Shown here: piece after piece, positions 1-64,000 of the stretch
Position numbering within the stretch: the stretch's first letter is position 1
How the letters are laid out: each line of letters begins with the position of its first letter
NCBI GenBank assembly: GCA_002711995.1
Contig: PASN01000004.1
Location: 9,674-73,673 of the forward strand
Reading direction: 5' to 3'
DNA: 64,000 nt
From: Halobacteriovoraceae bacterium
GTDB lineage: Bacteria > Bdellovibrionota > Bacteriovoracia > Bacteriovoracales > Bacteriovoracaceae
The notes under the pieces: model-generated
What the model was told of the DNA's origin: nothing
Seen by the model: only the letters and a program-made list of their open reading frames with translations
The model's database searches: none
Made by a program: the position numbers and the translations under genes

Positions 1-50
1 TGAGCGGGTGATAAAGAAGCACCCATTAAAAATCTTTAACATTTGGGGGC

Positions 51-84
51 TAAACGAAAAGTAATAATCTTTTTTTTTCGTTTA
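51..84. terminator. Inverted repeat, terminator-like
   Basis: Perfect 10-bp arms (51-60 and 75-84) flank a loop that contains a run of nine T. The hairpin could end a transcript entering from the left of the window. The first 50 bases hold no recognisable gene end. Confidence 0.35.
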
Positions 85-125
85 CCTTCTTTCTGCACCA
101 TAAAAACTTATAACCTCTAAACATT

Positions 126-141
126 CCAGTAATGATACTGG
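126..141. promoter_or_regulatory. Small inverted repeat upstream of xis-like gene
   Basis: CCAGTA-ATGA-TACTGG is a perfect 6-bp inverted repeat, 22 bp before the start of the excisionase-like HTH gene and just ahead of its AGGAGG ribosome-binding site. It may be an operator for that DNA-binding protein. This is inference from position and symmetry only. Confidence 0.3.
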
Positions 142-163
142 CAAAGCTTAGGAGGATATAAGC

Positions 164-376
164 ATGATTAATTTAACCACCAAATTATTAACAATTGATG
201 AAGCAGCGGAACTACTTTCTGTTAAAGTTTCTCGACTGAGAACCGCTGTTTTTCGACGCGAGATCCCATTTGTAAAGATTGGACGCCTTGTCCGATTTAA
301 AGAAGAGTCTCTTCTAAAATGGATCGATGAGATGACCAAAAAGACTCTTGCTCAAGAGGAGGACTCATGGTTTTAA
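164..376 (+). CDS. Excisionase-family HTH DNA-binding protein
   Basis: A 70-residue basic protein that looks like a single MerR/excisionase-type helix-turn-helix (HTH_17 family). It has the pattern LTIDEAAELLSV near the N-terminus, the turn RLRTAVFRREIPFVKIG and the wing segment VRFKEESLLKWID. Such proteins bind att-site DNA to steer integrase toward excision, or control the early promoter of an element. A strong AGGAGG site lies 11 bp before the ATG. The stop overlaps the start of the next gene (ATG at 367) by 10 bp, so the two are probably co-transcribed. The integrase encoded 1.5 kb downstream makes an excision or directionality role plausible; a plain repressor is the alternative. Confidence 0.7.
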   Translation: MINLTTKLLTIDEAAELLSVKVSRLRTAVFRREIPFVKIGRLVRFKEESLLKWIDEMTKKTLAQEEDSWF

Positions 377-691
377 CTAAGAACTTTTCCCAAATTCCGA
401 ATGAGGTCTTTCAGGCCAAGACTTTAAGTTTAAAGGCTATAGGGCTCTACTCTTACCTAAGGTTTAAGTCTTACTGCGGAAACGCTCAGATGGCGTTTCC
501 AAGTCAAAAAAAAGATCATGAAAGACCTAAACATAGGAAGCGATAACACCCTTCGAAATGTAATTCGGGAACTTGAAAACAATGGTTTTTTGAATGTTAA
601 AAGAGGTTCGATTTACACAGGAAATAGTCGCTATAAGCTACTAGTTCCCAAAATCTACGACCATGACAACACAGGAAGTGCGGCGATATAG
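367..691 (+). pseudogene. HTH initiator-like protein, frameshifted at A8 run
   Basis: The frame opens at ATG 367 and reads NFSQIPNEVFQAKTLSLKAI..YSYL, a pattern seen in HTH_36/DnaD-type helix-turn-helix proteins near replication modules. It stops at 546 after about 59 codons. Just after the eight-A run at 506-513 the protein continues in the +1 frame (IMKDLNIGSDNTLRNVIREL and onward) to TAG 689-691. The span is 325 bp, one base more than 108 codons, which fits one extra A. An ATG at 518 could start the second part as a separate 57-residue protein. Slippage on the A run could also make full-length product, but a mutation or sequencing error is the simpler reading. Confidence 0.65.
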
Positions 692-698
692 CCGCACT
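677..698 (+). terminator. Hairpin over the stop of the HTH gene
   Basis: Perfect 8-bp GC-rich arms (677-684 and 691-698) with a 6-nt loop overlap the TAG of the frameshifted gene. No U-tract follows, only A/T-rich sequence, so it may act as a weak terminator or mRNA stabiliser before the ATPase gene. Confidence 0.35.
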
Positions 699-741
699 AT
701 TCAAGCAAATAATAATATAAAAATAAAAATAGGATTAAAAA

Positions 742-1695
742 ATGAAAAAGTTAAAAGATTGCATGCCCATAATAAATGAGATGATACAAAATTTACCTCC
801 AGAGCGAAGGATGGAGAATATAAAAAAAGCGGTAAAAGTTGAAACAAAAGCCAAGAAACCTGGCCTATGGTTTTCAAACTTTGAAGACGAACCAGTAAAG
901 GAACCTTTAAAGACAAGCTATAAGTTCTTAAAAGAAGTAAGTGGCTTATCAGAAGGAAGCTTTAATGTTGTAGCAGGTAGAACAGGTAAGGGAAAAACCG
1001 ATTTATTAATTAGTTTGGCTGCTGATAATCTTCTAAATGGTTACTCTATAGGCTTCTGCTTATCTGAAGGTAAATTATCCGAATATAGCTCCCAGTTGAA
1101 GTACGTTTTACTTGAACGTACTAAATGCAGAAAGACTGTTGAGAAACTTCTGGATCAAGTTATGGGCTTTACAGCTTCAAGTATTAACGTCAATTCTTCG
1201 TACGATTACTCATATTGGGTGAACTCCTTTTATAACAGTGCCAGGTTCCATAAGCTTAACATTATCTACCTCGACAATCTAAGTACCATTAGCTTTACCA
1301 ACAGCACTCCTGAAGTGGAGTCGGGATTCACAGAAGCATTGGTTCGAGGGGCAAGTGATAATAATGTCTGTGTAATAGCTGCAATTCATCCAATTAAATC
1401 TCTAAATCCAAATGTTGAAATAACCAAGGATCAGTTTCGCGGGAATGCAAGTCACGTGAATATGGCAACAAATGTTTTCGCTCTAAACAACTTCGACAAC
1501 ATCAACTCAGGATTAAGAATTATTAAGACCTTAAAAAGCAGATATTTCGGGGAAAAAGAAGGGAAATGTTTTGAGCTAAAATTTAAAAAGCTAAAATTTC
1601 GTGGGTTTTACAAGAGTGATTCCCCTATTAATCAAATTCAAGCTAGAAGATACTTCGCAGACAATTATCGTCGAAATCCAAGTGGCCGAAACTAG
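742..1695 (+). CDS. RecA/DnaB-like P-loop ATPase
   Basis: A 317-residue protein with Walker A GRTGKGKT at residues 79-86 and a Walker B-like strand IIYLDNL at 174-180, in the layout of DnaB C-terminal/RepA (AAA_25, KaiC-like) ATPases. A later AAIHP strand fits a RecA-type sensor segment. The first 70 residues show no known domain. Such single-domain hexameric ATPases serve as replicative helicases or helicase loaders on plasmids, IMEs and phage satellites. Here it follows an HTH initiator-like gene, so a minimal replication module is the likely role. No primase or zinc-finger motif is visible. Substrate and helicase activity are inferred, not shown. Confidence 0.7.
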   Translation: MKKLKDCMPIINEMIQNLPPERRMENIKKAVKVETKAKKPGLWFSNFEDEPVKEPLKTSYKFLKEVSGLSEGSFNVVAGRTGKGKTDLLISLAADNLLNGYSIGFCLSEGKLSEYSSQLKYVLLERTKCRKTVEKLLDQVMGFTASSINVNSSYDYSYWVNSFYNSARFHKLNIIYLDNLSTISFTNSTPEVESGFTEALVRGASDNNVCVIAAIHPIKSLNPNVEITKDQFRGNASHVNMATNVFALNNFDNINSGLRIIKTLKSRYFGEKEGKCFELKFKKLKFRGFYKSDSPINQIQARRYFADNYRRNPSGRN

Positions 1696-1725
1696 GCCTA
1701 TAAGAGATAAACCATGAACCAAATA

Positions 1726-1795
1726 CTAGTATTGTCTTCATATTTTGGTATAAACCTAGAGTTCTTTGACAACCAAATAATGATGACAATACTAG
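1726..1795. repeat. Long inverted repeat before the integrase
   Basis: Sixteen-bp arms with one mismatch (1726-1741 and 1780-1795) are separated by 38 bp. They lie between the ATPase stop and the integrase start. The short word ACTAGGCC also occurs as a direct repeat at 1691-1698 and 1791-1798. Possible roles are integrase arm-type sites, an operator for the excisionase-like protein, or an origin. Confidence 0.45.
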
Positions 1796-1828
1796 GCCAT
1801 TTGCCCTTTTGCCAAAAAGGAGCATTTT

Positions 1829-2992
1829 ATGGCTAAAAAAGACGAGAATTTTCACGAAAAATCTTCTAATTTTTCTGGTACTAACTGCGAAAAAATCCCA
1901 AAAAGTGAAACTAAGTACCAAAAAGGCACGAAAAGTAGCACTAATCGTGAAAGTATTCGCAAAAAGAAAAAGTACCGCGTGGATGTACGAATGCCAGACG
2001 GTAGGCGTATCACTAAATCTTTTCATAGAAAGTATGATGCTGAGAAATTCAGAGCAGAACTTCGAATTGAAAAAGAACAAGTGAAAGATACCGGTATCTA
2101 CATCCAAAATGATATTAAATTTAAAGACTTTGTTGAAATATGGTTTAACACCGAAGTGAAAAACCGCAAGGCAAAGAAAACTCAACGCTGTTATGAGAGT
2201 GATCTAAAGAACTACCTTCTCCCCTTGCTTGGACAAATTCAGTTAAGACATCTGAGCTTTCACCATGCGAGGCAATTAGAAAACTTTGTTTTAAAGGAAG
2301 GAAAATCTGCGAGAACGGTGAATAAGGTATTGATGGAATTTAAAACAATACTCAATGATGCTGTAAAGCTTGGCTACCTATTAAGAAGTCCCATTCGAGG
2401 TTATCCAGAGTTAAAGGAAGAGCCAAGGCACATGAACTTCTGGAATAAGGAAGAAATCAAAATTTTTCTTAATGCCAATAAAGATGATCACCTTATAGAT
2501 CTTTATGTTGTAGCTCTTAACACAGGACTTCGATTGGGTGAAATCTGTGGCCTATGTTGGGATAGAGTGGACTTCAATGGTGGTGTTCTTAATATAAATC
2601 GCTCTCTAACAAGAGACGGTCTCAGAAACACGACAAAGACCCATAAAGGTCGTTACGTTCCAATGAATGCCATTGTAAGGGATACACTTGAAAAACGCTT
2701 TAAATCGAAAAATTCGAAGTATGTTTTCACGACTCAAGCTGGTAAACCACTTCCCTACGACCATATTACTCAAAGAGACTTTAAAAAAGCTCAATTGAAA
2801 GCTGGGCTTGATAAAAAAATTCGCTTTCACGATCTCCGTCACACTTTCGCCAGTCACTTTATGATGAATGGTGGAAATATCTATACCCTTCAGAAATTGC
2901 TCGGACATTCCGATATTAAAACCACAATGATTTATGCTCATTTGGACAATCAGTTTTTGAAGGAAGCGACGGAGATTATAAACTTCTCCTGA
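1829..2992 (+). CDS. int: Tyrosine recombinase (integrase)
   Basis: A 387-residue phage-type integrase. The C-terminal catalytic domain carries R235 in GLRLGEIC, K273, the HDLRHTF box (H334, R337), H360 in LLGH and the nucleophile Y369 in MIYAHL. Residues about 97-180 match the SAM-like core-binding domain. The N-terminal 95 residues contain the arm-binding AP2-like segment (YRVDVRMPDGRRITKSF), preceded by an unusual lysine-rich stretch of about 45 residues. The ATG follows AAAAAGGAG. It catalyses site-specific integration and excision; the 70-bp ssrA 3'-end repeats at 4830 and 5528 are the obvious att candidates. A strong terminator follows at 3030. Confidence 0.93.
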   Translation: MAKKDENFHEKSSNFSGTNCEKIPKSETKYQKGTKSSTNRESIRKKKKYRVDVRMPDGRRITKSFHRKYDAEKFRAELRIEKEQVKDTGIYIQNDIKFKDFVEIWFNTEVKNRKAKKTQRCYESDLKNYLLPLLGQIQLRHLSFHHARQLENFVLKEGKSARTVNKVLMEFKTILNDAVKLGYLLRSPIRGYPELKEEPRHMNFWNKEEIKIFLNANKDDHLIDLYVVALNTGLRLGEICGLCWDRVDFNGGVLNINRSLTRDGLRNTTKTHKGRYVPMNAIVRDTLEKRFKSKNSKYVFTTQAGKPLPYDHITQRDFKKAQLKAGLDKKIRFHDLRHTFASHFMMNGGNIYTLQKLLGHSDIKTTMIYAHLDNQFLKEATEIINFS

Positions 2993-3029
2993 AAAGCGGA
3001 GATAGCCTCTTATAAAAAGCAAACCTCTG

Positions 3030-3067
3030 AATGGGAGAGGATTGACTCTCTCCCATTCCTATTTTTT
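3030..3067 (+). terminator. Rho-independent terminator after int
   Basis: Ten-bp perfect stem (3030-3039 with 3048-3057), 8-nt loop, then CCTATTTTTT. It separates the integrase from the cargo genes, whose first ATG (3068) lies directly after the T run. Confidence 0.85.
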
Positions 3068-3922
3068 ATGGAATTTTTAATTTATATACAGTTACTAGCT
3101 TTCAATTTCGTGGTTATAGATTTGATGATGAGGATTATAGTACTCATTATCGCCTTTATTGTTCTTTTGGTAATTAACAGTTTCATTGCGAGTGTTTTAG
3201 AATTTTGTTTCGTAAAAAAAGATAAATTCCACAAATTGGACTATGAAGATTTCGATATAGAAGAATTTAAAGAATATTTAGACCAGAACCCAATGTATTT
3301 GAGACAAGATACCAACTGGTTTACTAAGCGTTGTAACCCGATCTTCGCAAAGTGGCCATTTCTCAACAACACCAACGAATTAAATATGAAGAACTTCACA
3401 AAATGTTTTGTGATTATATTTAATATAACTTTTCTATATTTTGTTTTAAATACTTTTACATCTGATATTTCGTCTGCTTACGAGGCAACGCTAGAAAGTC
3501 TGAACAAGACATGGTTTTATATAGTTGGTGCATTCATTGCTATGTTTTGGCATCGCGACGCAGTATTTCAAAGAAAATGGAAGCACTGTCATGAAATTCT
3601 ACTGGAACTAAATAAATGCTATCTCAACAGTTACCTTTGCAGTGAAAATGACCTTTTAGATGACGAAGACAAGGACTCCAACATAGCAAAGTATGAAAAC
3701 ACACTTATTAACAATTTCTTGCTAGACACTCTACACTTAGACCTTTGGGCACATAAATCTTACTTCAGAGCTTTCAATAATTTTTTTATAGAATTGATTG
3801 AAAAAGACACGAAGTTTGAGGCAATAGAAATTGAAAAAATTATGTATAAAATTTCAAAAAGGGAAATGTCACCAACGGACATGGAAAAGATAATCAGATT
3901 CAATGAGCGACCTAAATCTTAA
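3068..3922 (+). CDS. Island cargo membrane protein, unknown function
   Basis: No family is recognised. The 284-residue product has hydrophobic segments at roughly residues 5-25 and 22-48 and a second hydrophobic pair near 117-137 and 147-165, which suggests three or four membrane spans. A charged, probably cytosolic C-terminal part follows, rich in Asp, Glu, Lys, Cys and His. The start is uncertain: ATG 3068 sits directly on the terminator T run without a good ribosome-binding site, and ATGs at 3123/3126 would keep the second helix. Composition is AT-rich relative to the core genome, as for transferred DNA. It is followed 23 bp later by another membrane-anchored gene. The two lie between int and att, the usual place for accessory genes such as defence modules. 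That role is only inference. Confidence 0.6.
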   Translation: MEFLIYIQLLAFNFVVIDLMMRIIVLIIAFIVLLVINSFIASVLEFCFVKKDKFHKLDYEDFDIEEFKEYLDQNPMYLRQDTNWFTKRCNPIFAKWPFLNNTNELNMKNFTKCFVIIFNITFLYFVLNTFTSDISSAYEATLESLNKTWFYIVGAFIAMFWHRDAVFQRKWKHCHEILLELNKCYLNSYLCSENDLLDDEDKDSNIAKYENTLINNFLLDTLHLDLWAHKSYFRAFNNFFIELIEKDTKFEAIEIEKIMYKISKREMSPTDMEKIIRFNERPKS

Positions 3923-3945
3923 AGCAGAAATCAGGATCAAAAAAA

Positions 3946-4752
3946 ATGGGGAAAACTAAAGCTAAGAATAGAAATAAAAGAAAAAAAAGAGTAAAAAAAC
4001 CTGAGAAATCATTCAATAAATTAAAAACTTCGCTAAAATGGCTTTCAACTCTTGTTGTCTCGTTAACGTTTGGTTTCTTTTACAATAACATCCTCGATTT
4101 GTTATATAACCGTAATAAGACATGCAATGCATTTAGGGATGAAGTATCAAGGTTGAGTTCGTTGGTCGCAAAACTTAACGAAAGTACAGAGTATAAATAC
4201 TCAAATATATTGCCCCTTTCAAAATCGATAGAAACTTTATTTTACGATGGTCGAATTTCAGAATCTCTATTTAGTGGATGTAGAAAAGCTAAAGATATGT
4301 TGTTCTTAAAGTCAGGAGGTTCACCTATTGCCACTAATTTATTTCCATTTGACGGAATGGTATATACAGAAATCAATCTTAGAAACCCAAGAGCTGAGGT
4401 GAATTACAACCCAATTCTCAAAGATGGAAATTACTCAAGAAACCACAAGAATAAATCAGAATGGGTCTTATTTGAGCCATGGTGGGAAAGCTATATCTAT
4501 TACTCTCCAAAGTCTCAAAAAGGGATATCAAGAAAGCAACTTGTAGTCCTCATATCATCATACTCTGACAAGAATGATGTAAATAATTACACGCAAACTG
4601 ACTTAGCGGACGTTAAGGACTTTATGAGAGGTGAACTAACCGTACGAGGCGTAAAGCAAAAAGACTTTGTAAATCGTAAATCCCACTATGCTTCACTTCA
4701 TAATATTGGATTAGAAATCATTAAGAGTTATGGTGAATTCAATAAAAAATAA
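3946..4752 (+). CDS. Island cargo protein with one N-terminal TM helix
   Basis: A 268-residue protein not recognised as any family. It begins with a very basic stretch (residues 1-30, mostly Lys/Arg/Asn), then one transmembrane helix near 33-52 (WLSTLVVSLTFGFFYNNIL). The rest is a soluble domain with a Trp-rich patch (FEPWWESYIYY). By the positive-inside rule the basic tail is cytoplasmic and the domain outside. It has no signal-peptidase site. It lies 23 bp after the other cargo gene and a hairpin terminator follows at 4786, so the pair is probably one transcription unit. A two-component envelope-located accessory or defence system is possible; nothing in the sequence proves it. Confidence 0.6.
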   Translation: MGKTKAKNRNKRKKRVKKPEKSFNKLKTSLKWLSTLVVSLTFGFFYNNILDLLYNRNKTCNAFRDEVSRLSSLVAKLNESTEYKYSNILPLSKSIETLFYDGRISESLFSGCRKAKDMLFLKSGGSPIATNLFPFDGMVYTEINLRNPRAEVNYNPILKDGNYSRNHKNKSEWVLFEPWWESYIYYSPKSQKGISRKQLVVLISSYSDKNDVNNYTQTDLADVKDFMRGELTVRGVKQKDFVNRKSHYASLHNIGLEIIKSYGEFNKK

Positions 4753-4785
4753 AATGATTGCCACAACCTAGCCACACAAACAACA

Positions 4786-4810
4786 AAAGGACTTGAGAAG
4801 TCCTTTAATT
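4786..4810. terminator. Hairpin terminator between cargo and att copy
   Basis: Nine-bp perfect stem (4786-4794 with 4798-4806) and 3-nt loop. Read on the minus strand it ends in TTTTGTTGTTT, so it could be the terminator that once served a tmRNA ending in the 4830 copy. On the plus strand it ends the cargo transcript. Confidence 0.65.
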
Positions 4811-4829
4811 ACGGGGCGTTACAAGTCGG

Positions 4830-4899
4830 TGGTGGAGGTGGTGGGAATCGAACCCACGTCCAAGAGTACGTCTGAGAGAGAGCACTACGTGTGTAGTCG
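4830..4899 (-). repeat. att-type copy of the tmRNA 3' end (copy 1)
   Basis: Seventy bases match the 3' end of the ssrA gene at 5528-5597 in 66 positions, including the encoded CCA, acceptor strand and T-arm. The four differences form two base pairs in the T-stem (T-A and G-C here, C-G and C-G in copy 2), so both copies still fold. The copy lacks the rest of tmRNA and is not itself a gene. It is best read as the attachment-site half left by integration into ssrA. Confidence 0.88.
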
Positions 4900-5181
4900 T
4901 TAGGAAGCTTCTTCTACACCTTTTTCGGATATCTTAATTAGCTTATTTGTATAGAGGTCATATATTGGAAAGGTCAGGTCAAAGTCTCCCCAATCCAGGT
5001 CTCCATCAATAACTTCAAAACTTTTAAAAAGTTCAAGGTTTAAATACTTTCTGATCTCTGAATGCTTGGAAGCGTTAAAAAATGGAAAGAAGTCCACAAT
5101 CTGTACTTTGCCGTCATTAAACTCCAATTCAAGCTTGTAGTCAGAAAGATACTTGGCACTTTTTATACTAATGTTATCCAT
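4900..5181 (-). CDS. DUF2442 family protein
   Basis: A 93-residue protein with the DUF2442 pattern: an N-terminal strand with ELEFNDGKVQIVDF, then KYLNLELFKSFEV, and a GDLDWGDFDLTFPIYDLY stretch where the family has its Trp-Asp-rich segment. DUF2442 genes are often paired with DUF4160 and are suspected, not proven, to form toxin-antitoxin-like pairs. The ATG overlaps the TAA of the DUF4160 gene by one base, indicating translational coupling. The stop codon starts at the first base after the 70-bp att repeat (4899/4900), so the repeat boundary coincides exactly with the gene end. Function is unknown. Confidence 0.8.
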   Translation of the reverse strand: MDNISIKSAKYLSDYKLELEFNDGKVQIVDFFPFFNASKHSEIRKYLNLELFKSFEVIDGDLDWGDFDLTFPIYDLYTNKLIKISEKGVEEAS

Positions 5182-5483
5182 TAAAGCTTCCCCTGAATTT
5201 TTTTAGCTACTATTTTTTTATGATACACAAAGTAATTAACCCATTGCTGGACGATCTCATCAGATAGTTTTCCCACCAGCTCTTCAAAGTCTTTTAATTG
5301 TTTAGATGGAAGGGCTCGCTTACCTTTCACAGAAGAAGTTTGAATATCTACTACTCTACCATCCTCTATAATAATCTCTATTTTAGATTCATGCCCTTGA
5401 TATCTAGCATGTACGTGAACAGGCTCATGCTCATTTGAGTAAAAGAATATGACAAGGCCTAAATATTCATAGAGCTTTGGCAT
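5181..5483 (-). CDS. DUF4160 family protein
   Basis: A 100-residue protein with the DUF4160 signature: the strand GLVIFFYSNEHEPVHVHARYQGHESKI (read in parts: NEHEPVHVHA is the hallmark) and a C-terminal helix LKDFEELVGKLSDEIVQQW. The family is usually encoded with DUF2442, as here, and is suspected to be one half of a toxin-antitoxin-like module. The gene starts 44 bp downstream of the mature tmRNA 3' end on the same strand. AAGGA lies 10 bp before the ATG. With no clear promoter in those 44 bp, readthrough from ssrA may express the pair. Confidence 0.8.
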   Translation of the reverse strand: MPKLYEYLGLVIFFYSNEHEPVHVHARYQGHESKIEIIIEDGRVVDIQTSSVKGKRALPSKQLKDFEELVGKLSDEIVQQWVNYFVYHKKIVAKKIQGKL

Positions 5484-5511
5484 TTTTTGCTAGTCCTTAT
5501 TTTTAGGGGGC

Positions 5512-5533
5512 CCACCAGAGTTTGATCTGGTGG
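5512..5533 (-). terminator. Hairpin that includes the tmRNA CCA end
   Basis: Eight-bp perfect arms (5512-5519 with 5526-5533) and a 6-nt loop. The upstream arm on the RNA covers the tmRNA 3' terminal CCACCA plus GA. It is followed by GCCCCC and AAAAATA rather than a U-tract, so it may be a 3'-processing structure more than a terminator. Confidence 0.45.
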
Positions 5534-5597
5534 AGGTGGCCGGAATCGAACCGGCGTCCAAGAGTACGTCTGAGAGAGAGCACTACGTGTGTAGTCG
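5528..5597 (-). repeat. att-type repeat inside ssrA (copy 2)
   Basis: This is the functional 3' end of ssrA and the partner of the 4830-4899 repeat. On the RNA the T-arm reads CCGG-TTCGATT-CCGG. Copy 1 differs only by compensatory changes in this stem. Confidence 0.88.
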
Positions 5598-5772
5598 CAT
5601 TAGAGCAAGCGACGGCTTTGAAAGTTTCGTGCCACTTACAAACCTCGGTGAAAGTTTCAACTGCGGTCCCGACTAGCAGCGAGGGCTTAGTTTTCCGACC
5701 TCCCCTCAAGAGGTCTTTACCTGCTTTTTGTTATCGGTGCAGGCCCCTCAGCAAGCGCAATAATTATTTAAA

Positions 5773-5805
5773 TTATGCAGCCATTGCGAATTCTTGTTCG
5801 TTGCC
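5773..5805 (-). other. tmRNA proteolysis-tag reading frame
   Basis: Resume codon GGC followed by AAC GAA CAA GAA TTC GCA ATG GCT GCA TAA gives GNEQEFAMAA. The hydrophobic Ala-Ala end matches the ClpXP degron type. The resume codon choice (Gly) is inferred from alignment with other tags; a preceding codon cannot be fully excluded. Confidence 0.8.
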
Positions 5806-5918
5806 GAATAAGATGTAATCGGATTTTTAACGAGGCCGTCCGATCAACCCCGACACGCGCTCAATTCGTCTGCAACCCCTGTCGAAACCAGTGCACCCCC
5901 CGAATTGTAAGCTTATCT

Positions 5919-5948
5919 ATAATATGGTGCTTTTATGCATAATGACAA
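5919..5948 (-). promoter_or_regulatory. Putative ssrA promoter
   Basis: On the minus strand TTGTCA (5948-5943), an 18-bp spacer and TATTAT (5924-5919) each differ by one base from the sigma-70 consensus. Transcription would begin about 12 nt before the mature tmRNA 5' end. Confidence 0.55.
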
Positions 5949-5989
5949 GGTCTGGGGTGTTAAATCTGTCCAATATTGTTGGTTTTAGT

Positions 5990-6005
5990 TGGCAACTGGC
6001 CTGCA
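5990..6005 (+). promoter_or_regulatory. Sigma-54-like -24/-12 promoter
   Basis: TGGCAA-N5-CTGCA, with GG and GC 12 bp apart, resembles the RpoN consensus TGGCAC-N5-TTGCA. It lies 42 bp before the start of the peptidoglycan-binding lipoprotein gene at 6047. The same element precedes the two related genes at 6755 and 10684. Confidence 0.5.
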
Positions 6006-6046
6006 ACTAAAATTGCACGGAAATAGCTAAACCAAAGGAGAACAAT

Positions 6047-6544
6047 ATGAAAAAACGAAATCTATTAGCAGCAGCACTACTAATTACCTCTATTGGAGTA
6101 ACTTCATGCGCTAGCGATGAAGAAAAAAGAGAAAAAGAACAAAGAATGGAGGAAACAGTAGAGGCTGAGCAAGAAAGAATGGAGCAAGAGTCTGACGAGT
6201 TTGCAAGCGACATGGAAGATGAAGTAATGCAGGCAGAAGAAAATATTGAAGCTGAAGCTCAAGAAATGCAAGAAGACATGTCTGACAAGCCATGGGCAGA
6301 CCAAATGATTAGTCTAGATAAAGCAAAAGAAGTTCAAGAAGCTCTTAAAAACAACGGGTTTGAGATTGGAGCGGTTGATGGCCTTATTGGTCCAAACACC
6401 AAAGAAGGCCTTAGAAGCTTCCAAGAGCAGCAAGAAAATCTTACTGCTTCTGGAGAGCTAAACCAAGAAACTATTGATGCTCTTGGACTGGATTTTGATC
6501 TAGTACAAGCGCAACAGGAGCCAAAGTCTGAAATGTCTGAATAA
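6047..6544 (+). CDS. Peptidoglycan-binding-domain lipoprotein
   Basis: A 165-residue lipoprotein. The signal peptide ends in the lipobox VTSC (Cys at about residue 21). An acidic, Glu/Met/Gln-rich helical linker (about 22-85) is likely coiled-coil. A single PG_binding_1 domain follows (about 95-150: KAKEVQEALKNNGF, GAVDGLIGPNTKEGLRSFQ, SGELNQETIDALG). The domain binds peptidoglycan non-covalently and there is no catalytic domain, so the protein probably tethers the outer membrane to the wall. AAAGGAG precedes the ATG. It is the shortest of three related genes in the window (6047, 6755, 10684), all with sigma-54-like promoters. A strong terminator follows at 6574. Confidence 0.85.
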   Translation: MKKRNLLAAALLITSIGVTSCASDEEKREKEQRMEETVEAEQERMEQESDEFASDMEDEVMQAEENIEAEAQEMQEDMSDKPWADQMISLDKAKEVQEALKNNGFEIGAVDGLIGPNTKEGLRSFQEQQENLTASGELNQETIDALGLDFDLVQAQQEPKSEMSE

Positions 6545-6573
6545 GACGTTTTAGAAGTTTGCTTCTATAAAAG

Positions 6574-6601
6574 AGCGTCCCTTCGGGGGCGCTTTTTTTT
6601 T
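6574..6601 (+). terminator. Rho-independent terminator
   Basis: Eight-bp stem with one G-T pair (6574-6581 with 6586-6593), UUCG loop and a T8 run. A smaller hairpin (6552-6567) precedes it. Confidence 0.9.
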
Positions 6602-6688
6602 GCCCACCGCACTTAATTTCTTAAGATTCATTTATTTATTGAAGAGTTTAAAGATTAAGGCACTCCCCTTCTATAAGACGAAAATTCA

Positions 6689-6704
6689 TGGCAAGGCCTT
6701 TGCA
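6689..6704 (+). promoter_or_regulatory. Sigma-54-like -24/-12 promoter
   Basis: TGGCAA-N5-TTGCA, 51 bp before the ATG at 6755. Spacing between the GG and GC dinucleotides equals that of the elements at 5990 and 10624. Confidence 0.6.
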
Positions 6705-6754
6705 CAATTAACAAGTAACGAAAAACAATTAAGTAATCACCAGGAGGTTGAATT

Positions 6755-7681
6755 ATGAAACATAAAAAGACAGCTATAGCAGTCGCAGTGGCAGGACTTA
6801 TGGGACTCTCCCCATACGCAATCGCTGAAGGCTGGGGCGAAAAATCAAAACAGAAAATGCAAGAAGCTGGAGAGAGCGTTGAAAGAGGCGCTGAAAAAAC
6901 GACTGAAAAAGTTAAAGGCTTTTTTGGGTCTGATGAAAAACAAGAGCAAACTTCCATCTCTGCGGACAGTTTAAGTAAAGATCAAATCTCTCAAGTGCAA
7001 AAAGCGCTTAATGAGAAAGGCTTTCATTCTGCAAATGTAGACGGAGAAATGGGAGAAGAGACCAGCAAGGCCTTAAGAAACTTCCAAGAGAATCAAGAAA
7101 TCACAGCTTCTGGAGAGCTCAACCAAGAAACTCTAGACGCTCTAGGCGTGGACATTAACGTTAAGCAAGCTCAGGAAGAGTCAGAGTCAGCTCCAGTGGA
7201 AGAGCAACAAGACCATTCAGTGGAAAAACAAGAGCAAACTGACCACTCAGGTCATTCACACTCGCCAGAACAGCAAGAAGATTCTGGTTCTGCCATTCCA
7301 CAAGAGCAGCAAGAGGACTCCACAATGGTGCCACAGCAGCAACAGGAAGAGTCTAGTTCTGTTCAAGAGCCTCAACAACAAGAGGAATCAAGCTCGATGC
7401 TACCACAGGAGCAGCAAGATTCCGCTTCGGTAGGATCCTCTCCTCTTTCTTCAGACCAAGTTACTGAGTTGCAAAAGAGTCTAAACGAAAAAGGCTATGA
7501 TGCAGGAAACGTTGACGGCATCATTGGGCCTGAAACCAGAGGAGCGATTGAGAGCTTTCAACAAGAGAAAGGGATCACAGCTTCCGGAGAGCTAAATCAA
7601 GAAACTATCGACGCCTTAGGAATAGACGTTGATTTAAAGCAAGCTCAGGAAGAGTCAGGATCTCAAATGTTCTCAGAATAA
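6755..7681 (+). CDS. Secreted protein with two peptidoglycan-binding domains
   Basis: A 308-residue exported protein. The signal peptide is cleaved after AIA (about residue 24). A short amphipathic helix with SVERGAEKTTEKVKGFFG follows. PG_binding_1 domains lie near 68-130 and 232-295, each with VDG(E/I)(M/I)G...(S/R)..LRNFQ/IESFQ and the ending ASGELNQETLDALG. The 100-residue linker between them is made of Gln/Glu/Ser runs (QQEQQEDS-like). It probably spans and binds the cell wall; no hydrolase domain is present. AGGAGG precedes the ATG. A sigma-54-like promoter lies at 6689 and a hairpin follows the stop. The two domains resemble the single domain of the 6047 gene closely, suggesting recent duplication. 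Confidence 0.85.
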   Translation: MKHKKTAIAVAVAGLMGLSPYAIAEGWGEKSKQKMQEAGESVERGAEKTTEKVKGFFGSDEKQEQTSISADSLSKDQISQVQKALNEKGFHSANVDGEMGEETSKALRNFQENQEITASGELNQETLDALGVDINVKQAQEESESAPVEEQQDHSVEKQEQTDHSGHSHSPEQQEDSGSAIPQEQQEDSTMVPQQQQEESSSVQEPQQQEESSSMLPQEQQDSASVGSSPLSSDQVTELQKSLNEKGYDAGNVDGIIGPETRGAIESFQQEKGITASGELNQETIDALGIDVDLKQAQEESGSQMFSE

Positions 7682-7692
7682 TTTGACACACC

Positions 7693-7718
7693 TAGGCCGC
7701 CACTTGCGTGGCGGTCTA
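7693..7718 (+). terminator. Hairpin terminator
   Basis: Eleven-bp stem with one G-T pair (7693-7703 with 7708-7718) and a TTGC loop. The T tail is short (TTTGAG). It ends the 6755 transcript. Confidence 0.65.
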
Positions 7719-7730
7719 TTTGAGACGCTT

Positions 7731-7838
7731 ATGGATGATACAAAGAAATACCCAGAATATAAACACAACATGCCACTTAGAGCGACAGGACTTGCGGCGG
7801 CGCTGATTGCAATTATCTTATTCTTGCTCGCTCTGTGA
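7731..7838 (+). CDS. 35-residue single-pass membrane protein
   Basis: ATG 7731 opens a 35-codon frame with a charged N-terminus (MDDTKKYPEYKHN), then MPLRATG and a hydrophobic helix of about 16 residues up to the stop. No convincing ribosome-binding site is seen and it begins just past the terminator of the upstream gene. It overlaps the end of the lycopene cyclase gene (opposite strand) by 26 bp. The tail-anchored layout looks protein-like, but expression is uncertain. Confidence 0.4.
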   Translation: MDDTKKYPEYKHNMPLRATGLAAALIAIILFLLAL

Positions 7839-8547
7839 ACAATCCCTTTCTTCTATTCACATACCAGAAAAGCTCAAGTCCCTGACAAAATGCTAGATTG
7901 AGACATAGATAAAAAAGAGATCTCTCTATGGGAAGGCCAAAGATAGTAATGCCACTGGAAAGAGAGGCATTAACAATCCAGTATCCTTTGTGAATAGCAA
8001 AAGCGTCTATTAAAGAGAAGTATATGGTGGAGATTAAAGTCGCCAGTATAAACCTGCTTTTTGTTCTCCACACAAGACTTCCTCCAAACAACCACATGGC
8101 ACCCATGACAAAGCTAAACCATAAAAGGATGACCCCCATATGAGCAAATGTGGGCTCTCTCAACATAATGATGCAAGTGATGGCCAAAGGTGCAAAGAAA
8201 GCGATGCCACCAAGTTTGATCCATCTGGAAGGAAATCTTACCGGATGAATTCTTGGTCGAAGGAAGTAAAGGATTAGTCCGGAAAAAAGACACATTCCAG
8301 CAATAAGTCCATATATCTCAATAGGAAGAGATCCCACCATGTAGAGAGATTCAAAACGATTAAAGACAAGGATATCCTGCTGGGCGAGAATCTGATTAAG
8401 CGGTGAGCTAATGATGAGAGTTAGAATGCCAGTGACGATTACACCAGAGAGAACTGTTCTTATAGGATCGTTTCTTTTAAAGAGCAATAAAAGCTCAAGC
8501 ACAACCCAGGGTGCCACAAAGGCGGTTATTAGCTCTATATAGCTCAC
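7813..8547 (-). CDS. crtY: Lycopene cyclase, CrtYcd-type membrane protein
   Basis: A 244-residue integral membrane protein with about seven hydrophobic spans. It looks like the fused two-part lycopene cyclase (CrtYc-CrtYd/CarR type, also the N-half of fungal bifunctional enzymes). Each half carries the family's PIE motif: LPIEIYG near residue 75 and LPIERSLFY near 206. It closes the ends of lycopene into beta or epsilon rings in the cytoplasmic membrane. The GTG start overlaps the TGA of the phytoene-synthase-like gene (GTGA), so the two are translationally coupled. With the upstream GGPP synthase it forms a carotenoid operon. No phytoene desaturase is in the window, so part of the pathway must lie elsewhere. 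Confidence 0.75.
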   Translation of the reverse strand: MSYIELITAFVAPWVVLELLLLFKRNDPIRTVLSGVIVTGILTLIISSPLNQILAQQDILVFNRFESLYMVGSLPIEIYGLIAGMCLFSGLILYFLRPRIHPVRFPSRWIKLGGIAFFAPLAITCIIMLREPTFAHMGVILLWFSFVMGAMWLFGGSLVWRTKSRFILATLISTIYFSLIDAFAIHKGYWIVNASLSSGITIFGLPIERSLFYLCLNLAFCQGLELFWYVNRRKGLFTERARIR

Positions 8548-9395
8548 TCGACGAAGGCCTCTTTTAAATGAAGGCTAGGCCTCATAAATTCAATAAGGGA
8601 TTTAAGGGTAACCTTGGTCTTCTCCATTGAAGTAAGTCTTATATGGGAATCTAGCACTTCGTAGTTTTTGCGCTCAATCTTTCTAGCAAGCTCTCTGTAT
8701 TGGTTCATTGTAACAAGAACGCCAATTCTTGCTCTTGGTTGAAGAAACCTAAGTCCTTCATAGGCGTGGGCGTAGTATGTGTCGGCCAAGGCCAAGTACT
8801 TTTTTACAATTCTTTTTAGTCCGTTTGGAGTCTGGCCTGGTTTAAGATCTTTAACTCCGTTTCTCACAAGCTCATCCTCAGGGAAAAGCACTCTCCCCTC
8901 ATTCAAGTCTTTTAAGGCCCTAGAGCAAATGGTGGTAAGATTGATGCTTAGTCCCAAATCCATCGCACAGGCCAGAGCTCTTGGGTCTTTAGCTCCCAAT
9001 GAGGTCGCAAGCATCATGATGAAGGCGGCATTGTTTTTATAACAATAGACCATGAGTTGATTGTGATTTAGAGGTCTTTTCTTTTGAATTTCATATTTTG
9101 AGGCCTCAATAATCTCTTTGGCGCAAGAGGTGCCCATTTCAAGTCGCTTGAGAGTTTCCAAAAAGCGAACCATAAAAGTGTTGCTTGGATTTTCAAGCTC
9201 CGCCTCCAGGGTCTTTAAATCTTTTAGAGCTTGTTTTTTGTCTTTTTGTGAGGCGAGCTTTTTCGTGTAGCTGTAGAAGGCATAAACCATGTTAAGGTCT
9301 TGATCATCGTGCTCTTTTAAAAATTGAACGGTTCTGTGAAATACAGCTCCATAATTTTTTTTGATCTCAATCGGATCTGGCTCCAAATAATTCAT
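8544..9395 (-). CDS. Phytoene/squalene-synthase-like protein lacking Asp motifs
   Basis: A 283-residue all-helical protein aligned by eye to phytoene synthases: VYAFYSYTKK at the first motif position, the LGLSINLTTIC helix, GRVLFPEDEL, and the C-terminal RARIGVLVTMNQYRELARKIE. The catalytic Asp-rich motifs are missing: canonical YAFCRxxDDxxD reads YAFYSYTKKLASQ, and the second motif DxxxD reads RALKDLNE. The enzyme normally joins two GGPP to phytoene using these Asp. Position between GGPP synthase and lycopene cyclase argues for a carotenoid role, perhaps as a divergent enzyme or a non-catalytic partner. The start at 9395 (after GAGGGA) is preferred over 9479, which would overlap the upstream gene. 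Confidence 0.65.
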   Translation of the reverse strand: MNYLEPDPIEIKKNYGAVFHRTVQFLKEHDDQDLNMVYAFYSYTKKLASQKDKKQALKDLKTLEAELENPSNTFMVRFLETLKRLEMGTSCAKEIIEASKYEIQKKRPLNHNQLMVYCYKNNAAFIMMLATSLGAKDPRALACAMDLGLSINLTTICSRALKDLNEGRVLFPEDELVRNGVKDLKPGQTPNGLKRIVKKYLALADTYYAHAYEGLRFLQPRARIGVLVTMNQYRELARKIERKNYEVLDSHIRLTSMEKTKVTLKSLIEFMRPSLHLKEAFVE

Positions 9396-9438
9396 AACAG
9401 AATCCCTCACTCTCAAAGTTTGTGATTTATAAATTTGC

Positions 9439-10473
9439 TCAAAAACTATGGCCAATAATTTGCTTAGACAGACCTTCATTAATATTAAAAATGGTTTCGT
9501 TAATTCCCCTAAGAGGTTTCATAAGTTCTTCAATAAATATCTGGATCACTCCCTCCACTTCTGGGTTGGTTTGCAAGTATTCATGCTTTAACAAGGCATA
9601 GGATCTATCTGTGAGCTCGCTCAATGCGCGGGCAAGAGTGCCATCTCTTATAAACTGCTCTTTGATGATCAGGACTTCTCCCCGTAAAATATTTTCACGG
9701 TTTCTAAAGAGAAGTTTTTTGATGGCCTCAAAGTTATTTTGATTGTTTTCCAAATGCTTCACAATCAAAAAAGAAACCTTTCCCTCTTTGATGTCATTTC
9801 CCTGCATGTCTCTTTGCTTGTCCCCGTAAAGATCTATAATGTCATCCTGCATTTGCATGAGAAGGCCTAGCTTGTAGAACACATCCTCTAGCTCCACACA
9901 CTCCTCTTCAGCTTTATTGGCAATGATCCCCACTCCTCTGGCAAGGTGTGAGTAAAGAGAGGCGGTCTTCATTCCAGCGCACTCGAGATAGCGATTAGAG
10001 ATTCCCTTGCAGGATTCAAGCTCGCTAAGTTTAAATTCTCTACACTGCCCATCCATAACTTCAGAGGCAAGCTTGTTAAACAAGCTCATAAGCATGTGCT
10101 TTTTTTCTAGATCTAGCTCTGAGTCCAATATGCACTCTGTTGCGTTGATCATGAGAAAGTCCCCTGCGTTTATGGCCATGTTTGAAGAATATCTCTTCCA
10201 CAAACTTGGACGTGACCTTCTTAGAATATCTCCGTCTTGGATGTCATCATGAATAAGGGTTCCATTGTGAAACATCTCAAGTCCTGCCGCCCAGCCAACA
10301 GTGGACAATGCGTCAGTACTCAGCGCTTGCGCCAATAAACCTATGGCCTTCGGCCGGTTAAGTTTTCCCCACGTTTCAAAGTGGTAATCAATCATTTCTT
10401 TTAATTCGCCATGGGCGTTTTTTTCAACTACAGCATTAATTAGACGCTTGGTCTCTTCTAGGTACAACTCCAT
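9439..10473 (-). CDS. crtE: Polyprenyl (geranylgeranyl) diphosphate synthase
   Basis: A 344-residue trans-prenyltransferase. The first Asp-rich motif is DDIQD at residues 76-80 (LIHDDIQDGDILRRSRPS) and the second is DDIID at 210-214. Both bind Mg-diphosphate. It builds C15/C20 prenyl diphosphates from IPP and an allylic starter. Context (phytoene-synthase-like and cyclase genes 43 bp downstream) favours GGPP for carotenoids. An octaprenyl quinone-chain synthase is the alternative. GGAGAG lies just before the ATG. The gene diverges from the peptidoglycan-binding gene at 10684 across a 210-bp gap. Confidence 0.85.
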   Translation of the reverse strand: MELYLEETKRLINAVVEKNAHGELKEMIDYHFETWGKLNRPKAIGLLAQALSTDALSTVGWAAGLEMFHNGTLIHDDIQDGDILRRSRPSLWKRYSSNMAINAGDFLMINATECILDSELDLEKKHMLMSLFNKLASEVMDGQCREFKLSELESCKGISNRYLECAGMKTASLYSHLARGVGIIANKAEEECVELEDVFYKLGLLMQMQDDIIDLYGDKQRDMQGNDIKEGKVSFLIVKHLENNQNNFEAIKKLLFRNRENILRGEVLIIKEQFIRDGTLARALSELTDRSYALLKHEYLQTNPEVEGVIQIFIEELMKPLRGINETIFNINEGLSKQIIGHSF

Positions 10474-10623
10474 TATCTCTCCGCTTTAAATTTGATCAGA
10501 GTTTGCCAACAGGCCTTGATTTAAGCAACGTGAGCAATCTGCGCAAGAATTAAACCAAGGCCTGATGCTGTCTAACTCAAGTTTTTATTGGATGAAATCG
10601 CTAAGATGCCCTTCATTATTAAC

Positions 10624-10639
10624 TGGCACAACCGTTGCA
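10624..10639 (+). promoter_or_regulatory. Sigma-54-like -24/-12 promoter
   Basis: TGGCAC-N5-TTGCA is the best match of three in the window to the RpoN consensus. It lies 45 bp before ATG 10684. Confidence 0.65.
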
Positions 10640-10683
10640 ACCATCTTGCTTAGATATACGATGGAAAAACAGAGGATTTTGCC

Positions 10684-11349
10684 ATGACTTCGCTTATAAA
10701 TTTGATCATCACACTAGGTTTATTCAGCACTCCTATTGCGCTTGGCAACGGACCGAGTGTGGGACTTGATGAAAAACTCAATAAGGTCCAGCCCCCTCAG
10801 CAACAGGTTGAAGAGGAAGAACCAACATACATTCCACCAAACACTGTGTTTGAAGTGGCAAAAGTTCCAGACCGCACCACCGTTTTAAAGCTTCAGCAAA
10901 AGCTTGAAGGCATGGGCATCTATAAGGGACCTCTAGACGGAAAATGGACAACAAGAACACAAAGAGCTTTAAGAAAATATCAAATGAGAGAAGGGATAAC
11001 CGCGACTGGAAAGCTGAGTGAAGAAACTCTGGCCGCACTGAACATGAAAGTTCAGGATGAGGAAAACCAAATTCAAGCGCAGCAAGATTCAGGGAGCGAT
11101 TCACAAAACCTAACTGATACCTCTTCGCAAACCGAGAATTTTGACGCTTACAACAAGGAGCTCGTCAAAAAGGTTCAATCCAAGCTTAGTCAACTTGGGT
11201 GGGAGCTTAAGGAAGACGGGATTCTAGGACAAAGGACACAAGGTGTTCTTAAAGAGTTTCAAGAAAAGTCAGCTTTAAAAGTCACTGGCAGCATTAATTC
11301 AGAAACGCTGAAGGCCTTAAATATTGAGGAACAAGAGTTTGCTGAATAA
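10684..11349 (+). CDS. Secreted protein with two peptidoglycan-binding domains
   Basis: A 221-residue exported protein. The signal peptide ends near residue 20-22 (TPIALG). A Pro/Gln/Glu linker follows, then PG_binding_1 domains at about 65-120 (LQQKLEGMGIYKGPLDGKW, QRALRKYQ) and 158-215 (VQSKLSQLGWELKEDGILG, VLKEFQ, INSETLKALN). It resembles the proteins at 6047 and 6755 but is more diverged. No hydrolase domain is present. Likely role: cell-wall binding in the periplasm. A sigma-54-like promoter lies upstream and a strong terminator lies downstream, so it is monocistronic. Confidence 0.85.
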   Translation: MTSLINLIITLGLFSTPIALGNGPSVGLDEKLNKVQPPQQQVEEEEPTYIPPNTVFEVAKVPDRTTVLKLQQKLEGMGIYKGPLDGKWTTRTQRALRKYQMREGITATGKLSEETLAALNMKVQDEENQIQAQQDSGSDSQNLTDTSSQTENFDAYNKELVKKVQSKLSQLGWELKEDGILGQRTQGVLKEFQEKSALKVTGSINSETLKALNIEEQEFAE

Positions 11350-11371
11350 TTATTGGCAGGGGTGAACCAAG

Positions 11372-11404
11372 GAGAGGCCGATTCGTCGGCCTCTCTCTTT
11401 TCTT
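11372..11404. terminator. Rho-independent terminator, shared by convergent genes
   Basis: Ten-bp perfect stem (11372-11381 with 11386-11395), TTCG loop, then TCTTTTCTT. It lies between the ends of the plus gene at 11349 and the minus gene at 11403. Confidence 0.85.
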
Positions 11405-12305
11405 ACTCGGTGTAGAGAGTTGGCCCTTCTAGGGCCTTGGCAGGTTTTTGCACCTCTGGGGTGAGCTGTGCCAGTCTATTGTCGTACACATCCACAACCA
11501 CATTCATAAGAGACTTCCACCAATTCATGTGTCCCTCAAGTTTTGACATTTCTCTTTTAGGATTCTCTCCTTCGTAGGTGAAAGAAAGAGCTCCGTATTT
11601 TTTATACCAGTACGCTTTCAAGGTCCCATGGGTTGCGTGTCCAAAGATATCTTTGGTTACTCCAGAGACATAGTTTGGATCCACATGGGTCTTCATAAGA
11701 TTTACAATTTTATCAAAGTGATTTTTGTAAAAGTTTGATTTTTTCGATTTGATCTCAGGGTAAATTAGAGACTTTGCGCAGCAGTGATAGTCCACAGCAA
11801 GAATAAGTCTTGCGTGAAATTTGTCTAAGTCCTTCTCAATAAAGTTCACAAATTGATTTGTCTCTACTTGAGAGGGAGCTCTTCCAATTTTGAAATCTCT
11901 ATTAAGATCAAAGCCTTTGCTGTTGAAGCGGTTTTTAGTTACGACTCCATCTGGATTGAGCTCTGGGAACAAATACATGACTCCCCCGCTTGTGAAGAAC
12001 TCTTCAAAACCTGGAAGTGTTTGATCAATTAGCTTTCCCATCTCTTTAACAAGGCCCATGTACTCGTTTCCATGAACACCGCCAGTTACTAGAACTGCTG
12101 GACGAATCGGAAGCTTATGGTCAGTTTTATGCACTCTTATAACATATAGATCTTTTCCACTTTTGGTTTTCCCATAGACTATCTTTTGTTTTTCAATTTT
12201 AAGTTTGTTGGCTATTGCTGTGTCTGGAATCAAGAATACGGCCAAGGCCATTCCAAGGAAGCTGATAGTTCTAATGATTGAGTAAATGGATGGGAATAAA
12301 TTCAT
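11403..12305 (-). CDS. Secreted M14 zinc carboxypeptidase
   Basis: A 300-residue exported peptidase of the M14 family. From the ATG at 12305 the signal peptide spans about residues 1-32 (ending AIA-N). Zinc ligands are H78 and E81 in GGVHGNE and H174 in DYHCC. R136 in DLNRDF binds the substrate carboxylate and E245 in FTYEGE is the catalytic Glu. The length fits the single-domain murein-peptide or D,D/D,L carboxypeptidase-like members. The target is therefore a C-terminal residue of a peptide, possibly a cell-wall peptide. A longer start at 12395 adds 30 residues ahead of the signal peptide and is less likely. It shares a terminator with the 10684 gene. Confidence 0.85.
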   Translation of the reverse strand: MNLFPSIYSIIRTISFLGMALAVFLIPDTAIANKLKIEKQKIVYGKTKSGKDLYVIRVHKTDHKLPIRPAVLVTGGVHGNEYMGLVKEMGKLIDQTLPGFEEFFTSGGVMYLFPELNPDGVVTKNRFNSKGFDLNRDFKIGRAPSQVETNQFVNFIEKDLDKFHARLILAVDYHCCAKSLIYPEIKSKKSNFYKNHFDKIVNLMKTHVDPNYVSGVTKDIFGHATHGTLKAYWYKKYGALSFTYEGENPKREMSKLEGHMNWWKSLMNVVVDVYDNRLAQLTPEVQKPAKALEGPTLYTE

Positions 12306-12411
12306 AATGCAAGGCCCTTTTCGTAAAATTAGTATAAAAAGATTTATACATCGGTGCAAGGGCGTAAAAAGCTTCCCACAAAGGCTTTTGAGCATCTCAC
12401 TCAGTCAAGAG

Positions 12412-12582
12412 CTAGATTGTTTTACTCTTAGAGAGCCAGGACATCACAACTTCTTTAAATTCTTCATTGAACTCCTGTAACTACTCCACATCTCTAGCTG
12501 TCGCTCCACCCTCAGGATCATATTCAACAGAGCTTCTTTTTTCGACGGCAAACACCAATTTCGTTGGAATGCCTCTACGATT
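12412..12582 (-). pseudogene. Gene remnant beside the AbiE locus
   Basis: On the minus strand a protein-like frame reads NRRGIPTKLVFAVEKRSSVE... down to TAG 12483, then continues in frame as LQEFNEEFKEVVMSWLSKSK to a second stop at 12412. It has no start codon with ribosome-binding site. No family is recognised. It looks like the decayed tail of an older gene. Chance openness of a short AT-rich stretch is the alternative. Confidence 0.3.
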
Positions 12583-12619
12583 TCAAATCTAAGTTTTTAA
12601 AAGATAATAAGGGCGGTTA

Positions 12620-12647
12620 CCAGATATTGGTACGTACCAATATCTGG
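12620..12647. promoter_or_regulatory. Perfect 28-bp palindrome, likely AbiEi operator
   Basis: The 14-bp arms CCAGATATTGGTAC and GTACCAATATCTGG abut with no spacer. The site lies about 150-175 bp before the AbiEi start. AbiEi antitoxins are known to bind inverted repeats in their own promoter and repress it, so this is the prime operator candidate. With no loop it is unlikely to be a terminator. Confidence 0.6.
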
Positions 12648-12704
12648 ATCTCTTAGAAGCTTCTAGTAGGTTAAAAATCTCTATTTAGTTTATTATATGA
12701 TCAA

Positions 12705-12758
12705 TATGTCGCCCAAAAGGCGACATAATTCACTTGAATTAAACCACAGCGTGGTTTA
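12705..12758 (+). promoter_or_regulatory. Two hairpins in the abiEi leader
   Basis: Perfect 9-bp arms 12705-12713 and 12719-12727 (TATGTCGCC and its complement) are followed by arms 12741-12747 and 12751-12757 (AAACCAC and its complement). Both lie just upstream of the chosen AbiEi start at 12796. They favour a leader or operator role for this stretch over coding. Confidence 0.45.
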
Positions 12759-12795
12759 TCCTGAGCATATAAAGTCGCCTTGGAGTCGACATATT

Positions 12796-13560
12796 ATGCT
12801 TAAAATAAACCAAATTCTATCAAATTGGAAAAGTGGAGATATTCATGGCCTAGAATGGCTAGCTGGATATGGCGTAGACCGTAAGCTTGCTTATAAGTAT
12901 TGTAAGAGTGGATATTTGGACAAAGTAGCTCCTGGAGTTTTCATAAAGGCTAATGAACAGCCAAACCCTTATTCTGTAATAAGATATCTACAGCAAGAAA
13001 TGAATTTAAAGCTACACGTATCTGGCAGAACGGCGCTTGAGTTACAGGGGCATGCTCATTACCTCTCGATGGGGAATAAAAATAGGATATATCTGACAAG
13101 CTATGAAAGCAGGACATTTCCCAAATGGCTAAAAAATTACTGGGGACATTTTGAAGTATCGTTTAGAAAATCTAGTTTTCTAGAATCAGAAAAGTTTTTA
13201 ACTGAGCATGAAGTTTCCGACGATTACAAGGTTAATGTTTCAGCGAGGGAGCTTGCAATAATGGAGCTCATAGAGAATTTCGATCTTTCGAACTCCCTAG
13301 AAACTATAGAGAATTATGTAGAATCATTAACGACTCTTCGCTCATACCTTCTTCAAGAGATATTAGAGGAGTGTCAATCTATTAAAGTTAAAAGAGTATT
13401 TCTTTATGTTTCTGAAAAATTGAATCTTCCATACTTTAAGAAATTAGACTTTAGTAAAATCAGCTTGGGAAGTGGAAAAAGAGTTGTTGTTGAAGGAGGA
13501 GTCCTCGATAAAAAGTATAATATAACTGTTGATCGAACGGTAGAGGAGAATCCATTTTGA
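12796..13560 (+). CDS. abiEi: AbiEi-type antitoxin (type IV TA)
   Basis: A 254-residue AbiEi-like protein. The N-terminal winged-helix (about 1-50, ending GYLDKVAPGVFIK) is followed by the AbiEi antitoxin segment LHVSGRTALELQGHAHYLS and a C-terminal domain to the end. The antitoxin represses its own operon and counters the nucleotidyltransferase AbiEii. ATG 12796 is chosen because GGAG lies 10 bp before it and the 100 bp upstream is packed with inverted repeats; ATG 12697 has no ribosome-binding site. Its TGA overlaps the TTG start of abiEii, the usual arrangement. The toxin gene is frameshifted, so the antitoxin may now act alone. Confidence 0.8.
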   Translation: MLKINQILSNWKSGDIHGLEWLAGYGVDRKLAYKYCKSGYLDKVAPGVFIKANEQPNPYSVIRYLQQEMNLKLHVSGRTALELQGHAHYLSMGNKNRIYLTSYESRTFPKWLKNYWGHFEVSFRKSSFLESEKFLTEHEVSDDYKVNVSARELAIMELIENFDLSNSLETIENYVESLTTLRSYLLQEILEECQSIKVKRVFLYVSEKLNLPYFKKLDFSKISLGSGKRVVVEGGVLDKKYNITVDRTVEENPF

Positions 13561-14469
13561 GTATAGATTACACTAAAACAGTTAAGCTGCTATTAGAGAT
13601 ACTACCATACGCATTAAAAGATAGAAGAGTCGCACTTGAGGGATGGACAGCAATAAATCTTTTCCATAGAAACTTTGATCGCTTATCGGTTGATATTGAT
13701 CTTTGTTACTTACCCCTAGAGTCAAGAGAGGAAACATTCAAGAATATACATGAAATACTTAATACTCTTAAGTGCGAGCTTGAGGACAAGCTAAAATTAC
13801 GGGTTATTTCTAATCAACCTTTAAATGGCAAGAAGGAAGCAAAACTCATTGCCCGCAAAAATGGTATCGAAGTTAAGATTGAGCCAAACTATACATTACG
13901 AAGTTCACTTTTTGATCCTGAGATACTCTCCTTGTCTCCTCTTGCCCAAAAGAACTTCAAAGTCGAAGTCGAAGTACAATGCCTTGGCCTTGCAGATACA
14001 TATTGGCGGAAAGATTTGTGCTGCTTTAGATAGACAACATCCTAGAGACTTATTTGATGTAAAAAGATTATTAGAGAATGAAGGGATAACAGATGATGTA
14101 AAAGATTCCTTTTTGTTTTATCTATTGTCACATAGCAGACCAGTCAATGAGCTTTTAGATCCAAACTTTAAAGTTATTGAAAAGGAATATAATGACGAGT
14201 TTTTGACAATGGCTAAGCAGGAAATACTTTTGAAAGAACTGTTGGAAGCAAGAAGTAGACTGGTTGAAGATTTAAAAAAGAAGCTAACTCAAGATGATAA
14301 AGAGTTTCTAATTAGCTTTGTTTCAAACATTCCAGACTGGTCTAAGGTTCGAGATGACAAAATAAGAAATTATCCGTCAGTAAAATGGAAGTTGCTCAAT
14401 CAAAGTAAAATGAGTAAAGAAAAATTGAAAAAATACGTTGAGAATGTAACTAATGTACTTTGGGCCTAA
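13557..14469 (+). pseudogene. abiEii: AbiEii nucleotidyltransferase toxin, frameshifted
   Basis: The TTG start (after GAGGAG) overlaps the antitoxin stop. The N-part carries the nucleotidyltransferase core GWTAINLF and SVDIDL and the KIEPNYTLR segment, then stops at 14033. One extra T at 14003-14004 (TATTGGCGG for TATGGCGG) breaks the frame. After it the conserved segment GGKICAALDRQHPRDLFDVK and the helical C-terminus continue to TAA at 14469. The total 913 bp equals 304 codons plus one base. The second Gly of the usual GG motif is Trp here. Intact AbiEii transfers nucleotides to tRNA or GTP and halts growth on phage infection. The gene is probably dead, unless the T is a sequencing error. 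Confidence 0.85.
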
Positions 14470-14578
14470 CCGAAGACTCCGAAACGATAGAGCGAAGATA
14501 CATTTCTCGTTCTTGCCCATCAAAAAGAAGCCTTAATATCTCAGCACGTGATTTTGATTTAACTAGCTCGGCCAACAT
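14452..14578 (-). pseudogene. Truncated winged-helix regulator
   Basis: ATG 14578 opens a 41-codon frame reading MLAELVKSKSRAEILRLLF then REMYLRSIVSESS, the start of a winged-helix domain of the type found in nucleotidyltransferase-linked or ArsR/MarR-like regulators. It runs into the end of abiEii (overlap 18 bp) and stops at 14452. Insertion of the abiE segment probably cut it off. Confidence 0.5.
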
Positions 14579-14610
14579 AGATGTATTTCCTTTCAGCACA
14601 ATCGTATAAG

Positions 14611-14634
14611 AAAGGTATACTTTCGTATACCTTT
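14611..14634. promoter_or_regulatory. Inverted repeat upstream of the truncated regulator
   Basis: AAAGGTATAC-TTTC-GTATACCTTT has perfect 10-bp arms. It lies 33 bp upstream of the remnant regulator's ATG and could be its old autoregulatory operator. The absence of a T-tract argues against a terminator. Confidence 0.45.
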
Positions 14635-14725
14635 GTTATACAACCATAAGTATTTACACATGTAATATTAGATACTCAAGGATCCTGATCTATAGGTGGA
14701 TTGGCCAATAAGTAGAATAAAAATA

Positions 14726-14746
14726 ATGCCCTCAACTTGAGGGCAT
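14726..14746 (-). terminator. Terminator of the kelch-protein gene
   Basis: Eight-bp stem (14726-14733 with 14739-14746) with a 5-nt loop, followed on the minus strand by ATTTTTATT. It lies 8 bp past the stop codon of the gene at 14754. Confidence 0.75.
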
Positions 14747-14753
14747 AATGCCT

Positions 14754-16613
14754 TTATTTAAATTTGAAAAGCTCGAAAGATTCTACTGGCATGTCAGAGT
14801 TGTTTTGGTATGAGTGTCCTCCAAGAACTCCTAAAGAGTTGTTGTATTTAACTACCTGGGAGAAGCCTTTCTCTTCTTTTAGATATCTTCCGGTGTGTTT
14901 CCATTTCTGAGTGTCAAAGTCATACTCGTAAATGTGAGAAACATATTCGTAGTTCCATCCTCCAAGCTTGAACATACCGCCAAAGATAAACGCTTTGTTA
15001 TTAAGTGTTCCAGCAGCAGGAGCAAAAGTGGCAAATGGAAGTGGTGTCATTTCTTTAAAAGTTTTAGTGACTGGATCAAATCTTGTAAAGTTGTCTAAAA
15101 GGCTGAAGTGGCTAGCTCCTTCGCTGATGCCTCCAGCAAGATAGATCATGCCGTCTTTTTCAAAAGCGGAGAACGCTCTTCTTTTTAGTGGCAGTTTTTC
15201 TTTTAAAGTTGTGAAGCTTTGAGTGTTAAAGTCAAACACATCGATTTCAGCGTGAAAAGTTCCATCATAGTCATTATCAAATTTAGGTGTCGCATCCCAG
15301 CCTCCAATTAAGTAGGCCTTTTCATTTACAGTAACAACAACATTGGAAGATCTGTTTCTAGGCATGTGACCTACAATCTCCCATGTCTGAGTGTGGATAT
15401 TAAATCTCTCAACAACACTTAAAGACTTCCACTTAGGATTGGTGCTCTCTTCATAGGCAAAGCCTCCAAAAGCGTAAATATAATCTCCATGAGCTGCTAG
15501 TTGAAAGCCGTGAGCTTTATGAAGTCTTGGAGCAGTGTTAAACCACCTCCCCTTTTCAATATCATAATAAGTCACTCTAGCTGTGAAAGACTCAGGTGGG
15601 TAAGTATGTTCCGCTCCTTGGTGCCCGCCCACAACATAGATCTTTCCTTTGTGCTCAATCGCTCCAAAAGATGATCTTGTGGTTCCTGGCATTGCAGACA
15701 TGTCTTTAAGACTGATTTTGCTTTCTCCAGATATTCTTGGAGCGTAGAAGCTTGTTCCTTTTTTAGAGATAAGAAGGTTTTCCTCTTCCTTCATATTGCT
15801 CCATGAAGCAAAGCTTTGAGAGTAGATGGAAAAGATTCCGTTTTCCAAACGATCACTTGTGTAGATAAGAGTGTTGTCGATATCAAAGCTTGGAGAAAAA
15901 TCTCTATCAGCGTTTGAGGTTACCTTTCTCACAGTCTTTTTAAGGAGGTCATAAACAAAGATGTCCCAGTTATCTTGATGTTTTTTTGTGTATGCCACAA
16001 ATCTTTCATCTTTTGACAGAGAGGGCGCCATCCCCTCATCGATCACTTCTTCAGTATTGTCTAGAAGATTTAAGATCACGATCTCTCTAAGCTGGTCTGT
16101 GTTTCTTTGGTAGATGACTTTTTCACCATCCATAAATGGAGCTGGAAAGAAGCCAGCAGAGCTTGTTAACACTTGGGGTTTAACATTATAGTGCTTATAT
16201 CCTTCAATCAAAGTTGGAGAAACGCTCTTTCTTATGCTTCCAAGATCGTATTTTACGATTTTATTTTGGCCATCAATATACTTTGAAAAGAAAACGACAT
16301 TGTTGTTCTTGGCAAATCTTGGCTGTAATTGAAATCCTTGATCGCCAAAGACTTCTTTTTTGTCACTGGATTTAATCACTAGTCTTAAGTCTCTGGCACC
16401 GGTGCCTTCCACAAATGCAATTGTTTGTCCGTCAGTGGAGATGGCCGGGTATAAATGCCACTTCTTCCCAGAGGTTTCTAATTTGGTGTTTTTAAAATCA
16501 GAACTTGATCCAACATGTCTTCCATCAGGGCCTTCAACAAGAAACACCATCTTCTGATCTGCGTGAGCGCTAAGCGTGGAGACCAAAATGGTTAAAATCA
16601 TTAGAAATTTCAA
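14754..16613 (-). CDS. Exported TolB-like plus kelch beta-propeller protein
   Basis: A 619-residue exported protein made of two propellers. The signal peptide ends in SAHA (about residue 17). Residues about 20-290 carry TolB/WD40-like PD40 blades (ISTDGQTIAFVEG, PSLSKDERFVAYTKK, PSFDIDNTLIYTSDR). Residues about 310-615 carry kelch repeats with the GG doublet followed by Tyr/Trp (YVVGGHQG, YAFGGFAYE, YLIGGWDAT, YLAGGISEG, FIFGGMFKLGG, GVLGGHS). Propellers bind proteins or glycans; no enzyme motif is visible. TTG 16613 is chosen as start because AGGAGG lies 4 bp upstream and it places the signal peptide at the N-terminus. A terminator follows. Function is unknown. Confidence 0.8.
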   Translation of the reverse strand: MKFLMILTILVSTLSAHADQKMVFLVEGPDGRHVGSSSDFKNTKLETSGKKWHLYPAISTDGQTIAFVEGTGARDLRLVIKSSDKKEVFGDQGFQLQPRFAKNNNVVFFSKYIDGQNKIVKYDLGSIRKSVSPTLIEGYKHYNVKPQVLTSSAGFFPAPFMDGEKVIYQRNTDQLREIVILNLLDNTEEVIDEGMAPSLSKDERFVAYTKKHQDNWDIFVYDLLKKTVRKVTSNADRDFSPSFDIDNTLIYTSDRLENGIFSIYSQSFASWSNMKEEENLLISKKGTSFYAPRISGESKISLKDMSAMPGTTRSSFGAIEHKGKIYVVGGHQGAEHTYPPESFTARVTYYDIEKGRWFNTAPRLHKAHGFQLAAHGDYIYAFGGFAYEESTNPKWKSLSVVERFNIHTQTWEIVGHMPRNRSSNVVVTVNEKAYLIGGWDATPKFDNDYDGTFHAEIDVFDFNTQSFTTLKEKLPLKRRAFSAFEKDGMIYLAGGISEGASHFSLLDNFTRFDPVTKTFKEMTPLPFATFAPAAGTLNNKAFIFGGMFKLGGWNYEYVSHIYEYDFDTQKWKHTGRYLKEEKGFSQVVKYNNSLGVLGGHSYQNNSDMPVESFELFKFK

Positions 16614-16713
16614 AGTTCCTCCTATTTTTCTATTTATTTTTATCTCAAAGTAACCGACCATGTTTCATAGGTCAAACAAGAGTTTGATCACCACAACTAT
16701 TTCGAGGTGAATA

Positions 16714-16866
16714 ATGGTCGCAAGAGGTAAAAGCCTGCCAAAAATTATCGAGATTGAAAACAAAATGGTCGAGATCAAGGCCCTTTTAAAGCAAAAACGT
16801 CCAAGACTCTCAGAAGAAGAGATAGAAGAGCTAGTTGTTTATCTATTGAATCAAAACTTTGTTTAG
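16714..16866 (+). CDS. 50-residue basic helical protein
   Basis: ATG 16714 follows GAGGTG at good spacing and opens a 50-codon frame. The product is helical and charged: SLPKIIEIENKMVEIKALLKQKRPRLSEEEIEELVVYLL, read in parts, with heptad-like Ile/Leu spacing that suggests a short coiled coil. No family is recognised. It diverges from the kelch-protein gene. Confidence 0.5.
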   Translation: MVARGKSLPKIIEIENKMVEIKALLKQKRPRLSEEEIEELVVYLLNQNFV

Positions 16867-17000
16867 TACTTAAGATTTCCTAAACTAAGAGCTACCAGTA
16901 AGGTTTTCCCTAAGTTGGTCTCACTGACCAAGATAAAAGTCTTTGCACGTGCAATGATGGATAAAACTTGGCCAATGAAGGCTCCCACTTAGGAGGAAAT

Positions 17001-17258
17001 ATGCTTACAAAAGTAGGAAAACTAAAAACCGCAGAAGAAAACGGTCCAATCATTCTAGAAAATGCTGAAGGCAAAAACTATGAAGTTAATTCTGTGATCG
17101 CCTTTGTTTGGGGCAAGCTGGATGGCGCGACTACTGACGACAAGATCTCAGAAGAGCTTTCCACTATTGCTCAAATTGAAAATAAAGAAGCTCAAAACGT
17201 TGTAACTGAAGCTATTAAAGCTCTTCAGGACGTTGAGCTAGTTGAGGCCCAGGCCTAG
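17001..17258 (+). CDS. PqqD-like small protein (possible RiPP recognition element)
   Basis: An 85-residue protein. After a short N-terminus the pattern NSVIAFVWGKLDGATTDDKISEEL and a C-terminal helix AIKALQDVELVE match the PqqD fold, a three-helix winged-helix domain that binds leader peptides in peptide-modification pathways. The start at 17001 is set by AGGAGG 5 bp upstream. No radical SAM enzyme or precursor peptide is found nearby, so it is an orphan or serves a distant pathway. It overlaps the convergent HIT gene by 21 bp. An unrelated winged-helix protein is the alternative. Confidence 0.6.
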   Translation: MLTKVGKLKTAEENGPIILENAEGKNYEVNSVIAFVWGKLDGATTDDKISEELSTIAQIENKEAQNVVTEAIKALQDVELVEAQA

Positions 17259-17645
17259 CTTTTGCTTCCAAAAGCCGGCCCTCTGCTCGTCAAATTCATT
17301 GATGGGTGGATGGCCAAAGGTCGCTCCAGGCCATGCTCTATCATTTTTATATCTAGCTATTACGTGAATATGCAGTTGAGGGACCTGATTTCCAAGACTT
17401 GCAACATTTATCTTGTCCGGTTTAACCTCATCCCTTAGCAGTTTAGAGATCTTATTAACCTCTTTCATCAGCTGAAGCTGATCTTCTTCTTCCAAATCAA
17501 TTAGTTCTTCAATCCCCTCTCTTTTAGGAATAAGAAGAAGCCAATCCAAATCACCATCGAAATTTAGCCTTACTTGGCATAAATCCAAGTCACAAATGTA
17601 CACTGAACTGTCTTCAAGTCGCGGATGAAGCGTAAACTTGGCCAT
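17238..17645 (-). CDS. HIT-family hydrolase
   Basis: A 135-residue HIT-domain protein. The signature reads QVPQLHIHVIARY, where the first His of the HxHxH triad is Gln as in a known proteobacterial subgroup with the same WPG segment near the C-terminus. HIT proteins hydrolyse or transfer nucleotidyl groups through a His intermediate. The start at 17645 follows AAGGAAAGC; the longer frame to 17687 adds 14 residues without support. It is convergent with the PqqD-like gene. Substrate is unknown. Confidence 0.85.
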   Translation of the reverse strand: MAKFTLHPRLEDSSVYICDLDLCQVRLNFDGDLDWLLLIPKREGIEELIDLEEEDQLQLMKEVNKISKLLRDEVKPDKINVASLGNQVPQLHIHVIARYKNDRAWPGATFGHPPINEFDEQRAGFWKQKLGLGLN

Positions 17646-17729
17646 AATGCTTTCCTTAGTAAGTTGATTATATTGGTATTCTACCACTATCCGAGTGAAA
17701 CAGAAGAATTTTTAGACAAAACATTTTTG

Positions 17730-17766
17730 GTTTGATATATCAAACAGCGGTTGCGCTTACTATACT
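17730..17766 (+). promoter_or_regulatory. Palindrome at the -35 region and -10 box of the porin operon
   Basis: GTTTGATATATCAAAC (17730-17745) is a perfect 16-bp palindrome. TATACT at 17761-17766 is a good -10 box, which puts the palindrome near -35. It is a likely operator. The spacing (TTGAT-N2-ATCAA) does not match the FNR box (N4). Confidence 0.5.
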
Positions 17767-17789
17767 AGGCACTAAAACAAGGAGATAAA

Positions 17790-19001
17790 GTGAAATTAGC
17801 AGTAGTTTTAGGGCTTTTGGCCCCTTTAGCATTTGCTCAACTGAGCAACGAAGAACTTGAAAGAAGAATCAACATTCTTTCTGAAGAGATTACCAATCTC
17901 AAGGCCCATCAAATGGGCACATCTAAGAACGAGTCTGTTTACGGACTTGGAAACTCGGCCTCAAAGGTTTACTTCATCCCAGAAGGGATCTCTATAGGCT
18001 CTTATGGTGAAATTGTCTACACAAGACCTGACAGTGAAAATGAGAGTGGAGACACGGTTCAAACTGATCCAACCGCCGAAGCTTTAAGATTCATTATCTA
18101 TTTAGGTTACAAGTTTAATGACAAGTGGGTATTCAACTCCGAGCTTGAGATTGAGCACGTAAATGAAGTCTACAACGAGTTCATGTATTTGGATTACTTG
18201 CATTCAGATGAGTTAAATGCTCGTTTTGGTTTAATGCTTCTTCCAGTAGGTTTCTTGAACGAGCTTCACGAGCCTACTCTATTCCCATCAGTTAAAAGAC
18301 CTCTAACAGAGAAGTACATCATTCCTACCACTTGGAGAGAGATTGGAGCTGGTGTGTTTGGTTCTGTTGGAAATATCGACTACAAAGCTTACCTTTTAAA
18401 TGGTGGTGACGCTGACGGCCTATCACCTGAGAAAGGATTTAGAGGAGCGCGTAAAAAAGGTGGAGCTGACGGTAAAAAGAACGCATCCACTGCCGCTGTA
18501 GTTGGTAGAGTTGATTACAACTTCAATACTCAAACTTCTATTGGAGCTTCTTTGTACACTGGTGACGCTTCAAGTGAAGGATCTGAGGATATCGGAACGA
18601 CTCTTTACGATGTTCACGCACAATACGGGTATAAAGGCCTAAGACTAAGATTTCTTTATTCTGAGATGAGCTATGACAATGTGGATGAGTTTAACGCTCT
18701 AAACTCAGAGACGCTTCAAGAGAAGATTAGAGGCGGATATGTTGAGGCCCTATACAATGTGTGGGCAGGAAAGAAAGACGCTTCCCTATCTCCATTTGTA
18801 AGGTATGAGAGAATCAACCTTAACGCTGAAGGCAGTGACGCTTTTGTGGCAGATGGCGCAAATGACTTTTACAGTTATACAGTTGGGGTTGCCTATTCAC
18901 CTCTTCCGCGTTTAGTATTTAAGGCGGATTACGCCATGATCAGCAACCAAGCTGAAACAGGTGTTAACGAATTCAATCTAGGAATGGGATTTAACTTTTA
19001 A
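17790..19001 (+). CDS. Outer-membrane porin-like beta-barrel
   Basis: A 403-residue outer-membrane protein. The signal peptide ends in AFA (about residue 16). A short coiled-coil stretch follows (NEELERRINILSEEITNLK), as in porins that begin with an S-layer-like or trimerising helix. The rest alternates aromatic and polar strands typical of a 16-strand barrel and ends in Phe (LGMGFNF), the outer-membrane insertion signal. GTG start after GGAG. Its stop overlaps the ATG of the FMN-binding gene by one base, so it heads a three-gene operon. It probably imports small solutes or metal complexes used by its partners; the substrate is inferred. Confidence 0.75.
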   Translation: MKLAVVLGLLAPLAFAQLSNEELERRINILSEEITNLKAHQMGTSKNESVYGLGNSASKVYFIPEGISIGSYGEIVYTRPDSENESGDTVQTDPTAEALRFIIYLGYKFNDKWVFNSELEIEHVNEVYNEFMYLDYLHSDELNARFGLMLLPVGFLNELHEPTLFPSVKRPLTEKYIIPTTWREIGAGVFGSVGNIDYKAYLLNGGDADGLSPEKGFRGARKKGGADGKKNASTAAVVGRVDYNFNTQTSIGASLYTGDASSEGSEDIGTTLYDVHAQYGYKGLRLRFLYSEMSYDNVDEFNALNSETLQEKIRGGYVEALYNVWAGKKDASLSPFVRYERINLNAEGSDAFVADGANDFYSYTVGVAYSPLPRLVFKADYAMISNQAETGVNEFNLGMGFNF

Positions 19002-19498
19002 TGAAGCTAGTTTTAGCCTTTTTAATATTTAACATATCCAATGCGACGGCCAATGAAACTTTTCAGGCCGTCCTTTCTAAAATGTATCCTGACTGCAAGT
19101 TGAAAAAAGAAATACTCTTTCTTACTTCCGCACAGCTAAAACAGATCAAGGGACTTTCCAAGTCTTCTGTGAAGTCAAAGCTTGCAAACCGGTTTAAAAC
19201 TTGCAGCGGATCATATGTTTACGTGGACAGCCATATCGTAAGAACACTTAATCAGACTGTTGTCGCCGAAGTAACTAGCGACAACAAGGTTAAAATGTTC
19301 ACTGTCAGCGCGTTTCTTGAGCCTAAAGAGTACAAAGCTCCAAAGAAGTGGCTTGGACAGCTTTTTAACAAGAAGCTTCCAGAACTAGAGCTTAACACTA
19401 AAATTGACGGATTAAGCGGGGCCACTCTTACCGCCAAGGCCAATGTTGGAGCTGCCAAGAAGATCCTTGCCATGCACCAGGTGCTAAGCGGTGAGTAA
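19001..19498 (+). CDS. Exported FMN-binding-domain protein
   Basis: A 165-residue exported protein. The signal peptide ends near residue 17 (ATA-N). The C-terminal half is an FMN_bind-type domain with the flavinylation site SGAT at 139-142 (GLSGATLTA), where ApbE-like enzymes attach FMN to the Thr, as in RnfG and NqrC. The first half has no known motif. The flavin would carry electrons in the periplasm. It overlaps both neighbours by 1 and 8 bp. With the porin and the His-rich membrane protein it forms a unit that could move electrons across the membrane. No ApbE or quinone pump gene lies here. Confidence 0.75.
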   Translation: MKLVLAFLIFNISNATANETFQAVLSKMYPDCKLKKEILFLTSAQLKQIKGLSKSSVKSKLANRFKTCSGSYVYVDSHIVRTLNQTVVAEVTSDNKVKMFTVSAFLEPKEYKAPKKWLGQLFNKKLPELELNTKIDGLSGATLTAKANVGAAKKILAMHQVLSGE

Positions 19499-19895
19499 GA
19501 TCTATCGCTTCACTCATCTCGCCGCCTATCTCACCATTGCTCATGGGATTATCTATTTTATTGTAAAGTACTATATGCAGGTTGAATCCCCCTATGGTTT
19601 AAGGCCTCACTGGAGTCAGGGAATTGCCCAGGGAGCGCATATACTTTTATCTCCCCTATTTATTTTTGCTTTGGGAATTCTTTGGAAAGATCATATTCTT
19701 GTTAAATTTAAGAAATCCAATAGAAAGCGCATCAGCGGAATTGGACTTGTTGCGATCTGTCTTGTCATGATCGTTTCTGGACTTGGTATACAAATCTTCT
19801 ACCAAGAAGGAATTAAAGAGTTTCAAACATGGGCGCACCTAGGAAGCAGCGGCGCATTTATTCTCTTCTACATTGTTCACCACATAAAAAAATAA
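19491..19895 (+). CDS. Four-helix membrane protein with candidate haem ligands
   Basis: A 134-residue protein with four transmembrane helices near 6-28, 45-65, 82-104 and 112-131. Histidines at 9, 18, 50, 116, 130 and 131 lie in or near helix ends, in the style of DUF4405/cytochrome b-like proteins. GTG 19491 overlaps the end of the FMN-binding gene. It may pass electrons from the quinone pool to the periplasmic flavoprotein. Haem binding is inference from His positions. No homology is claimed beyond the general fold type. Confidence 0.55.
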   Translation: MSKIYRFTHLAAYLTIAHGIIYFIVKYYMQVESPYGLRPHWSQGIAQGAHILLSPLFIFALGILWKDHILVKFKKSNRKRISGIGLVAICLVMIVSGLGIQIFYQEGIKEFQTWAHLGSSGAFILFYIVHHIKK

Positions 19896-19956
19896 TCAAA
19901 GCTATTTTTATCCTCAACTTTTAAACCATGGAATTTTTGGTGCTATACATGCCTCT

Positions 19957-21084
19957 ATGGAAAGTACCCTTGGAGACGCTCCAACACATTTGCTCATAGT
20001 CTCACTAAGCGCGCTCTTTGTAATTGTGGTGCTTCGCTATGTGATCCTAAGACTCATCTACTTTATCTCAAAATCCAGCAAAGTGAACCAGCTCTCATTT
20101 GAAGCGCTGAGGGAGCACTACTTTCCATCGTTGTACGTGTTTTTAGGACTCTTTATTTATGATGTTGCGGCATTCGCCTTCGAGCTTGAAGTTTATGAGA
20201 ATCTCTTTAACACTGCGGTTCTTTTATCTTTTACCTGGGTTATGGCAAAGACCGTTAAGTTTGTGTCACTGGTAATTTACACAAAGTACGACTACCAGAT
20301 TGCAGGCGACAACATTAAAGAGCGAAAGATTCACACCCAAGCTCTTTTTTTAGAGAAGATACTAGTGGTGGTAGTTTGGGTGTTGGGACTTGCATTTGCT
20401 CTTCTTACCATAGAACAAGTTAAGGGCATGGGAACGAAGCTTTTGGCCTCCGCAGGGGTTTTATCGGTGGTTGTGGGTTTTGCTGCACAAAAGGGCCTTG
20501 CCAATTTGATCGCAGGGTTTCAAATAGCCTTCACTCAACCAATCAGAATAGATGATGTTGTGATAGTTGAAGGAGAATGGGGAAGAATTGAAGAGATTAC
20601 CTTAACCTATGTCGTGGTAAAAACCTGGGATTGGAGAAGACTTGTTCTGCCTGTAACCTATTTTACACAACAGCCTTTTCAAAACTGGACAAGAAGCAGC
20701 TCGGATCGTTTAGGCTCCATCACGTTTTGGGCCGACTACAACCTGGATGTCTCAAAGCTTCGTGAAGTTCTAGACGATATCATAAGAGACTCTGAGCTCT
20801 TTAATGGTCACTTTTGGAACCTTCAGGTGGTTGATGCCAATGAGCGCGCCATGCAGCTTAGAATACTCGTTACCGCAGAAAGCGCTCAGGTGGACTGGGA
20901 TCTAAGATGTGAAATCAGGGAAAAGGTCTTGCAGCACATTAGAGAAACTCAGCCTGAAGCTCTTCCAACCATTAGATTTGAAGCGTCTAAAGACGGTATC
21001 CAAAGTTTAGAAGAAGATCAGTTTGCTCGTAATCACCAAAATTCGCATAGTAAAACTGAGCGCCCAGAATCAAATGCTCAATAG
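19957..21084 (+). CDS. MscS-family mechanosensitive channel
   Basis: A 375-residue membrane protein. Three or four N-terminal helices (about 10-185) end in the MscS pore helix GVLSVVVGFAAQKGLANLIAGFQIAFTQPIRIDD, read in parts at about 165-200. The beta domain (VEGEWGRIEEITLTYVVVKTWDWRRLVLP) and the C-terminal alpha/beta domain follow. These channels release solutes on hypo-osmotic shock. The last 98 bp overlap the opposite-strand beta-barrel gene, and the hydrophilic tail (NHQNSHSKTERPESNAQ) may be a recent extension into it. Confidence 0.9.
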   Translation: MESTLGDAPTHLLIVSLSALFVIVVLRYVILRLIYFISKSSKVNQLSFEALREHYFPSLYVFLGLFIYDVAAFAFELEVYENLFNTAVLLSFTWVMAKTVKFVSLVIYTKYDYQIAGDNIKERKIHTQALFLEKILVVVVWVLGLAFALLTIEQVKGMGTKLLASAGVLSVVVGFAAQKGLANLIAGFQIAFTQPIRIDDVVIVEGEWGRIEEITLTYVVVKTWDWRRLVLPVTYFTQQPFQNWTRSSSDRLGSITFWADYNLDVSKLREVLDDIIRDSELFNGHFWNLQVVDANERAMQLRILVTAESAQVDWDLRCEIREKVLQHIRETQPEALPTIRFEASKDGIQSLEEDQFARNHQNSHSKTERPESNAQ

Positions 21085-21511
21085 GCAAATCATAAGCAAC
21101 AGCAAGATAAGGAGTTGCAAAGAGACTGGAGCTATCGTCTTCAGTGTTGTCGGTATAATTGATGTCTTGCTTGATTCGAGTAAAGGACGCCCCCGACCCA
21201 AGCCTTAGACCCTTTAGTGGAGAATAAAAAGGTCCAACTCTTAGGGATTGATTATTGATGCTCACGTCTTCGGCCTCTTTGCTGTAGATATTAATGTCTT
21301 CAGCGGTGGTGGTGGCGTTTCCATAAACTAAGTTCCACCCATAGACATTGGTAAAATACAATTCCGTTGAAGCGTTCAGCCCAAAGCCGTCAGTTTCCTC
21401 ACCGTCCACACTCAAAGAGCTGGTTCCAAACTGAATGGTAAAATTAACAAGCTTGGTGTCGGCCAACGCGTTTAAAGAAAATAAAAGTAAGGCAGCTAAG
21501 ATTTTTTTCAT
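20987..21511 (-). CDS. Small outer-membrane beta-barrel
   Basis: A 174-residue exported protein. The signal peptide ends in NALA (about residue 17). Alternating polar/hydrophobic strands run to the C-terminal Leu (LLLNFGYRL), as in eight-stranded barrels of the OmpA/OmpW size class. No ligand or family is recognised. The ATG at 21511 is used so the signal peptide sits at the N-terminus; the open frame continues 10 codons further upstream. It overlaps the 3' end of mscS by 98 bp in antisense. Confidence 0.6.
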   Translation of the reverse strand: MKKILAALLLFSLNALADTKLVNFTIQFGTSSLSVDGEETDGFGLNASTELYFTNVYGWNLVYGNATTTAEDINIYSKEAEDVSINNQSLRVGPFYSPLKGLRLGSGASFTRIKQDINYTDNTEDDSSSLFATPYLAVAYDLPIEHLILGAQFYYANFGDYEQTDLLLNFGYRL

Positions 21512-21660
21512 GGGCAATCTATATTCAAGAATCGCGCACATAAAAACGGTACCCGTTTTAGTTGGTAATTTGTTTTCAGCATAAGTTTTTGAAATGTCGT
21601 AAAGCTCGATCTAAAAGGCCTGACGCAAATCACTACCCCGAGCGAGAGCTTCTTTATATA

Positions 21661-23007
21661 ATGTTCGACATGCTAAAAGACACTAAAAAATACTCGGTCA
21701 TAGATATCGAAACCACAGGTGGAAGCGCCAGAGCAAACAAAATCATAGAGATTGCCATTATAAACTTAGACGGCGATGAGATCGTGGACAGCTGGTCCAC
21801 TCTTATATATCCAGAAAGAAGAATTCCTCCTCAGATCTCATACCTTACAGGCATTACTGAAGACATGGTGGCGTCGGCCCCAAAGTTTTACGAAGTTGCC
21901 AAAAAGATTGTTGAGATGACTGAAGGACGAACCTTTGTCGCCCACAATGTGCACTTTGACTACAGCTTCGTTCAAAATGAGTTTAGAGAATTGGGCTACA
22001 CCTTCAAGCGAGATCTTCTTTGCACAGTTAGACTTTCTAGAAAGATTCTTCCAGGACTTGCGTCCTACTCTCTTGGAAAGCTTTGCAAAGATGTTGGGAT
22101 CGAGCTTCCTGCAAAAGAGCGTCACCGGGCAATGGGTGACGCCAAGGCCACTGCTACTTTGTTTCAAATGATTCAAGATAAAAACAGTGACGAATTTAAG
22201 GCCATCTACAACAAGCTAAACGCCAAAGTGAACTTTCCTCCATTCTTTGAAGAAAATGACTATGACGAGCTTCCCAATCGTCCAGGAGTCTACTACCTCT
22301 GGGACAAGCGCGGAAAGCTTCTCTATATAGGAAAGGCCAAGGATATTAAAAAGCGAGTGCGCCAGCACTTTATGGTAAAAACATCCAAGACAAAAGAGTT
22401 TGAGTTTAAAAATGGCATGGCAAACATTAGCTTTCAGGAAACCGGGAATGAGTTGGCCGCCTTACTGCTGGAGGCCAGTGAAATTAAAAACCGCTCCCCC
22501 ATGTTTAATAGAGCGCTAAGAAGAAAATATTTTCCATGGTCAGTGATTCCCTATGAAACTAAAGAGGGTGTTCTTGAGTTTCGATGCGCAAAGATTAAAG
22601 ATCCTGACTACCCTATTAGATGCGGCTCAAGAAGAAGCGCGGACGCAACGATTAACAGGCTCTATAAAAAGGCCTTTGGGATTGAGTTTGATCTGCATTT
22701 TGAAAACAATATAAAACTCATGCAAAAGACTCTAGGTGTGGATAACTTCAATAAAGAGCTTAGAAAGAAGTACGAAGAGCTTACCTTTGACGAAGAATCC
22801 TTCCAGATCAAGCTTCCAGGAAGAAACAAAAAAGAATGGTGCTTTATAAGAAGGTATGAGTCTGGCGAGATGCATTTGGTTTATCAAAAGGATGGAGAGG
22901 TGGTTGAGAAGTTTGAAATTGAGGAGACCCCCGACTTAGTCCAAATAACCCTTCACTATCTTAGAAAAAAAGAGCTCAAAACCATTCCCCTGGACGAGAG
23001 CGCATAA
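21661..23007 (+). CDS. DEDDh exonuclease fused to GIY-YIG nuclease domain
   Basis: A 448-residue fusion. Residues about 10-175 form a DnaQ-like 3'-5' exonuclease: Exo I with D15 and E17 (IDIETTG), Exo II around VAHNVHFD, Exo III with ERHRAMGDA (His-Asp pair). Residues about 200-300 hold a UvrC/Cho-type GIY-YIG domain (RPGVYYLWDKRGKLLYIGKAKDIKKRV, read in parts). The C-terminal 150 residues show no known fold. Such fusions occur in several phyla and are linked to DNA repair. ATG 21661 is the first ATG just before the Exo domain; the open frame reaches back to 21562 without a ribosome-binding site. A terminator follows. Confidence 0.85.
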   Translation: MFDMLKDTKKYSVIDIETTGGSARANKIIEIAIINLDGDEIVDSWSTLIYPERRIPPQISYLTGITEDMVASAPKFYEVAKKIVEMTEGRTFVAHNVHFDYSFVQNEFRELGYTFKRDLLCTVRLSRKILPGLASYSLGKLCKDVGIELPAKERHRAMGDAKATATLFQMIQDKNSDEFKAIYNKLNAKVNFPPFFEENDYDELPNRPGVYYLWDKRGKLLYIGKAKDIKKRVRQHFMVKTSKTKEFEFKNGMANISFQETGNELAALLLEASEIKNRSPMFNRALRRKYFPWSVIPYETKEGVLEFRCAKIKDPDYPIRCGSRRSADATINRLYKKAFGIEFDLHFENNIKLMQKTLGVDNFNKELRKKYEELTFDEESFQIKLPGRNKKEWCFIRRYESGEMHLVYQKDGEVVEKFEIEETPDLVQITLHYLRKKELKTIPLDESA

Positions 23008-23036
23008 AAAAGGGAGACATATTGTCTCCCCTTTTT
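23006..23036. terminator. Bidirectional terminator
   Basis: Eight-bp stem (23012-23019 with 23023-23030) and 3-nt loop, with T-tracts on both strands. It lies between the convergent exonuclease and GYD-repeat genes. Confidence 0.9.
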
Positions 23037-23056
23037 AGATTTTGCTTTAAATCGAT

Positions 23057-24259
23057 CTAGAAGAATACTTCTCCAATGATCTTGTTTACATTTTCAGGAG
23101 TTGTCTTGTTATGCTTAGCGATGTCGTTAAGCATAGTTTTAAGATCGTCGCTTTCACCTTTAAGAGACTTGGAAACCGCAACTTCCACATCTTTAAGGTT
23201 TTTACCGATAACCTCTACAGCAAACACGTTGGCGTCTTTCTCAGTCAACTCTCTAGTTCCAGCTAGTTTGTTGAACTGGTGAGCAACAACCGCGATGTCT
23301 TTAGCTCTGTCAGCGCTTAAAGCGAATCTAGCTTTAAGTTGTTGAGACATTTGATTTAGGTAGTGCTGCTCTTTAAAAGAAGCAAGCTTTTCCATATCAA
23401 CTGTTCCATTGTCAGCGTGGTTCATTGCCATGCTGGCCGCAGTCTTAGAGTCAAACTTCTGAAGCTTTGAGTAGTCAATCAAATCGCCGTTAACCATTGC
23501 CGCAAGCTTAACACTTGGGTTTGTGGTTTTAACGCTTGATCCGATCGCAGCATCGTAACCATCATCCCAACCAGCGTCATAGCCATCGTTGTAACCATCA
23601 GTTTCGCCAATTCCGTAACCGTAGTCATAGCCGTCTTGGTAAGCATAGTAGCTGCCATCGTCATAACCGTCGTTGTAACCTTCAGTTGCGCCGTCAGCAT
23701 ATCCGTCTTCTTTGCCTTCGTAGTAGCCTGATGACTCACCATCGGCAAATCCATCGTCATAGCCGTCGTAGTAAGAGATAGCTGAAGCGTCGTCATATCC
23801 ATCGTTATAGCCATCACTTGCGCCTGCAACTCTTCCGTTGTCATGGCCATCATCATAGCCATCCATGTAACCTTCGTTTACATGATCGTCGTATCCAGCA
23901 GTGTAGTTTGGATCGTAGCTTTCTTCGTATCCGTCAGCGTAGCCTTGATCATCACCTCTTGCATAACCTTGCGACCAACCGTCATTGAAGCCAGCTCCGT
24001 AGTTGTCATTTGAAGTGTAGTAAGCTTTACCTTCAGCGTAACCCTCGCCATGGCCTTGAGTTCTGCCTTCAGCGTAGCTAGTGTCATAAGCGCCTTGGTA
24101 AGTTGAAGTGTATCCAGCGTCGTAACCTTCAGAATAGCCTTGGCTCTCGCCATCGGCCGCGCCTTTGGTTTTACCGGCATTGAAACCTTCTTGATACTTG
24201 TCTTTACAACCAGTAACCAAGAAAGCAGATGCCATAAACAATACAATATAATTTTTCAT
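23057..24259 (-). CDS. GYD-repeat lipoprotein B
   Basis: A 400-residue lipoprotein with lipobox VTGC (Cys at residue 18). Residues about 25-240 consist almost wholly of repeated G-x3-G units rich in Tyr, Asp and Gly (GYxDGYDDG type). The C-terminal 150 residues are an ordinary helical domain with DLIDYSKLQKFDSK, NHADNGTVDMEKL, LKEQHYLNQMSQQL-like and RAKDIAVVAHQFNKLAG. The G-x3-G spacing recalls the deca-GX3 motif of the Yae1 N-terminus, but that relation is not claimed. The acidic tyrosine-rich repeat could bind Ca2+ or form a stalk. It lies 14 bp after its paralogue and ends at a bidirectional terminator. Function is unknown. Confidence 0.75.
   Translation of the reverse strand: MKNYIVLFMASAFLVTGCKDKYQEGFNAGKTKGAADGESQGYSEGYDAGYTSTYQGAYDTSYAEGRTQGHGEGYAEGKAYYTSNDNYGAGFNDGWSQGYARGDDQGYADGYEESYDPNYTAGYDDHVNEGYMDGYDDGHDNGRVAGASDGYNDGYDDASAISYYDGYDDGFADGESSGYYEGKEDGYADGATEGYNDGYDDGSYYAYQDGYDYGYGIGETDGYNDGYDAGWDDGYDAAIGSSVKTTNPSVKLAAMVNGDLIDYSKLQKFDSKTAASMAMNHADNGTVDMEKLASFKEQHYLNQMSQQLKARFALSADRAKDIAVVAHQFNKLAGTRELTEKDANVFAVEVIGKNLKDVEVAVSKSLKGESDDLKTMLNDIAKHNKTTPENVNKIIGEVFF
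23540..24187 (-). repeat. Gly-Tyr-Asp coding repeat, copy B
   Basis: Degenerate 12-bp (four-codon) repeats encode G-x3-G units. Copies vary in sequence, so the array is selected at protein level and is not a DNA-level tandem repeat. Confidence 0.7.
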
Positions 24260-24273
24260 GGTTCGTTCCTTTC

Positions 24274-25485
24274 TTAGTAGAAGATCTCAGTTAGTATTTT
24301 GTTAAATTGCTCTGGGCTTGTTTCCATGTTCTGGGAAGCTTTTTCAACCAAAGACTTAAGCTCGCTTGACTCGCCTTTAGCGGACTTTCTTACAGCGCTT
24401 TCAATTTGCGCCATATCGAATCCGATAAGGTCTTTTGAGAAAGACGATGCGTCTTCTGTAGTCAATGCTCTTGAGCCTGCCAATTTATTGAATTGGTGAG
24501 CAGTAAGGGCCACTTTTTGAGCACTTTTCTTAGAAAGGCCAAATCTTGCCTGGATCTGCTGTCCCATAGCATTTAAATAATGTTGTTCTTTAAGAGCTCC
24601 AAGTTTTTCAAGGTCAACTGTTCCACCATCAGCATGGTTGAAAACAATTGTCCCAGACTCAAGAACAGACTTAGAGTCAAACTTAGGAAGCGCGCTGTAA
24701 TCAATTAGGTCAGCGTTAACTTTGCTTGCAAGAGCAACTGCAGGGTTTTTAGACTTGATAGATGATCCGTAATACCCATAATCATATCCGTCATCGTAAC
24801 CATCGTCATAACCAGTGTCATAACCATAGTCGTAACCATCGTCATAACCATCAGCCTCGCCTTGAGCGAAACCATAAACTTCACCGTCGCTATAACCATA
24901 GCTGTAGTTGTCGTTGTAGCCTTCGCTGTGCCCGTGGTCATAACCACTGTCATAGCCATGAGCATGGCCATCAGCGTGTCCGTCATCGTAGCCTCTGTTG
25001 TAGCCGTCAGCAGCTCCGTCAGCGGCGCCAATGCCGTAGTTGTTTGCATATCCGTAATCGTAGCCATCAGCGTTGCCGTCAATGTAGCCTGTGTCATAAC
25101 CGTAGTTGTAACCGTCTACAGAGCCGTCATTGTAGCCATCAGTAGCGCCTGCGCTGCTACCAGATGCATGGCCGTCAGAGTAGCCTTGAGCGAAACCTTG
25201 GGAGTCCCCGTCGGCAAAACCCTGTTGGTAATCTTCAGAAGCAAAGTCTACATACGCTTGCTCGTAACCTTCACCATGTCCTACAACTCTACCGTCTGCA
25301 AAACCATCAGCACTTCCGTCAGCTGTACCTTGAGCTTGCCCATCGGACTCCCCCTCGGAATAAGCGGACGAATACGTGGAATTAAATCCTTGCGTATACC
25401 CGGCGTCAAAGCCTTCGTCGTACTTGGAATTGCATCCAGCCCCTAAAAAGGCGGTGGCCGCCAATACTGCTAGATACTTGTTCAT
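24274..25485 (-). CDS. GYD-repeat lipoprotein A
   Basis: A 403-residue paralogue of the downstream gene, with lipobox GAGC (Cys at residue 18). It has the same Cys-x-x-KY-x-EGF start, a Gly-Tyr-Asp repeat region (about 22-245) and a C-terminal domain that aligns throughout (DLIDYSALPKFDSK, FNHADGGTVDLEKLGALKEQHYLN, VALTAHQFNKLAGSRALT). Residues 215-243 are almost pure GYDxG units. Strong ribosome-binding site AGGAG before the ATG. It is the first gene of a two-gene operon that arose by tandem duplication. Surface location is inferred from the lipobox. Confidence 0.75.
   Translation of the reverse strand: MNKYLAVLAATAFLGAGCNSKYDEGFDAGYTQGFNSTYSSAYSEGESDGQAQGTADGSADGFADGRVVGHGEGYEQAYVDFASEDYQQGFADGDSQGFAQGYSDGHASGSSAGATDGYNDGSVDGYNYGYDTGYIDGNADGYDYGYANNYGIGAADGAADGYNRGYDDGHADGHAHGYDSGYDHGHSEGYNDNYSYGYSDGEVYGFAQGEADGYDDGYDYGYDTGYDDGYDDGYDYGYYGSSIKSKNPAVALASKVNADLIDYSALPKFDSKSVLESGTIVFNHADGGTVDLEKLGALKEQHYLNAMGQQIQARFGLSKKSAQKVALTAHQFNKLAGSRALTTEDASSFSKDLIGFDMAQIESAVRKSAKGESSELKSLVEKASQNMETSPEQFNKILTEIFY
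24750..25419 (-). repeat. Gly-Tyr-Asp coding repeat, copy A
   Basis: Same four-codon G-x3-G periodicity as at 23540. The regularity opens long frames on the other strands (for example a Val/Ser/Ile-rich one at 24862-25446 plus), which are composition artefacts. Confidence 0.7.
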
Positions 25486-25579
25486 AAAATCTCCTATATG
25501 TCGTGCACAAATCTAAAATACACAGCAGCTTCAGTACCTTTAGGGGCCATTTAACACAACGCAATTGAAAATTTTTCAG

Positions 25580-25608
25580 AAAAAAAAAAACGGCCTGAAT
25601 AGGCCGTT
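25580..25608 (-). terminator. Terminator of the subtilase operon
   Basis: Eight-bp stem (25590-25597 with 25601-25608), GAAT loop, and a run of at least ten T on the minus strand just after it. It lies 8 bp past the subtilase stop. Confidence 0.92.
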
Positions 25609-25615
25609 TGGAATT

Positions 25616-28600
25616 TTATAAAGAAATGTTAAGCTTCACAATCTCGTAATCGCCCCGCTTTTTACACACGGCCATATAGGAATATGAGCCATCCTCATTC
25701 TCATAAGGGTTCATAGGAGCGCAGTATAGAGTTCCATAGTGATTGTCTTTTCTATACTCTCCACAGTAGCGATCCTCATAGCCACAAGTAGTGGGAAGGT
25801 TCACTGACAAAGATGCGGGAGAAACAAGCTCACCATCCAATGCGGCCATAGTGTAGATTCTGTTTCCGCTTAAAGAAGTGGTGTCCATATAGATTGCAGG
25901 ATTAAGCTCGCCCGAGTTTTTAATTAGCACTGGGTAGAAGATATCCGACATGACTTTTCCCGGAAGAAAGCTAAATTTTGTGGTGTTTTGTCTACTTTCT
26001 TTCCATTGTCCATTTTTTCCAGTTAGAAGAAGGATGTCATCTATGGTTTCCAAGAAAACATAAGTTCTATCACCTTTGTCAAAACTTGCAATAAAGCTCA
26101 TCAATCTATCGTATGGAGTGTCCAGCCTATAAACGTAGGTCTTTTCCTCACCCTCGTATTGGTGAGAGATGTTAAGTGTTGAGCTTGTTAAAAAGCCAAC
26201 AAATGAGTCGCCTCTATCTCCATGCTTGATGTCCTTCAAAGGGTGAATAGCATTGCCCACCAATTGAGCTCCGATATAGTCTAAATGGTTAAAGCTTAGC
26301 TCTTCACCGTCAAACTCTCCTTCAACCACTGTTCTTTGGAAGCCTAATCCAAAAGAGAATACAGCTCTAACAATGCCATTTTGAAAGTCTTGATCGCTTT
26401 GCTGCTTTAGAGCAATTAGCTCAATGCCTGTGTCATCTACAGAAATTGCGGGAGCAACAGTCTTTTTAAACTGGTTTCTAACCGATTCACCAAAGTTTCT
26501 GTTCATAAAAGTTCTATAGTTGAAAGTGGCATTTTCTTCGTCCACGGACAACCAATATACTCTTCTTAAAAAACTTTTGTCTTTTGGAGACCAAGGATCA
26601 TCAACTTGATCAACCTCAGGCACTGGGCCTTTGTTAATATAAACCGGTGTTGCCAGGTACTTGCCGTTTGAAAGCTCAGTCTTGACGTACTTTGTAGTCT
26701 GTGGCGTTTCATCCGGTGTGCTTCTGTCATAGGCCATGCTTATGACAGGAAGGTTTGGATGAAGAGGATTCAAATTTTGATCCAAGTATCTGTACTGGAT
26801 ATAAACGTTTCTATCTTCATCAGAGGCAACGGATTTGATTAAAAAATCCATTGTCCCATCGTAGTTAAAATCCATTTGCTGAACGCTCAAAACTTCATGA
26901 GTGTCGTTTAGAACAAGCTCTTTTTGAGCTTCAACCAAGCGACCATCTCTCATTTGAAAGAAGAAAACTTTGTATTGTGTCTTGTCTGATCTAAAAGTCA
27001 GATAAAAGCTTGGATCCGCAACACCTCTCACAGTCTCCACCGTTCTCAAATTTGAATGAGTAGGCCTGTCATCGGTGTTTCTTTTGTTCTCCTCTTTCTC
27101 ACTGAACTCTCTTCTAAAAGAGATAAGCGAGTGGGTTCTATCTTTGAACTCGATTGGAAACACTTCTTTATCTTCAATCGCGTAAAGATCTTGAGCAAGA
27201 GTTACTTGATGAGTGTACTCTCTTTGCGCCATGCCCTCAGTTTGAACACTAACTTTAAACTTGAACATATTGGGAGCAAGCTTGTTGGTGACAATCCCTG
27301 TTACTGGAATTGATCCAACTTGACCTGGTTTCATAGGTTTTAATTTAAATTCTTTTTTCTCAATCTCAATGCCATCTGTTACAGATTCTAGAGCTATCAC
27401 AACCTCGCCGGATGTCTTGCCAAAGTTCTTTAAGTTCAAAACAAATTGTCTAAACTTGCCTGTTCTTGAGTCAAACACGGCCTCTGACATTTGTTTAAAC
27501 ACTGGCTTCACACTTGGAGCTGCTTTTAACTTCAGCGCTTTTCCAAGCTGAACGGCGCCATGCATGGATTTAAAGTCATCAGGTCTTTCAAGAGAGCTGT
27601 CAAGAAGCCTTCTTTGAACTTCATTGATGTGCATTCTTGGGTAGACCCCTTTAATCAATGCCGCAGCCGCCGAAACAAACGGGGCCGCCTGAGAGGTTCC
27701 ACTCATAATATCGTAGCCTTGGATATTAAGTTTCAGAGGAATGAAAGAAGTTGGTACTGTTGATGCAATTTGATCTCCTGGCGCCAAGATATCAACTTCC
27801 GCTCCATAGTTTGAGAACCTGGAAACTTTGCCGTCAATATCAATAGAGCCAACACACATAACTTCTCTATAAGCGCATGGGAAAATGCTCGCATTTGTGT
27901 TGTTGTTTCCTGCTGCGGCCACAACAAGAACGTTGTTTTTAACCGCATGCTTGATGGCCATATCCAGGTAGCGAGTGTTCATAGTTTTAGGCCATCCAAG
28001 ACTTAGATTGATTACATCAACATTTCTGTGGACAGCGTAGAAGATGCCTTTTGCAATTCTTCTAGAAGCGGCCCTGTATTTTAGCTTGTTTCTCTCGTCG
28101 GATTCATCAACCTTTCCAGTAACCTTAATAGGCAAGATCTTAATTTTGTCACTTACACCGGAAATCCCAAGTTTATTGTTTCTCTTAGCTGCAATGATTC
28201 CTGAAACATGCGTTCCATGTCCTGTGTCGTCAAACGGATGAGCATCGTACATGTAAGAGGTGCTTGCAAAGTTCCCCCCGTAACAATCTCCGCGAAGACC
28301 ATTTTTGTCTCTGTCTTCCATCGTTCCGGTCTGGGGCGTGCCATTGTCACACTCCACATCATTTTTATAGATCTGGTCTTTTAGTTCAGGGTGGTCGAAG
28401 TCAATCCCCATATCGATTACTGCAACCACTGGAGCTTTCTTTAAGTTTGCTTCGATAGACCCAATGCTCTCTGCCCAGTCAATGTCTTGTCCGTCTCTTC
28501 CCTGAACCTCTTCAGGGCCGCCATTTGGCATTTGAGCGGAGGTGACCTGTCCTTGATTTCTAAGTCCCCACTGGAAAGGATACAGCATGTCATCCGCATC

Positions 28601-28897
28601 CATGATGGTTTTATCATTGGATTTAATTTCAAAAAGCTCAACGCTATGGTCAGCTTCAACAAGTTTTACAAGTTTATGGCCTTCTAAGGCCTTAAGTGAG
28701 GCCTTTGTTGCTTCCACTTCATATAGCCTGTCAAGATAACCATCGCCAAAAGGCAGAAAACGCTTGGCGTTTGAAACGCCATCAATCTTGTTTAAAGATT
28801 GAAGTTCGGTTTTGCTTAGCTCCCTAGTGGTCTCCACCACGTAAACATTGGCAAAGACAGAGGAGGATAAAAGGATTGTCCAAATTAAAGATTTCAT
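25616..28897 (-). CDS. Exported subtilisin-family serine protease
   Basis: A 1093-residue exported S8 protease. The signal peptide ends near residue 16 (VFA-N). A propeptide-like segment (about 17-90) precedes the catalytic domain, which holds D162 (AVIDMGID), H227 (GHGTHVSG), the oxyanion Asn in AAAGNN (about 331) and the nucleophile S402 (SGTSQAAP). The remaining 650 residues include a CARDB-like stretch (about 460-570) and FG-GAP/VCBS-like pieces (MDFNYDGTMDFLIK). ATG 28897 follows GGAGG and overlaps the TAA of the upstream gene (TAATG). It probably cleaves envelope or prey proteins, perhaps its operon partner. Targets are unknown. Confidence 0.92.
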   Translation of the reverse strand: MKSLIWTILLSSSVFANVYVVETTRELSKTELQSLNKIDGVSNAKRFLPFGDGYLDRLYEVEATKASLKALEGHKLVKLVEADHSVELFEIKSNDKTIMDADDMLYPFQWGLRNQGQVTSAQMPNGGPEEVQGRDGQDIDWAESIGSIEANLKKAPVVAVIDMGIDFDHPELKDQIYKNDVECDNGTPQTGTMEDRDKNGLRGDCYGGNFASTSYMYDAHPFDDTGHGTHVSGIIAAKRNNKLGISGVSDKIKILPIKVTGKVDESDERNKLKYRAASRRIAKGIFYAVHRNVDVINLSLGWPKTMNTRYLDMAIKHAVKNNVLVVAAAGNNNTNASIFPCAYREVMCVGSIDIDGKVSRFSNYGAEVDILAPGDQIASTVPTSFIPLKLNIQGYDIMSGTSQAAPFVSAAAALIKGVYPRMHINEVQRRLLDSSLERPDDFKSMHGAVQLGKALKLKAAPSVKPVFKQMSEAVFDSRTGKFRQFVLNLKNFGKTSGEVVIALESVTDGIEIEKKEFKLKPMKPGQVGSIPVTGIVTNKLAPNMFKFKVSVQTEGMAQREYTHQVTLAQDLYAIEDKEVFPIEFKDRTHSLISFRREFSEKEENKRNTDDRPTHSNLRTVETVRGVADPSFYLTFRSDKTQYKVFFFQMRDGRLVEAQKELVLNDTHEVLSVQQMDFNYDGTMDFLIKSVASDEDRNVYIQYRYLDQNLNPLHPNLPVISMAYDRSTPDETPQTTKYVKTELSNGKYLATPVYINKGPVPEVDQVDDPWSPKDKSFLRRVYWLSVDEENATFNYRTFMNRNFGESVRNQFKKTVAPAISVDDTGIELIALKQQSDQDFQNGIVRAVFSFGLGFQRTVVEGEFDGEELSFNHLDYIGAQLVGNAIHPLKDIKHGDRGDSFVGFLTSSTLNISHQYEGEEKTYVYRLDTPYDRLMSFIASFDKGDRTYVFLETIDDILLLTGKNGQWKESRQNTTKFSFLPGKVMSDIFYPVLIKNSGELNPAIYMDTTSLSGNRIYTMAALDGELVSPASLSVNLPTTCGYEDRYCGEYRKDNHYGTLYCAPMNPYENEDGSYSYMAVCKKRGDYEIVKLNISL

Positions 28898-31800
28898 TAA
28901 ATTAGCCTCCCTAGCAGCCACGAAGCAAAAAACTCACCTTTGGTCATGCCTAAAAACTTTCTTATTCTTGCGATAGGGCCTTCAATGTCCTCAGTTCCCT
29001 TTCTACCAAAGGAATTGGAAATTATTTTCTTGTCACCGTTTGGATCTCCAACTCTAAACCCGTCGATACGAGCGATGGCCAACATATTGCCGCCTCCGCC
29101 AACCATTTTTCCAATCCCTTCCATAACAAGTCCTTCCTCAATGGCCTCAACCATCTCCATAGTGTATTCGGCCATCTCATTTTGGTCGCCTTCTTCCAAC
29201 GCTTGAAAATACTTTCTCTTGTTGTGGGCAAACCTGTAGTATCCACTTCTTTTAAGAGAGTCCTCCCAATTGAGCCTTCTATTTCTTTGTCTTCTTCGGT
29301 TGTAGACAAAGATGTCTTCCGCTTCTTCCTCAGACATCTCAATAAAGTGCTTAATGCCGTTCTCATATATAAAGAAGTTCACATTAATATTGTAGAGAAA
29401 GAGCTCTTCTGTTTGAGCAAGAACCTCTTCCTCCATAAATCTAAAGGCATAGCGTTTTTTAATTTTTCTCAAAAGCTCAATGGCATCGTCTTTGCTCATT
29501 TTCCAGCCGTTGTAGATTCTTGAAAGCTTGGCGTAAGGATTTTCAACAAAACCACTCTCACCTTTTATGCCTTCATAGGTTAAGATTTCGTTTTCGGCCT
29601 TGCCCATATAAGTGTAGCCAGGATTTCCTCCACTAAAGCTTGCCACGTTGAATGTTTTATCCATAAGCTTTCCAGCAAGAAGCTCTATAAGATCTTTTGC
29701 ATAGTTCTCATAGTCTCTTCCAAAATTGTTGCCAATAACACTTCTATACAAGTCTTTCGTGTGTCCATCTGGAGAAGTGATGGAGATGTTGTCGTACTGA
29801 TCAAGCCAGTTCCACTTCCAAACAAAGATGCCAAATCTTGAATCATCCTCTTCAAAGTCGTGTATTAGAACATAAGGATTCTCCACTTTCTCTAAAGACT
29901 GGGTTGAGTTGGACAGAAAAGCGCTTCTTAAAGCTTTCAGGTAGTCCAGTTGCTTAACGTTGATTTCCCCTTTATAAGCAGATTTAATTGGAACTTTGTG
30001 AAACTTGGTTCTTGCCCTTCCGCTTGTGGACTTAAATCTAAATTTCATAATGGGAATATACTTCTCCACACTTACTGAAGGCTCAATTGCCGTTACGTTT
30101 CCAAGATCTTTATAGACATGAACTTCTTCCTCACTTGCTCTAAAGATGTGAAGTCGACTTAAAACGTTTTTGCTTGCGGCGATGTTTACACCAATATTTG
30201 AAACTTCGTACAAGTTCATTCCAACGCCAATACCTCCAGAGCCGCCAAACGAATCCGTGATGATCATAGACTCACCCACGGCAATGTTTTCATCTATTGC
30301 CTGAAGCGCTTTTTCAATGGCCAACTCATCGTCTTGCTCTTTGAGTTCTGAATAATGCAGGTTGTGCAGATCGTTTAGCTCGTCCACTTTAGTCAAAAGG
30401 GCGATAGTGTCCGAGTAGTTCTCATCTATAAACTCTTCTCTCTGGGCCTGCTCTTCGCAGTCCTGGCCGCATTCAGTATCCACGATGTAGTCTAGGGAAC
30501 CTTTTAGCTTTGTATGATAATCCACTAGAGACTTCCCTATAGGGTAAATCTCTGAAAGGCCGTCCTCGCGAACTATATTGATGTAGTTTTCTTTAAGATC
30601 ACTATGCAAGCTCACAATCTTTTGAAGCTCAACTTCAACGTCAGAAGCTAAGAGGTTTGATGCATGAAGGTTTGTAATTTCATCCAACAACTCGTTGGCC
30701 TTTTTATACAACTTGCCGTTTCTTCTTATTCTCATGTCATCAGATAGGTTTTGATAGAATTCTTTGGCAATTGGATCAAGAGCATTGCCGTACTTATTCT
30801 TTAGGTATGGCACCATCATATTTTTAAATGGATATTTCAATGCCTTCTCAACAGATGTGATAGGCCTTACGTGAGCGTAAGTTCTGCTTAAATAAAGATT
30901 GGCCCTCACATTGAGATCCACAGGAACATACTGTCTAACCTCACCGGCAGCGCTCATCACAGTGTCGCCGGTTTTCGTGTAAATACCTGTTGCTCCGCCA
31001 AAAACACCTGCCGAGATACTTCCCCCAACAGTGTCAACAAGCTGGATAAGGTTGTCGGTACCCATATAGCTTCCGGCCACAACCTCACGCCCAACGATAA
31101 GATTGCCTCGAACGGTGGGATACATGAAAAAGTCCACAGGCAACTTGCCTGTGTCTCCAGTGGTTGCTGTCTTTGCAACTTCGTTGGCAAGGTCCTCTTT
31201 AAAGTCAACGATCTTATCTTTAATGTTGTTTCTCAAAAAGGAGTTGGCCGTCTTAACTAGAACGTCAATACCCACAGAGATTTCCTTTGACTTAAAGAAA
31301 GCTGTCATCTCTGAAGTTGAAAGTGGAGACTCAGGATCTGGAATTTTAAAACGTCTAGCGTAGCCGTCATAGAATTCTTTAGTAATTTCTCCGTCCACAA
31401 GATCGTCTTGATTGCTGATGGTTGAGTTCACTGAAAGATTCACGTTGTCGACGCCAAACAGAAATCCCAAATGATTTCTTCTGCTTTTAAGTTTTTGCAA
31501 TAATAGAAGCTTTACCGACTCAGGAAGGTACGTCGCGTCCACGATATCCCTCCAGTCTTGTTCATTTAGCTTCATGATTCTTCTTATAATCCAAACTGCG
31601 TCATCTCTTGAGCAATTATAGTTTGCAGCGTGAGCAAACTTTAAGCTTACATTGTCCGAGAAGCGTCGCCCGATAGTCCAATCCATAAGATTGATAGACT
31701 CTGGTGCATCCACAAGCGCGAATGGAACCACAAGAGAATCATAAATTCTTTTACCTTGTGGAATGTCTTCAGAGAGGTAACCCTTGGCCAGATTGTGTAA

Positions 31801-32559
31801 GAACTCTTGATCCTCCATAACGGCAACATCTTGAACCACAACGGACAGATCTCCCTGACTTAAAATCCACCTGTCAAAAGAGCCAGCATTGTTAATGGAA
31901 ATGTTTTTTATAAAAAGCTTTTTATCCTCTTTATTTGGAAACATTATTTTAAGTCTAGGCACATACTTAACTGGCGGCACCTTGTAGCCTATTTTTCTAA
32001 GAAGAGCTTTTCTTAAAAAGAAATTGTGCACAGACTTGCTTAAGAATAAAGAATACTGCTTGGGAGTCCCGTAACGATTGTCTTTTGTAACAGTGACTCT
32101 GTAGTTTCCAAGCCTTGCCCATCCCTCTGAAACATAATCGACTTTGTCTAAATCGTTTAAATCGAGCTGGTCATGATCGGAAAGGTCAATGTTTCTATAA
32201 TCCTCAACAGGCCCACCACTATAGATATGTGCTGATTCATGATCAATAGCAGGCTCCAGGTCAGCTAAGGTCCACTGACATCTTGTCTCGCTATGTCTTC
32301 TTTTATAATAAGCGTCCGCTTCAGATGAAGTAAGAACATCCCCTTTGCGGATCCCCTCTCCACAGTCATTGCTGTCACAAATTAAGTCTGTTGCCGGCAT
32401 GTGCCCATAGGCCAGAGGAACGGTTCCTTTAATTGGATTGTAGGCCAGAAGTTTTTCTTGCTCACAGCTGCCATGTCTGGTCACCGAAGTGCCAAACTCA
32501 GAGTCCTGAGCGTAAACATTTAGTCCTGAAAGAATAAATGCCAATAAAAGTAGCCTCAT
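28897..32559 (-). CDS. 1220-residue exported protein, unknown
   Basis: No family is recognised. The signal peptide is cleaved after VYA (about residue 17). The mature protein is mixed alpha/beta with a Cys pair near 37-70, a glycine-rich stretch at about 760 (DSFGGSGGIGVGMNLYEV), another near 510 (GGSISAGVFGGATGIY), helical coiled segments around 610-740, and a basic patch (FVYNRRRQRNRRLN) near 1120. The Gly-rich and strand-like parts could form membrane-inserting or barrel sections. It is the first gene of an operon with the subtilase, translationally coupled by TAATG, so the protease may process or be delivered with it. A toxin or predation factor is speculation. Confidence 0.7.
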   Translation of the reverse strand: MRLLLLAFILSGLNVYAQDSEFGTSVTRHGSCEQEKLLAYNPIKGTVPLAYGHMPATDLICDSNDCGEGIRKGDVLTSSEADAYYKRRHSETRCQWTLADLEPAIDHESAHIYSGGPVEDYRNIDLSDHDQLDLNDLDKVDYVSEGWARLGNYRVTVTKDNRYGTPKQYSLFLSKSVHNFFLRKALLRKIGYKVPPVKYVPRLKIMFPNKEDKKLFIKNISINNAGSFDRWILSQGDLSVVVQDVAVMEDQEFLHNLAKGYLSEDIPQGKRIYDSLVVPFALVDAPESINLMDWTIGRRFSDNVSLKFAHAANYNCSRDDAVWIIRRIMKLNEQDWRDIVDATYLPESVKLLLLQKLKSRRNHLGFLFGVDNVNLSVNSTISNQDDLVDGEITKEFYDGYARRFKIPDPESPLSTSEMTAFFKSKEISVGIDVLVKTANSFLRNNIKDKIVDFKEDLANEVAKTATTGDTGKLPVDFFMYPTVRGNLIVGREVVAGSYMGTDNLIQLVDTVGGSISAGVFGGATGIYTKTGDTVMSAAGEVRQYVPVDLNVRANLYLSRTYAHVRPITSVEKALKYPFKNMMVPYLKNKYGNALDPIAKEFYQNLSDDMRIRRNGKLYKKANELLDEITNLHASNLLASDVEVELQKIVSLHSDLKENYINIVREDGLSEIYPIGKSLVDYHTKLKGSLDYIVDTECGQDCEEQAQREEFIDENYSDTIALLTKVDELNDLHNLHYSELKEQDDELAIEKALQAIDENIAVGESMIITDSFGGSGGIGVGMNLYEVSNIGVNIAASKNVLSRLHIFRASEEEVHVYKDLGNVTAIEPSVSVEKYIPIMKFRFKSTSGRARTKFHKVPIKSAYKGEINVKQLDYLKALRSAFLSNSTQSLEKVENPYVLIHDFEEDDSRFGIFVWKWNWLDQYDNISITSPDGHTKDLYRSVIGNNFGRDYENYAKDLIELLAGKLMDKTFNVASFSGGNPGYTYMGKAENEILTYEGIKGESGFVENPYAKLSRIYNGWKMSKDDAIELLRKIKKRYAFRFMEEEVLAQTEELFLYNINVNFFIYENGIKHFIEMSEEEAEDIFVYNRRRQRNRRLNWEDSLKRSGYYRFAHNKRKYFQALEEGDQNEMAEYTMEMVEAIEEGLVMEGIGKMVGGGGNMLAIARIDGFRVGDPNGDKKIISNSFGRKGTEDIEGPIARIRKFLGMTKGEFFASWLLGRLI

Positions 32560-32758
32560 AAACGATTCCCCGTATAAAATTTCGACGATCGTAAATTTAT
32601 TTTACGATCTCCACCCATGCATTTAGTGCATAAGGGCCTCAAATTGCGTCATTTTCCAATAACTCATTTAATTAGGTTGCTAAATGCGCGCCATTATTTG
32701 TTCTAGAGCAAAATTGAGTTAAGATGTCTTAAGGTATTTATTTTACAAGGGAGCATGG

Positions 32759-34135
32759 TTGAAAATTCTGGCCATATCAGAGAACAGCGCGGAACTGGAG
32801 CAACTCTCCAGAATTTTGAGAAATCAATTTAAAGATGTGGAAGTCATTTTAGCCAGAACCAAAGAGGAGGCCATGGACCACGCCTCGGTCAATGGGCCGT
32901 TTGGTTTTTTTGCTCTTGATGTGGAAGCTAAGGACTATGACCCAGACGAACTTGGAAAAGATCTAATTGAGTTCACTGGACAGCGGCCTTTGGTGTTCAT
33001 TGGACAGCAGTCTTTTATAAACGATCGAATAACCCAAGAGTTGTACCAATCAAACGAATACAATGAATCAATCCTTAAGCCTTTTGAAAGAGAGGACTTT
33101 AAAGACGATCTTTTAAACAAGGTCGGAAGCGCTCTGAACTTTGCTAAACAAGAAGAGTTTGCTGCGTCTATTCAGGACATTCAGCCTGAAGAGTTCATTC
33201 CCATGAAAATCAAAGGTTTCTACCTTTACAAAAGTTTTCCCTATGACATTTATATGGAGATCGTTAGAGGCAAATACATAAAAATCCTTAGCGCCGACAA
33301 GCCCTACACTATCAACACATTAGTGACTTACGCCAAAAAGAATGTAAAGTGGCTTCACATCAAAAAAGATGACCAACTGGCCTACCTGGAAGAGGAAACA
33401 AAAAAATGCATCAAGGCCATAAAGAAGGCTCCGCCTAAATCTGAAGACACTATTTTGGTGGCCTTAAGATCCATTACCCTGATCCATCAAAGCCTTCTAG
33501 CTATTGGAGTCACACCTGATGTTTTAAATCTCACAGGACTCCTAGCTGAAACAATAATTTAGGTTGTAAAAAAAGAACCGGAGATAAGAAACATTTATTC
33601 AAAGTATCCAAAAATCTACTCAGGCATTGCAAGTAAAAGCTTATTAACCGCCCTAACAGCCACATCTATAGTTAATAGAATGGGATGGGATTCAGTGACA
33701 ACTATGACAAAGCTCTGCGTGGCCTCCATACTTATGGACTTCACCCTCACAGAGGAAGAGATGACTCATATAAACTCTCATTTAAGCCCAGAACTAGACA
33801 AGTTCTCCGAAGAGGATATTGAGTCATTCCTGCAACATCCTTTAAAAGCGGCCGAAATCGCTCAGCAGTTTACCATCTTTCCAGATGTGGATTACCTAAT
33901 AGAGAACCACCATGAGACCCCTAACAGAAAAGGGTTTCCCAATAGGCCAAACCACTCGAAACTTACCGTTCTTTCTGCAGTGTTTAATGTCTCTCAATAC
34001 ATTGCCGCGGAGATAGATGGAAAGCCTATAAAGAAAGATCTTTTATTAAAGTCAATGAAGTCAATTTCAAAGGATTACTACCACGGAAACTTCAGAGACA
34101 CGCTAAAGACTTTGAAAGCAATGTATGAGCTTTAA
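32759..34135 (+). pseudogene. HD-GYP-like regulator interrupted by in-frame TAG
   Basis: TTG 32759 opens a receiver-like domain (MKILAISENSAELEQLSRIL, LVFIGQQ, ESILKPFE) and a linker domain up to residue 267, then TAG at 33560-33562. The same frame continues without further stops through SLLTALTATSIVNRMGWDS to an HD-GYP-like half ending at 34135. The whole span is 459 codons; the convergent paralogue at 34132 has 453 and the same layout, so this is one gene with a nonsense codon at the domain border. The HD pair reads MD and the GYP motif reads HHETPNRKGFP, so phosphodiesterase activity was doubtful anyway. The second part could also be made from ATG 33680. Confidence 0.75.
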
Positions 34136-35490
34136 AGAGCGACTTCCCTGAAGGCCTCAATTATCTTTTTATAAGTGTGGTTTTTATATCTTTCGCGAAG
34201 CCTTTCAAGGTAAGAGTCGTTGTCCGCTATTTTTTTGGCGTCTCCCGCTTTCAGTCTTGCTAGGATATCTGTTGCAATGTCTTCAGCAATAATGATTATC
34301 TTTGAAAGTGGCGAAATATCATCTTTATAATTTACCGCAAAACCTTGGCCATTGGTCATACCATGATGTTGGGTGATGATCATGTCCGCTCCCATTGGAC
34401 AGCGTGGAAATGTCTTAACCAATCTTCCCGCAAGCATGGCGTGTTCAAGGACAATAGTTTTTTCTTCTTCGGAAACGTCTGATCTGAAAAGAAAGTCTTC
34501 TTCGTTGGCACAGTCTGGATACTTTTTAAATAGTGGCACAAGGTAAATATCGTGAAAAAACAATGCAAATGAGACTTTGTTCTGTTGCTCTTGAGAACCC
34601 CATGAGATGTTTTTAATAATTCCGCACGCCAGGTAGGTTGCAAGAACAGAGTGCTTGTAAGCAAAATCTCCCTTGTTCTCCAAAAGCATTTTCAAAAGGT
34701 TTTTTACACTAGGAGCTTCCTGTATAACGCTTTGTATACTCTCAATGCATGCTTGTGAAATTTGAGCAATCTCTTCAGTGACTTCATCGGACTCAAAAAT
34801 TTCTTCAGCGACAATCGACATGCCTTGGCTGGTAAGCTCCACTCTTTCTTCAGCGGAAATATCCGTTCTGGTGAGTTCTTTTAAAATCACACCGCTGGTT
34901 TTGTTGATAAAGCTCAATCGATAATTCGCATCGATGTAAAGTGTTTCAACACCTTCATCTAAATACTTTTGAAGGCTATTTCCAACCTCTTTGCCTGTTT
35001 CAATGATTTTAAAATATTCGTATTCAAAATCTCCAGCTTCGGTGCGGTAGTAAATATCACAGATGCTTTGTTCTATGGATGCAAAGAGCTTTATTGGGAT
35101 TGGAAAATATTTGGGAACTGATTTTTCCGCCATGTCTTTGGCGGTTATCTGAAGAATTTTGGCCATGGACTGTAAAAGTCCTTTTATATCGTACCTATTT
35201 CTTAAAGAGATGGTTTTAGGAAGTTTTCCCGCCGGCTCCCCTAAAACAATAACGGGAACCCTTAATGACTTTTCATCAAGAAAGCCCATGAGTTTTTCAA
35301 TAGCGCTTTCTTTTTCATTGAGCTCTTTAAAACAAATAATCGCATCTACGTGGGGCACCTGCTCCATAAGGGCAATCGCGCCTGCAAGATTCTTCTTAAT
35401 GGTTACACTGACACCAACGTAGGCCCGAAGGTTTACCTCGTAGAGATTGTTGACGACTTCATTGTTTGAAATAAGTATTGCGTGGCTCAT
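34132..35490 (-). CDS. Degenerate HD-GYP response-regulator-like protein
   Basis: A 452-residue protein. An N-terminal pseudo-receiver (about 1-120) lacks a clear phospho-acceptor Asp pair. A middle domain (about 125-230, FPIPIKLF..CDIYYRTEAGDF) resembles the linker domain of the paralogue. The C-terminal HD-GYP-like domain (about 265-445) keeps HD in FALFFHDIY and HH in ITQHHGMTNGQGF but has lost the GYP triplet. Intact HD-GYP enzymes hydrolyse cyclic-di-GMP; here binding or a regulatory role is more likely. It converges with the 32759 gene, overlapping it by 4 bp, as an inverted duplicate. Confidence 0.75.
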   Translation of the reverse strand: MSHAILISNNEVVNNLYEVNLRAYVGVSVTIKKNLAGAIALMEQVPHVDAIICFKELNEKESAIEKLMGFLDEKSLRVPVIVLGEPAGKLPKTISLRNRYDIKGLLQSMAKILQITAKDMAEKSVPKYFPIPIKLFASIEQSICDIYYRTEAGDFEYEYFKIIETGKEVGNSLQKYLDEGVETLYIDANYRLSFINKTSGVILKELTRTDISAEERVELTSQGMSIVAEEIFESDEVTEEIAQISQACIESIQSVIQEAPSVKNLLKMLLENKGDFAYKHSVLATYLACGIIKNISWGSQEQQNKVSFALFFHDIYLVPLFKKYPDCANEEDFLFRSDVSEEEKTIVLEHAMLAGRLVKTFPRCPMGADMIITQHHGMTNGQGFAVNYKDDISPLSKIIIIAEDIATDILARLKAGDAKKIADNDSYLERLRERYKNHTYKKIIEAFREVAL

Positions 35491-35537
35491 AAAGTGCTAT
35501 TGTACCATACCTCACGCGCTCTGGGGCTCGGCAGGGT

Positions 35538-35798
35538 TTACCCTCTTATGGAATTCAGGTACTTTTTTAGTCGGTGGATTCCCATGTTAAGGGCCTCCCT
35601 CTCGTCTTCCAACTTGTAGATCATTTCAATATGTTTATAGATTTTTCCAGATTCAGATAAAACGATATCAACTTCCGCGTCAAATTGATCCTTGTTTTTG
35701 TTGACGCTGATGCGTCCAACCAACTCTGGGGAAAGGCCTTTGAGCTCGACAAATTTCTCTTTAGGGTAATCATCTTTAAGGTTGTTGATCTGGGTCAT
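35538..35798 (-). CDS. 86-residue conserved-looking protein
   Basis: A small protein predicted as beta strands followed by a helix: VGRISVNKNKDQFDAEVDIVLSES, then EMIYKLEDEREALNMGIHRLKKYLN. The layout resembles small ribosome-associated or stress proteins, but no family is recognised. It lies 47 bp upstream of the HD-GYP-like gene on the same strand and may share its transcript. Confidence 0.5.
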   Translation of the reverse strand: MTQINNLKDDYPKEKFVELKGLSPELVGRISVNKNKDQFDAEVDIVLSESGKIYKHIEMIYKLEDEREALNMGIHRLKKYLNSIRG

Positions 35799-35880
35799 AT
35801 TAGAAAATCCAGTTAAGGTTCATTGCCAAAAAACTTTATTGATTATCATCAAAGTTGGCCAGCGTATTAGTCCTTTATAT

Positions 35881-35908
35881 ATGACAAATAACTAATATCT
35901 GTTAGAAT
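35881..35908 (+). promoter_or_regulatory. Possible sdh promoter
   Basis: ATGACA, a 16-bp spacer and TAGAAT resemble sigma-70 boxes, 63 bp before the sdhC ATG. Each box differs by one base from consensus. Confidence 0.35.
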
Positions 35909-35970
35909 TATTTGGTAGTTATTTCACGTATATATTGTTTGCTATTTTCTGTAAAAGGGGGAATTTACTT

Positions 35971-36633
35971 ATGCCGTCCCACAACTATTTTACCTACTCA
36001 ATTGGTAAAAAGCAGATCACTGCCGTCACAGGTCTTGGTCTTGTTGGGTTCACCGCCACTCACTTGGCGGGTAACTTGCTAATTTTGGTTGGTGCCGACG
36101 CATTTAACGCTTACGGACACGCTCTTGTAAGCAATCCATTAATCTATTTGGCCGAAGCTATTTTGCTGGGGATGTTTGTTCTCCACATTGCCATGGCCGC
36201 AACGCTTACCGCTCAAAACATCGCAGCGCGTGGTAGACGTTATTACATCAAAAACCGCTCAGGCCGTGGTGAAACCATCGCTTCAATGACTATGCCTTAC
36301 ACAGGCACAATCTTGTTGGTGTTCATCATTCTTCACCTGATCAACTTCAAGTACGGAGCTCACTACGAGACTACTGTTGATGGTGTTGTGATGAGAGACC
36401 TGTTTAGACTTGTGGTTGAGTACTTTGCCAATCCGCTATACGTGGCATGGTATGTGTTTTCAATGATAGCTCTTGGCCTTCACACAGGACACGGACTTCA
36501 GTCAAGCTTGCAGACGTGGGGTCTTAACCACCCTAAATACACTCCAAAAGTGAAGATGGTTTCTGTTGCTTACGGTGTGTTGGTGGCCTTAGGTTACTCA
36601 GGGCTTGCCATTTATTGCTATTTTTTAAATTAA
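35971..36633 (+). CDS. sdhC: Succinate dehydrogenase cytochrome b subunit
   Basis: A 220-residue membrane anchor of the b558 type that serves both subunit C and D functions (five helices). His residues in [25 protein letters not shown] and ALGLHTGHG fit the di-haem ligands of this family. It carries electrons between succinate and menaquinone-type quinones. ATG 35971 follows GGGGGA; the longer frame to 35935 lacks a site. It heads sdhCAB with 13 and 10 bp gaps. Confidence 0.9.
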
Positions 36634-36646
36634 GAAGGAGTCATTA

Positions 36647-38566
36647 ATGGGCTTTAAATTAGATTCTAAAATTCCAGAAGGTCCCATCCAAGAAAAATGG
36701 GAAAAACATAAGTTTAAATGTAAATTGGTCAACCCGGCCAACAAAAGAAAGTTTAACGTAATCGTTGTAGGTACTGGTCTAGCTGGTGGATCTGCCGCGG
36801 CTTCCCTAGCTGAACTTGGTTACAATGTTAAATCTTTCTGTATTCACGACTCCCCTAGAAGAGCTCACTCTATTGCAGCTCAAGGTGGGATCAACGCCGC
36901 TAAAAACTATCCAAACGATGGCGACTCTGTATGGAGACTTTTCTACGACACAGTCAAGGGTGGCGATTATAGAGCGAGAGAAGCCAATGTTTACAGACTT
37001 GCTCAAGTTTCCAACAACATTATTGACCAGTGTGTTGCTCAAGGTGTTCCATTCGCTAGAGATTACGGTGGATACCTTGCAAACAGATCATTTGGTGGTG
37101 CTCAAGTTTCTAGAACTTTTTACGCCAAAGGACAAACAGGACAACAACTTCTTTTGGGTGCCTACTCTTCAATGATGAGACAGGTAAATAAAGGAAAGAT
37201 CCAGCTATACACAAGAAGAGAGATGCTTGATCTTGTTCTTGTTAATGGTAAAGCTCGTGGGATCATAGTAAGAGATGTAATCACAGGAGACATTGAAAGA
37301 CACACTGCTGATGCTGTTATCTTGGCAACAGGCGGATACGGAAACGTATATTACCTTTCAACAAACGCCATGCTTTCAAATGCAACTGCAGCTTGGAAGG
37401 CGTATAAAAAGGGTGCTGGATTCGCAAACCCTTGTTTCACTCAGATCCACCCTACTTGTATTCCAGTTCACGGTGATCACCAGTCAAAACTTACACTCAT
37501 GTCCGAGTCCCTAAGAAACGACGGACGTGTTTGGGTACCTAAAGACAAAGGTGACAAGAGACACCCTAATGATATTCCTGAAGAAGAAAGAGACTACTAC
37601 TTAGAGAGAATCTATCCTTCTTTTGGAAACCTTGTGCCAAGAGACGTTGCTTCAAGACAAGCAAAGTTTAGAACTGACGAAGACAGAGGTGTTGGTAAAA
37701 CTGGCCTTGCGGTTTATTTGGACTTCTCCGAAGCAATTAAGCGTGACGGAAAAGAGGCCATTGAAGCAAGATATGGAAACCTCTTTGAAATGTATGAAAG
37801 AATCACTGATGAGAGTCCATACAAGCAACCAATGAGAATCTACCCTGCTGTTCACTATACTATGGGTGGCCTATGGGTTGACTACAACTTGATGTCTACT
37901 ATTCCAGGACTTCACGTTCTTGGAGAAGCAAACTTCTCTGATCACGGCGCCAATAGACTTGGAGCTTCCGCTCTAATGCAAGGTCTTGCTGATGGCTACT
38001 TTGTAATCCCTTACACTCTAGGTGATTACTTTAACAATCACGACCTTGAGCCAGTGGACACAAACCACGAGGAATTTGATAAGGCAGAGAAAGAGGTAAA
38101 AGAAAGAATCGACAAGCTTCTAAGTATTCAAGGTACTAGAACTGTTGATGACTTCCACCGCTCTCTTGGAAAGATAATGTGGGACAACGTTGGGATGAGC
38201 CGTAATGAAGCTCGTCTAAAGGAAGCAATCACAGAGATCCAAAAGCTAAGAGCTGAGTTCTGGAAAGATGTAAAAATCCCAGGAAAAGCTGAGGGAATCA
38301 ACGACGAGCTTGAAAAGGCCGTTAAAGTTGCTGACTTCTTGGAGCTTGGAGAGCTAATGGCAAGAGACGCTCTAGAAAGAGTTGAATCTTGTGGCGGCCA
38401 CTTTAGAGAAGAGTCTCAAACACCTGAGAACGAGGCCCTTAGAGATGACGAAAACTTTGCGCACTCTGCAGTGTGGGAATTCAAGGGAGAGAAAGAAGCT
38501 CCTGTGCGTCACAGAGAAGAGCTTAAGTTTGAGAACGTTCCACTAACCCAAAGAAGTTACAAGTAA
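36647..38566 (+). CDS. sdhA: Succinate dehydrogenase flavoprotein subunit
   Basis: A 639-residue FAD protein. The dinucleotide fold is [15 protein letters not shown] (about 40-54). The FAD-linking His lies in [13 protein letters not shown] (about 84). The substrate-binding segment holds [11 protein letters not shown], and the C-terminal FAD box is [13 protein letters not shown]. It oxidises succinate to fumarate or the reverse. Length and sequence match the long SdhA of organisms with a one-subunit b558 anchor. Purine-rich ribosome-binding site (AAGAAGGAG). Confidence 0.95.
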
Positions 38567-38576
38567 CGGAGTAATT

Positions 38577-39344
38577 ATGAGCGCTAAAGAAGAAATGCTA
38601 ACGCTTAATTTAAAAATATGGAGACAGGAAGACAGAAACGACAAAGGGCGTTTTGTTGACTACAAAATGGAAGGCGTCTCCACTGACTCATCATTTCTAG
38701 AGATGATCGATATGTTGAATGACGAACTGGTTAAAGAGGGAAAAGACCCTGTATCTTTTGACCACGACTGTAGAGAAGGTATTTGTGGATCATGTGCTAT
38801 GATGGTTAATGGCCAAGCACACGGGCCAAATGCATTGACTACTACTTGTCAGCTTCACATGAGATCTTTCACTGATGGCGACACGATTGTTATCGAACCA
38901 TGGAGATCAAGAGCATTTCCAGTGCTTAAAGACCTTAAAACAGACCGTTCAGCTTTTGATAAAATCATTGCTGCCGGTGGTTATATTTCAGTAAATACTG
39001 GGAACGCTCAAGATGCCAACAACCTTCCAGTTTCTAAAGAAAATGCCGATTTGGCCATGGATGCTGCAAGTTGTATTGGCTGTGGTGCATGTGTTGCTGC
39101 TTGTCCAAACGCATCTGCAATGCTCTTTACATCTGCAAAGATCTCTCAGCTTGCTCAGTTCCCTCAAGGACAAGTTGAAGCAGCTGAAAGAGCTTCAAAC
39201 ATGGTTCGTGAAATGGATGAGCTCGGATTTGGTAACTGTACCAATCACGCAGAATGTGAGGCCGCTTGCCCTAAAGGCATTGACCTGAGAAACATCGCTC
39301 ACATGAACAGAGAATTTCTTAAAGCTAAAGTTAAAGGCAAATAA
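38577..39344 (+). CDS. sdhB: Succinate dehydrogenase iron-sulfur subunit
   Basis: A 255-residue protein. The plant-type [2Fe-2S] ligands are in CREGICGSC and a later Cys (TTTC). The ferredoxin-like domain carries [12 protein letters not shown] and [15 protein letters not shown] for the 4Fe-4S and 3Fe-4S clusters. It passes electrons from SdhA flavin to the b haems. A strong terminator follows directly on the stop. Confidence 0.95.
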
Positions 39345-39377
39345 AAAAAAAGGAGATCTTCGGATCTCCTTTTTTTT
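39344..39377. terminator. Terminator after sdhB, bidirectional
   Basis: Thirteen-bp stem including A/T ends (39345-39357 with 39362-39374), TTCG loop, T8 tail on the plus strand and T-run on the minus strand. It also ends the convergent gene at 39376. Confidence 0.93.
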
Positions 39378-40551
39378 ATATTTTTAATTCAAATACCCCA
39401 ATTCCTCTTGCACTATCAAATGGTGCTCCACTCGTACCGTTTGCAGGGGCCCTAACATGGCCAAACTGTCCGGCCATATAGAAGACATAAACTTTTCCAT
39501 TAAGAACTTCAACTCCGGCCACCTCTGGTTGGTCTCCAGGAAGAGACGTGAAATCTGGGGTGTCATCCCAGTTTCCAGCACCATAGATTTCACTTCCTAA
39601 ATCAACAGCAACTCCCTTGCTCTCATCAAAGCTTGTTAAAGAGCTCCCTGGAATTAAAGTCCACTTATTCGTAATATTGCTAAAGGCAAACATGTAAACT
39701 TCCCCATTTTGTTTAAAAACGTGAGGACTTTTGTAGTCTTTTAAAATGTAACTAGATGGCATATTAAAGCTTATCAAGTCGGTTGAAGTTGCAATCGAAA
39801 TATAATCAGTATCATTTGTGGGAGCGTTCGAGGTCGTATTGTACATATAGTATGTTCCCGAATTATAAAAGATATCTAGATCCACATGACTCGTTTTACC
39901 TTTCCAAGTATCGTCATTCTGAGAGAATAGAAAGTTTTTGTCCTCATCTACATTAAAGTCTGCACTTGAGAGGGTTTCGGGTGAGCTCGCACTAAATCCA
40001 ACAGGGTAATAACCATTTGAAGAAACGACTGCAGAAGCGCTAAACATTGCCGGCACGTTAGACATATTGTACTCGGCACTTCTAAACCACTTAAGAGAAA
40101 TTCCTGAAACCCCAGAGCCAGTATCTACCATAAACGTATTTTTAACACTTCCCACTGTGAATCCATTTGAGTCGGAATCATTAATATTAACAATCTCATT
40201 TTCACCAGTGGCCGCATCGCCGTCATGCCATACAACATTAGAGCCAGGACTCCAGGTTGCAAGTCCCCAATGCCAGCCACCACTGCCTGAATCATTGTAT
40301 TTACACGGTATATTGAAATATACCTTATTATTGTGAACAACGGTTGTAGGTCTCCAACCTCCTTTAATGCCAATAAGGTAGTAACTGCAGTCGTCTGTAT
40401 TACTCGAAGCTTCATAGATAGCACTTGTGGCAGTAAGGTTGAGAACAGAAACTTCATTTTCTAAACTCTCTGCCTCCAAAGTTGCCAAGTGCTGCCCACA
40501 AGATAAGAAGTTGAAAGAAACAAATAATAACGAAAAATAATTTTTTAACAT
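39376..40551 (-). CDS. Propeller-like lipoprotein
   Basis: A 391-residue lipoprotein with lipobox LSC (Cys at about 18). The body repeats strand patterns such as VYFNIPCKYNDSG, FSQNDDTWKGKTSHVDLDIFY, YMYNTTSNAPTNDTDYISIATS and KVYVFYMAGQFG. They recall the five-bladed fold of GH43-like glycosidases (the DxDxx and substrate-side Tyr/Trp strands). Catalytic acids cannot be assigned, so it may be a binding protein. ATG 40551 lies 7 bp after AAGGGA; a GTG two codons earlier is less likely. It shares a terminator with sdhB. Confidence 0.6.
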   Translation of the reverse strand: MLKNYFSLLFVSFNFLSCGQHLATLEAESLENEVSVLNLTATSAIYEASSNTDDCSYYLIGIKGGWRPTTVVHNNKVYFNIPCKYNDSGSGGWHWGLATWSPGSNVVWHDGDAATGENEIVNINDSDSNGFTVGSVKNTFMVDTGSGVSGISLKWFRSAEYNMSNVPAMFSASAVVSSNGYYPVGFSASSPETLSSADFNVDEDKNFLFSQNDDTWKGKTSHVDLDIFYNSGTYYMYNTTSNAPTNDTDYISIATSTDLISFNMPSSYILKDYKSPHVFKQNGEVYMFAFSNITNKWTLIPGSSLTSFDESKGVAVDLGSEIYGAGNWDDTPDFTSLPGDQPEVAGVEVLNGKVYVFYMAGQFGHVRAPANGTSGAPFDSARGIGVFELKI

Positions 40552-40745
40552 TCTCACGTCCCTTAAAACATCAATATTCTGTAATTAATAATAAGCTACC
40601 CAATCCGCCTAACAAGAATTCAGACATTTACAACTAGCAACTTTTTAAAGTCAGCAAATCAGTGCCTCTGTTCCTTGCCAATTAACTCTTCGACAAGTGA
40701 TAAATGTTGGATGACTAAACTTTGATTAAGCTATAGACTAAATGC

Positions 40746-41696
40746 ATGAAATTAAAGGAACTTGATGAGCTTAACGAGCTCGAAAAAATATCACCGTCCC
40801 TGGTGAAGTTTAAAACCTTAGACAGCGTTGAGTACAAAGGTAAAAACTATCCCATACGCTCAGTCACCATTGGCCCAGATGATCCAAGTGTCCCCACTCT
40901 GGGGCTTTTTGGAGGAGTGCACGGTCTTGAAAAAGTTGGCTCCCAAGTTATTGTGGCCTACTTTGCCTCTTTGTTTGAGCAGTTAAAGTGGGACAAGGAT
41001 CTCCTTCGAAGGTTTGAAGACTTTAGAATTGTATCCATTCCCATTGTGAATCCAGTGGGCATGGCAAGATTTTCAAGAAGTAACGGCAATGATGTTGATC
41101 TAATGAGAAACGCGCCTGTAGATGCAGATCCAAAGCACACCTTTCCCCTAGTTTCTGGGCACAGAATTAGTCGAATGCTCCCTTGGTACAGAGGAGAAGG
41201 ACTTGAAAAAGAATCTCAGGTTCTTTTCCAATTTGTTAAAGAGGAGATGTTTTCTTCCAATGCCTCTATCGCTTTAGACATTCACTCAGGGTTTGGGACA
41301 AAGGACCAACTTTGGTATCCATACGCTAAAACTAAAGAGCCTTTTGCAAGAATTGCAGAAGTTAAACGCCTAATGGGGCTTCTTGACTCAACCTATCCAT
41401 ATCATATTTATAAAATCGAAGGCCAGGCCGAAAACTATCTAGCTAATGGTGATTTATGGGACTATTTCTTTGATATTCATCAACAAGATTATAAACAAGA
41501 TGAACATCTTTTTATACCTCTAACACTTGAGCTTGGATCGTGGAACTGGATAAAAAAGAATCCAAAGCAGTTCTTTTCTAAACTTGGACTTTTTCACCCA
41601 ATAAAAGAACACAGACATGCTCGAACGATGAGAAGACACCTTCTTCTATTGAACTTTCTTATGAGAGCGACTAAAAACCACACCGTCTGGCGATAG
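40746..41696 (+). CDS. M14-like (AspA/AstE-type) zinc hydrolase
   Basis: A 316-residue cytosolic protein. The zinc-site pattern is H59 and E62 (FGGVHGLEK) and H180 (LDIHSGFG), with a late Glu in LTLELGSW. NPVGMARFSRSNGNDVDLMRN is the substrate-binding stretch. This resembles succinylglutamate desuccinylase/aspartoacylase-like M14 members. It removes an acyl group or a C-terminal residue from a small peptide. No signal peptide. The GH1 gene starts 1 bp after its stop, so both are co-transcribed. Confidence 0.75.
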   Translation: MKLKELDELNELEKISPSLVKFKTLDSVEYKGKNYPIRSVTIGPDDPSVPTLGLFGGVHGLEKVGSQVIVAYFASLFEQLKWDKDLLRRFEDFRIVSIPIVNPVGMARFSRSNGNDVDLMRNAPVDADPKHTFPLVSGHRISRMLPWYRGEGLEKESQVLFQFVKEEMFSSNASIALDIHSGFGTKDQLWYPYAKTKEPFARIAEVKRLMGLLDSTYPYHIYKIEGQAENYLANGDLWDYFFDIHQQDYKQDEHLFIPLTLELGSWNWIKKNPKQFFSKLGLFHPIKEHRHARTMRRHLLLLNFLMRATKNHTVWR

Positions 41697-41697
41697 A

Positions 41698-42888
41698 ATG
41701 GATTATAAGTTTCCGAAAGACTTTTTCTTTGGCGTATCAAATGCCGCCGCCCAAGTAGAAGATGGGCTTAGCGATCCGTGGCTAAAGCTTGCTGAGCAAG
41801 ACAAAGTTAGCTGCTTTAAAAATGTGGCCCATGCAAAGGATAGACTAAGATTTTGGACCAACCCAAATATTGAAATTAAATTGGCACAAGAGCTTGGTGT
41901 GGATGTATTTAGAATGAGCTTTGAGTGGAGTCGTCTTGTTCCGGAAAAAAACACTTGGGATCAAGAGTCTGCACTACGCTACAGAGATATTTTGCTATCT
42001 TTAAAATCCAAAGACATTAAAGTCATGGCCACACTATTTCACCACAGTGTGCCTACTTGGTTTCAAGATGCTGGTGGTTGGAGTAAAAGAGAATCGGTGG
42101 ATGATTTTAGCTTTTATTCTAAAAAAGCACTGGATGCTTTTTCCGATCTTGTAGACTGGTGGATAACTTTAAATGAGCCCGTACCATGGTCCTATTTAAC
42201 ATACAAAGAAGGGATCTTTCCTCCAGGGATTAAAGGAAGTATTCGCTCTCACAATCAATCTCTAAAAAATATGGCCAAGGCCCACAATTCTTTTTATGCA
42301 TTCGCTCATCAAAGCCATCCAAGCATTAAAATTGGGCTAGCACACCATATGGGTTGGCATAGAGGAAGAGGTATTTTTAATAAACTCCTCGCAATTGTTA
42401 CAGACTATCTCACTCACTGGAGTTTTATAAAGTTGATTGGAAAGAATATGGATTTTTTTGGAATCAACTACTATGGAGCAGAATGGATGACTCTCAAAGG
42501 CCCTGCTCAATATCCTGACCTCGAGTACTCCGACGCCGGTAGAGCAGTCTCCCCTCTAGGCCTTGAAGTTCAATTAAAAAGAATTCACAAACGCTACCCA
42601 GACACACCGATAATCATTAGCGAGAATGGAGTTGGTGATGATGAAGACTGGGTTCGGCCGGCCTATATTCATGAGCACCTCGCGGCAATTTATAAGTGTA
42701 TAAATCAAGGCATTCAAGTGATTGGCTATATCCATTGGACTCTTAGTGATAACTTTGAGTGGTCTGATGGATACGGGCCTAAGTTTGGACTTGTTAAAGT
42801 AGAGAGAGAAAAAAACCTTAAAAGAACACCTAGAGAATCATTTGAAATTTATAAAGAAATCTGCAAACAAAAAGGCTTCACCTTTTAA
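41698..42888 (+). CDS. Family 1 glycoside hydrolase
   Basis: A 396-residue GH1 enzyme. The N-terminal signature FFFGVSNAAAQVE, the acid/base E160 (TLNEP) and the nucleophile E309 (IISENGVG) are all present, as is the C-terminal HWTLSDNFEWSDGYGPKFGL. It hydrolyses beta-glycosides. It is about 50 residues shorter than common beta-glucosidases; the region around 225-250 looks condensed. No signal peptide. It follows the M14-like gene by 1 bp. The substrate cannot be read from sequence. Confidence 0.9.
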   Translation: MDYKFPKDFFFGVSNAAAQVEDGLSDPWLKLAEQDKVSCFKNVAHAKDRLRFWTNPNIEIKLAQELGVDVFRMSFEWSRLVPEKNTWDQESALRYRDILLSLKSKDIKVMATLFHHSVPTWFQDAGGWSKRESVDDFSFYSKKALDAFSDLVDWWITLNEPVPWSYLTYKEGIFPPGIKGSIRSHNQSLKNMAKAHNSFYAFAHQSHPSIKIGLAHHMGWHRGRGIFNKLLAIVTDYLTHWSFIKLIGKNMDFFGINYYGAEWMTLKGPAQYPDLEYSDAGRAVSPLGLEVQLKRIHKRYPDTPIIISENGVGDDEDWVRPAYIHEHLAAIYKCINQGIQVIGYIHWTLSDNFEWSDGYGPKFGLVKVEREKNLKRTPRESFEIYKEICKQKGFTF

Positions 42889-43026
42889 GCTCGAAATCAA
42901 GCTTGGGAAAAGTATAAAAGCAAAAACGGACTTAAAAGAAACTACTGGCGCTCTGACGACAATAGATCTGGACTAAACTCACCTAAAAAACGAATCATGG
43001 GTATAAATGACTGGCGGCATAAGTAA
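42889..43026 (+). pseudogene. Open stretch directly after the GH1 stop
   Basis: The GH1 frame stays open for 45 codons past its TAA (NQAWEKYKSKNGLKRNYWR, then SGLNSPKKRIMGINDWRHK) to TAA at 43024. The Trp/Tyr/Lys-rich text looks protein-like and may be the end of a lost gene. No start or ribosome-binding site. Chance is possible. Confidence 0.25.
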
Positions 43027-43121
43027 TTAAAATCTCAAGAAATTAAAGATTTTTTAAAATGAGACCGACTAGCACTATACAGTACTCGTGATGAGATAAG
43101 CTAACTTATAGGAGCTGTAAG

Positions 43122-44504
43122 GTGGCACGTTTTTTACTAATGCTTTGTGTTTTACTTATTGCTGGCTGTGGTGGCAGTGCCGGAGGCAAGCTTAACCTAA
43201 ATGGAAATAGCAGCAATGACTCACAGTCCTTGCCCTCAAATAATTTTTCAATAATAGAAAACTACAATCAAGAACTGATCTTAAAATATCCAAACTCTTT
43301 TACAGGAACAACCTGTGAAGTTACAGATGAAGTGGGTGTAACAATAGCAAATGCATGCACCTGCAGCGTTGGAACCTGTCAAGTTGAGTTTAACCCTGCA
43401 ACAGCTGGGAGTGCAAGTTTCAACTACACCATCAGTGACAATGGGGCCAATAACTACGAAGCAAAAGGAAATCTTACAGTCAAACCAGTAGTGCCTTTTC
43501 AGTCTGTTTGGCGGGTTGGAAATGTATCATATGGTGATGGAGACTTAACTGTAACACTTCCCTTGTTAAGTGGACGAGAGTATGACTTCACAGTTGATTG
43601 GGGTGATGGCAACACGGATACTATCACCGCCCATGATGATGTGGATAAAAATCATACCTATGCTTCTGCGGGAGACTACACCATCTCTATCTCAGGTTTA
43701 GTTGAAGCATGGAGTTCTGGATTCTCTGGCGACTATGATAAAATCATAGCGGTTACAGAGCTGGGAACAGTTGGTTGGAGGGAGTTTTGGGGAGCATTTT
43801 TAGGATGCACTAACCTAACAACCTTTGAGGGCGGCGATTTATCTAATGTCACAACGATAAGTGCTATGTTTAAAGGCTCACCAAACGTCACCCCTAACAC
43901 TTCAGGATGGAATACACAAAATATAAAGAATATGGGTGAAGCATTTCAAAACGCCACCTCTGCAAATCCGGATACATCGAATTGGGATACTTCAAGTCTG
44001 ACTAACCTACAGAATACGTTTGATGGTGCCACCTCTGCCAACCCGGACGTAAGTAATTGGGATACTTCAAGGGTTAAAACAATCTATAGTACCTTTGCCA
44101 ATTCAACTATAAACCCTGATGTGAGTAACTGGGATACATCAAATGTGACAGTTATGAGTACAGCATTCTATCAAAACACTGCTGCAAACCCAGACGTTAG
44201 CAATTGGGACACCTCTAAAACCCTTGGATTTGACGCAATGTTCGAAGGAGCCACTTCAGCAAATCCAGACATGTCTGGCTGGGACTTCTCGAGCATACTT
44301 ACGTTTACCCAATCAGTGAACAACATGTTCTTTGGAAATACATCTCTATCAACAGAAAATTATAATAATCTTCTTATTGGTCTAGATGCCACAGGCATAA
44401 GCAACCTAAATCTGCATGGCGGCTCTGCAACTTGTAGTGGTGCGGGCTGCACAGCTAAGGCAAATCTTCAGGCTCGATCCTGGACTATCACCGACGGTGT
44501 TTAA
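43122..44504 (+). CDS. DUF285-repeat (BspA-like) lipoprotein 1
   Basis: A 460-residue lipoprotein. The GTG start follows AGGAG. Lipobox IAGC (Cys at about 16). Residues about 45-125 form a Cys-bearing beta domain (TCEVTDEVG, CTCSVGTCQVEF, FNYTISDNG). A PKD-like domain follows (VDWGDGNTDTI, HTYASAGDYTISISG). Then come about six or seven 25-residue DUF285 units (xTSNVTxMxxxFxxAxxANPDVSNW) and a C-terminal module with ATCSGAGCTAK and WTITDGV. These surface repeats form extended beta/leucine-rich-like stalks for adhesion in other bacteria. It is one of three paralogues (44777 and 47841) and the shortest. Confidence 0.85.
   Translation: MARFLLMLCVLLIAGCGGSAGGKLNLNGNSSNDSQSLPSNNFSIIENYNQELILKYPNSFTGTTCEVTDEVGVTIANACTCSVGTCQVEFNPATAGSASFNYTISDNGANNYEAKGNLTVKPVVPFQSVWRVGNVSYGDGDLTVTLPLLSGREYDFTVDWGDGNTDTITAHDDVDKNHTYASAGDYTISISGLVEAWSSGFSGDYDKIIAVTELGTVGWREFWGAFLGCTNLTTFEGGDLSNVTTISAMFKGSPNVTPNTSGWNTQNIKNMGEAFQNATSANPDTSNWDTSSLTNLQNTFDGATSANPDVSNWDTSRVKTIYSTFANSTINPDVSNWDTSNVTVMSTAFYQNTAANPDVSNWDTSKTLGFDAMFEGATSANPDMSGWDFSSILTFTQSVNNMFFGNTSLSTENYNNLLIGLDATGISNLNLHGGSATCSGAGCTAKANLQARSWTITDGV
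43840..44290 (+). repeat. 75-bp coding repeats, DUF285 array 1
   Basis: About six 25-codon units, one shortened to 24 codons. Divergent at DNA level but regular in protein (period set by the Trp of SNW). Confidence 0.8.
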
Positions 44505-44776
44505 GAAAGCACTCAGTTTATTTAATGGGCCTGCATCAATAGTGTGTTTATCTTTATTGGAATAGGATTTCACTTAAAGGGCCACCCCCTCCAAATTTGA
44601 AACTCTAATAAGAAAACCATCATATTTGAGGTGCTGCCATACATTTTGGGCTACCAAGTAGATTCTGGGAACTTTATGCCTTTAGTGGCTTAAGTTAAAA
44701 TCCAATATTTATAGCCACTTAGCACAATTTTAAAATTAACTTTTGTTAATAGTCTGTATTGTTCAATAATAAAAGT

Positions 44777-46519
44777 ATGAAGACTTTCTTAAAAATTGCA
44801 GGCCTATTAATTTCTGCTTTTATTTTTTCAAGTTGTTTGGATGAGGTAAAAGAAGCAGCTCAAGCTTTAGAGGACAACTTCCCTCCACCGGAAGAGAGCT
44901 CGCCCACAGAGTCAAACCAAGACGAAACACCTGAACAAGCTCCAGGCCCAACTAAGTTTACTGCCTCTCTTATTGCAGGATATGAACAGACTCTACGACT
45001 AAAGTATGACAATCAGTTTGTTGGAACTTCTTGCTCTATAGTAGACCCAGTTGGCCTTACCATCAATCAAGCATGCTCGTGTCTGAATGGAGTTTGCTCA
45101 GCTGAAGTGGCAACACCTTCCACTAGTGGATATGGAAGTTTTTCTTACACTGTAACAGATGGAGTAGAACAGTATCAAAGAGAGGCCGAATTAAATATTA
45201 AAGACATAAATGCAGTCAAGATGACTTTTAGAATCGGAAACGTTTCTTATGGTGACGGAGACCTGACTCTTACACTCCCGCTCGTTCAAGATTATCGCTA
45301 CGACTTCACAATTGACTGGGGAGATGGCAACTCTTCTGTAGTGACTTCCTATAACGATCCGGATATTGAACACACTTACGCCTCTGCGGGTGATTACTCT
45401 ATAACAATATTAGGCCAGGTTGAGGCATGGAGCTTTGATGCCAAGGGAGACAAAGACAAACTATTATCAGTTGAGGAACTGGGCACTGTTGGATGGGTGA
45501 ACCTAGACAGTGCATTTGATGGTTGCTCCAACTTAACAACAGTGTTTGGTGGAGACACTTCTAATGTGGTGAATATGGCCAGAATGTTCTACGACGCCGT
45601 ACAGGCAAGGCCAGACACATCAACTTGGAACACTGGCAATGTAACTAGAATTTCTTCAATGTTTAATGGTGCAACTGTTGCGACCCCAGATACAAGCAAC
45701 TGGGACACCTCTAATATGAAAAGTATTAGCTGGGCATTCAGAGATGCGATTGCGGCCAACCCAAATACATCGAACTGGGATACTTCTAATGTAACAGACA
45801 TGTCGGGAGTATTTTATAATGCCGAATCTGCCACTCCTGACACAAGTGGATGGCACACCTCAAAAGTAACTAATATGGGATACATGTTTCACGGCGCAAA
45901 AATCGCCAACCCTGACACAAGCAATTGGGATACTTCCAAAGTGACCGACATGATAAACATGTTTACCAATGCGGATTTTGCCAATCCAGACACCTCTAAA
46001 TGGGATGTTTCAAGTGTTACTAGAATGTCCAATTTGTTTTATGGCACTGATTCTGCAAATCCAGATGTCTCAAGCTGGAACACATTAAACGTTAAAAGGT
46101 TTAACGGGATGTTCTGGGGCTCAAAGGTTGCAGACCCCGATGTAAGGAACTGGGATCTAAGCAGCGCAAAGGTAATAAATCAGATGTTTAAAAACTCAAA
46201 AGCAAATCCAGACGTTTCTCAATGGGACACTTCAAGTGTGGAAAATATGTTTGAACTTTTTAGAGGGGCTTCCAGGGCAGACCCAGACATGTCCAATTGG
46301 GACTTTTCAAGTGTCACAAGTGTTAAGGACATGTTTTATGGTGTTACCATTTCAACTTACAATTACGACACTTACCTTATACGCCTTGACGCCACAGCGG
46401 CAAATGGACTTACAACGACAGGTGGTGGCTCAACTTACACTTCAGCTGGAGCCGGCGGCACAGCGAGAGCAAACCTAGTGAGCAAAGGATGGACGATTAC
46501 CGATGGCGGTGGGATATAG
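44777..46519 (+). CDS. DUF285-repeat (BspA-like) lipoprotein 2
   Basis: A 580-residue paralogue with lipobox SSC (Cys at about 20) and a Pro/Glu/Ser linker. The N-terminal beta domain (SCSIVDPVG, CSCLNGVCSAEV), PKD-like domain (IDWGDGNSSVV, HTYASAGDYSITILG) and ten full DUF285 units plus a final half follow. The C-terminal module keeps ARANLVSKGWTITDG, but the two Cys found in copies 1 and 3 are missing (TYTSAGAGGTA). ATG 44777 is chosen so the signal peptide is N-terminal; the frame opens at 44759. A 272-bp gap without recognisable genes separates it from copy 1. Confidence 0.85.
   Translation: MKTFLKIAGLLISAFIFSSCLDEVKEAAQALEDNFPPPEESSPTESNQDETPEQAPGPTKFTASLIAGYEQTLRLKYDNQFVGTSCSIVDPVGLTINQACSCLNGVCSAEVATPSTSGYGSFSYTVTDGVEQYQREAELNIKDINAVKMTFRIGNVSYGDGDLTLTLPLVQDYRYDFTIDWGDGNSSVVTSYNDPDIEHTYASAGDYSITILGQVEAWSFDAKGDKDKLLSVEELGTVGWVNLDSAFDGCSNLTTVFGGDTSNVVNMARMFYDAVQARPDTSTWNTGNVTRISSMFNGATVATPDTSNWDTSNMKSISWAFRDAIAANPNTSNWDTSNVTDMSGVFYNAESATPDTSGWHTSKVTNMGYMFHGAKIANPDTSNWDTSKVTDMINMFTNADFANPDTSKWDVSSVTRMSNLFYGTDSANPDVSSWNTLNVKRFNGMFWGSKVADPDVRNWDLSSAKVINQMFKNSKANPDVSQWDTSSVENMFELFRGASRADPDMSNWDFSSVTSVKDMFYGVTISTYNYDTYLIRLDATAANGLTTTGGGSTYTSAGAGGTARANLVSKGWTITDGGGI
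45555..46340 (+). repeat. 75-bp coding repeats, DUF285 array 2
   Basis: Ten 25-codon units plus a partial one, ending in the conserved DFSSVTSVKDMFYGVT segment shared with array 3. Confidence 0.8.
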
Positions 46520-46856
46520 AAGGTAAGACCTTGTTAATATTAGTGATTAAGATTTTGAAAGCATAGGATATTGAATCAGTCTTTTCAGTCTGCTAATCTT
46601 AAATAGCATAACCAGGTGGTGGAGTGCTGGTAACACCCCACCTAAATCATCGTTTGATTAAATCTAGAATTGAATTAAGAATATCCAAAACTAGTTTAAT
46701 CAAAGTCAAAACCCTGATTATGTCTTCCATAACAAAAACCTTTGTTAGAGGCTCCCCTTCATTGGGGAGTTATGGAAAGCTGCACGCTTTTTACAGCAGT
46801 GCAGTTCAATATTCAGTAGTATTCAAACTAATGGGATGAAGTTTTTCAAATATGAA
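46520..46856. other. Noncoding gap after DUF285 lipoprotein 2
   Basis: No gene is supported here. It holds a hairpin with 6-bp arms around 46757-46774 (CTCCCC/GGGGAG) and a GGTGG...CCACC pairing at 46613-46643. Short frames on the plus strand have no family signal. Confidence 0.5.
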
Positions 46857-47630
46857 TTAGAGCTTGATGGCCTTGGTGGCAATGAAGCAGTCAATATAAT
46901 TATTAAGAAGCCCGTTTTCTTCCGTCCAAGAGTCCTCATAGAAACCAGTGATAGCAAAGCCTGCTCTAGTTTGACCGCCTATTTGGTCTTGAAGAGAATG
47001 TCCAAACGCCAACGGCTCACCTTTGTCAGTATATCTTTTTCTTTCTTCTTCAGTAAGGCTTGTAAGATCAGAGTACGGAACCTTGTATTTAACTTGAAGA
47101 ACGCCTTCATCTTCTTTCTCAGGATCCATGATGAATGAAATAGGATTGCAAAATCCAGATAAAAGAGCGCCGCCTTTTTTTAATACACGGTACGCTTCTT
47201 TCCACACAGGATCAACATCAGGAACAAAGCAATTTGAACAGGGGTGAAAGATCAAATCAAAAGACTCATCTTCAAAGCAAGAGAGATCTTTCATGTCACC
47301 TTGAACAAGTTCCATGTTAAGACCTTCTTTTTCGGCGACCAATCGATCTTGCCCGAGTTGTCCCGGTGAATTGTCAAAGATTGTAACTTCAGCGCCTGCT
47401 GCGGCAAATATTGGACCTTGTTGTCCACCCGCAGAGGCAAGGCCTAAAACCTTTTTACCTTTCAAATCGGGAAACCATTCTTTTGGCACAGGCTTTAGAG
47501 GTGTAAGCACAACTTCCCAGTCACCCTCTTTCGCCTTTTTAATTTGTTCACTTGTTACAGGGATAGTCCACTCGCCTTCTTCAGACACCTGACGATCCCA
47601 TGCCTCTCTATTGTATTTAAGTAAGTCCAT
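46857..47630 (-). CDS. Class I SAM-dependent methyltransferase
   Basis: A 257-residue methyltransferase. Motif I is [12 protein letters not shown] (about 61-72), the ribose-binding acidic residue is in VTIFDNS, and motif IV is [12 protein letters not shown]. The text resembles the Methyltransf_11/UbiE group acting on small molecules. No substrate clue. It interrupts the DUF285 lipoprotein series on the opposite strand. Confidence 0.85.
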
Positions 47631-47840
47631 TTCAAAATGTTAATCAATTATAGCTAGATAGAGAAGTGGAAACTCAGCCAAAAAAAATTGTCACCACACT
47701 TAAAATTAAAATTAGCTAACCCTTTCAACACGATAAGGAGCTTCTAATAAATAATTGAAATCATAAACCTTTAGTTTTGTTTTAGTTCACCTTTACGCCA
47801 AGAATGTCGAAACCATTCCACAAGGAATTAAAGTGAAATT

Positions 47841-49505
47841 ATGAAAAGATTGATTGTTTTAACATTCTCAGTGTTTCTAGGTGTGTCTTGTGGAAAGGTC
47901 GACTTCGATCTCCTCAACGAGAAGCTTAACGAGCTCTCTGCTGATGAAGTGGTAACGCTCATAGAAGATCACGAACAAACAATTACCTTAAACTATGAGC
48001 AAAGCTTCACGGCCACATCATGCACCATAACCTCTCTTACTGGGGCGGCGGTTACAACACCATGTTCTTGTTCTGCTGGAGTGTGCACTGTGGGTATAAC
48101 TCCAAATGGACTTGGTGATATTTCTTTATTGTACTCAGTAAGCGATGGTGGGACCAACTCAGATTCTAGCGATGTCCAAGCAACTGTAAAAGAAGTTGTC
48201 CCTTTCAAATCAACTTGGCGAGTTGGTGACCCTTCCTATGGTGATGGCGATCGCACAGTAACTCTACCACTTAGAAGCGGCTTTAATTATAACTTCACTG
48301 TGGACTGGGGTGATGGGAATGTTGGTGAAGTGACTTCTCACGATGACCCAGACATAGACCATCTATATGATGACCCGGGCGACTATCAGATAACAATCAC
48401 TGGCCTTGTGGAGGCCTGGAACTTTGCCAACACTGGTGACAAAGACAAAATCTTGTCTATTGAAGAGCTAGGAACTGTTGGTTGGAGGTCCTTTTATGAT
48501 GCCTTCTGGGGTTGCAATAACTTAACGGTAGTCTCAGGTGGAGACACCTCTAATGTTGTGGAAATGGATTGGATGTTTGATAGAGCTCCTTTAGCTAATC
48601 CAGACACGAGCGACTGGAATACCTCCAACGTCAGGAGCATGGCAGGTGTATTTTTTGGGGCAAGCACGGCCAACCCCGATGTGAGCAAATGGGATGTATC
48701 CAATGTGAGAAATATGATGTCATTATTTTTTGATGCCCCGAACGCGAACCCAGATGTGAGCAACTGGGACACCTCAAATGTGGAGAACATGAAGTGGATG
48801 TTTGTTAGGGCCTATGCCGCAAATCCTGACGTAAGCAAATGGGACACCTCTAGCGTTACCAATATGGCAGAAATGTTTTACGATGCGGATGCCGCAGATC
48901 CTGATGTTAGCAATTGGGACACTTCAAACGTTACTGATATGAACGGAATGTTTGAATATACAGCTATTGCCAATCCTGATGTCAGCAATTGGGACATGTC
49001 TAATGTTACAAATATTAGTGGGATGTTTTTTCAAACAAGTGCGGCAAATCCTGATGTTAGCAATTGGGATGTTTCAAGTGTCACGAATATGGATAGTGTG
49101 TTTTCAAATACTGCCGTGGCAGATCCTGATGTTAGCAACTGGAATACTGTAAGTGTAACCAACATGAGGGCCGTATTCTACAGCGCTGACGCGGCCAACC
49201 CTGATGTAAGCATGTGGAACACTTCAAATGTCACAACTATGGAATCGATGTTCTATTTCGCGGACTTTGCCAATCCAGACATGTCGAATTGGGATTTTTC
49301 ATCAGTGACAAATGTTAATGGAATGTTTGAGGGCGTCACAACCCTATCCACAACAAATTACAACAACCTCTTAATAAGAATGGAGGCCACTGCTCCTGAC
49401 AGCCTTAACTTCCATGGAGGTAGTGCGACTTGTAGTGGGGCCGGGTGTACAGCAAGAAACAACCTGGACACTGTGAAAAATTGGAATATCACGGACGGGG
49501 TCTAA
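47841..49505 (+). CDS. DUF285-repeat (BspA-like) lipoprotein 3
   Basis: A 554-residue paralogue of the genes at 43122 and 44777. Lipobox VSC (Cys at about 17). The beta domain (SCTITSLTG, CSCSAGVCTVGI), PKD-like domain (VDWGDGNVGEV, HLYDDPGDYQITITG), ten full DUF285 units plus a final half, and the Cys-containing tail (ATCSGAGCTARNNL) follow. Units are closer to each other than in copies 1 and 2, mostly ANPDVSNW. That suggests more recent internal expansion. lgt, which lipidates such proteins, starts 93 bp downstream. Confidence 0.85.
   Translation: MKRLIVLTFSVFLGVSCGKVDFDLLNEKLNELSADEVVTLIEDHEQTITLNYEQSFTATSCTITSLTGAAVTTPCSCSAGVCTVGITPNGLGDISLLYSVSDGGTNSDSSDVQATVKEVVPFKSTWRVGDPSYGDGDRTVTLPLRSGFNYNFTVDWGDGNVGEVTSHDDPDIDHLYDDPGDYQITITGLVEAWNFANTGDKDKILSIEELGTVGWRSFYDAFWGCNNLTVVSGGDTSNVVEMDWMFDRAPLANPDTSDWNTSNVRSMAGVFFGASTANPDVSKWDVSNVRNMMSLFFDAPNANPDVSNWDTSNVENMKWMFVRAYAANPDVSKWDTSSVTNMAEMFYDADAADPDVSNWDTSNVTDMNGMFEYTAIANPDVSNWDMSNVTNISGMFFQTSAANPDVSNWDVSSVTNMDSVFSNTAVADPDVSNWNTVSVTNMRAVFYSADAANPDVSMWNTSNVTTMESMFYFADFANPDMSNWDFSSVTNVNGMFEGVTTLSTTNYNNLLIRMEATAPDSLNFHGGSATCSGAGCTARNNLDTVKNWNITDGV
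48543..49330 (+). repeat. 75-bp coding repeats, DUF285 array 3
   Basis: Ten 25-codon units plus a partial one. Several share long DNA words (for example AATCCTGATGT then AGCAATTGGGA), so recombination between units is likely. Confidence 0.8.
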
Positions 49506-49597
49506 ACTTTCGCACCGCAAGATGTGAAATTTATGTTTAGGTTAATGAAGGCCTAATCTATTTAGACATTACCTTTCTATTTGCCTATACTTTTGAA

Positions 49598-50371
49598 ATG
49601 AAATGGAATGTTGATCCCGTATTGTTGAGTCTTGGCCCACTGGCCATTCGTTATTACAGCCTAATGTTTGTTATAGGCTTTATCTCTATGGAGAAATACG
49701 TAAAAGGTATTTTTCAAAGAGCAGGCAAAGATCCAAATCTCGTATCCACTTTAACAGTCTACATTATTGCGGGAACTTTTATCGGAGCAAGGCTTGCTCA
49801 CGTATTATTCTATGATCCTGTTTACTACTTCTCCAATCCATTTAGCATAATCAAAGTTTGGGAAGGCGGTCTTGCAAGTCATGGCGGTTACGCTGGTGTC
49901 ATCATTTCAGTGGTTTTGTTTTTAAGAAAGCATAAGGGAATAAACTTTTTCTGGCTAATGGATGCGATTGCTGGCCCATGTCTATTTGTGGGCTCTCTAA
50001 TTAGAATTGGGAACTTCTTTAACTCTGAGATTGTCGGCAAGGTAACAGATGTTCCTTGGGCCATTATCTTTGAAAGAGTCGATCCTCTTCCAAGACACCC
50101 GGCACAACTTTATGAATCAATTGGATACTTTACTATCGCTCTTATTTTAGCGTGGATGTTTAGATTTAAAGAGGAAAAGCTCAAAACAGGGACAGTCCTT
50201 GCAACAGCAATAATCTTAAGCTTCACATTCAGATTCTTTATTGAATTTGTTAAAGACAACCAGTCCACCATCTCAGCAAACCTCCCTATTAACATGGGGC
50301 AGCTTCTAAGTATTGGTTTTGTCGTGTTTGGACTCGCATTGTTGGCGAAAATACGCTCAAAAAAGGACTAG
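49598..50371 (+). CDS. lgt: Prolipoprotein diacylglyceryl transferase
   Basis: A 257-residue polytopic enzyme that moves diacylglycerol from phosphatidylglycerol to the lipobox Cys of prolipoproteins. HGG in GGLASHGGYAG and the Lgt signature GSLIRIGNFFNSEIVG, with following RHPAQLYES, are present. Seven helices are expected in the inner membrane. It acts on the many lipoproteins of this window. It stands 93 bp after DUF285 lipoprotein 3 and may share its transcript. Confidence 0.95.
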   Translation: MKWNVDPVLLSLGPLAIRYYSLMFVIGFISMEKYVKGIFQRAGKDPNLVSTLTVYIIAGTFIGARLAHVLFYDPVYYFSNPFSIIKVWEGGLASHGGYAGVIISVVLFLRKHKGINFFWLMDAIAGPCLFVGSLIRIGNFFNSEIVGKVTDVPWAIIFERVDPLPRHPAQLYESIGYFTIALILAWMFRFKEEKLKTGTVLATAIILSFTFRFFIEFVKDNQSTISANLPINMGQLLSIGFVVFGLALLAKIRSKKD

Positions 50372-50425
50372 ATCATTACTCTTATCCTCCTAGAAGCGCT
50401 AATATCTATGGCCATGGAGTATTAA

Positions 50426-51505
50426 ATGAGAGTCTATTCTGAAACCATATTCAGCTATATAGAAAAATGCGAAAAGATGCTCAAGGACATCCTCAAAAAC
50501 GAGACAGACTTCTCTGTCCGAAGAAAGAGATTTGAGCACAGAGGCTACCTCTACCCTATTGATGTTGTTGTATTTGAAGGACAAAATCTTGGTCAGTTCG
50601 ACCCTGCTCATTACCAAATTGGCATCAATAGAAGTCTTGTTTATAAAGCAAAAGACAGTGTCGTAAAAAATATCCTTAGACACGAGCTTGCCCACTATAT
50701 TACTTTTATTTTTTACGGGTCAGACATCGCTCCACACGGAAAAGAGTTCAAACACGTTTGTTCACTATTCAATTGGCCAGAAGAAATAAGCAGGGCCAGC
50801 ATGAATATAGAAGCCGCAAATGAGGTTGAAGGCGACATCGCAAGTGAGAAAGTTCTAAACAAAGTAAAAAATCTTTTAAAGCTTGCCGAGAGTGACAATC
50901 CTCATGAAGCCGAACTTGCCACTATCAAGGCAAACAAACTTCTCCTAAAACACAATCTTGAGTACTCAAACATTGAGCGAGACGAAGTTTATTACGTTGA
51001 AAAGGTCATCACCCAAAAAAGAAAAGATGCCCGCCTTGGAGCAATTTACGAAATTCTTCAACACTTTATGGTTAGGCCAATATTGAGCTACGGAAAACAA
51101 GAAGTCAGCATTGAAGTCACAGGCACCAAAACAAACTTAGAACTTGCAACATATGTGGCAGGCTTCCTCGACAGAGAGCTAGACAGACTGTGGAGCGAGC
51201 ATAAAAAAGAACATAGCCTCAAAGGTCTTAAGGCAAAGAACTCTTTTTATTACGGCCTTGCCAAAGGTTACAATCAAAAGATGAACCAGGTAAACAAATC
51301 TTTTAGCCACCAAGAAAGCACAGCCTTGATGGTGATATCTCAAAATTTGGATCAGCAAGTTCAAAGGATTTACAATAGACTAAGTTCTTCAACATCATCC
51401 GCCCAAAGGGACGCGGCCTCTTTCAATTTAGGAAAGAAGGCCGGAAAATCACTTAATATTAATCAAGGTATAAAATCTAAAGCGAAAGCTTTTTTATTGG
51501 AGTAA
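50426..51505 (+). CDS. SprT-like metalloprotease with DUF2786 domain
   Basis: A 359-residue protein. The zincin motif HELAH (H86, E87, H90) sits in the SprT-like domain (about 1-115), with the likely third ligand His in EFKHVCS. A DUF2786 segment follows (about 140-180, KVKNLLKLAESDNPHEAELA). The C-terminal 150 residues are helical and basic. SprT-like proteases act on DNA-bound or stress targets; the bacterial role is not established. The next gene starts 3 bp after the stop. Confidence 0.8.
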   Translation: MRVYSETIFSYIEKCEKMLKDILKNETDFSVRRKRFEHRGYLYPIDVVVFEGQNLGQFDPAHYQIGINRSLVYKAKDSVVKNILRHELAHYITFIFYGSDIAPHGKEFKHVCSLFNWPEEISRASMNIEAANEVEGDIASEKVLNKVKNLLKLAESDNPHEAELATIKANKLLLKHNLEYSNIERDEVYYVEKVITQKRKDARLGAIYEILQHFMVRPILSYGKQEVSIEVTGTKTNLELATYVAGFLDRELDRLWSEHKKEHSLKGLKAKNSFYYGLAKGYNQKMNQVNKSFSHQESTALMVISQNLDQQVQRIYNRLSSSTSSAQRDAASFNLGKKAGKSLNINQGIKSKAKAFLLE

Positions 51506-51508
51506 CAA

Positions 51509-52660
51509 ATGCAGAATTTTGAATTTTACAACCCTGTAAAAATTGTTTTTGGAAAAGAGCAAATAAAGCAGCTTGAAACATTGGTACCTCAAAGAAAGAA
51601 AGTCATGATGCTTTATGGTGGCGGAAGTATTAAATCAAACGGTGTTTACGATCAAGTCGTCGCCGCTCTTGGAGGTAGAGAGGTTATTGAGTTCTCTGGA
51701 ATTGGCGCCAATCCACAATATGATAAAATGATGGAGGCCATTGAGCTTGCCAAGAAGGAAGATGTTGAATTTCTTCTTGCTGTAGGCGGAGGCTCTGTAA
51801 TAGATGCCACTAAGTTTGTGGCGGCAAGCGTGCACTTTGAAAAAGACCCATGGACAATTTTAAGTGAGAGGCAAAGACCTTCCAAAGTTTTGCCTTTTGG
51901 CGTGGTGCTTACTTTGCCGGCCACAGGTTCTGAAATGAATTGCTTCAGCGTAATATCCAAAGGTGATGAAAAACTTGGTTTTGGAGGAGACCCTCGCCTA
52001 TTTTCTAAGTTCTCAATCCTTGACCCTGAAGTGACCTACTCTTTAAACGAAAGACAACTTGGAAACGGTGTGGTGGACGCCTTTGTTCACGTCGTTGAGC
52101 AATACCTTACAAAGCCTTCAAACGCTCCCCTTCAAGACCGTTTTGCCGAAGGCATTCTTCAAACTCTTATAGAGGAAGGACCAAAGGTCATACATGTCAA
52201 CGAGCACTACGAATCTCGGGCCAATGTTATGTGGTGCGCGACCATGGCGCTTAATGGGCTTATTGGATCAGGTATTCCTCACGACTGGTCAACACATATG
52301 ATAGGACACGAGCTGACTGGCCTTTTTGGAATTGACCACGCAAGAACCCTTGCAGCGGTACTCCCTTCAGTTCTTAGAGTTCAAAAAGAGAACAAAAGAG
52401 AAAAGCTTTTGCAATACGCAAGAAGAGTTTGGAACGTTCAAACACCAGATGCTGACAAGTCCATTGAAGAGGCAATTCTTCTAACAGAAGACTTCTTTAA
52501 TTCAATGGGACTTCCCACAAGACTTAGAGTTTATAAAGTTGAGGAGAAGGATATTGAGAGCATCATAAAGTCTTTGAGGAATCACATTCCTGTGAACCTT
52601 GGTGAAAATCAAGACATAGATGAAGCAAAAGTTGAAGAGATCCTAAGAAAAGCGCTATGA
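51509..52660 (+). CDS. Iron-containing alcohol dehydrogenase (YqhD/BdhA-like)
   Basis: A 383-residue group III alcohol dehydrogenase. The NAD(P) loop is GGGSVIDATKF (about 93-103). Metal ligands fit D and H in DAFVHVVEQ and His in PHDWSTHMIGHEL and GIDHART. It reduces aldehydes to alcohols with NAD(P)H. It lies in a tight run with the SprT-like gene (3 bp gap) and the thioesterase gene (overlap 4 bp). Cofactor preference cannot be fixed by eye. Confidence 0.9.
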   Translation: MQNFEFYNPVKIVFGKEQIKQLETLVPQRKKVMMLYGGGSIKSNGVYDQVVAALGGREVIEFSGIGANPQYDKMMEAIELAKKEDVEFLLAVGGGSVIDATKFVAASVHFEKDPWTILSERQRPSKVLPFGVVLTLPATGSEMNCFSVISKGDEKLGFGGDPRLFSKFSILDPEVTYSLNERQLGNGVVDAFVHVVEQYLTKPSNAPLQDRFAEGILQTLIEEGPKVIHVNEHYESRANVMWCATMALNGLIGSGIPHDWSTHMIGHELTGLFGIDHARTLAAVLPSVLRVQKENKREKLLQYARRVWNVQTPDADKSIEEAILLTEDFFNSMGLPTRLRVYKVEEKDIESIIKSLRNHIPVNLGENQDIDEAKVEEILRKAL

Positions 52661-53115
52661 ATGAAATTTTAAAGAAGTTCAACGAGACCTTTATTAAAGG
52701 CAATAAGTTTGATCGCCACATGAACATGAACTTCAAGATTGTCGATCCAGGACATATTGAATACACCATGAAAATAGGCGAAGATCATGTAAGCTTCGGC
52801 AATGTCGCCCACGGTGGCGGAATTAGCGCCTTAATGGATGCAACACTGGGACTGGCCGCTCTCTCTCAAACTGTGCCTGAAGGGCTACTTGTAAGCACAG
52901 TAGAGTTTAAGATGAATTTTTTAAGGCCTGCACACGTTGGGGACTCTTTAAAAGGCATTGGGAAGGTTGAACATAACGGAAAGAGTTTAATTATCGCAAA
53001 CGCCAATATATATTTAAATGACACTGACGTATTGGTTGCAAAAGGTCTTGGAACCTTTAACAAGTACCCAATGGAAAAGAAAGGATTGAGTAATATCTAT
53101 GAAAAAGAACGTTAA
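52657..53115 (+). CDS. PaaI-type hotdog thioesterase
   Basis: A 152-residue hotdog-fold thioesterase. The active-site segment is NVAHGGGISALMDATLGLAA, with the HGG turn and catalytic Asp. It hydrolyses acyl-CoA or hydroxyphenyl-CoA-type thioesters in the cytoplasm. Its start overlaps the dehydrogenase stop (ATGA) and its end overlaps the next gene by 17 bp. Confidence 0.85.
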   Translation: MNEILKKFNETFIKGNKFDRHMNMNFKIVDPGHIEYTMKIGEDHVSFGNVAHGGGISALMDATLGLAALSQTVPEGLLVSTVEFKMNFLRPAHVGDSLKGIGKVEHNGKSLIIANANIYLNDTDVLVAKGLGTFNKYPMEKKGLSNIYEKER

Positions 53116-53482
53116 ATTCGCACTGATTTTAGGCTCTGTGTTTATGCTTACTGCCGTAGGCCTTGGGGCCTTTGGAGCTCACGGACTTGAAGGTAAAGTC
53201 AGCGCAAAAGCTCTTAGCACATGGAAGACAGGTGTTTCATATCAAATCTACCACGCTCTTGCTCTATTGGGGCTGGCTGCGATTCACAGTCAGTACCAAT
53301 CTTTGAAGCTCTCTATGACCTACAATTTATTCTTGCTTGGAACGGCGTTGTTTTCATTTAACTGTTATCTCTATGCGGTGACTGGAATTAAAGTTATTGC
53401 GATGATTATTCCTCTTGGAGGGATCTCATTTATGGTTGGGTGGTTGCTTGCTGTTAAAACTTTTATAAAGGATTTTAAATGA
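53099..53482 (+). CDS. DUF423 membrane protein
   Basis: A 127-residue inner-membrane protein with four helices and the family's FGAHGLEGKVS segment after helix 1 and YHALALLGLA helix 2 (YgdD type). Function is unknown. It overlaps both neighbours in the operon. AAGGA upstream. Confidence 0.85.
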   Translation: MKKNVKFALILGSVFMLTAVGLGAFGAHGLEGKVSAKALSTWKTGVSYQIYHALALLGLAAIHSQYQSLKLSMTYNLFLLGTALFSFNCYLYAVTGIKVIAMIIPLGGISFMVGWLLAVKTFIKDFK

Positions 53483-53844
53483 AGCTTTTAGCAATCCTAT
53501 TTTTAGTCGTCGGGTGCGCAACTAAATATCAAGACTACCCTCACATAACTAAAAAAGACTTCGGTGTGGTTGGCGACAAAGTTGTGGACAAGTCTCCTCA
53601 CAAAATGCCGAAGACTCTTCTCAAAGGAAGGGCCGAAACTGAAGAGTTCTGTGAATCTCAGATACTATTCAACAAAAACGCTCACAATATTACTATTAAC
53701 AGCACGCCAGCTTTAGTTAGGCAGTCATGCCCTGGTGCAGATCACCTCTTGGACGCCACTATTACTTATAGCTGGTGGACAGTGCTAGTTTATTCGAGAT
53801 CTTGTGTGAAGGTGGAAAGTTTTTGTCCTAAGGCCAGAAACTAA
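53479..53844 (+). CDS. Small lipoprotein, unknown
   Basis: A 121-residue protein with lipobox VGC (Cys at 13). The body has four other Cys (CESQ, SCPG, SCVKVESFC), perhaps forming disulfides. Not recognised. Last gene of the run from 50426, overlapping the DUF423 stop by 4 bp. Its end overlaps the convergent queE gene by 4 bp. Confidence 0.65.
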   Translation: MKLLAILFLVVGCATKYQDYPHITKKDFGVVGDKVVDKSPHKMPKTLLKGRAETEEFCESQILFNKNAHNITINSTPALVRQSCPGADHLLDATITYSWWTVLVYSRSCVKVESFCPKARN

Positions 53845-54557
53845 AAGTCACCAAAGTCAGATGTGTAAATAACCTTGTGTTGCTGAAGAATCACTCTAAA
53901 CGGAGCTCCATAACTGTGATTTAGTTCCACAATGGACTGGGCCAAAGTTTTTGGAAGCTCTTCGCCAGGTTCATAGCATGGAGTAATAACCCAAGGAACA
54001 TTAAACTTGTGATCAGTTTGTTCGCTTATGTTTTTAAAAGCGTCAAGTGCCGCTTCGTAGTCATGTCTAGAGGCCACAACCGCTTTTATTTGAGCTTTGT
54101 TTTGATACTGTTCCCACAACTTGATTATGAGCTTTGGATTGGTTCTTACTCCAGTTGATGGAGTTTTAAAGTCAAAACTAATGAAGTCAATCGCATCAAA
54201 GATTTCGTGGACAATTCTAGTCCCGGCAGCTTCGAGGTTGATAAAATAACCCCTTTTTTTTAATTCTTTCGCAATGGCAGTTACAGCAGGAACATGTTTA
54301 GGGTGAAGAGGATCGCCACCAGTTATGGAGACTCTTTTAACTCGCATTGGATATTCTCCAGCAAGCTCTTCAACTTTTGAGATGGCCGCATCAAAATCCA
54401 TTTCAGGCTCAGTAAACTCCCAAGTGTCTTTAGAGTCACAATTTATGCAACCTATGTTGCAGCCTTGAAAGCGCACAAAGATTTGAGGGGTTCCAATGTG
54501 GATACCCTCACCTTCTGTGGCCATATAAATGGAGTTAATGCCTAGTTTTGAACTCAT
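53841..54557 (-). CDS. queE: 7-carboxy-7-deazaguanine synthase
   Basis: A 238-residue radical SAM enzyme of queuosine synthesis that converts carboxy-tetrahydropterin to 7-carboxy-7-deazaguanine. The TEGEGIHIGTPQIFVRF start and cluster motif CNIGCINC (CxxxCxxC) are present, as are SITGGDPL and NLEAAG strands. Start at 54557 (MSSKLG) is preferred, though the frame opens at 54578. The tgt gene at 61883 acts later in the same pathway. Confidence 0.9.
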   Translation of the reverse strand: MSSKLGINSIYMATEGEGIHIGTPQIFVRFQGCNIGCINCDSKDTWEFTEPEMDFDAAISKVEELAGEYPMRVKRVSITGGDPLHPKHVPAVTAIAKELKKRGYFINLEAAGTRIVHEIFDAIDFISFDFKTPSTGVRTNPKLIIKLWEQYQNKAQIKAVVASRHDYEAALDAFKNISEQTDHKFNVPWVITPCYEPGEELPKTLAQSIVELNHSYGAPFRVILQQHKVIYTSDFGDF

Positions 54558-54686
54558 AGTCGACAACTTGTAGCACATTACGCACTAAGTTAGAAGCGAA
54601 GTTTTAAATATCAGGTGAAAGTTTTACAATTAGGCCCTATAAGCTCTAAAATAGCAGGAAGTATAGGAAATAAAGGGTCTTTCACT

Positions 54687-55520
54687 ATGTATAAACAAGT
54701 ACTTGGAACATTTCTCTTGGTAGCTCTGACATCAGGATGCGTGGCATTTGATGCCACAGACAACGAAGACAGAAGTGACGGGGACCCAGCTCCTGACAGA
54801 ACCCGAAATACTCCCCCAGTCACAACATTAGAGCCAGCGGATGTTATTAGATCTCAAATCTTCAGAGACAAAGGCACTCAAGTTTACACTTATTCTCAGG
54901 TAGCTAACCAGGCCATTAATACTGTTCACCCTATTCCAAGAAAAACAGTGGATGTGGAAGAGTCCATAAATCGTCCTTCAAATCCAGTAGAATGTGGAAT
55001 TGGCAGCACCATTGGACAAAGAATCACCGACTGTAGAAACAAGAACAACGCTTCGGCCTATACATGGGTCGGCAGAGAAAACGCCAATGCCGGTGAAGGC
55101 GATTGGGTTTTAGTAGCTCATAAAGACAATAAAAGCATTTGGATGGACATGACCACTAACCTTTTGTGGAGCTCACCTATTGGGACGGCCACCTGGGATG
55201 AGGCGAGTGGAAATGTTGCGCCAGCACAGCAGGTCTGCAATGCGCAAGACCTTGCTCCAGAAGATCAAAGGTTTCTGGGCATTGCTGCGAGTGAAGTTTC
55301 CTGGAGACTTCCTACAAGAAACGACTACCTTCAAGCGGATATTAATGGAGCGAGATACGTTCTTTCCACGGCCCCTCTAGGAGACTCCTCCATTTATTGG
55401 ACCGCCAACTACATTCCGCAAACATCTGAGGCGTGGGCAATAAGGCACAGCACTGGGGAGCTATTCAAAAGAAGCGAAACAAGTACTCTTCCTGTTAGAT
55501 GTGTGGGTGTCGCTCAATGA
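54687..55520 (+). CDS. DUF1566-type lipoprotein
   Basis: A 277-residue lipoprotein. Lipobox TSGC (Cys at about 18), then a Pro/Thr/Asp-rich linker. The C-terminal half is a DUF1566 (Lcl C-terminal) domain: WMDMTTNLLWSSPIGTATWDEA, WRLPTRNDYLQA, STLPVRCV. Such domains occur in surface and fimbrial-tip proteins. ATG 54687 puts the signal peptide at the N-terminus. Its stop overlaps the next start (ATGA). Confidence 0.75.
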   Translation: MYKQVLGTFLLVALTSGCVAFDATDNEDRSDGDPAPDRTRNTPPVTTLEPADVIRSQIFRDKGTQVYTYSQVANQAINTVHPIPRKTVDVEESINRPSNPVECGIGSTIGQRITDCRNKNNASAYTWVGRENANAGEGDWVLVAHKDNKSIWMDMTTNLLWSSPIGTATWDEASGNVAPAQQVCNAQDLAPEDQRFLGIAASEVSWRLPTRNDYLQADINGARYVLSTAPLGDSSIYWTANYIPQTSEAWAIRHSTGELFKRSETSTLPVRCVGVAQ

Positions 55521-55867
55521 TATCGCGCAAAGACGCTGAACTTTTAGAAAAGACTCTCAAGAGTGTTCAGAACATAGAAAACGCGGCAGGACTACCCCAC
55601 TACAACACTCAGGCCTCCCAAGAATACAAGGTCAATATACGAGTGGACAATAGCGTCCCTCACTCTCTTTTTAAACCGGATCCAAAGCTTGAAGGTGGCT
55701 ATATTTGCAGCGAACAGACCTTTAGAGCAATGAAAAAAGACATTTTTGCTCTCGATGAACAAATGTTGGATCTTGAAGACCTGGTTGAGTGCCATAGCTG
55801 CAAGAAAGAGTTGGATAGACAGTTTTGGAACCTCTGTCCTTTCTGTGGAAGCGGCATAAAAAACTAA
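55517..55867 (+). CDS. Small protein with C-terminal zinc ribbon
   Basis: A 116-residue protein. The C-terminus carries CHSCKKELDRQFWNLCPFC, a CxxC...CxxC zinc ribbon. The first 85 residues are helical and polar with no family match. ATG 55517 overlaps the stop of the lipoprotein gene. Probably cytosolic; function unknown. Confidence 0.65.
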   Translation: MISRKDAELLEKTLKSVQNIENAAGLPHYNTQASQEYKVNIRVDNSVPHSLFKPDPKLEGGYICSEQTFRAMKKDIFALDEQMLDLEDLVECHSCKKELDRQFWNLCPFCGSGIKN

Positions 55868-55905
55868 ACTTTGACTTCAATATGATGGCCTCTTAAAATA
55901 GGCCT

Positions 55906-56871
55906 ATGATTATTTCTCAAAAATATCACAGCAGCGCCGAAATAGACCCGGAATTCATCGAGTCTTTGGAGCTATTGATGAGAGAGCAAGTCCCTAGCTT
56001 TGAATGGATAAAGCTCAAAGAGAAATCGGCTCCTAAGAACACCCACTTTTCCTATTTTTTATTTTTTGGAGAGGCATGCAACTCTCCCATTGGCTATGGA
56101 CAACTTTCGATTATCAACAAAGAGTCCGAAAGCTCGCTGCTTGGTTTTTTCAAAAAGACGGAAAAGGAAAAAGAAATACACTGGATCACTCCAAGCTCCA
56201 CAGGTGAAGGACTTGTGTTCAATCCAATCTATATTAAAGATGGAGCTATTAAAGCAAGATCCATTCTTTCTGAATACCTAGAAAGAAGTGAGGTCACTCA
56301 GCAAGATGTTGTGGCATCCGAAGAGCTATGCCCTGTCCTTTCAGATTATGAGCAAGTCTCCTCATCTCAACTCGTGGACGCTCTGGTTAAAAATAGGTCA
56401 AGCTATGAAGAGTACATGGACTCTCTATCAGACGCGGCCTCAAAGAAAGTCCAAGGTCTTTGGAAGGAAGTTTATAAAAATAAAGACTATAGAATTGGCG
56501 AGTACCCAAGCTTCAAAGAGTGTTTTGAATATAAGAAAAATGGTCACAAACAGTACAAAGAACTTAAAAAGGATGCAGAAATTCAGGACTGCATCAAAGT
56601 GGCAGACCTGTATTTAACATTTGAAGGCCCTGATGAAATTTTCGCTTTTGTCTTTATGTTTCACGGCAAACAAGGGCAGCTATTCTTTAAAACCCATGCT
56701 CTTGAAGAAGTGGAAGAGGAAATATTAATCCAGGCCGCCATCATGAGATTCTATGAGGAAGAGCAAAGCGACAAGCTTAGATTCCTTGAGCCTCACCAAT
56801 ACTCAAACAACCTGCAAGAACTTGGTTTCACCTATAAAAACCTTATTAAACTCAAGGCAAAAGATGATTGA
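55906..56871 (+). CDS. Unknown 321-residue protein, acetyltransferase-like
   Basis: A soluble protein of two similar halves by eye (YFLFFGEACNSPIGYGQLSI and FVFMFHGKQGQLFFKTHAL strands) with a helix-rich middle. The layout recalls tandem GNAT/FemX-like folds, but no CoA-binding Q/RxxGxG/A motif can be placed. It overlaps the truncated-haemoglobin gene by 8 bp. Confidence 0.5.
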   Translation: MIISQKYHSSAEIDPEFIESLELLMREQVPSFEWIKLKEKSAPKNTHFSYFLFFGEACNSPIGYGQLSIINKESESSLLGFFKKTEKEKEIHWITPSSTGEGLVFNPIYIKDGAIKARSILSEYLERSEVTQQDVVASEELCPVLSDYEQVSSSQLVDALVKNRSSYEEYMDSLSDAASKKVQGLWKEVYKNKDYRIGEYPSFKECFEYKKNGHKQYKELKKDAEIQDCIKVADLYLTFEGPDEIFAFVFMFHGKQGQLFFKTHALEEVEEEILIQAAIMRFYEEEQSDKLRFLEPHQYSNNLQELGFTYKNLIKLKAKDD

Positions 56872-57244
56872 GTTTCAGACCATTCTGGAAGTTGTAACTG
56901 ACTTTTATTCCAAGGCAACATTCGACTTCTTGATCGGCTATCAGTTTAGAAAGATCGAAGACTTCGATTCCCACCTTCCTCGAATCGCATCCTTTTGGGA
57001 GTTGCAACTAAACGGAAAGATCACTAATAGAGAACATCTGCCCTTTAAGCTAATCGAAGTTCACTCTCCGTTGAAAATAAAAAGAGGCGAACTTGGTCGC
57101 TGGGTAACTTTGTTTCAGGAGACTTTGGAGAGCTCAGTAAATAAAGGTTTAATAACCAAAGATCAAAGTGAAGTGTGGATGGAGAAGATAAAGTTTTTTG
57201 AGAACAAGCTTTACCAGAGACTTATTCAACAGGGTGAGCGTTAA
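56864..57244 (+). CDS. Group III truncated haemoglobin
   Basis: A 126-residue globin. FYSKATFDFLIGYQF helix, the HLPRIASFWELQLNG segment typical of group III, the likely proximal H67 (EVHSPLKI) and the RWVTLFQETLE helix are present. Such globins bind O2, NO or other ligands and are common in bacteria facing NO or low O2. ATG 56864 is chosen, because the frame upstream of it is an out-of-frame reading of the previous gene. It overlaps that gene by 8 bp. Confidence 0.75.
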   Translation: MIEFQTILEVVTDFYSKATFDFLIGYQFRKIEDFDSHLPRIASFWELQLNGKITNREHLPFKLIEVHSPLKIKRGELGRWVTLFQETLESSVNKGLITKDQSEVWMEKIKFFENKLYQRLIQQGER

Positions 57245-57602
57245 GGGGTTTTTTAAAAAACCTCTCTAGGATAGGCTCGCCTTTTACTTGATCAAAGGCC
57301 CAATTTCTAACGTGATACCCTCTCATTGACTTTGCAGACTTATAGGCATTCTTTTGACTTTCGTAGTATAAGCCCACAACTTCCATACCATTAATTTTTA
57401 CTTTGTATCCAACCTTGCATGGAGGAAGATAGTCGGCACAAACCACCAAAGGTTCTGCCATGCTTTTTGGAACCATGATCTCTAACCCAGGGTCACCATC
57501 AAGCATCATCTGCAGCACTTCAACCTTGTTGAAGTTTGGCTTCTCATCAGAGCAAGAGCAGCCAATCAAAAATAGAAATGCAAAGTAAATAAATAGTTTC
57601 AT
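57222..57602 (-). CDS. Small lipoprotein, unknown
   Basis: A 126-residue protein with lipobox IGC (Cys at 15) and two further Cys in VCADYLPPCK that may pair. Not recognised. It converges with the globin gene (overlap 23 bp) and lies 18 bp after the epimerase-like gene, so both are probably in one transcript. Confidence 0.6.
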   Translation of the reverse strand: MKLFIYFAFLFLIGCSCSDEKPNFNKVEVLQMMLDGDPGLEIMVPKSMAEPLVVCADYLPPCKVGYKVKINGMEVVGLYYESQKNAYKSAKSMRGYHVRNWAFDQVKGEPILERFFKKPLNAHPVE

Positions 57603-57619
57603 AGGACTATTTTAGCGCA

Positions 57620-58534
57620 TTAGGCCTTTGAGACAACATCTTTGATGGCGCGTTCAATAGTCGGATATAGGAAGTGGAAATCTTCTTGTTTTAGCCTGCT
57701 AGGAACAACTTTTGCTCCTTTAAGCATATAGTCGGCCATCTCTCCCACCGCGATTCGAAGTGCAAACCTTGGAACGTTTAGGTGTGCAGGCCTTACAACT
57801 GTGTCTGAGAGAACTTTGGTAAACTCAGCATTCTTTACAGGAAAAGGAGCAGTGCCGTTGTAGACACCCTTTTTGGAACTATCTTCAATAGCAGAAACAT
57901 ATATACGAGCAAGGTCTTTTACATGAATCCAGCTCATGAAAAAGTTGCCACTTCCAAGCTTGCCACCAAGTCCAAGCCTAAATAGAGGCACAAGTTTACT
58001 AATCATGCCTCCACCTTTGCCTAACACAAGGCCCACTCTTACAATGACAGATCTGTCATAGTGGGAGCTATTCTCAGTGACTACGGCCTCCCAGTCTTTG
58101 CAAAGGTTGGCCAAGAAGTCTTTTGTGGTTGCTGAGTCCTCTACAACCTCACCAGAATCATGGTGTCCATATATTCCCACAGCGGATGTTGATACAAAAA
58201 CTTCAGGTTTTAAGGAATGCGCCTTTAGCATTTCAAAAATTGCTTTTGTTCCATCCACTCTCGAATTAAAAATTTCTTTCTTTTGGCCGTTTGACCATCT
58301 TTTGGAATCTAGGCCCTCACCCGCTAGATTTATAACGGCGTCGAGCTTATTGATGCTGCCAAGATCGGCAACATGTTGAGCGTTGTTCCACTGAATCCAG
58401 TTAATCTTTGGCCAGTTTTTTTGGTTTTCTTCAGCGCTTCTTGAAAGTGCGTATACTGTGTGGCCTTTTTCAAGCAAAAGCTCCACAATATGCCTTCCCA
58501 CAAAACCGCTTGCACCGCTAACTAAAACATTCAT
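57620..58534 (-). CDS. TIGR01777-family NAD-dependent epimerase-like protein
   Basis: A 304-residue SDR-type protein. NAD motif GASGFVGRHIVE (about 7-18), GVYNGTAP and the C-terminal DUF1731 end (RLKQEDFHFLYPTIERAI) are present. The YfcH/SulA-related family is widespread; the substrate is not known. AAAGAAATT-poor start region, but no better ATG is visible. Confidence 0.85.
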   Translation of the reverse strand: MNVLVSGASGFVGRHIVELLLEKGHTVYALSRSAEENQKNWPKINWIQWNNAQHVADLGSINKLDAVINLAGEGLDSKRWSNGQKKEIFNSRVDGTKAIFEMLKAHSLKPEVFVSTSAVGIYGHHDSGEVVEDSATTKDFLANLCKDWEAVVTENSSHYDRSVIVRVGLVLGKGGGMISKLVPLFRLGLGGKLGSGNFFMSWIHVKDLARIYVSAIEDSSKKGVYNGTAPFPVKNAEFTKVLSDTVVRPAHLNVPRFALRIAVGEMADYMLKGAKVVPSRLKQEDFHFLYPTIERAIKDVVSKA

Positions 58535-58590
58535 TCAATTAAACTCCCAAAGAAATTAGAACAATACTATAGATTCTTTTCTTTGGGCTT

Positions 58591-59844
58591 TCAACCGTAT
58601 CGCTTGGTTCGCTTGGTGATTTTTTTCTTTTTCTGCTTTTGCTTAGCTTTGGCCTTTGGCTTTGGTTTGCTTCTCTGGCTCTTAATGTCTTTGGCAATGA
58701 ATTCCAAGTCCAGCTGGCTTTGATTTTTGATCGCGTCATTGATGTGACCAATAAGTTTTGCGTCAAAGTTGGTAACAAAGTTGTAAACAACTCCCTTCTT
58801 GCCTCCCCTGCCAACACGTCCACATCTATGCAGATAATAGACCGCTGTTTTAGGAAGACCAAAGTTTAAAACCCATGCAAGATCTTTAATATCTATCCCT
58901 CTAGCAGCAATGTCGGTGGCGATTAGCACTTGGGCCTTTCCATCCACAAAAGCTTTGTGATTTGCAGCTCTTTCTTGCTGAGTAAGATCTCCATGAAGAA
59001 CTCTGTATTTAAGCTTAGGAAGTTCTTGGTCGACATACTTCTGGATCTCGTCGACTTGATTCTTTTGATTTGCAAAAACAATTCCTCTCCCAGCTGCTGT
59101 TTTGGAAAGAAATTCTTTAAGCATGTTCAGCTTCTCTTTTGGTGAAAGGAAGACATTGTATGTTTCGACCTTTTGCTGAACTTTATGTCCCTCCTTGAAG
59201 CTTACAAGTTCAAGGTTCTTTTTCTTGAACTGACCTTTAATAAACTCTTCAACCTCGACAGGAAGGGTGGCGCTGAAAAATGAAATTGTGGTGTCATCGT
59301 ACTCCACGAAGCGAGTCATGCCTTCGATATCTTTTTTAAATCCCATATCGAAAAGCTGGTCGGCCTCATCAAAGACAAGCCACTTAAGATTATCAAATGT
59401 TACTTCTTTATTCTTTAACGCTTTAGCTAGTCTGTTCGGTGTTGCTATTAGGATTTCATAGCTTTGATCTTTAAGGCTTGCACTTTTACCTTTTGTGCCA
59501 CCAAGCATAGCTCTGACTCTAAGTCCAACATGGTGTGATAAACCTTTAAAGACCCCTCTAATTTGGTTGGCAAGCTCTTTTGTTGGAACCACCACAACAG
59601 CGAATGGCCTTCCTACCTCTTCTTGAAGACCGTTTTCGTCTTCGTGAAGCTTAATTTTTTCACTAATTGGAAGAGCATAAGAAAGGGTTTTACCAGAACC
59701 TGTTTGCGCTAAGCAGATTATGGACTTTTCCTCCATAATTTTAGGTATTACCTTGGTTTGTACCTCATTAGGTCTTTTAATGCCTTGCTCAACATAATAA
59801 GAGTTAAAATCCTCGTCTATGCCAAGTTTCTCGAAATCGCTCAT
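58591..59844 (-). CDS. DEAD-box RNA helicase
   Basis: A 417-residue DEAD-box protein. The Q motif (NEVQTKVIP), Walker A AQTGSGKT, PTKEL, DEAD (VFDEADQLFDMGF), SAT and the C-terminal HRCGRVGRGG are in order. A Lys-rich tail ends the protein (KPKAKAKQKQKKKK), like RhlE. It unwinds short RNA duplexes in ribosome assembly or decay. ATG 59844 lies 8 bp after AAGGA and is preferred to the one at 59850. It lies 57 bp before the epimerase-like gene. Confidence 0.93.
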   Translation of the reverse strand: MSDFEKLGIDEDFNSYYVEQGIKRPNEVQTKVIPKIMEEKSIICLAQTGSGKTLSYALPISEKIKLHEDENGLQEEVGRPFAVVVVPTKELANQIRGVFKGLSHHVGLRVRAMLGGTKGKSASLKDQSYEILIATPNRLAKALKNKEVTFDNLKWLVFDEADQLFDMGFKKDIEGMTRFVEYDDTTISFFSATLPVEVEEFIKGQFKKKNLELVSFKEGHKVQQKVETYNVFLSPKEKLNMLKEFLSKTAAGRGIVFANQKNQVDEIQKYVDQELPKLKYRVLHGDLTQQERAANHKAFVDGKAQVLIATDIAARGIDIKDLAWVLNFGLPKTAVYYLHRCGRVGRGGKKGVVYNFVTNFDAKLIGHINDAIKNQSQLDLEFIAKDIKSQRSKPKPKAKAKQKQKKKKITKRTKRYG

Positions 59845-60019
59845 CTTCATGTTCCTTTTAGTTGAGTCTTTATATAGGAAAAACACGTAAAATTAAAGCG
59901 TTTGGGGGAAAATTATTCATTGCGCAAAAATGCCAATAAAATCTTTAAAAAAGATGAAGAAAATAGCCGAAAAACTTAATGATCGATAATCTACAGGATT
60001 TAATGAGAAAAGGAATATA

Positions 60020-61060
60020 ATGAAAAATCTGATCTATTTAGCACTATTAATGCCCTGCCTGGGGAATGCTCTTGAATTTAATGTAAATGTCACTAATTGT
60101 GGTGGTCTTACTGGATCTGCAAATGATCCAAACTCAGAGTGTGGGCAAATGAAATCAGCAATTGAAAACTTTGAGGATCTACCTGATGTTTCAATAGATA
60201 AATATGCCGACGGTGTGGCTGACGCCAATGCATTTGCGCTTAAAGGACAGTCAAGTGACTACGCAGACAACTTCTCATATATAACGGTAAAACCTTCATT
60301 TGGCCTTGCTATTAAAGGAGACCCTGCCCTTCTATCAGAAGACCCTGAAAGTGCTGAAGGTATTGGCCTTGGCGGTGCCCTGAGCGTTGGTCTAAATATG
60401 AAACTTCTACCAGTTAGCAAAATTGGCCCGATAGACTTTAAGAAGCTAGACCTATTTGCAAGTTTTATGAGCTACAGTCTAAACCAGGATGTTGATGGCA
60501 CTGAAATAGATGGTCAAATAGGGTCATTTGGTCTTTTTGCTAGATACAGACTAATCGACAGTGTGGACATTGTTCCTGGCTACCTAGTTGAATGGGGTGG
60601 TCTTCACCTTCACACAGGTATTCAGAGATCTTCAATGAATATTGACGTGAATCAAAAGCTCGACAAGGAGACAGTAACTTCTGGCGGGATAAATGCTGAG
60701 TTTCAAAATGGTTTTGCAAGATTTGGCCTTGAAACCGAAAATACTTCCATCCCAGTTGAAGTTTCAACATACATGAGACTTGGTTATGTGTTTACCCTCT
60801 ACGGAGGAGCTGGATTTGACTATACTCTAGGCTCTTCAGACATAACATTTGAAGCTGATGGAGATATAACTGAAGGTTCTGGCTTTGCAGCGACAGTCGA
60901 TGCATCTGAAAGTGCTGACGGTGGACCGGAAGCTACTTCTTTTAGAAGCTTTGCTGGTCTTCAATTCAATGTTCCATTTGCAAGACTATTCGCTCAAGTA
61001 AACGCTGGAATTGGCAATGACCTTTACGGCGCTAACTTTGGGGCAAAGTTCTCTTGGTAA
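60020..61060 (+). CDS. Outer-membrane beta-barrel protein
   Basis: A 346-residue exported protein. The signal peptide ends in GNA or NALE (about residue 17). A Cys-containing N-terminal segment is followed by barrel strands (LDLFASFMSYSLN, GSFGLFARYRLI, YMRLGYVFTLYGGAG) and ends in Trp (ANFGAKFSW), as in barrels of the DUF6588 type. Function unknown. Terminator follows at 61088. Confidence 0.65.
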   Translation: MKNLIYLALLMPCLGNALEFNVNVTNCGGLTGSANDPNSECGQMKSAIENFEDLPDVSIDKYADGVADANAFALKGQSSDYADNFSYITVKPSFGLAIKGDPALLSEDPESAEGIGLGGALSVGLNMKLLPVSKIGPIDFKKLDLFASFMSYSLNQDVDGTEIDGQIGSFGLFARYRLIDSVDIVPGYLVEWGGLHLHTGIQRSSMNIDVNQKLDKETVTSGGINAEFQNGFARFGLETENTSIPVEVSTYMRLGYVFTLYGGAGFDYTLGSSDITFEADGDITEGSGFAATVDASESADGGPEATSFRSFAGLQFNVPFARLFAQVNAGIGNDLYGANFGAKFSW

Positions 61061-61084
61061 TAAAAGACATATTTTAAGCAGAAA

Positions 61085-61291
61085 CTAGGGGCGCTTCGAC
61101 GCCCCTTTTTTGTGCCTGCTTGCCGCGATTCTTCTATAGGCAGATGCTTCAGACAAACCAAACTCCCCCACACAATATTTAAGCAGTGTCTTGTACCCCA
61201 GCTCTCTAAATGTATTTGATTCTTCAATTATTTTCAGCTGATTTAAAAGTTCACTCTCTTTTGCATAGGAAAGCTTCTTACTTTTTGCCAT
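61085..61291 (-). CDS. Short HNH-protein N-terminal-like domain
   Basis: A 68-residue protein: ELLNQLKIIEESNTFRELGYKTLLKYCV then FGLSEASAYRRIAASR. This resembles the N-terminal helical domain that precedes HNH nucleases in Bdellovibrionota, here ending in a basic tail (KKGASKRP) with no HNH domain. It may be a truncated copy or an independent DNA-binding protein. AGAGGAG precedes ATG 61291. It overlaps the nuclease gene by 14 bp. Confidence 0.55.
   Translation of the reverse strand: MAKSKKLSYAKESELLNQLKIIEESNTFRELGYKTLLKYCVGEFGLSEASAYRRIAASRHKKGASKRP
61088..61111. terminator. Terminator shared by convergent genes
   Basis: Six-bp GC stem (61088-61093 with 61100-61105), CTTCGA loop and T6 tail on the plus strand. 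It lies inside the 3' end of the minus gene at 61085. Confidence 0.75.
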
Positions 61292-61853
61292 GACCTCTCC
61301 TCTTAAGTCTTCTGTGTGCATGTGGATCCAAAAAGCCGAAGGTTCTCCATACTCCAAGACGCTTTCTTTTGGCGGAAATTTCAGCGGAGAAGTAGTCCAC
61401 TTTCTGAGAAATTGTTTGGAATGTGTAGTTTCTGTAGATTAAGGCCATCCCCTCTTCGACCATTAAAAGGTTTAAGCTTCTATCCTCATGAAAGATTTCA
61501 CCGAGATATCTTCCATACCGATCCTTCTGAATGATATTTACAGTGATTTGGTTGCCCAGGCAGTGCTGCTCTAAAAGCTGGGTGGACCACAATCCAATGG
61601 GGTTCGAGTCAAAGGCCATCTGAGATTTCTCTGGCGCGTCAATAAAGGCCAGACGTATTTTTAACGGCCTATATCCATAATCCACCTCGACAGTGTCTCC
61701 GTCCAAAACCCTGGAGCACTCACCTACAATTCGTTTTATTTTAGAGGGAGGCAGGAATAATAGGAGCGGAATGCACGCCACACATAAAATCTTTACCGTA
61801 ACCACTTGCTTTTGTTTCACAATCGTATCCTTTGAGTTAGTATCCTGCTTCAA
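61278..61853 (-). CDS. Thermonuclease (SNase) family nuclease
   Basis: A 191-residue protein with an N-terminal hydrophobic anchor (about 20-36) and an OB-fold SNase domain. RVLDGDTVEV, RLAFIDAPEKSQ (catalytic Arg and Glu region) and DRYGRYLGEIF (second Arg) are in order. It hydrolyses DNA and RNA with Ca2+ outside the cytoplasmic membrane. Overlaps the downstream small gene. A signal anchor rather than a cleaved peptide is the better reading. Confidence 0.85.
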   Translation of the reverse strand: MKQDTNSKDTIVKQKQVVTVKILCVACIPLLLFLPPSKIKRIVGECSRVLDGDTVEVDYGYRPLKIRLAFIDAPEKSQMAFDSNPIGLWSTQLLEQHCLGNQITVNIIQKDRYGRYLGEIFHEDRSLNLLMVEEGMALIYRNYTFQTISQKVDYFSAEISAKRKRLGVWRTFGFLDPHAHRRLKRRGHGKK

Positions 61854-61882
61854 CTCAAAGGAAATTTAAAAAGTCATAAACT

Positions 61883-63025
61883 ATGGAAATTACAAAAGAA
61901 GTAAACAAGCACTTTAAATATAAACTCATTCATAAAGATAAAAACTGCAATGCGCGGGCAGGTGTCATCATCACTCCACACGGAGAAATCCCAACACCTG
62001 TGTTTATGCCGGTTGGAACTCACGGCGCAATTAAGGCCCTTCAGCCTAATCAGTTAAAGGATATGGATATTCCAATTATCCTATCAAACACCTATCACCT
62101 TCATTTAACTCCAGGATCAGACCTAGTTAAGAAGGCCGGTGGACTTCATAAATTTATGGGATGGGACAGACCAATCCTAACAGATAGTGGTGGGTTCCAA
62201 GTATTCTCCCTGCAAGGGAACAGCATCACCGAAGAAGGATCAAAGTTCAAAGGACCTAAGGGTAAAGACATTCTACTAACTCCAGAGACCTCAATTCAGA
62301 TTCAACAAAACCTTGGATCCGATATCATGATGGCCTTCGACGAGTGTATTCCATATCCGGCCGATAAAAAGTACGTAAAAAGAAGTATTGATAGAACCCA
62401 CAGATGGCTGGATCGTTGTGTTAATTCTTGGGATAACCCAAAGCAAGCTCTCTTTGGAATCATCCAAGGCTCAACCTATGACGAATTTAGAGATGAGTGT
62501 CTTGAGGAAGTTGTAAAAAGAGACCTCCCTGGGTACGCAATTGGCGGAGTGAGCGTAGGTGAAGGCCCTGAGCTTATGGAGAAGGCCGTAAAATATGTAG
62601 CTCCAAAAATGCCGGAGAACAAACCTAGATACGTTATGGGTGTTGGAATGCCTGAAGATCTATTTATGATCTGGGAAAACGGTGTTGATATGAGTGATTG
62701 CATCATACCTACAAAGTTTGCAAGAGGTGGAACTCTCTTCACAAACAGAGGCAAGATTAGAATCACTCATAAAAACTATAGAAGAGACTTCTTCCCAATC
62801 GAGCCAAACCTTAAAGACTATGTGAACTCAAACTTCACACGCGCTTATATAAAACACCTTTTTGACTCCAACGAGATCTTGGGACAAATCCTTGCTACCG
62901 CGCACAACATCGCCTTCTATAAATCGTTGGCAGACAGAGCGAGGGAGGCCATACTAGAAGATAGATTCTTAGATTTCAAAAAGGAGTTTCTAGATGGTTA
63001 TTCTCGCCAGGATGGTAAAAGGTAG
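61883..63025 (+). CDS. tgt: tRNA-guanine transglycosylase lacking zinc cysteines
   Basis: A 380-residue TIM-barrel enzyme that swaps G34 of tRNAs for preQ1. D101 in DSGGFQVFSLQ (general base), GGVSVGEGPE and the catalytic Asp segment GVDMSDCIIPT (269-274) are kept. The zinc site of ordinary Tgt is CxCx2Cx25H. Here the three Cys positions are L310, D312 and N315, while H341 (TAHN) is kept. The nearby NARNG loop reads KFARGGTLF. The enzyme must fold without this zinc, or be altered in function. The 3' end overlaps the next gene by 32 bp. queE lies 7 kb away on the other strand. Confidence 0.9.
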   Translation: MEITKEVNKHFKYKLIHKDKNCNARAGVIITPHGEIPTPVFMPVGTHGAIKALQPNQLKDMDIPIILSNTYHLHLTPGSDLVKKAGGLHKFMGWDRPILTDSGGFQVFSLQGNSITEEGSKFKGPKGKDILLTPETSIQIQQNLGSDIMMAFDECIPYPADKKYVKRSIDRTHRWLDRCVNSWDNPKQALFGIIQGSTYDEFRDECLEEVVKRDLPGYAIGGVSVGEGPELMEKAVKYVAPKMPENKPRYVMGVGMPEDLFMIWENGVDMSDCIIPTKFARGGTLFTNRGKIRITHKNYRRDFFPIEPNLKDYVNSNFTRAYIKHLFDSNEILGQILATAHNIAFYKSLADRAREAILEDRFLDFKKEFLDGYSRQDGKR

Positions 63026-63788
63026 TTCCCTTTTAATTGGTTTATTTTTTCTCGCATCATGCGCAAATAAAGTTAGGGTTCACACCCCTGCTCCACTTTT
63101 TATGACCGCTGAGACCAAAGGCAAGTCCCTTGGTGGTGATTTCTTGTTCAGCATTTCTGGTGGAACCGAAGGTTCAATAGACCTTGATGACGATGACCTT
63201 GATGGGCCACTGGCCTTAAGAAACGATGTGGCCCCAGTTTACATGCACCTTGGAATAGGCATCGTTGAAAAAGTTGACTTCTACCTTAGAAGCTCTTCAG
63301 CTGAAAGTCCGGGCGCTTTGGGACTTAAATGGCAATTTCTTGGAAAGTCAAAGCAAGAGGCGCAAAAAGGCGACCATTCATTAGCGATGTTCCTAGGTGG
63401 CGGATCAAGCACTTCCTCTAGAAAGTCAGACGACATTTTTGACGGCGACAGCGACTCAGACTTTGAAGCTGAAGCTGACCAAAAGATAAGAGAAATTGGT
63501 GTAATCCACAGCTATAGAAGTGGCGAGGAAACTGTGACCTACTCCTCCCTAAGAATGGGAATGCATGAGCTAAATGTGGACATTACTAAAGACACTGGCT
63601 CCCCCTCATTGGCAGGTGAAGAATTTGATACTAAGACCACTTTTGTAAATGCTTCTGTGGGTGTCAAAAGATACTGGGGTAAAAAAACCGCTTCTTTGGA
63701 GCTATCCGCGCAAAACACAAAATGGTCTAACAATGAATCTACTACATTCGCATTTATAAGCGGCGCCTTTGGTTGGCATTGGGATTAA
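62994..63788 (+). CDS. Lipoprotein of beta-rich type, unknown
   Basis: A 264-residue lipoprotein. Lipobox ASC (Cys at about 23). The body has strand-rich text with an acidic stretch (DLDDDDLDGPLA) and another (DIFDGDSDSDFEAEAD), and a Trp-rich end (AFGWHWD). The start at 62994 is supported by AAGGAG 7 bp upstream, inside the end of tgt; ATG 63012 also works. Not recognised; perhaps a small barrel. The next gene overlaps by 10 bp. Confidence 0.6.
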   Translation: MVILARMVKGSSLLIGLFFLASCANKVRVHTPAPLFMTAETKGKSLGGDFLFSISGGTEGSIDLDDDDLDGPLALRNDVAPVYMHLGIGIVEKVDFYLRSSSAESPGALGLKWQFLGKSKQEAQKGDHSLAMFLGGGSSTSSRKSDDIFDGDSDSDFEAEADQKIREIGVIHSYRSGEETVTYSSLRMGMHELNVDITKDTGSPSLAGEEFDTKTTFVNASVGVKRYWGKKTASLELSAQNTKWSNNESTTFAFISGAFGWHWD

Positions 63789-64000
63789 TTCGCCTCAGCC
63801 TACTTTTTATTTTTACCGGATGTGGCGGGGGGCTTCTAAGAACCGTCACTCCAACTACTAATATCTTAACCTCTGAGGTTCAGGGCGAGCTGTTAAAAAC
63901 ATATATAGCAGGAACCATCTCAGAGGGTGTCGACACCTCAACTCCAATCAACGAAGACACCACCGAGTTAAACTTTGAGTCTAGAAAAAGTTTTACTCAA
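63779..64000 (+). CDS. Lipoprotein, cut by window end
   Basis: TTG 63779 opens a frame with signal peptide LIRLSLLFIFTGC (lipobox TGC) and then TVTPTTNILTSEVQGELL, EGVDTSTPINEDTTE, reaching the end of the window. The start codon overlaps the stop of the previous gene by 10 bp. Function cannot be judged from the 70 residues seen. Confidence 0.55.
   Translation, partial: MGLIRLSLLFIFTGCGGGLLRTVTPTTNILTSEVQGELLKTYIAGTISEGVDTSTPINEDTTELNFESRKSFTQ

Follow-up and report, generated by a model that had tools for sequence, protein, structure and literature searches.

A 698-bp toxin–antitoxin-type unit behind ssrA in a Halobacteriovoraceae bacterium and the likely replacement of its tmRNA 3′ end

The ssrA gene of a Halobacteriovoraceae bacterium is followed by a second copy of its own 3′ end, and the two copies carry different T-stems that are both fully paired. 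The product of ssrA, tmRNA, is the ribosome-rescue RNA, and the Bacteriovoracaceae are relatives of predatory bacteria. The stretch of 64,000 nucleotides that was analysed as a whole, called the window, corresponds to positions 9674–73673 of contig C1 in a 3.7-Mb assembly. The unit of 698 bp between the two copies was named E1, which appears to be the youngest member of a tandem array comprising E1, E2, E3 and further elements on another contig. We consider it likely that the GTGGG/CCCAC T-stem of the downstream copy belonged to the earlier end of this tmRNA and that E1 brought the GCCGG/CCGGC T-stem of the present gene, which would amount to a replacement of the tmRNA 3′ end.

Both ARAGORN and Rfam (RF00023, 133 bits) detected a single tmRNA in the window, at 5528–5900 on the minus strand. 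It encodes the tag peptide GNEQEFAMAA and has the CCA encoded at its 3′ end, so that position 5528 is the CCA end. The repeat search showed that the functional 70-nt 3′ end (5528–5597, minus strand; T-stem GCCGG/CCGGC, T-arm 5539–5555) is present again, displaced, at 4830–4899 on the same strand (T-stem GTGGG/CCCAC, T-arm 4841–4857), with 94% identity between the copies. They differ at 5540, 5541, 5553 and 5554 (4842, 4843, 4855 and 4856 in the downstream copy) and are the same at the other 66 positions. The four differences make up pairs 2 and 3 of the 5-bp T-stem, each pair being altered on both sides, with C-G and C-G in the functional gene and T-A and G-C in the downstream copy. The original prediction of two 70-bp ssrA 3′-end repeats whose four differences form two T-stem pairs was thus confirmed by the repeat search and the pairing. 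When random sets of four substitutions were scored over the two hairpins of the 70-nt segment, two compensated pairs were obtained in only 12 of 2,000,000 trials, and therefore both T-stems must have been shaped in working tmRNAs, because a displaced fragment free of selection would not gain compensated pairs. No decay was seen in the displaced copy, and a third full copy of the 70-nt end was not found in the genome. The derivation of a T-stem from a tRNA by tRNA-to-ssrA gene conversion was rejected, as GGTTCGATTCC is restricted to the two ssrA copies genome-wide. A terminator-like hairpin was predicted at 4786–4806 (minus strand), just past the displaced copy, and is possibly the terminator that ssrA used before the 698-bp unit came; the argument is one of position and not of score, since one hairpin was predicted against a shuffle mean of 1.3. 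Genes for peptidoglycan-binding-like repeat proteins were also seen near ssrA, at 6047–6544, 6755–7681 and 10684–11349, of which the first was compared with Pfam; the first two share a 104-nt family of DNA repeats.

Between the copies (4900–5527) there are two small genes only, both on the minus strand and in the same orientation as ssrA. The first (5181–5483) encodes a DhiT-like toxin of 100 aa with a DUF4160 domain (Pfam PF13711, 2.4e-16; NCBIfam DhiT, 3.9e-9), and the second (4900–5181), which overlaps it by 1 nt, encodes a DhiA-like antitoxin of 93 aa with a DUF2442 domain (Pfam PF10387, 3.8e-6; NCBIfam DhiA, 1.2e-5). The NCBIfam matches fall below the curated equivalog cut-offs (37 bits against 100 for DhiT and 25.8 bits against 200 for DhiA), and the pair is therefore described as a superfamily relative and not as a confirmed DhiTA. 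DhiT homologues were missing in the nearest relatives and occurred elsewhere in other genomes of the family, which argues that the toxin–antitoxin pair was acquired. None of the family homologues had dhiTA adjoining ssrA, and an ARAGORN scan of 60 of the 80 dhiT loci collected from genome contigs showed no tmRNA next to dhiT. The DhiT-like gene begins 45 nt past the tmRNA CCA, and the stop codon of the DhiA-like gene directly adjoins the downstream ssrA copy. Because no terminator was predicted between the CCA and the DhiT-like gene, the nearest one lying just past the downstream ssrA copy, the toxin–antitoxin genes probably belong to the ssrA transcription unit, and the predicted pair would be expected to punish the loss of E1.

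No integrase was found inside E1 when ORFs and Pfam matches were inspected over 4900–5527, the nearest one lying outside the unit, and no arm-type sites were recognised in it. For want of an integrase, the interval was rejected as a prophage or full island, and E1 alone was not classed as a tDNA (ssrA) integrative island, although the locus has a regenerated target gene and a displaced 3′ fragment in the same orientation, as such islands do. The earlier idea that an integrating element or island carried the second copy did not hold for the inserted unit, which has 698 bp and is not self-mobile; the integrase at 1829–2992 belongs to E2. That the whole arrangement is an assembly artefact or a mixture of strains is extremely improbable: isolated N bases do occur in the assembly, one of them in the att fragment at C1:5136, but the changes are perfectly paired, unique sequence flanks both copies, and the two DhiTA-type genes are intact.

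Behind the displaced copy lies E2, which occupies positions 1–4829 of the window and continues to an att fragment, with the sequence CCCACNACCTCCACCA, at C1:5136 outside it. On the plus strand, E2 encodes a tyrosine integrase of 387 aa (1829–2992; Pfam PF00589, 2.8e-35), a DnaB/KaiC-like ATPase (742–1695; Pfam DnaB_C, 2.2e-4, below the cut-off) that is kept beside the integrase in related elements, a small HTH_17 protein resembling an excisionase (164–376; Pfam PF12728, 2.8e-12), and two cargo proteins of 284 and 268 aa without recognised domains (3068–4752). Integrases 53–74% identical to that of E2 keep these gene neighbours in other genera, and several are located behind ssrA. The CCCACNACCTCCACCA fragment itself (L003:5136–5146) has a single N, and other isolated N bases were seen in the contig as X residues. 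E3 follows E2, and contig C1 ends inside it. The E3 integrase (349 aa) was found to be 97% identical in G013 and 79% identical in G016, two other genera in which the E3 end sequence and integrase stand directly behind ssrA. In E3-type elements (L050, L053, L064, L070 and others), paired palindromes of the GGACTACnCnGnGTAGT type were noted upstream of the HTH gene; they resemble the ACTACACACGTAGT hairpin of ssrA itself and are possibly operator or recombinase sites. Two more att fragments (C7:390049 and C7:383331), together with cargo related by homology to an ssrA island of G011, stand at the end of contig C7. This segment (383331–391506, L202) probably holds what remains of the array and joins the left end of C1. 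With att sites at 4830, C1:5136, C7:383331 and C7:390049 and integrases of the ssrA type, the locus has the features of a tandem ssrA island array, and it totals more than 23 kb.

The relative age of the two ssrA 3′ ends depends on the point of exchange. An exchange inside the T-loop was rejected, as the gene before insertion would then have been GCCGG/CCCAC with two mismatched pairs, and the exchange therefore took place to one side of the T-stem. An exchange upstream of the T-stem would make the downstream copy the older one, and an exchange in the acceptor stem would make the functional end native. The far ends of E2-type elements bear on this choice. In five relatives, they match the T-stem 3′ strand of the host's own ssrA (CCCGC in G004, CTCGC in G098, and CCCAC in G114, G116 and G121). 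Both E2-type far ends of the window genome (C1:5136 and C7:383331) read CCCAC, which matches the downstream copy and not the functional gene, and thus GTGGG/CCCAC was probably the tmRNA end before E1; this argument draws on five elements, three of them with the commonest T-stem, which counts against replacement. In addition, the T-stem 5′ strand of the copy at 4830 lies outside the 16–17 nt att core of E2 and was therefore part of E2's target. Replacement is also favoured by the consideration that 59 additional nt of ssrA on the left would serve no purpose for an element.

We regard it as unlikely that the functional 3′ end is native, with E1 having recombined at the acceptor stem and carried in the 70-nt GTGGG copy at its own left end, and E2 having integrated later behind that copy and not behind ssrA. 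Mapped ssrA elements of the family exchange in the acceptor stem as a rule, and pair 3 = C-G of the functional copy is common mainly to its nearest ssrA relatives, which have GTCGG (G002, G074, G078, G079, G080 and G019), so that this pair fits a native end as well and weighs against replacement. However, such a course leaves the element with 59 needless nt and gives no explanation for their identity to the host's variable region; the second E2-type far end, on C7, is likewise CCCAC, and the tmRNAs of G016 and G081, which are neighbouring genera, have GTGGG/CCCAC as well.

In the preferred course of events, a 698-bp DhiTA-type unit would have entered an ssrA gene that was already backed by the tandem array, with the exchange point upstream of the T-stem and within the 42 nt common to both copies. 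The tmRNA would have received its present T-arm (GCCGG/CCGGC), acceptor strand and CCA from E1, and the old 3′ end (GTGGG/CCCAC) would have moved 698 bp downstream, still adjoining E2 and the terminator. The agent may have been homologous recombination with a close relative's DNA or, alternatively, an ssrA integrase that acted in trans. Against replacement stand the lack of an integrase in E1 and the exchange of most family elements in the acceptor stem or T-stem 3′ strand and not upstream. Furthermore, the donor must match the 42 upstream nt exactly, and no such genome was present among those compared; neither a 3′ end like that of the window genome nor an unoccupied version of the site was found among the relatives compared, and the ssrA variable region of the window genome had no match in viral contigs. 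Since these 42 nt are identical and pair 3 = C-G recurs chiefly in the closest relatives, the donor of the GCCGG/CCGGC end was probably a close relative. The original prediction that one copy came from a different ssrA lineage and that a foreign, equivalent 3′ end replaced that of the tmRNA was therefore right in part: both T-stems come from working tmRNAs, and the functional end is the likely newcomer given the CCCAC at E2-type far ends, but a different lineage was overstated and the donor need not be distant.

Across the family, six T-stem types were found among 73 Bacteriovoracaceae ssrA genes, and all 365 of 365 T-stem pairs are Watson–Crick, without a single G-U intermediate. On an ssrA tree of 70 genes, built with the last 30 nt left out, the T-stem type changes at least 22 times. 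GTGGG/CCCAC is the type of 35 of the 73 genes, and GCCGG/CCGGC occurs in no other of the 73; the window genome (G000) is the one family genome with two T-stem types side by side. The 42 nt before the T-stem, the same in both copies, belong to a fast-changing part of ssrA. Among the 73 genomes, none of the 27 genome pairs with three or fewer differences in the upstream 43 nt differed in two T-stem pairs, and because of this the upstream part and the T-arm of the window genome seem, from these comparisons, to have different histories. A single T-stem pair differed despite an identical upstream part in 2 of 6 genome pairs, which counts against replacement.

The same data bear on the alternative that the insertion merely produced a duplicate of the host's own 3′ end, after which the functional copy altered two T-stem pairs by compensatory evolution, which we rate as quite unlikely. 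It gains from the many changes of type on the ssrA tree and from the single-pair changes seen with an unaltered upstream segment. Yet all four changes at the window locus lie in two pairs, with none in the other 66 positions, and include one C-G/G-C transversion pair; two pair changes were not seen in any of the 27 close genome pairs, nor was a G-U intermediate in the 365 pairs of 73 genes. The turnover of T-stem types in general could reflect ordinary compensatory evolution with strong selection against G-U or, alternatively, block exchange, and the family pattern is suggestive of block exchange and not proof of it.

Most mapped ssrA elements of the family exchange in the acceptor stem or the T-stem 3′ strand, with cores of 11–19 nt. 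Far fragments in relatives share with ssrA CACCTCCACCA and a few bases (11–15 nt), and other far fragments, mostly of the E2 type, include the T-stem 3′ strand and share 17–19 nt. Similar or identical element ends were found beside different T-stems in four genome pairs (G078/G081, G089/G096, G011/G097 and G018/G059), and therefore elements normally leave the T-stem alone; the notion that they generally carry it was rejected, and a T-stem swap does not generally follow from the targeting of tmRNA. Many proximal element ends have CACCTCCACCA running into a palindrome with TGGTGG(N)GCCCC (window 5505–5535, L050, L053, L135 and L136) and others run into a terminator; the 3′ trailer of the tmRNA appears to be supplied by the elements. 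Second ssrA 3′ ends at contig ends in G074 and G141 look like assembly-graph overlaps and were left out of the duplications. The contigs concerned (L140/L141 in G074 and L162/L163 in G141) overlap in the ssrA 3′ end and differ in the downstream sequence, as if more than one arrangement were present in the sample.

Exceptions with long repeats are E1 (70 nt), G015 (147 nt, bounding a 3.9-kb unit without an integrase that has a large restriction-modification-like gene, named by eye) and G141 (27 nt). The length of the E1 repeat, far beyond att cores of 11–19 nt, is a point for a course with no site-specific recombinase, in which homologous recombination with DNA of a related strain, received by transformation or transduction, moved the ssrA 3′ end together with dhiTA and an illegitimate join was made at the dhiA stop. 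The join exactly at that stop and the missing integrase agree with it. The 147-nt repeat of G015 indicates, on the other hand, that long-repeat units recur here, and site-specific insertion fits slightly better; we hold the recombination course to be improbable. It alters only the agent and not the replacement of the T-arm.

Short units without an integrase were also searched for behind other ssrA genes of the family. Downstream of about 90 ssrA 3′ ends (591 kb), the ssrA strand had 22 occurrences of CACCTCCACCA and the opposite strand one, against a chance expectation of 0.14 per strand. Several of the intervals so bounded lack an integrase and hold one or two genes, mostly co-oriented with ssrA. 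These units measure 0.17–3.9 kb and were found, for example, in G024 (L060), G113 (L184 and L182), G141 (L185), G009 (L046), G010 (L047) and G015 (L149). The 911-bp unit of G024 has a small overlapping gene pair that is toxin–antitoxin-like by layout only and has no Pfam match, the 661-bp unit of G141 encodes an ORF6N protein, and that of G009 a redoxin. E1 may belong to this wider habit of short units, though with a longer repeat. A broader and rather doubtful proposal is that the ssrA 3′ end in Bacteriovoracaceae serves as a cassette platform, to which small integrase-less units are added serially by ssrA integrases in trans, some of them swapping the tmRNA T-arm as a block. If true, such units would hold one or two genes, toxin–antitoxin pairs included, and the platform would account for the recurrence of six fully paired T-stem types over the ssrA tree without G-U intermediates.

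Islands in tmRNA genes are common, and the exchange is usually silent, both ends being alike or the displaced end having decayed. Here both ends are intact with compensated pairs, so that the exchange of a structural domain in a key RNA becomes visible and can be ordered against other elements. The site of E1 is a concrete test of the horizontal block exchange of tmRNA T-arms, and the unit represents a class of short inserts, free of an integrase, which pipelines for finding islands drop; the Islander pipeline rejects candidates of less than 2 kb or without an integrase (PMC4383910). No precedent for compensatory changes at ssrA att sites was found in the open-access literature.

The gene pair of E1 corresponds to dhiTA of Dickeya dadantii, a type II toxin–antitoxin pair shown to act (PMC8198452), in having a DUF4160 toxin gene followed by an overlapping DUF2442 antitoxin gene in the same order, whereas the E1 pair is below the NCBIfam curated cut-offs, lies directly behind ssrA and is known from sequence. 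The tmRNA-gene islands of Islander (PMC4383910) resemble E1 in that the insert regenerates the target gene, the far end is recognised by a displaced, co-oriented 3′ fragment and tandem arrays are formed; E1 differs in having no integrase, in its size of less than 2 kb, in an exchange seemingly upstream of the T-stem, and in displaced and regenerated ends that differ by compensated pairs. In Dehalococcoides, tandem islands likewise stand behind ssrA with short direct repeats as bounds, and 15 islands without an integration module were proposed to be cis-mobilisable (PMC3146451); these islands have serine recombinases, a 20-bp repeat and insertion in the T-loop, in contrast to the tyrosine integrases and one 70-nt repeat of the window array. 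The E. coli element CP4-57 and the Shewanella element CP4So (PMC10107115, PMC5148205) supply the tmRNA 3′ end as E1 would, and function depends on the end that is present. Their excision leaves a one-base deletion and inactivates the tmRNA, whereas the displaced end at E1 is fully paired and the loss of E1 should leave a well-formed tmRNA. Tandem ssrA islands are thus known, and the arrangement of E1 is an unusual variant of them.

Follow-up and report, generated by a model that had tools for sequence, protein, structure and literature searches.

Putative sigma-54 promoters before three peptidoglycan-binding genes in a member of the Bacteriovoracia

Are the three genes for peptidoglycan-binding (PG) proteins in this stretch of DNA transcribed from sigma-54 promoters, and do they belong to a common envelope response? 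The window analyzed here, 64 kb in length, comprises bases 9674-73673 of contig C1 in a genome of 3.70 Mb and 23 contigs. A sequence-only reading had proposed that each of the three genes follows an identically spaced -24/-12 element, and an exact search for TGGCA(A/C)-N5-(C/T)TGCA bears this out: the pattern occurs on the plus strand at 5990..6005 (TGGCAACTGGCCTGCA), 6689..6704 (TGGCAAGGCCTTTGCA), and 10624..10639 (TGGCACAACCGTTGCA), ending 41, 50, and 44 bases before the ATG of the genes at 6047, 6755, and 10684, respectively. The gap between GG and GC is 10 bases in 3/3 elements, and all three also keep this distance within the pattern TGGCAY(R)N4-5(T/C)TGCW. The elements at 5990 and 6689 carry CAA instead of CAC/CAT; the former also departs at the -12 box, with a C, and ranks below several coding-region matches with a window-only positional weight matrix, whose frequencies were approximate and on which no weight is placed. 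In the 64-kb window the exact motif was observed 4 times, as opposed to 0.14 expected from shuffles. The fourth copy (46042..46057, plus strand) sits inside a BspA-like repeat gene and was rejected as a part of the system, being read as a chance match.

The gene at 6047..6544 (plus strand) encodes a predicted lipoprotein of 165 aa with the lipobox VTSC, a charged linker, and one PG_binding_1 domain (PF01471, 45.1 bits). The second, at 6755..7681 (plus), encodes an exported protein of 308 aa with two such domains and a Q/E-rich linker between them (106.2 bits, 2 stretches), and the third, at 10684..11349 (plus), a probably exported protein of 221 aa, again with two domains (94.9 bits, 2 stretches). 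All three lie above the curated Pfam cut-off for PF01471 of 23 bits, and a profile search of the genome placed all 5 PF01471 domains found in these same reading frames. A genome scan of PG_binding_1 genes for the motif, suggested earlier as a check, found the exact element before the three genes that hold all 5 domains. The products combine peptidoglycan-binding domains on flexible linkers and show no recognized catalytic domain; a structural role in binding the wall is most likely. Judging by domain anatomy, the lipoprotein could anchor the outer membrane to the wall, and the two proteins with two domains each could bridge wall strands. The gene at 10684 is divergent from a polyprenyl synthetase gene (9439-10473), which lies in a minus-strand cluster between the PG genes (7813-10473) together with lycopene-cyclase-like and phytoene/squalene synthase genes. 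The polyprenyl synthetase has no close match in genus mates (best 26%), an absence that is uncertain because both assemblies are only ~81-82% complete. An intrinsic-terminator-like hairpin (11371..11396, plus; 11 pairs, 7 of them G-C, with a T-rich tail) follows the third PG gene; overall, the scan for terminator hairpins gave no excess over shuffles.

The genome encodes one full-length sigma-54 factor with activator-interacting (AID), core-binding, and DNA-binding domains. It shares 97% identity with the protein of the MAG 'Bacteriovoracaceae bacterium isolate GY13CL_bin.22' and ~54-79% with those in many Bacteriovoracaceae/Halobacteriovorax records, which places the organism, an uncultured relative of predatory bacteria, in the Bacteriovoracia (Bdellovibrionota). 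Among 14 PF00158 matches in the genome, ~11 are sigma-54 activator genes, and seven activators carry a GxFTG(A/C) loop (GAFTGA-type); the three weakest matches resemble Clp-type or MoxR-type AAA+ proteins and were rejected as activators. Thus the assignment of the elements as sigma-54-like promoters, made at first sight of the sequence, is backed by their sequence, spacing specificity, and position, by the complete rpoN gene and ~11 activator genes, and by conservation of the promoter class in genus mates, and we regard it as well supported. It is very probable, in our view, that the three elements are ordinary -24/-12 sigma-54 promoters and that the wall-binding proteins are made together with exported and stress-type proteins.

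From these observations we infer how the promoters would be used in the cell. Sigma-54 RNA polymerase would bind the GG and GC blocks and form a closed complex at the three PG promoters, which an ATP-driven enhancer-binding protein, answering a signal, would remodel so that the promoter opens. Transcription would begin ~12 bases downstream of the GC; counted from the GC at -12, the predicted start points fall at ~6016, ~6715, and ~10650, with leaders of ~31, ~40, and ~34 nt, respectively. Ribosome-binding sites are plausible at all three genes with leaders of 31-40 nt, and the DNA downstream of the GC is A/T-rich in 27 aligned promoters of this type, matching the expectation for the melting region. 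The exported PG-binding proteins would then attach to the wall, being co-produced with other exported and stress-type proteins upon a switch of the cell state or an envelope challenge.

That one enhancer-binding activator co-regulates the three genes, as the sequence-only reading had it, did not find confirmation, with neither a shared upstream site nor an activator gene nearby. Dyad counts, EM with shuffled controls, shared words, and inverted repeats gave no usable motif in 26-27 upstream regions; the EM motifs changed from run to run and looked like terminators or A/T runs, and an isolated inverted repeat, GCCTTGATTTAA..TTAAACCAAGGC, is confined to the 10624 element, ~100 bp upstream of it. 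There is no PF00158 match within the window, and the nearest ones on contig C1 are ~98 kb and ~124 kb from the PG genes. It is a real possibility, although not the one we favor, that the elements are sigma-54 promoters answering to a different activator each, among the ~11 available. The lack of a shared upstream site and the heterogeneity of the wider gene set, which includes a flagellar-type gene, speak for such separate control, whereas the paralogous products at neighboring loci favor a common signal, and the power of the activator-site searches was low, given three sequences and distant enhancers.

Another explanation concerns the origin of the elements: the genes might share them only through duplication of a paralogue together with its upstream DNA, so that one inherited promoter would carry no selective meaning for co-regulation. 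The PG proteins are indeed paralogous, the domains of 6047 and 6755 being 54-55% identical to each other and 24-37% identical to those of 10684. However, the copies do not resemble each other in the 80 bp upstream and 36 bp downstream of the elements; with 22-39% ungapped identity, the promoter flanks are unrelated, and thus simple copying of a stretch does not account for the shared core. A core that was kept, or has arisen, while its surroundings were lost implies constraint. We consider this explanation somewhat unlikely, and it is in any case compatible with sigma-54 function.

The interpretation of the elements as sigma-54 promoters also had to be weighed against chance. The genome-wide work consisted of pattern searches and of stretches around the matches, with genes called by a home-made codon-model caller trained on the window and start sites taken also from simple scripts. 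The correctly spaced (N5) pattern has 11 copies in the genome, and seven other spacings have 80 in total (mean 11.4). In contrast, a same-strand start codon follows at a distance of 46-81 bp in 7/11 copies with the correct spacing, as compared to 3/80 mis-spaced ones (Fisher p = 4e-6), so that the preference for gene starts is seen only with the spacing that sigma-54 needs. It had been stated in advance that a motif equally frequent genome-wide would refute the proposal; the raw counts do equal those of the mis-spaced controls, so that this refutation holds in a crude sense, but the relevant measure is position before starts, and it separates the correct spacing from the others. Assuming ~3,500 genes, random placement would hit all three PG genes with a probability of ~5e-9 for 7 target genes or 6e-7 for 31. 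Sigma-70-like sites show no excess in the region, and none among the sites listed lies directly before the three genes. Hence chance intergenic matches, with the PG genes transcribed from sigma-70 promoters, are very improbable: the unremarkable raw frequency and the copies inside genes would fit them, whereas the strong dependence of position on spacing, the presence of the element at all three genes of one rare family, and the sigma-70 scan do not.

The three genes are not alone behind such elements, contrary to the initial impression that no other gene has one. Four more exact copies precede gene starts by 46-81 bp (L006, L007, L008, and L010), and a looser pattern, TGGCRHN5YTGCW, occurs at 65 places genome-wide: 31 of these precede starts (27 at no more than 90 bp), another 26 fall in genes, and 8 are intergenic. 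Behind the 31 sites are, along with the three PG proteins, a fasciclin lipoprotein, a DUF7844/Lnb_N protein, DJ-1/PfpI, tandem CBS, a DksA/TraR zinc-finger protein, an FlgF/G-type rod protein, a histone H1-like Lys/Ala-rich protein, and several small exported proteins or lipoproteins. A signal sequence was predicted by a crude home-made script in 15/30 regulon products versus 83/364 other genes (p = 0.0017). The three PG genes probably belong to a larger putative regulon of surface and stress genes, most of whose members are of other kinds. The proposed envelope response is plausible from this gene list and from the signal sequences, and we consider an envelope/stress sigma-54 regulon moderately supported.

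Conservation could be assessed for other members of this set. No orthologues of the PG genes were found in 39 genomes and 10 further entries (partly the same genomes; ~40 relatives), the protein at 6755 had no match in a scan of named genomes, and no relative searched had such an orthologue with the motif. The PG promoters thus cannot be footprinted and rest on sequence, spacing, and position. The promoter class itself is conserved in the genus. The fasciclin orthologue in the genus mate G001 is 80% identical to the protein of the source genome (G000), and the core of its element, TGGCAAACCTATTGCACTAG, is the same base for base in both genomes, while the upstream flank has diverged; this element is of the CAA type, as at 6047 and 6755. 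The element is also kept before orthologues in G001 or G002 at further loci (L155/L313, L154/L315 and L322, L148-L149/L316, L138/L318, and L166/L203). A stringent pattern, TGGCACN5TTGCW, is present in 25/25 genomes searched; backward controls are far fewer, and since reading the pattern backward creates CG-containing words, it was rejected as a fair control and spacing variants were used instead. In 29 examined loci of relatives, 20 of the 30 stringent matches precede genes and two are in genes. In a phylum-level relative (L212), TGGCAC-N5-TTGCT stands 66 bp before the gene of a CsbD-like stress protein, which fits a stress flavor of the regulon beyond the family. A CCAA-N9-TTGG dyad just upstream of the fasciclin -24 element is kept in G000:C7:130965 (L006) and G001:C141 (L219), and the element at 5990 is preceded by a similar CCAA-N5-TTGG. 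The fasciclin lipoproteins (L006, L219) contain Q/E-rich repeats.

One perfect -24/-12 element, at G000:C13:352576 (L170:1501-1618, plus strand), is intergenic and has counterparts in L317 (minus strand) and L319. In three species of the genus, the ~90 bases that come after it hardly vary and close with a Rho-independent terminator, in whose stem paired changes preserve the base pairing (GCCCGCG/CGCGGGC versus GCCTGCG/CGCAGGC). Folding of the candidate RNA is much better than that of shuffled sequences (z = -4.0); Rfam gave no family at gathering score, all low-threshold matches lying below it. The conserved element is thus a candidate for driving a sigma-54-dependent small RNA. The RNA contains CUUCUCCUU, complementary to a ribosome-binding site.

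A still broader hypothesis is that the Bacteriovoracia have a sigma-54 program of envelope remodeling and stress protection, including the small RNA, that takes the role played in other bacteria by RpoS-type general stress control and is possibly tied to a life-cycle switch; its members would be the wall-binding, fasciclin, histone H1-like, DJ-1/PfpI, CBS, DksA/TraR-type, and small exported proteins. We consider this broader reading unlikely.

Some aspects of the predicted regulon have parallels in known systems. In the E. coli Psp and ZraSR envelope-stress systems, sigma-54 promoters precede envelope proteins and are driven by enhancer-binding proteins. The likeness to the PG genes is one of arrangement, and the linked dedicated activator gene of Psp/Zra-type operons is missing at the PG genes. 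In comparative genomics by Francke et al. (2011), sigma-54 was tied to genes for exopolysaccharide, flagella, LPS, lipoprotein, and peptidoglycan precursors and was put forward as a factor with central control over the cell exterior in bacteria (PMC3162934). The exterior theme is common to the present gene set; the difference is that the published targets are transport and biosynthesis routes, whereas those described here are proteins with non-catalytic wall-binding domains, and that the text of that paper does not mention Bdellovibrio or name the present lineage. The earlier remark that sigma-54 control is unusual for cell-wall-binding proteins was overstated, because exterior control is already established for this factor (PMC3162934) and the PG genes are a minority of the putative regulon. 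The sigma-54 regulon of Chlamydia trachomatis includes many exported, membrane, and lipoprotein genes and a histone-like gene, and is linked to envelope remodeling at a developmental switch (PMC7482065). Similarly, -24/-12 elements in the genome studied here precede a histone H1-like gene and the genes of many exported products; however, the chlamydial regulon was defined experimentally (PMC7482065), whereas the present one is predicted from sequence. Sigma-54 is also encoded in the same phylum by Bdellovibrio bacteriovorus, where one passage lists the RpoN-like Bd0843 only as a predicted sigma factor and gives no regulon (PMC11209729).

Our literature search found no paper on Bacteriovorax and sigma-54 and no published sigma-54 envelope or stress regulon for the Bacteriovoracia. 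The present prediction therefore offers a testable sigma-54 regulon for a bacterial group without a published one found in that search, with a small, lineage-restricted family of wall-binding proteins wired into it. The mechanism itself is standard; if confirmed, the regulon would give a handle on envelope management in these relatives of predatory bacteria.

Several other features of the window can be mentioned. The tmRNA gene (5528-5900, minus strand) contains a 42-bp stretch (5556-5597) that recurs exactly at 4858-4899. The repeats flank a pair of small genes (4900-5181 and 5181-5483) weakly similar to DhiA/DhiT antitoxin/toxin models, and a tyrosine recombinase gene (1829-2992) lies to the left of the pair; the arrangement looks like an integration into the tmRNA gene. 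At 43122-49505 there are three lipoprotein-like genes in tandem, paralogous to one another and carrying BspA-like repeats (NPDTSNWDTSNVTDM); a methyltransferase-like gene on the opposite strand interrupts the series. On the minus strand at 23057-25485, two tandem paralogues each have a lipoprotein-like signal followed by long G/Y/D-rich repeats (DGYNDGYDDG...).

Follow-up and report, generated by a model that had tools for sequence, protein, structure and literature searches.

Tandem GX3-repeat lipoprotein-like proteins of matched repeat length are encoded beside a BIG-subtilase module in a Halobacteriovoraceae bacterium

Repeats of the GX3 type have been described in Yae1, in Lto1 and in FliH. 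Yae1 and Lto1, which belong to the cytosolic Fe-S assembly machinery of eukaryotes, are reported to bind each other via deca-GX3 motifs of about 40 residues; the GX3 glycines are required for the complex, and a C-terminal Trp of the Lto1 type (Phe in some organisms) serves CIA binding (PMC4523923). The FliH repeats have been described with Tyr or Phe at more than 45% of x1 positions, mainly Glu, Gln or Ala at x3, and m = 0-12, and the same source called the structure of long GX3 repeats unresolved in 2009 (PMC2674601).

Here, we analyzed a window of 64,000 nucleotides from a Halobacteriovoraceae bacterium (contig PASN01000004.1), the whole stretch to which all coordinates refer unless a locus handle is given, and focused on two ORFs of the minus strand that sit exactly inside 23057-25485. 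The upstream ORF, P0002 (24274..25485, 403 aa, the 'A' member), and P0001 (23057..24259, 400 aa, the 'B' member), which starts 14 bp downstream of P0002, have the same build: a signal-peptide-like start leads into a repeat of about 222 residues, which is followed by a C-terminal domain (CTD) roughly 160 residues long. In P0002, the signal peptide with its lipobox-like cysteine (residues 1-18) lies at 25432..25485, the GX3 repeat (residues 19-240) at 24766..25431 and the CTD at 24277..24762; the same segments of P0001, with the same residue numbers for signal peptide and repeat, lie at 24206..24259, 23540..24205 and 23060..23539. These segments were delimited by the position of Cys18, by the repeat count and by alignments, together with AlphaFold2 for the CTD of P0001. 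The two proteins are 47% identical overall and 53% identical in the CTD. An earlier note on this DNA, made from the letters alone, had described two adjacent paralogues with about 215 residues of G-x3-G repeat between a lipid anchor and a conserved C-terminal domain, and this description was borne out, with the anchor standing as a sequence feature; the strand and the adjoining genes were not mentioned there.

In both proteins, Cys18 follows a hydrophobic start in a lipobox-like context, as judged by eye and by pattern. All 52 proteins of the set used for tree and length analysis have a cysteine close to the N-terminus that follows G, A, S, N or T, this being the condition for entry into the set. 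The lipobox-like N-termini suggest that P0001 and P0002 are lipidated and would reside in a membrane. On the other side of P0001, a palindromic GGGAGAC...GTCTCCC hairpin (23012-23030) precedes a convergent gene (21562-23007, plus strand) whose product has an exonuclease domain (RNase_T) and, after it, a GIY-YIG domain; the hairpin is a possible shared terminator of P0001 and this gene.

The regularity of the repeats was compared with that of 2000 composition-preserving shuffles per repeat. P0001 carries 35 and P0002 42 G-x3-G pairs, while the shuffled sequences averaged 9.7 and 11.0 and reached at most 19 and 21, respectively. Moreover, 47 of the 50 glycines in the P0002 repeat fall in one register modulo 4. 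Pfam Yae1_N (PF09811, cut-off 27.5 bits) matched P0001 at 43 bits and P0002 at 50.1 bits, in four stretches each, and the match covers the repeat alone. Across 2032 GX3 units from 52 proteins, a set that excludes the lipobox-less fragments G118b, G123b, G108, G130, G126 and G133 A, x1 was Tyr or Phe in 59% and x3, the residue before the next glycine, was Asp in 44%, and register runs reached 34 glycines when gaps of up to 12 residues were allowed. Each repeat contains 43 aromatic residues, and its net charge is about -43. The x positions are rich in Asp, Asn, Ser and Thr, with low intrinsic helix propensity, and proline accounts for 60 of 12,071 repeat residues (0.5%) versus 3.4% in BIG and 4.4% in SUBT, the neighboring proteins described below. 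Given that a DNA tandem repeat was detected only at 24768-24852 (default score), the amino-acid pattern is not merely a recent DNA repeat. To judge from its sequence, the repeat is a GX3 array in the style of FliH and Yae1, with an Asp-rich composition. A conserved in-register interruption of the type GYERAKxYFASADYxxGF was also considered as a hinge; the strict pattern fits just 21 of the 52 proteins, and no claim is made for it.

The pair resembles Yae1 and Lto1 in its GX3 repeat, in the Yae1_N match over the cut-off and in having two GX3 partners. However, the repeats here are 149-328 residues long, follow a lipobox and are joined to a separate CTD. No Trp stands at the C-terminus: behind the unrelated CTD, P0001 ends in FF and P0002 in FY, where the Lto1-type residue is Phe in some organisms. 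Yae1 and Lto1 are cytosolic and, to our knowledge, lack a signal peptide, whereas P0001 and P0002 have the hydrophobic start and the lipobox-like Cys18. The likeness to FliH and YscL lies in the dominance of Tyr and Phe at x1 and in the NCBIfam FliH models, which match the repeats with 66.9 and 75.2 bits at best, short of the cut-off of 180. In contrast to the FliH repeats, x3 is typically Asp, the register runs to 34 glycines instead of m = 0-12, and the x positions are rich in Asp, Asn, Ser and Thr, with a low helix propensity and a strongly negative net charge; P0001 and P0002 would also be secreted rather than act as components of flagellar export. The repeat type is known, but a long, length-matched, lipobox-bearing pair beside a protease module was not found in the literature searched.

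Structure prediction, which the earlier note had proposed, gave no confident fold for the repeats and a helical CTD for P0001. AlphaFold2 was run on P0001 with P0002 as the sole other alignment row and on P0002 alone, and returned pLDDT block means of about 21-41 over the repeats, where inputs this shallow would demonstrate neither order nor disorder. The CTD of P0001 was predicted to be helical with block means mostly of 64-86 (two sequences), and that of P0002 was mostly below 70 (single-sequence input). The low proline content and the held register argue for a regular structure of the repeats; the low helix propensity and the net charge make them less suited to a regular hydrogen-bonded structure. 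The GX3 repeats may adopt a helical fold. When the P0001 model was compared with PDB structures, the best Z was 4.2, at which no fold could be named. In a PDB profile search with the CTD, Gogy (E 0.003), which is titled as a de novo design, and Nomur (E 0.029) were not taken as real matches, and a GHMN-repeat pyridoxal kinase matching P0002 was set aside as low complexity.

We further studied the distribution of the CTD and the repeat. With a 17-row CTD profile, matches at E <= 1e-10 were found in 55 of 129 family genomes, which answers the search for this domain in other genomes that the earlier note had called for; a search at class level, over an equal number of genomes, ended in an identical tally. 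The GX3-CTD architecture was read in 31 genomes and 36 loci among the 129 family genomes searched, some of these loci being cut by contig ends. Of the two halves of the refutation offered in advance, disorder of the repeats and lack of conservation in relatives, the second thus failed. Many other CTD proteins are lipoprotein-like with different N-termini; proteins of this sort occur near BIG, and a poly-Gly linker often stands directly after the lipobox in them. Single-copy GX3 genes also exist (e.g., G012, G025 and G135). In Pfam, 17 CTD members gave only weak and scattered matches, one or two members each, as judged by E-value and, for the first member, also by cut-off, and the CTD is, as far as such searches can tell, outside any curated family over its cut-off here. 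A scan of named genomes with P0001 returned one locus, in an uncultured delta proteobacterium and over residues 3-236 only, and neither P0002 against phage records nor alignment A2 against viral contigs gave a match. In three CTD proteins (L039, L042 and L045) a zinc-protease segment (HExxHxxGFxH) replaces the GX3 repeat, and Pfam matrixin was over its cut-off in two of them, L039 and L045.

We compared repeat lengths, taken as the distance from the lipobox cysteine to the CTD, between the members of tandem pairs. In 19 complete pairs this distance ranged over 149-328 residues and correlated between members with r = 0.993; the twentieth pair, G133, was left out, as no cysteine was found in its A member, which starts at a contig edge. 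The mean within-pair difference was 3.84 residues versus 58.3 with shuffled partners, and none of 20,000 shuffles was as low. Mismatches of 22 residues were seen in G122, of 10 in G014b and of 8 in G006. The A member of G014b (L122:4508-5704) combines a normal repeat with a CTD that has diverged strongly (31.8 bits; tree branch 3.33). In genome G074 (L100 and L101), a GX3 pair of 219/220 residues coexists with one of 327/328 residues, and hence the distance is set by the pair rather than by the cell. Neither BIG nor SUBT was present in the 15 kb read around the longer of these pairs.

A CTD tree of 56 rows was used, from which G130 and G126 were left out. At six loci (G000, G019, G074a, G074b, G078 and G079), the B members grouped in one clade with support of 99/93, and the A members in a second one with 90/75, the latter not strongly supported. 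Within these six old pairs, two of which are in one genome, the members agreed to within 5 residues in each case, with a mean difference of 2.33 that was reached or undercut in 4 of 720 permutations, and the length changes correlated at 0.998-0.999 (independent contrasts, two topologies, unit branches). Joining the members of the 327/328 pair or of the 294/289 pair on the tree was rejected (p-AU 6e-9 and 0.00016), these pairs having been picked for the topology test after the tree was seen. Gene conversion as the source of the matching is disfavored, since A/B similarity shows no clear excess inside pairs: repeat identity was 41.9-56.5% within the six pairs and 39.7-52.9% (mean 46.4%) between A and B members taken from different genomes, with G078 lying above the between-genome range. 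Other pairs appear young, and the members of G119 and those of G133 adjoin in the CTD tree.

Upstream of the pair, the minus strand encodes SUBT (25616..28921, 1101 aa), an exported S8 subtilase (Pfam Peptidase_S8, 170.8 bits), and BIG (28897..32559, 1220 aa), an exported protein that overlaps the start of SUBT. D170, H235 and S410 of SUBT, which we take to be the catalytic triad, were invariant in 13 of 13 aligned proteins. BIG is without a known family: Pfam gave nothing over cut-off, NCBIfam and the PDB (profile, up to E 1) gave no match, and 13 BIG members returned only weak, scattered Pfam matches, one or two members each. In all 35 BIG-centred loci, BIG and SUBT are adjacent and usually overlapping, and BIG was found in 103 of 129 family genomes (E <= 1e-15) and in 216 of 368 phylum genomes (E <= 1e-6). 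The dentilisin-type surface protease complex consists of PrtP with PrcA and PrcB. In both cases the gene of an S8 protease stands together with genes for other envelope proteins; the match of SUBT to PrtP, at 96.9 bits, is under the NCBIfam cut-off of 300. The best NCBIfam match of SUBT was the type VII secretion mycosin protease (TIGR03921), at 189.6 bits against a cut-off of 278.75. As a candidate counterpart of SUBT we also considered Bd2269, which is reported to be a prey-lytic subtilase of Bdellovibrio (PMC12546842).

Of the GX3 loci, 26 offered 4 kb or more of upstream sequence, and the association with SUBT and BIG was assessed in these. SUBT lies within 500 bp in 18 of them, and BIG is present in all 18. 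Eight loci have no SUBT next door; BIG is on the other side in G007 and G143 and on the same contig in G118, and the remaining five (G024, G091, G074b, G076 and G014b) have neither SUBT nor BIG in the stretch read. Outside the family, 14 loci were selected on BIG only, and 12 of them have a CTD gene within 6 kb of BIG. Hence the BIG-SUBT module has the CTD lipoprotein as its third member, a variable one, and the GX3 proteins are the form it takes in one lineage. In the family, 9 of 21 BIG loci have a CTD match within 6 kb, several of these loci having been chosen for a nearby CTD match and the CTD gene of G023 having been missed by the ORF caller. BIG occurs in 52 of 55 genomes with the CTD versus 51 of 74 without it (Fisher p = 0.0003, a value uncorrected for kinship). 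A terminator-like hairpin with a T run (25588..25609, minus strand) stands between SUBT and P0002, so the P0002/P0001 pair may be transcribed on its own.

Taken together, the length covariation and the proximity to BIG and SUBT suggest that P0001 and P0002 tether or space the protease at the cell envelope. We propose that paired lipid-anchored spacers of set length hold docking CTDs at a BIG-subtilase complex, and give this reading a probability of about 0.4. From the linkage and the length matching, both of which are observed, we infer the following arrangement. The N-terminal cysteine would fix each lipoprotein to a membrane, and the GX3 segment would span a set distance and present the helical CTD. 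By analogy with Yae1 and Lto1, the two GX3 segments probably run alongside each other, with their glycines as packing contacts, which would account for the equal lengths of the two repeats. Judging by the gene linkage, the secreted BIG and subtilase proteins, whose genes lie upstream, are the probable docking partners of the CTDs, which would thereby keep the protease a defined distance away from the membrane. Against this stand the lack of a confident AlphaFold2 fold for the repeats, their x-position composition with its low helix propensity and net charge, unlike that of FliH, the 22-residue mismatch in G122, the absence of SUBT beside 8 of the 26 GX3 loci, with BIG missing too in five of these, and the hairpin that splits SUBT from the pair. 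Since single-copy GX3 genes exist, a heterodimer is not always possible.

The same repeats could instead be flexible acidic tethers that allow both paralogues to reach one target, and their lengths would then match without direct contact. A composition rich in Gly, Asp, Asn and Ser, the pLDDT of about 21-41 and the poly-Gly linker that other CTD lipoproteins carry at the same place, after the lipobox, all fit such a chain. However, a flexible linker would need neither a strict four-residue register over 200 residues nor Tyr or Phe at x1 and a proline content of 0.5%, and an agreement in length to a few residues exceeds what such a chain would call for; this explanation appears rather unlikely to us. 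The earlier note had named a Ca2+-dependent stalk and an adhesive or metal-binding surface among the possible roles. A stalk or spacer is indeed the best reading of the repeats, although that note contained neither their FliH/Yae1 nature nor the protease neighborhood nor the length matching. A surface that binds cations through Asp-rich tetrads (Ca2+ or Mg2+), or adheres to surfaces or prey through its Tyr residues, would make use of the net charge of about -43, the 43 aromatic residues per repeat and the Asp at x3 in 44% of units. The RTX nonapeptide motif is GGxGxDxUx. Pfam searches at E <= 1 with both proteins gave Yae1_N as the sole match, and neither this motif nor any other curated Ca2+-binding repeat or family; adhesion alone leaves the equal lengths of the old pairs unexplained. 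A binding surface appears quite improbable.

The length matching itself might carry no functional meaning and be a by-product of duplication, gene conversion or common repeat-expansion rates. Unequal exchange is common in repeats, and some pairs, such as G119 and G133 with their adjoining members, are young. The old A/B pairs are hard to explain in this way: all six match within 5 residues, recent duplication was rejected for both pairs tested (327/328 and 294/289), and A/B similarity is without clear excess within pairs, on a sample of six such pairs with two in one genome. We consider a by-product quite improbable as well, and paired spacers at the protease stay the preferred reading. A more specific form of it, in which the pair is a heterodimeric molecular ruler whose two matched GX3 rods stand a secreted-protease machine at a fixed, evolutionarily tunable distance from the membrane, is unlikely in our estimation; its rods would greatly exceed the repeats of FliH and Yae1 in length, and its protease machine would be phylum-wide and undescribed in the literature searched.

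Long GX3 repeats are a rare motif, and pairs that covary from about 150 to 330 residues offer a natural experiment on the side-by-side pairing of GX3 segments. The CTD lipoprotein-BIG-subtilase module is common to much of the phylum, and its function is not described in the literature searched; it offers a way into an envelope protease system, BIG and the CTD being outside curated families over cut-off here. Among the SUBT proteins, some (L102:7319-10207, L104:6721-9600 and L105:6110-9040) have a mature-type S8 domain (QW motif) from about residue 32, after the signal peptide, whereas others, including that of the window (25616-28921), have about 80 more residues before the S8 domain. Possibly the short SUBT proteins have no propeptide and depend on a different folding helper or inhibitor, for which BIG is a candidate. 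The window's own genome also carries a second BIG-SUBT-CTD module (L051, G000:C8:18000-34000), in which the CTD protein is a short Tyr-rich lipoprotein of 187 aa.
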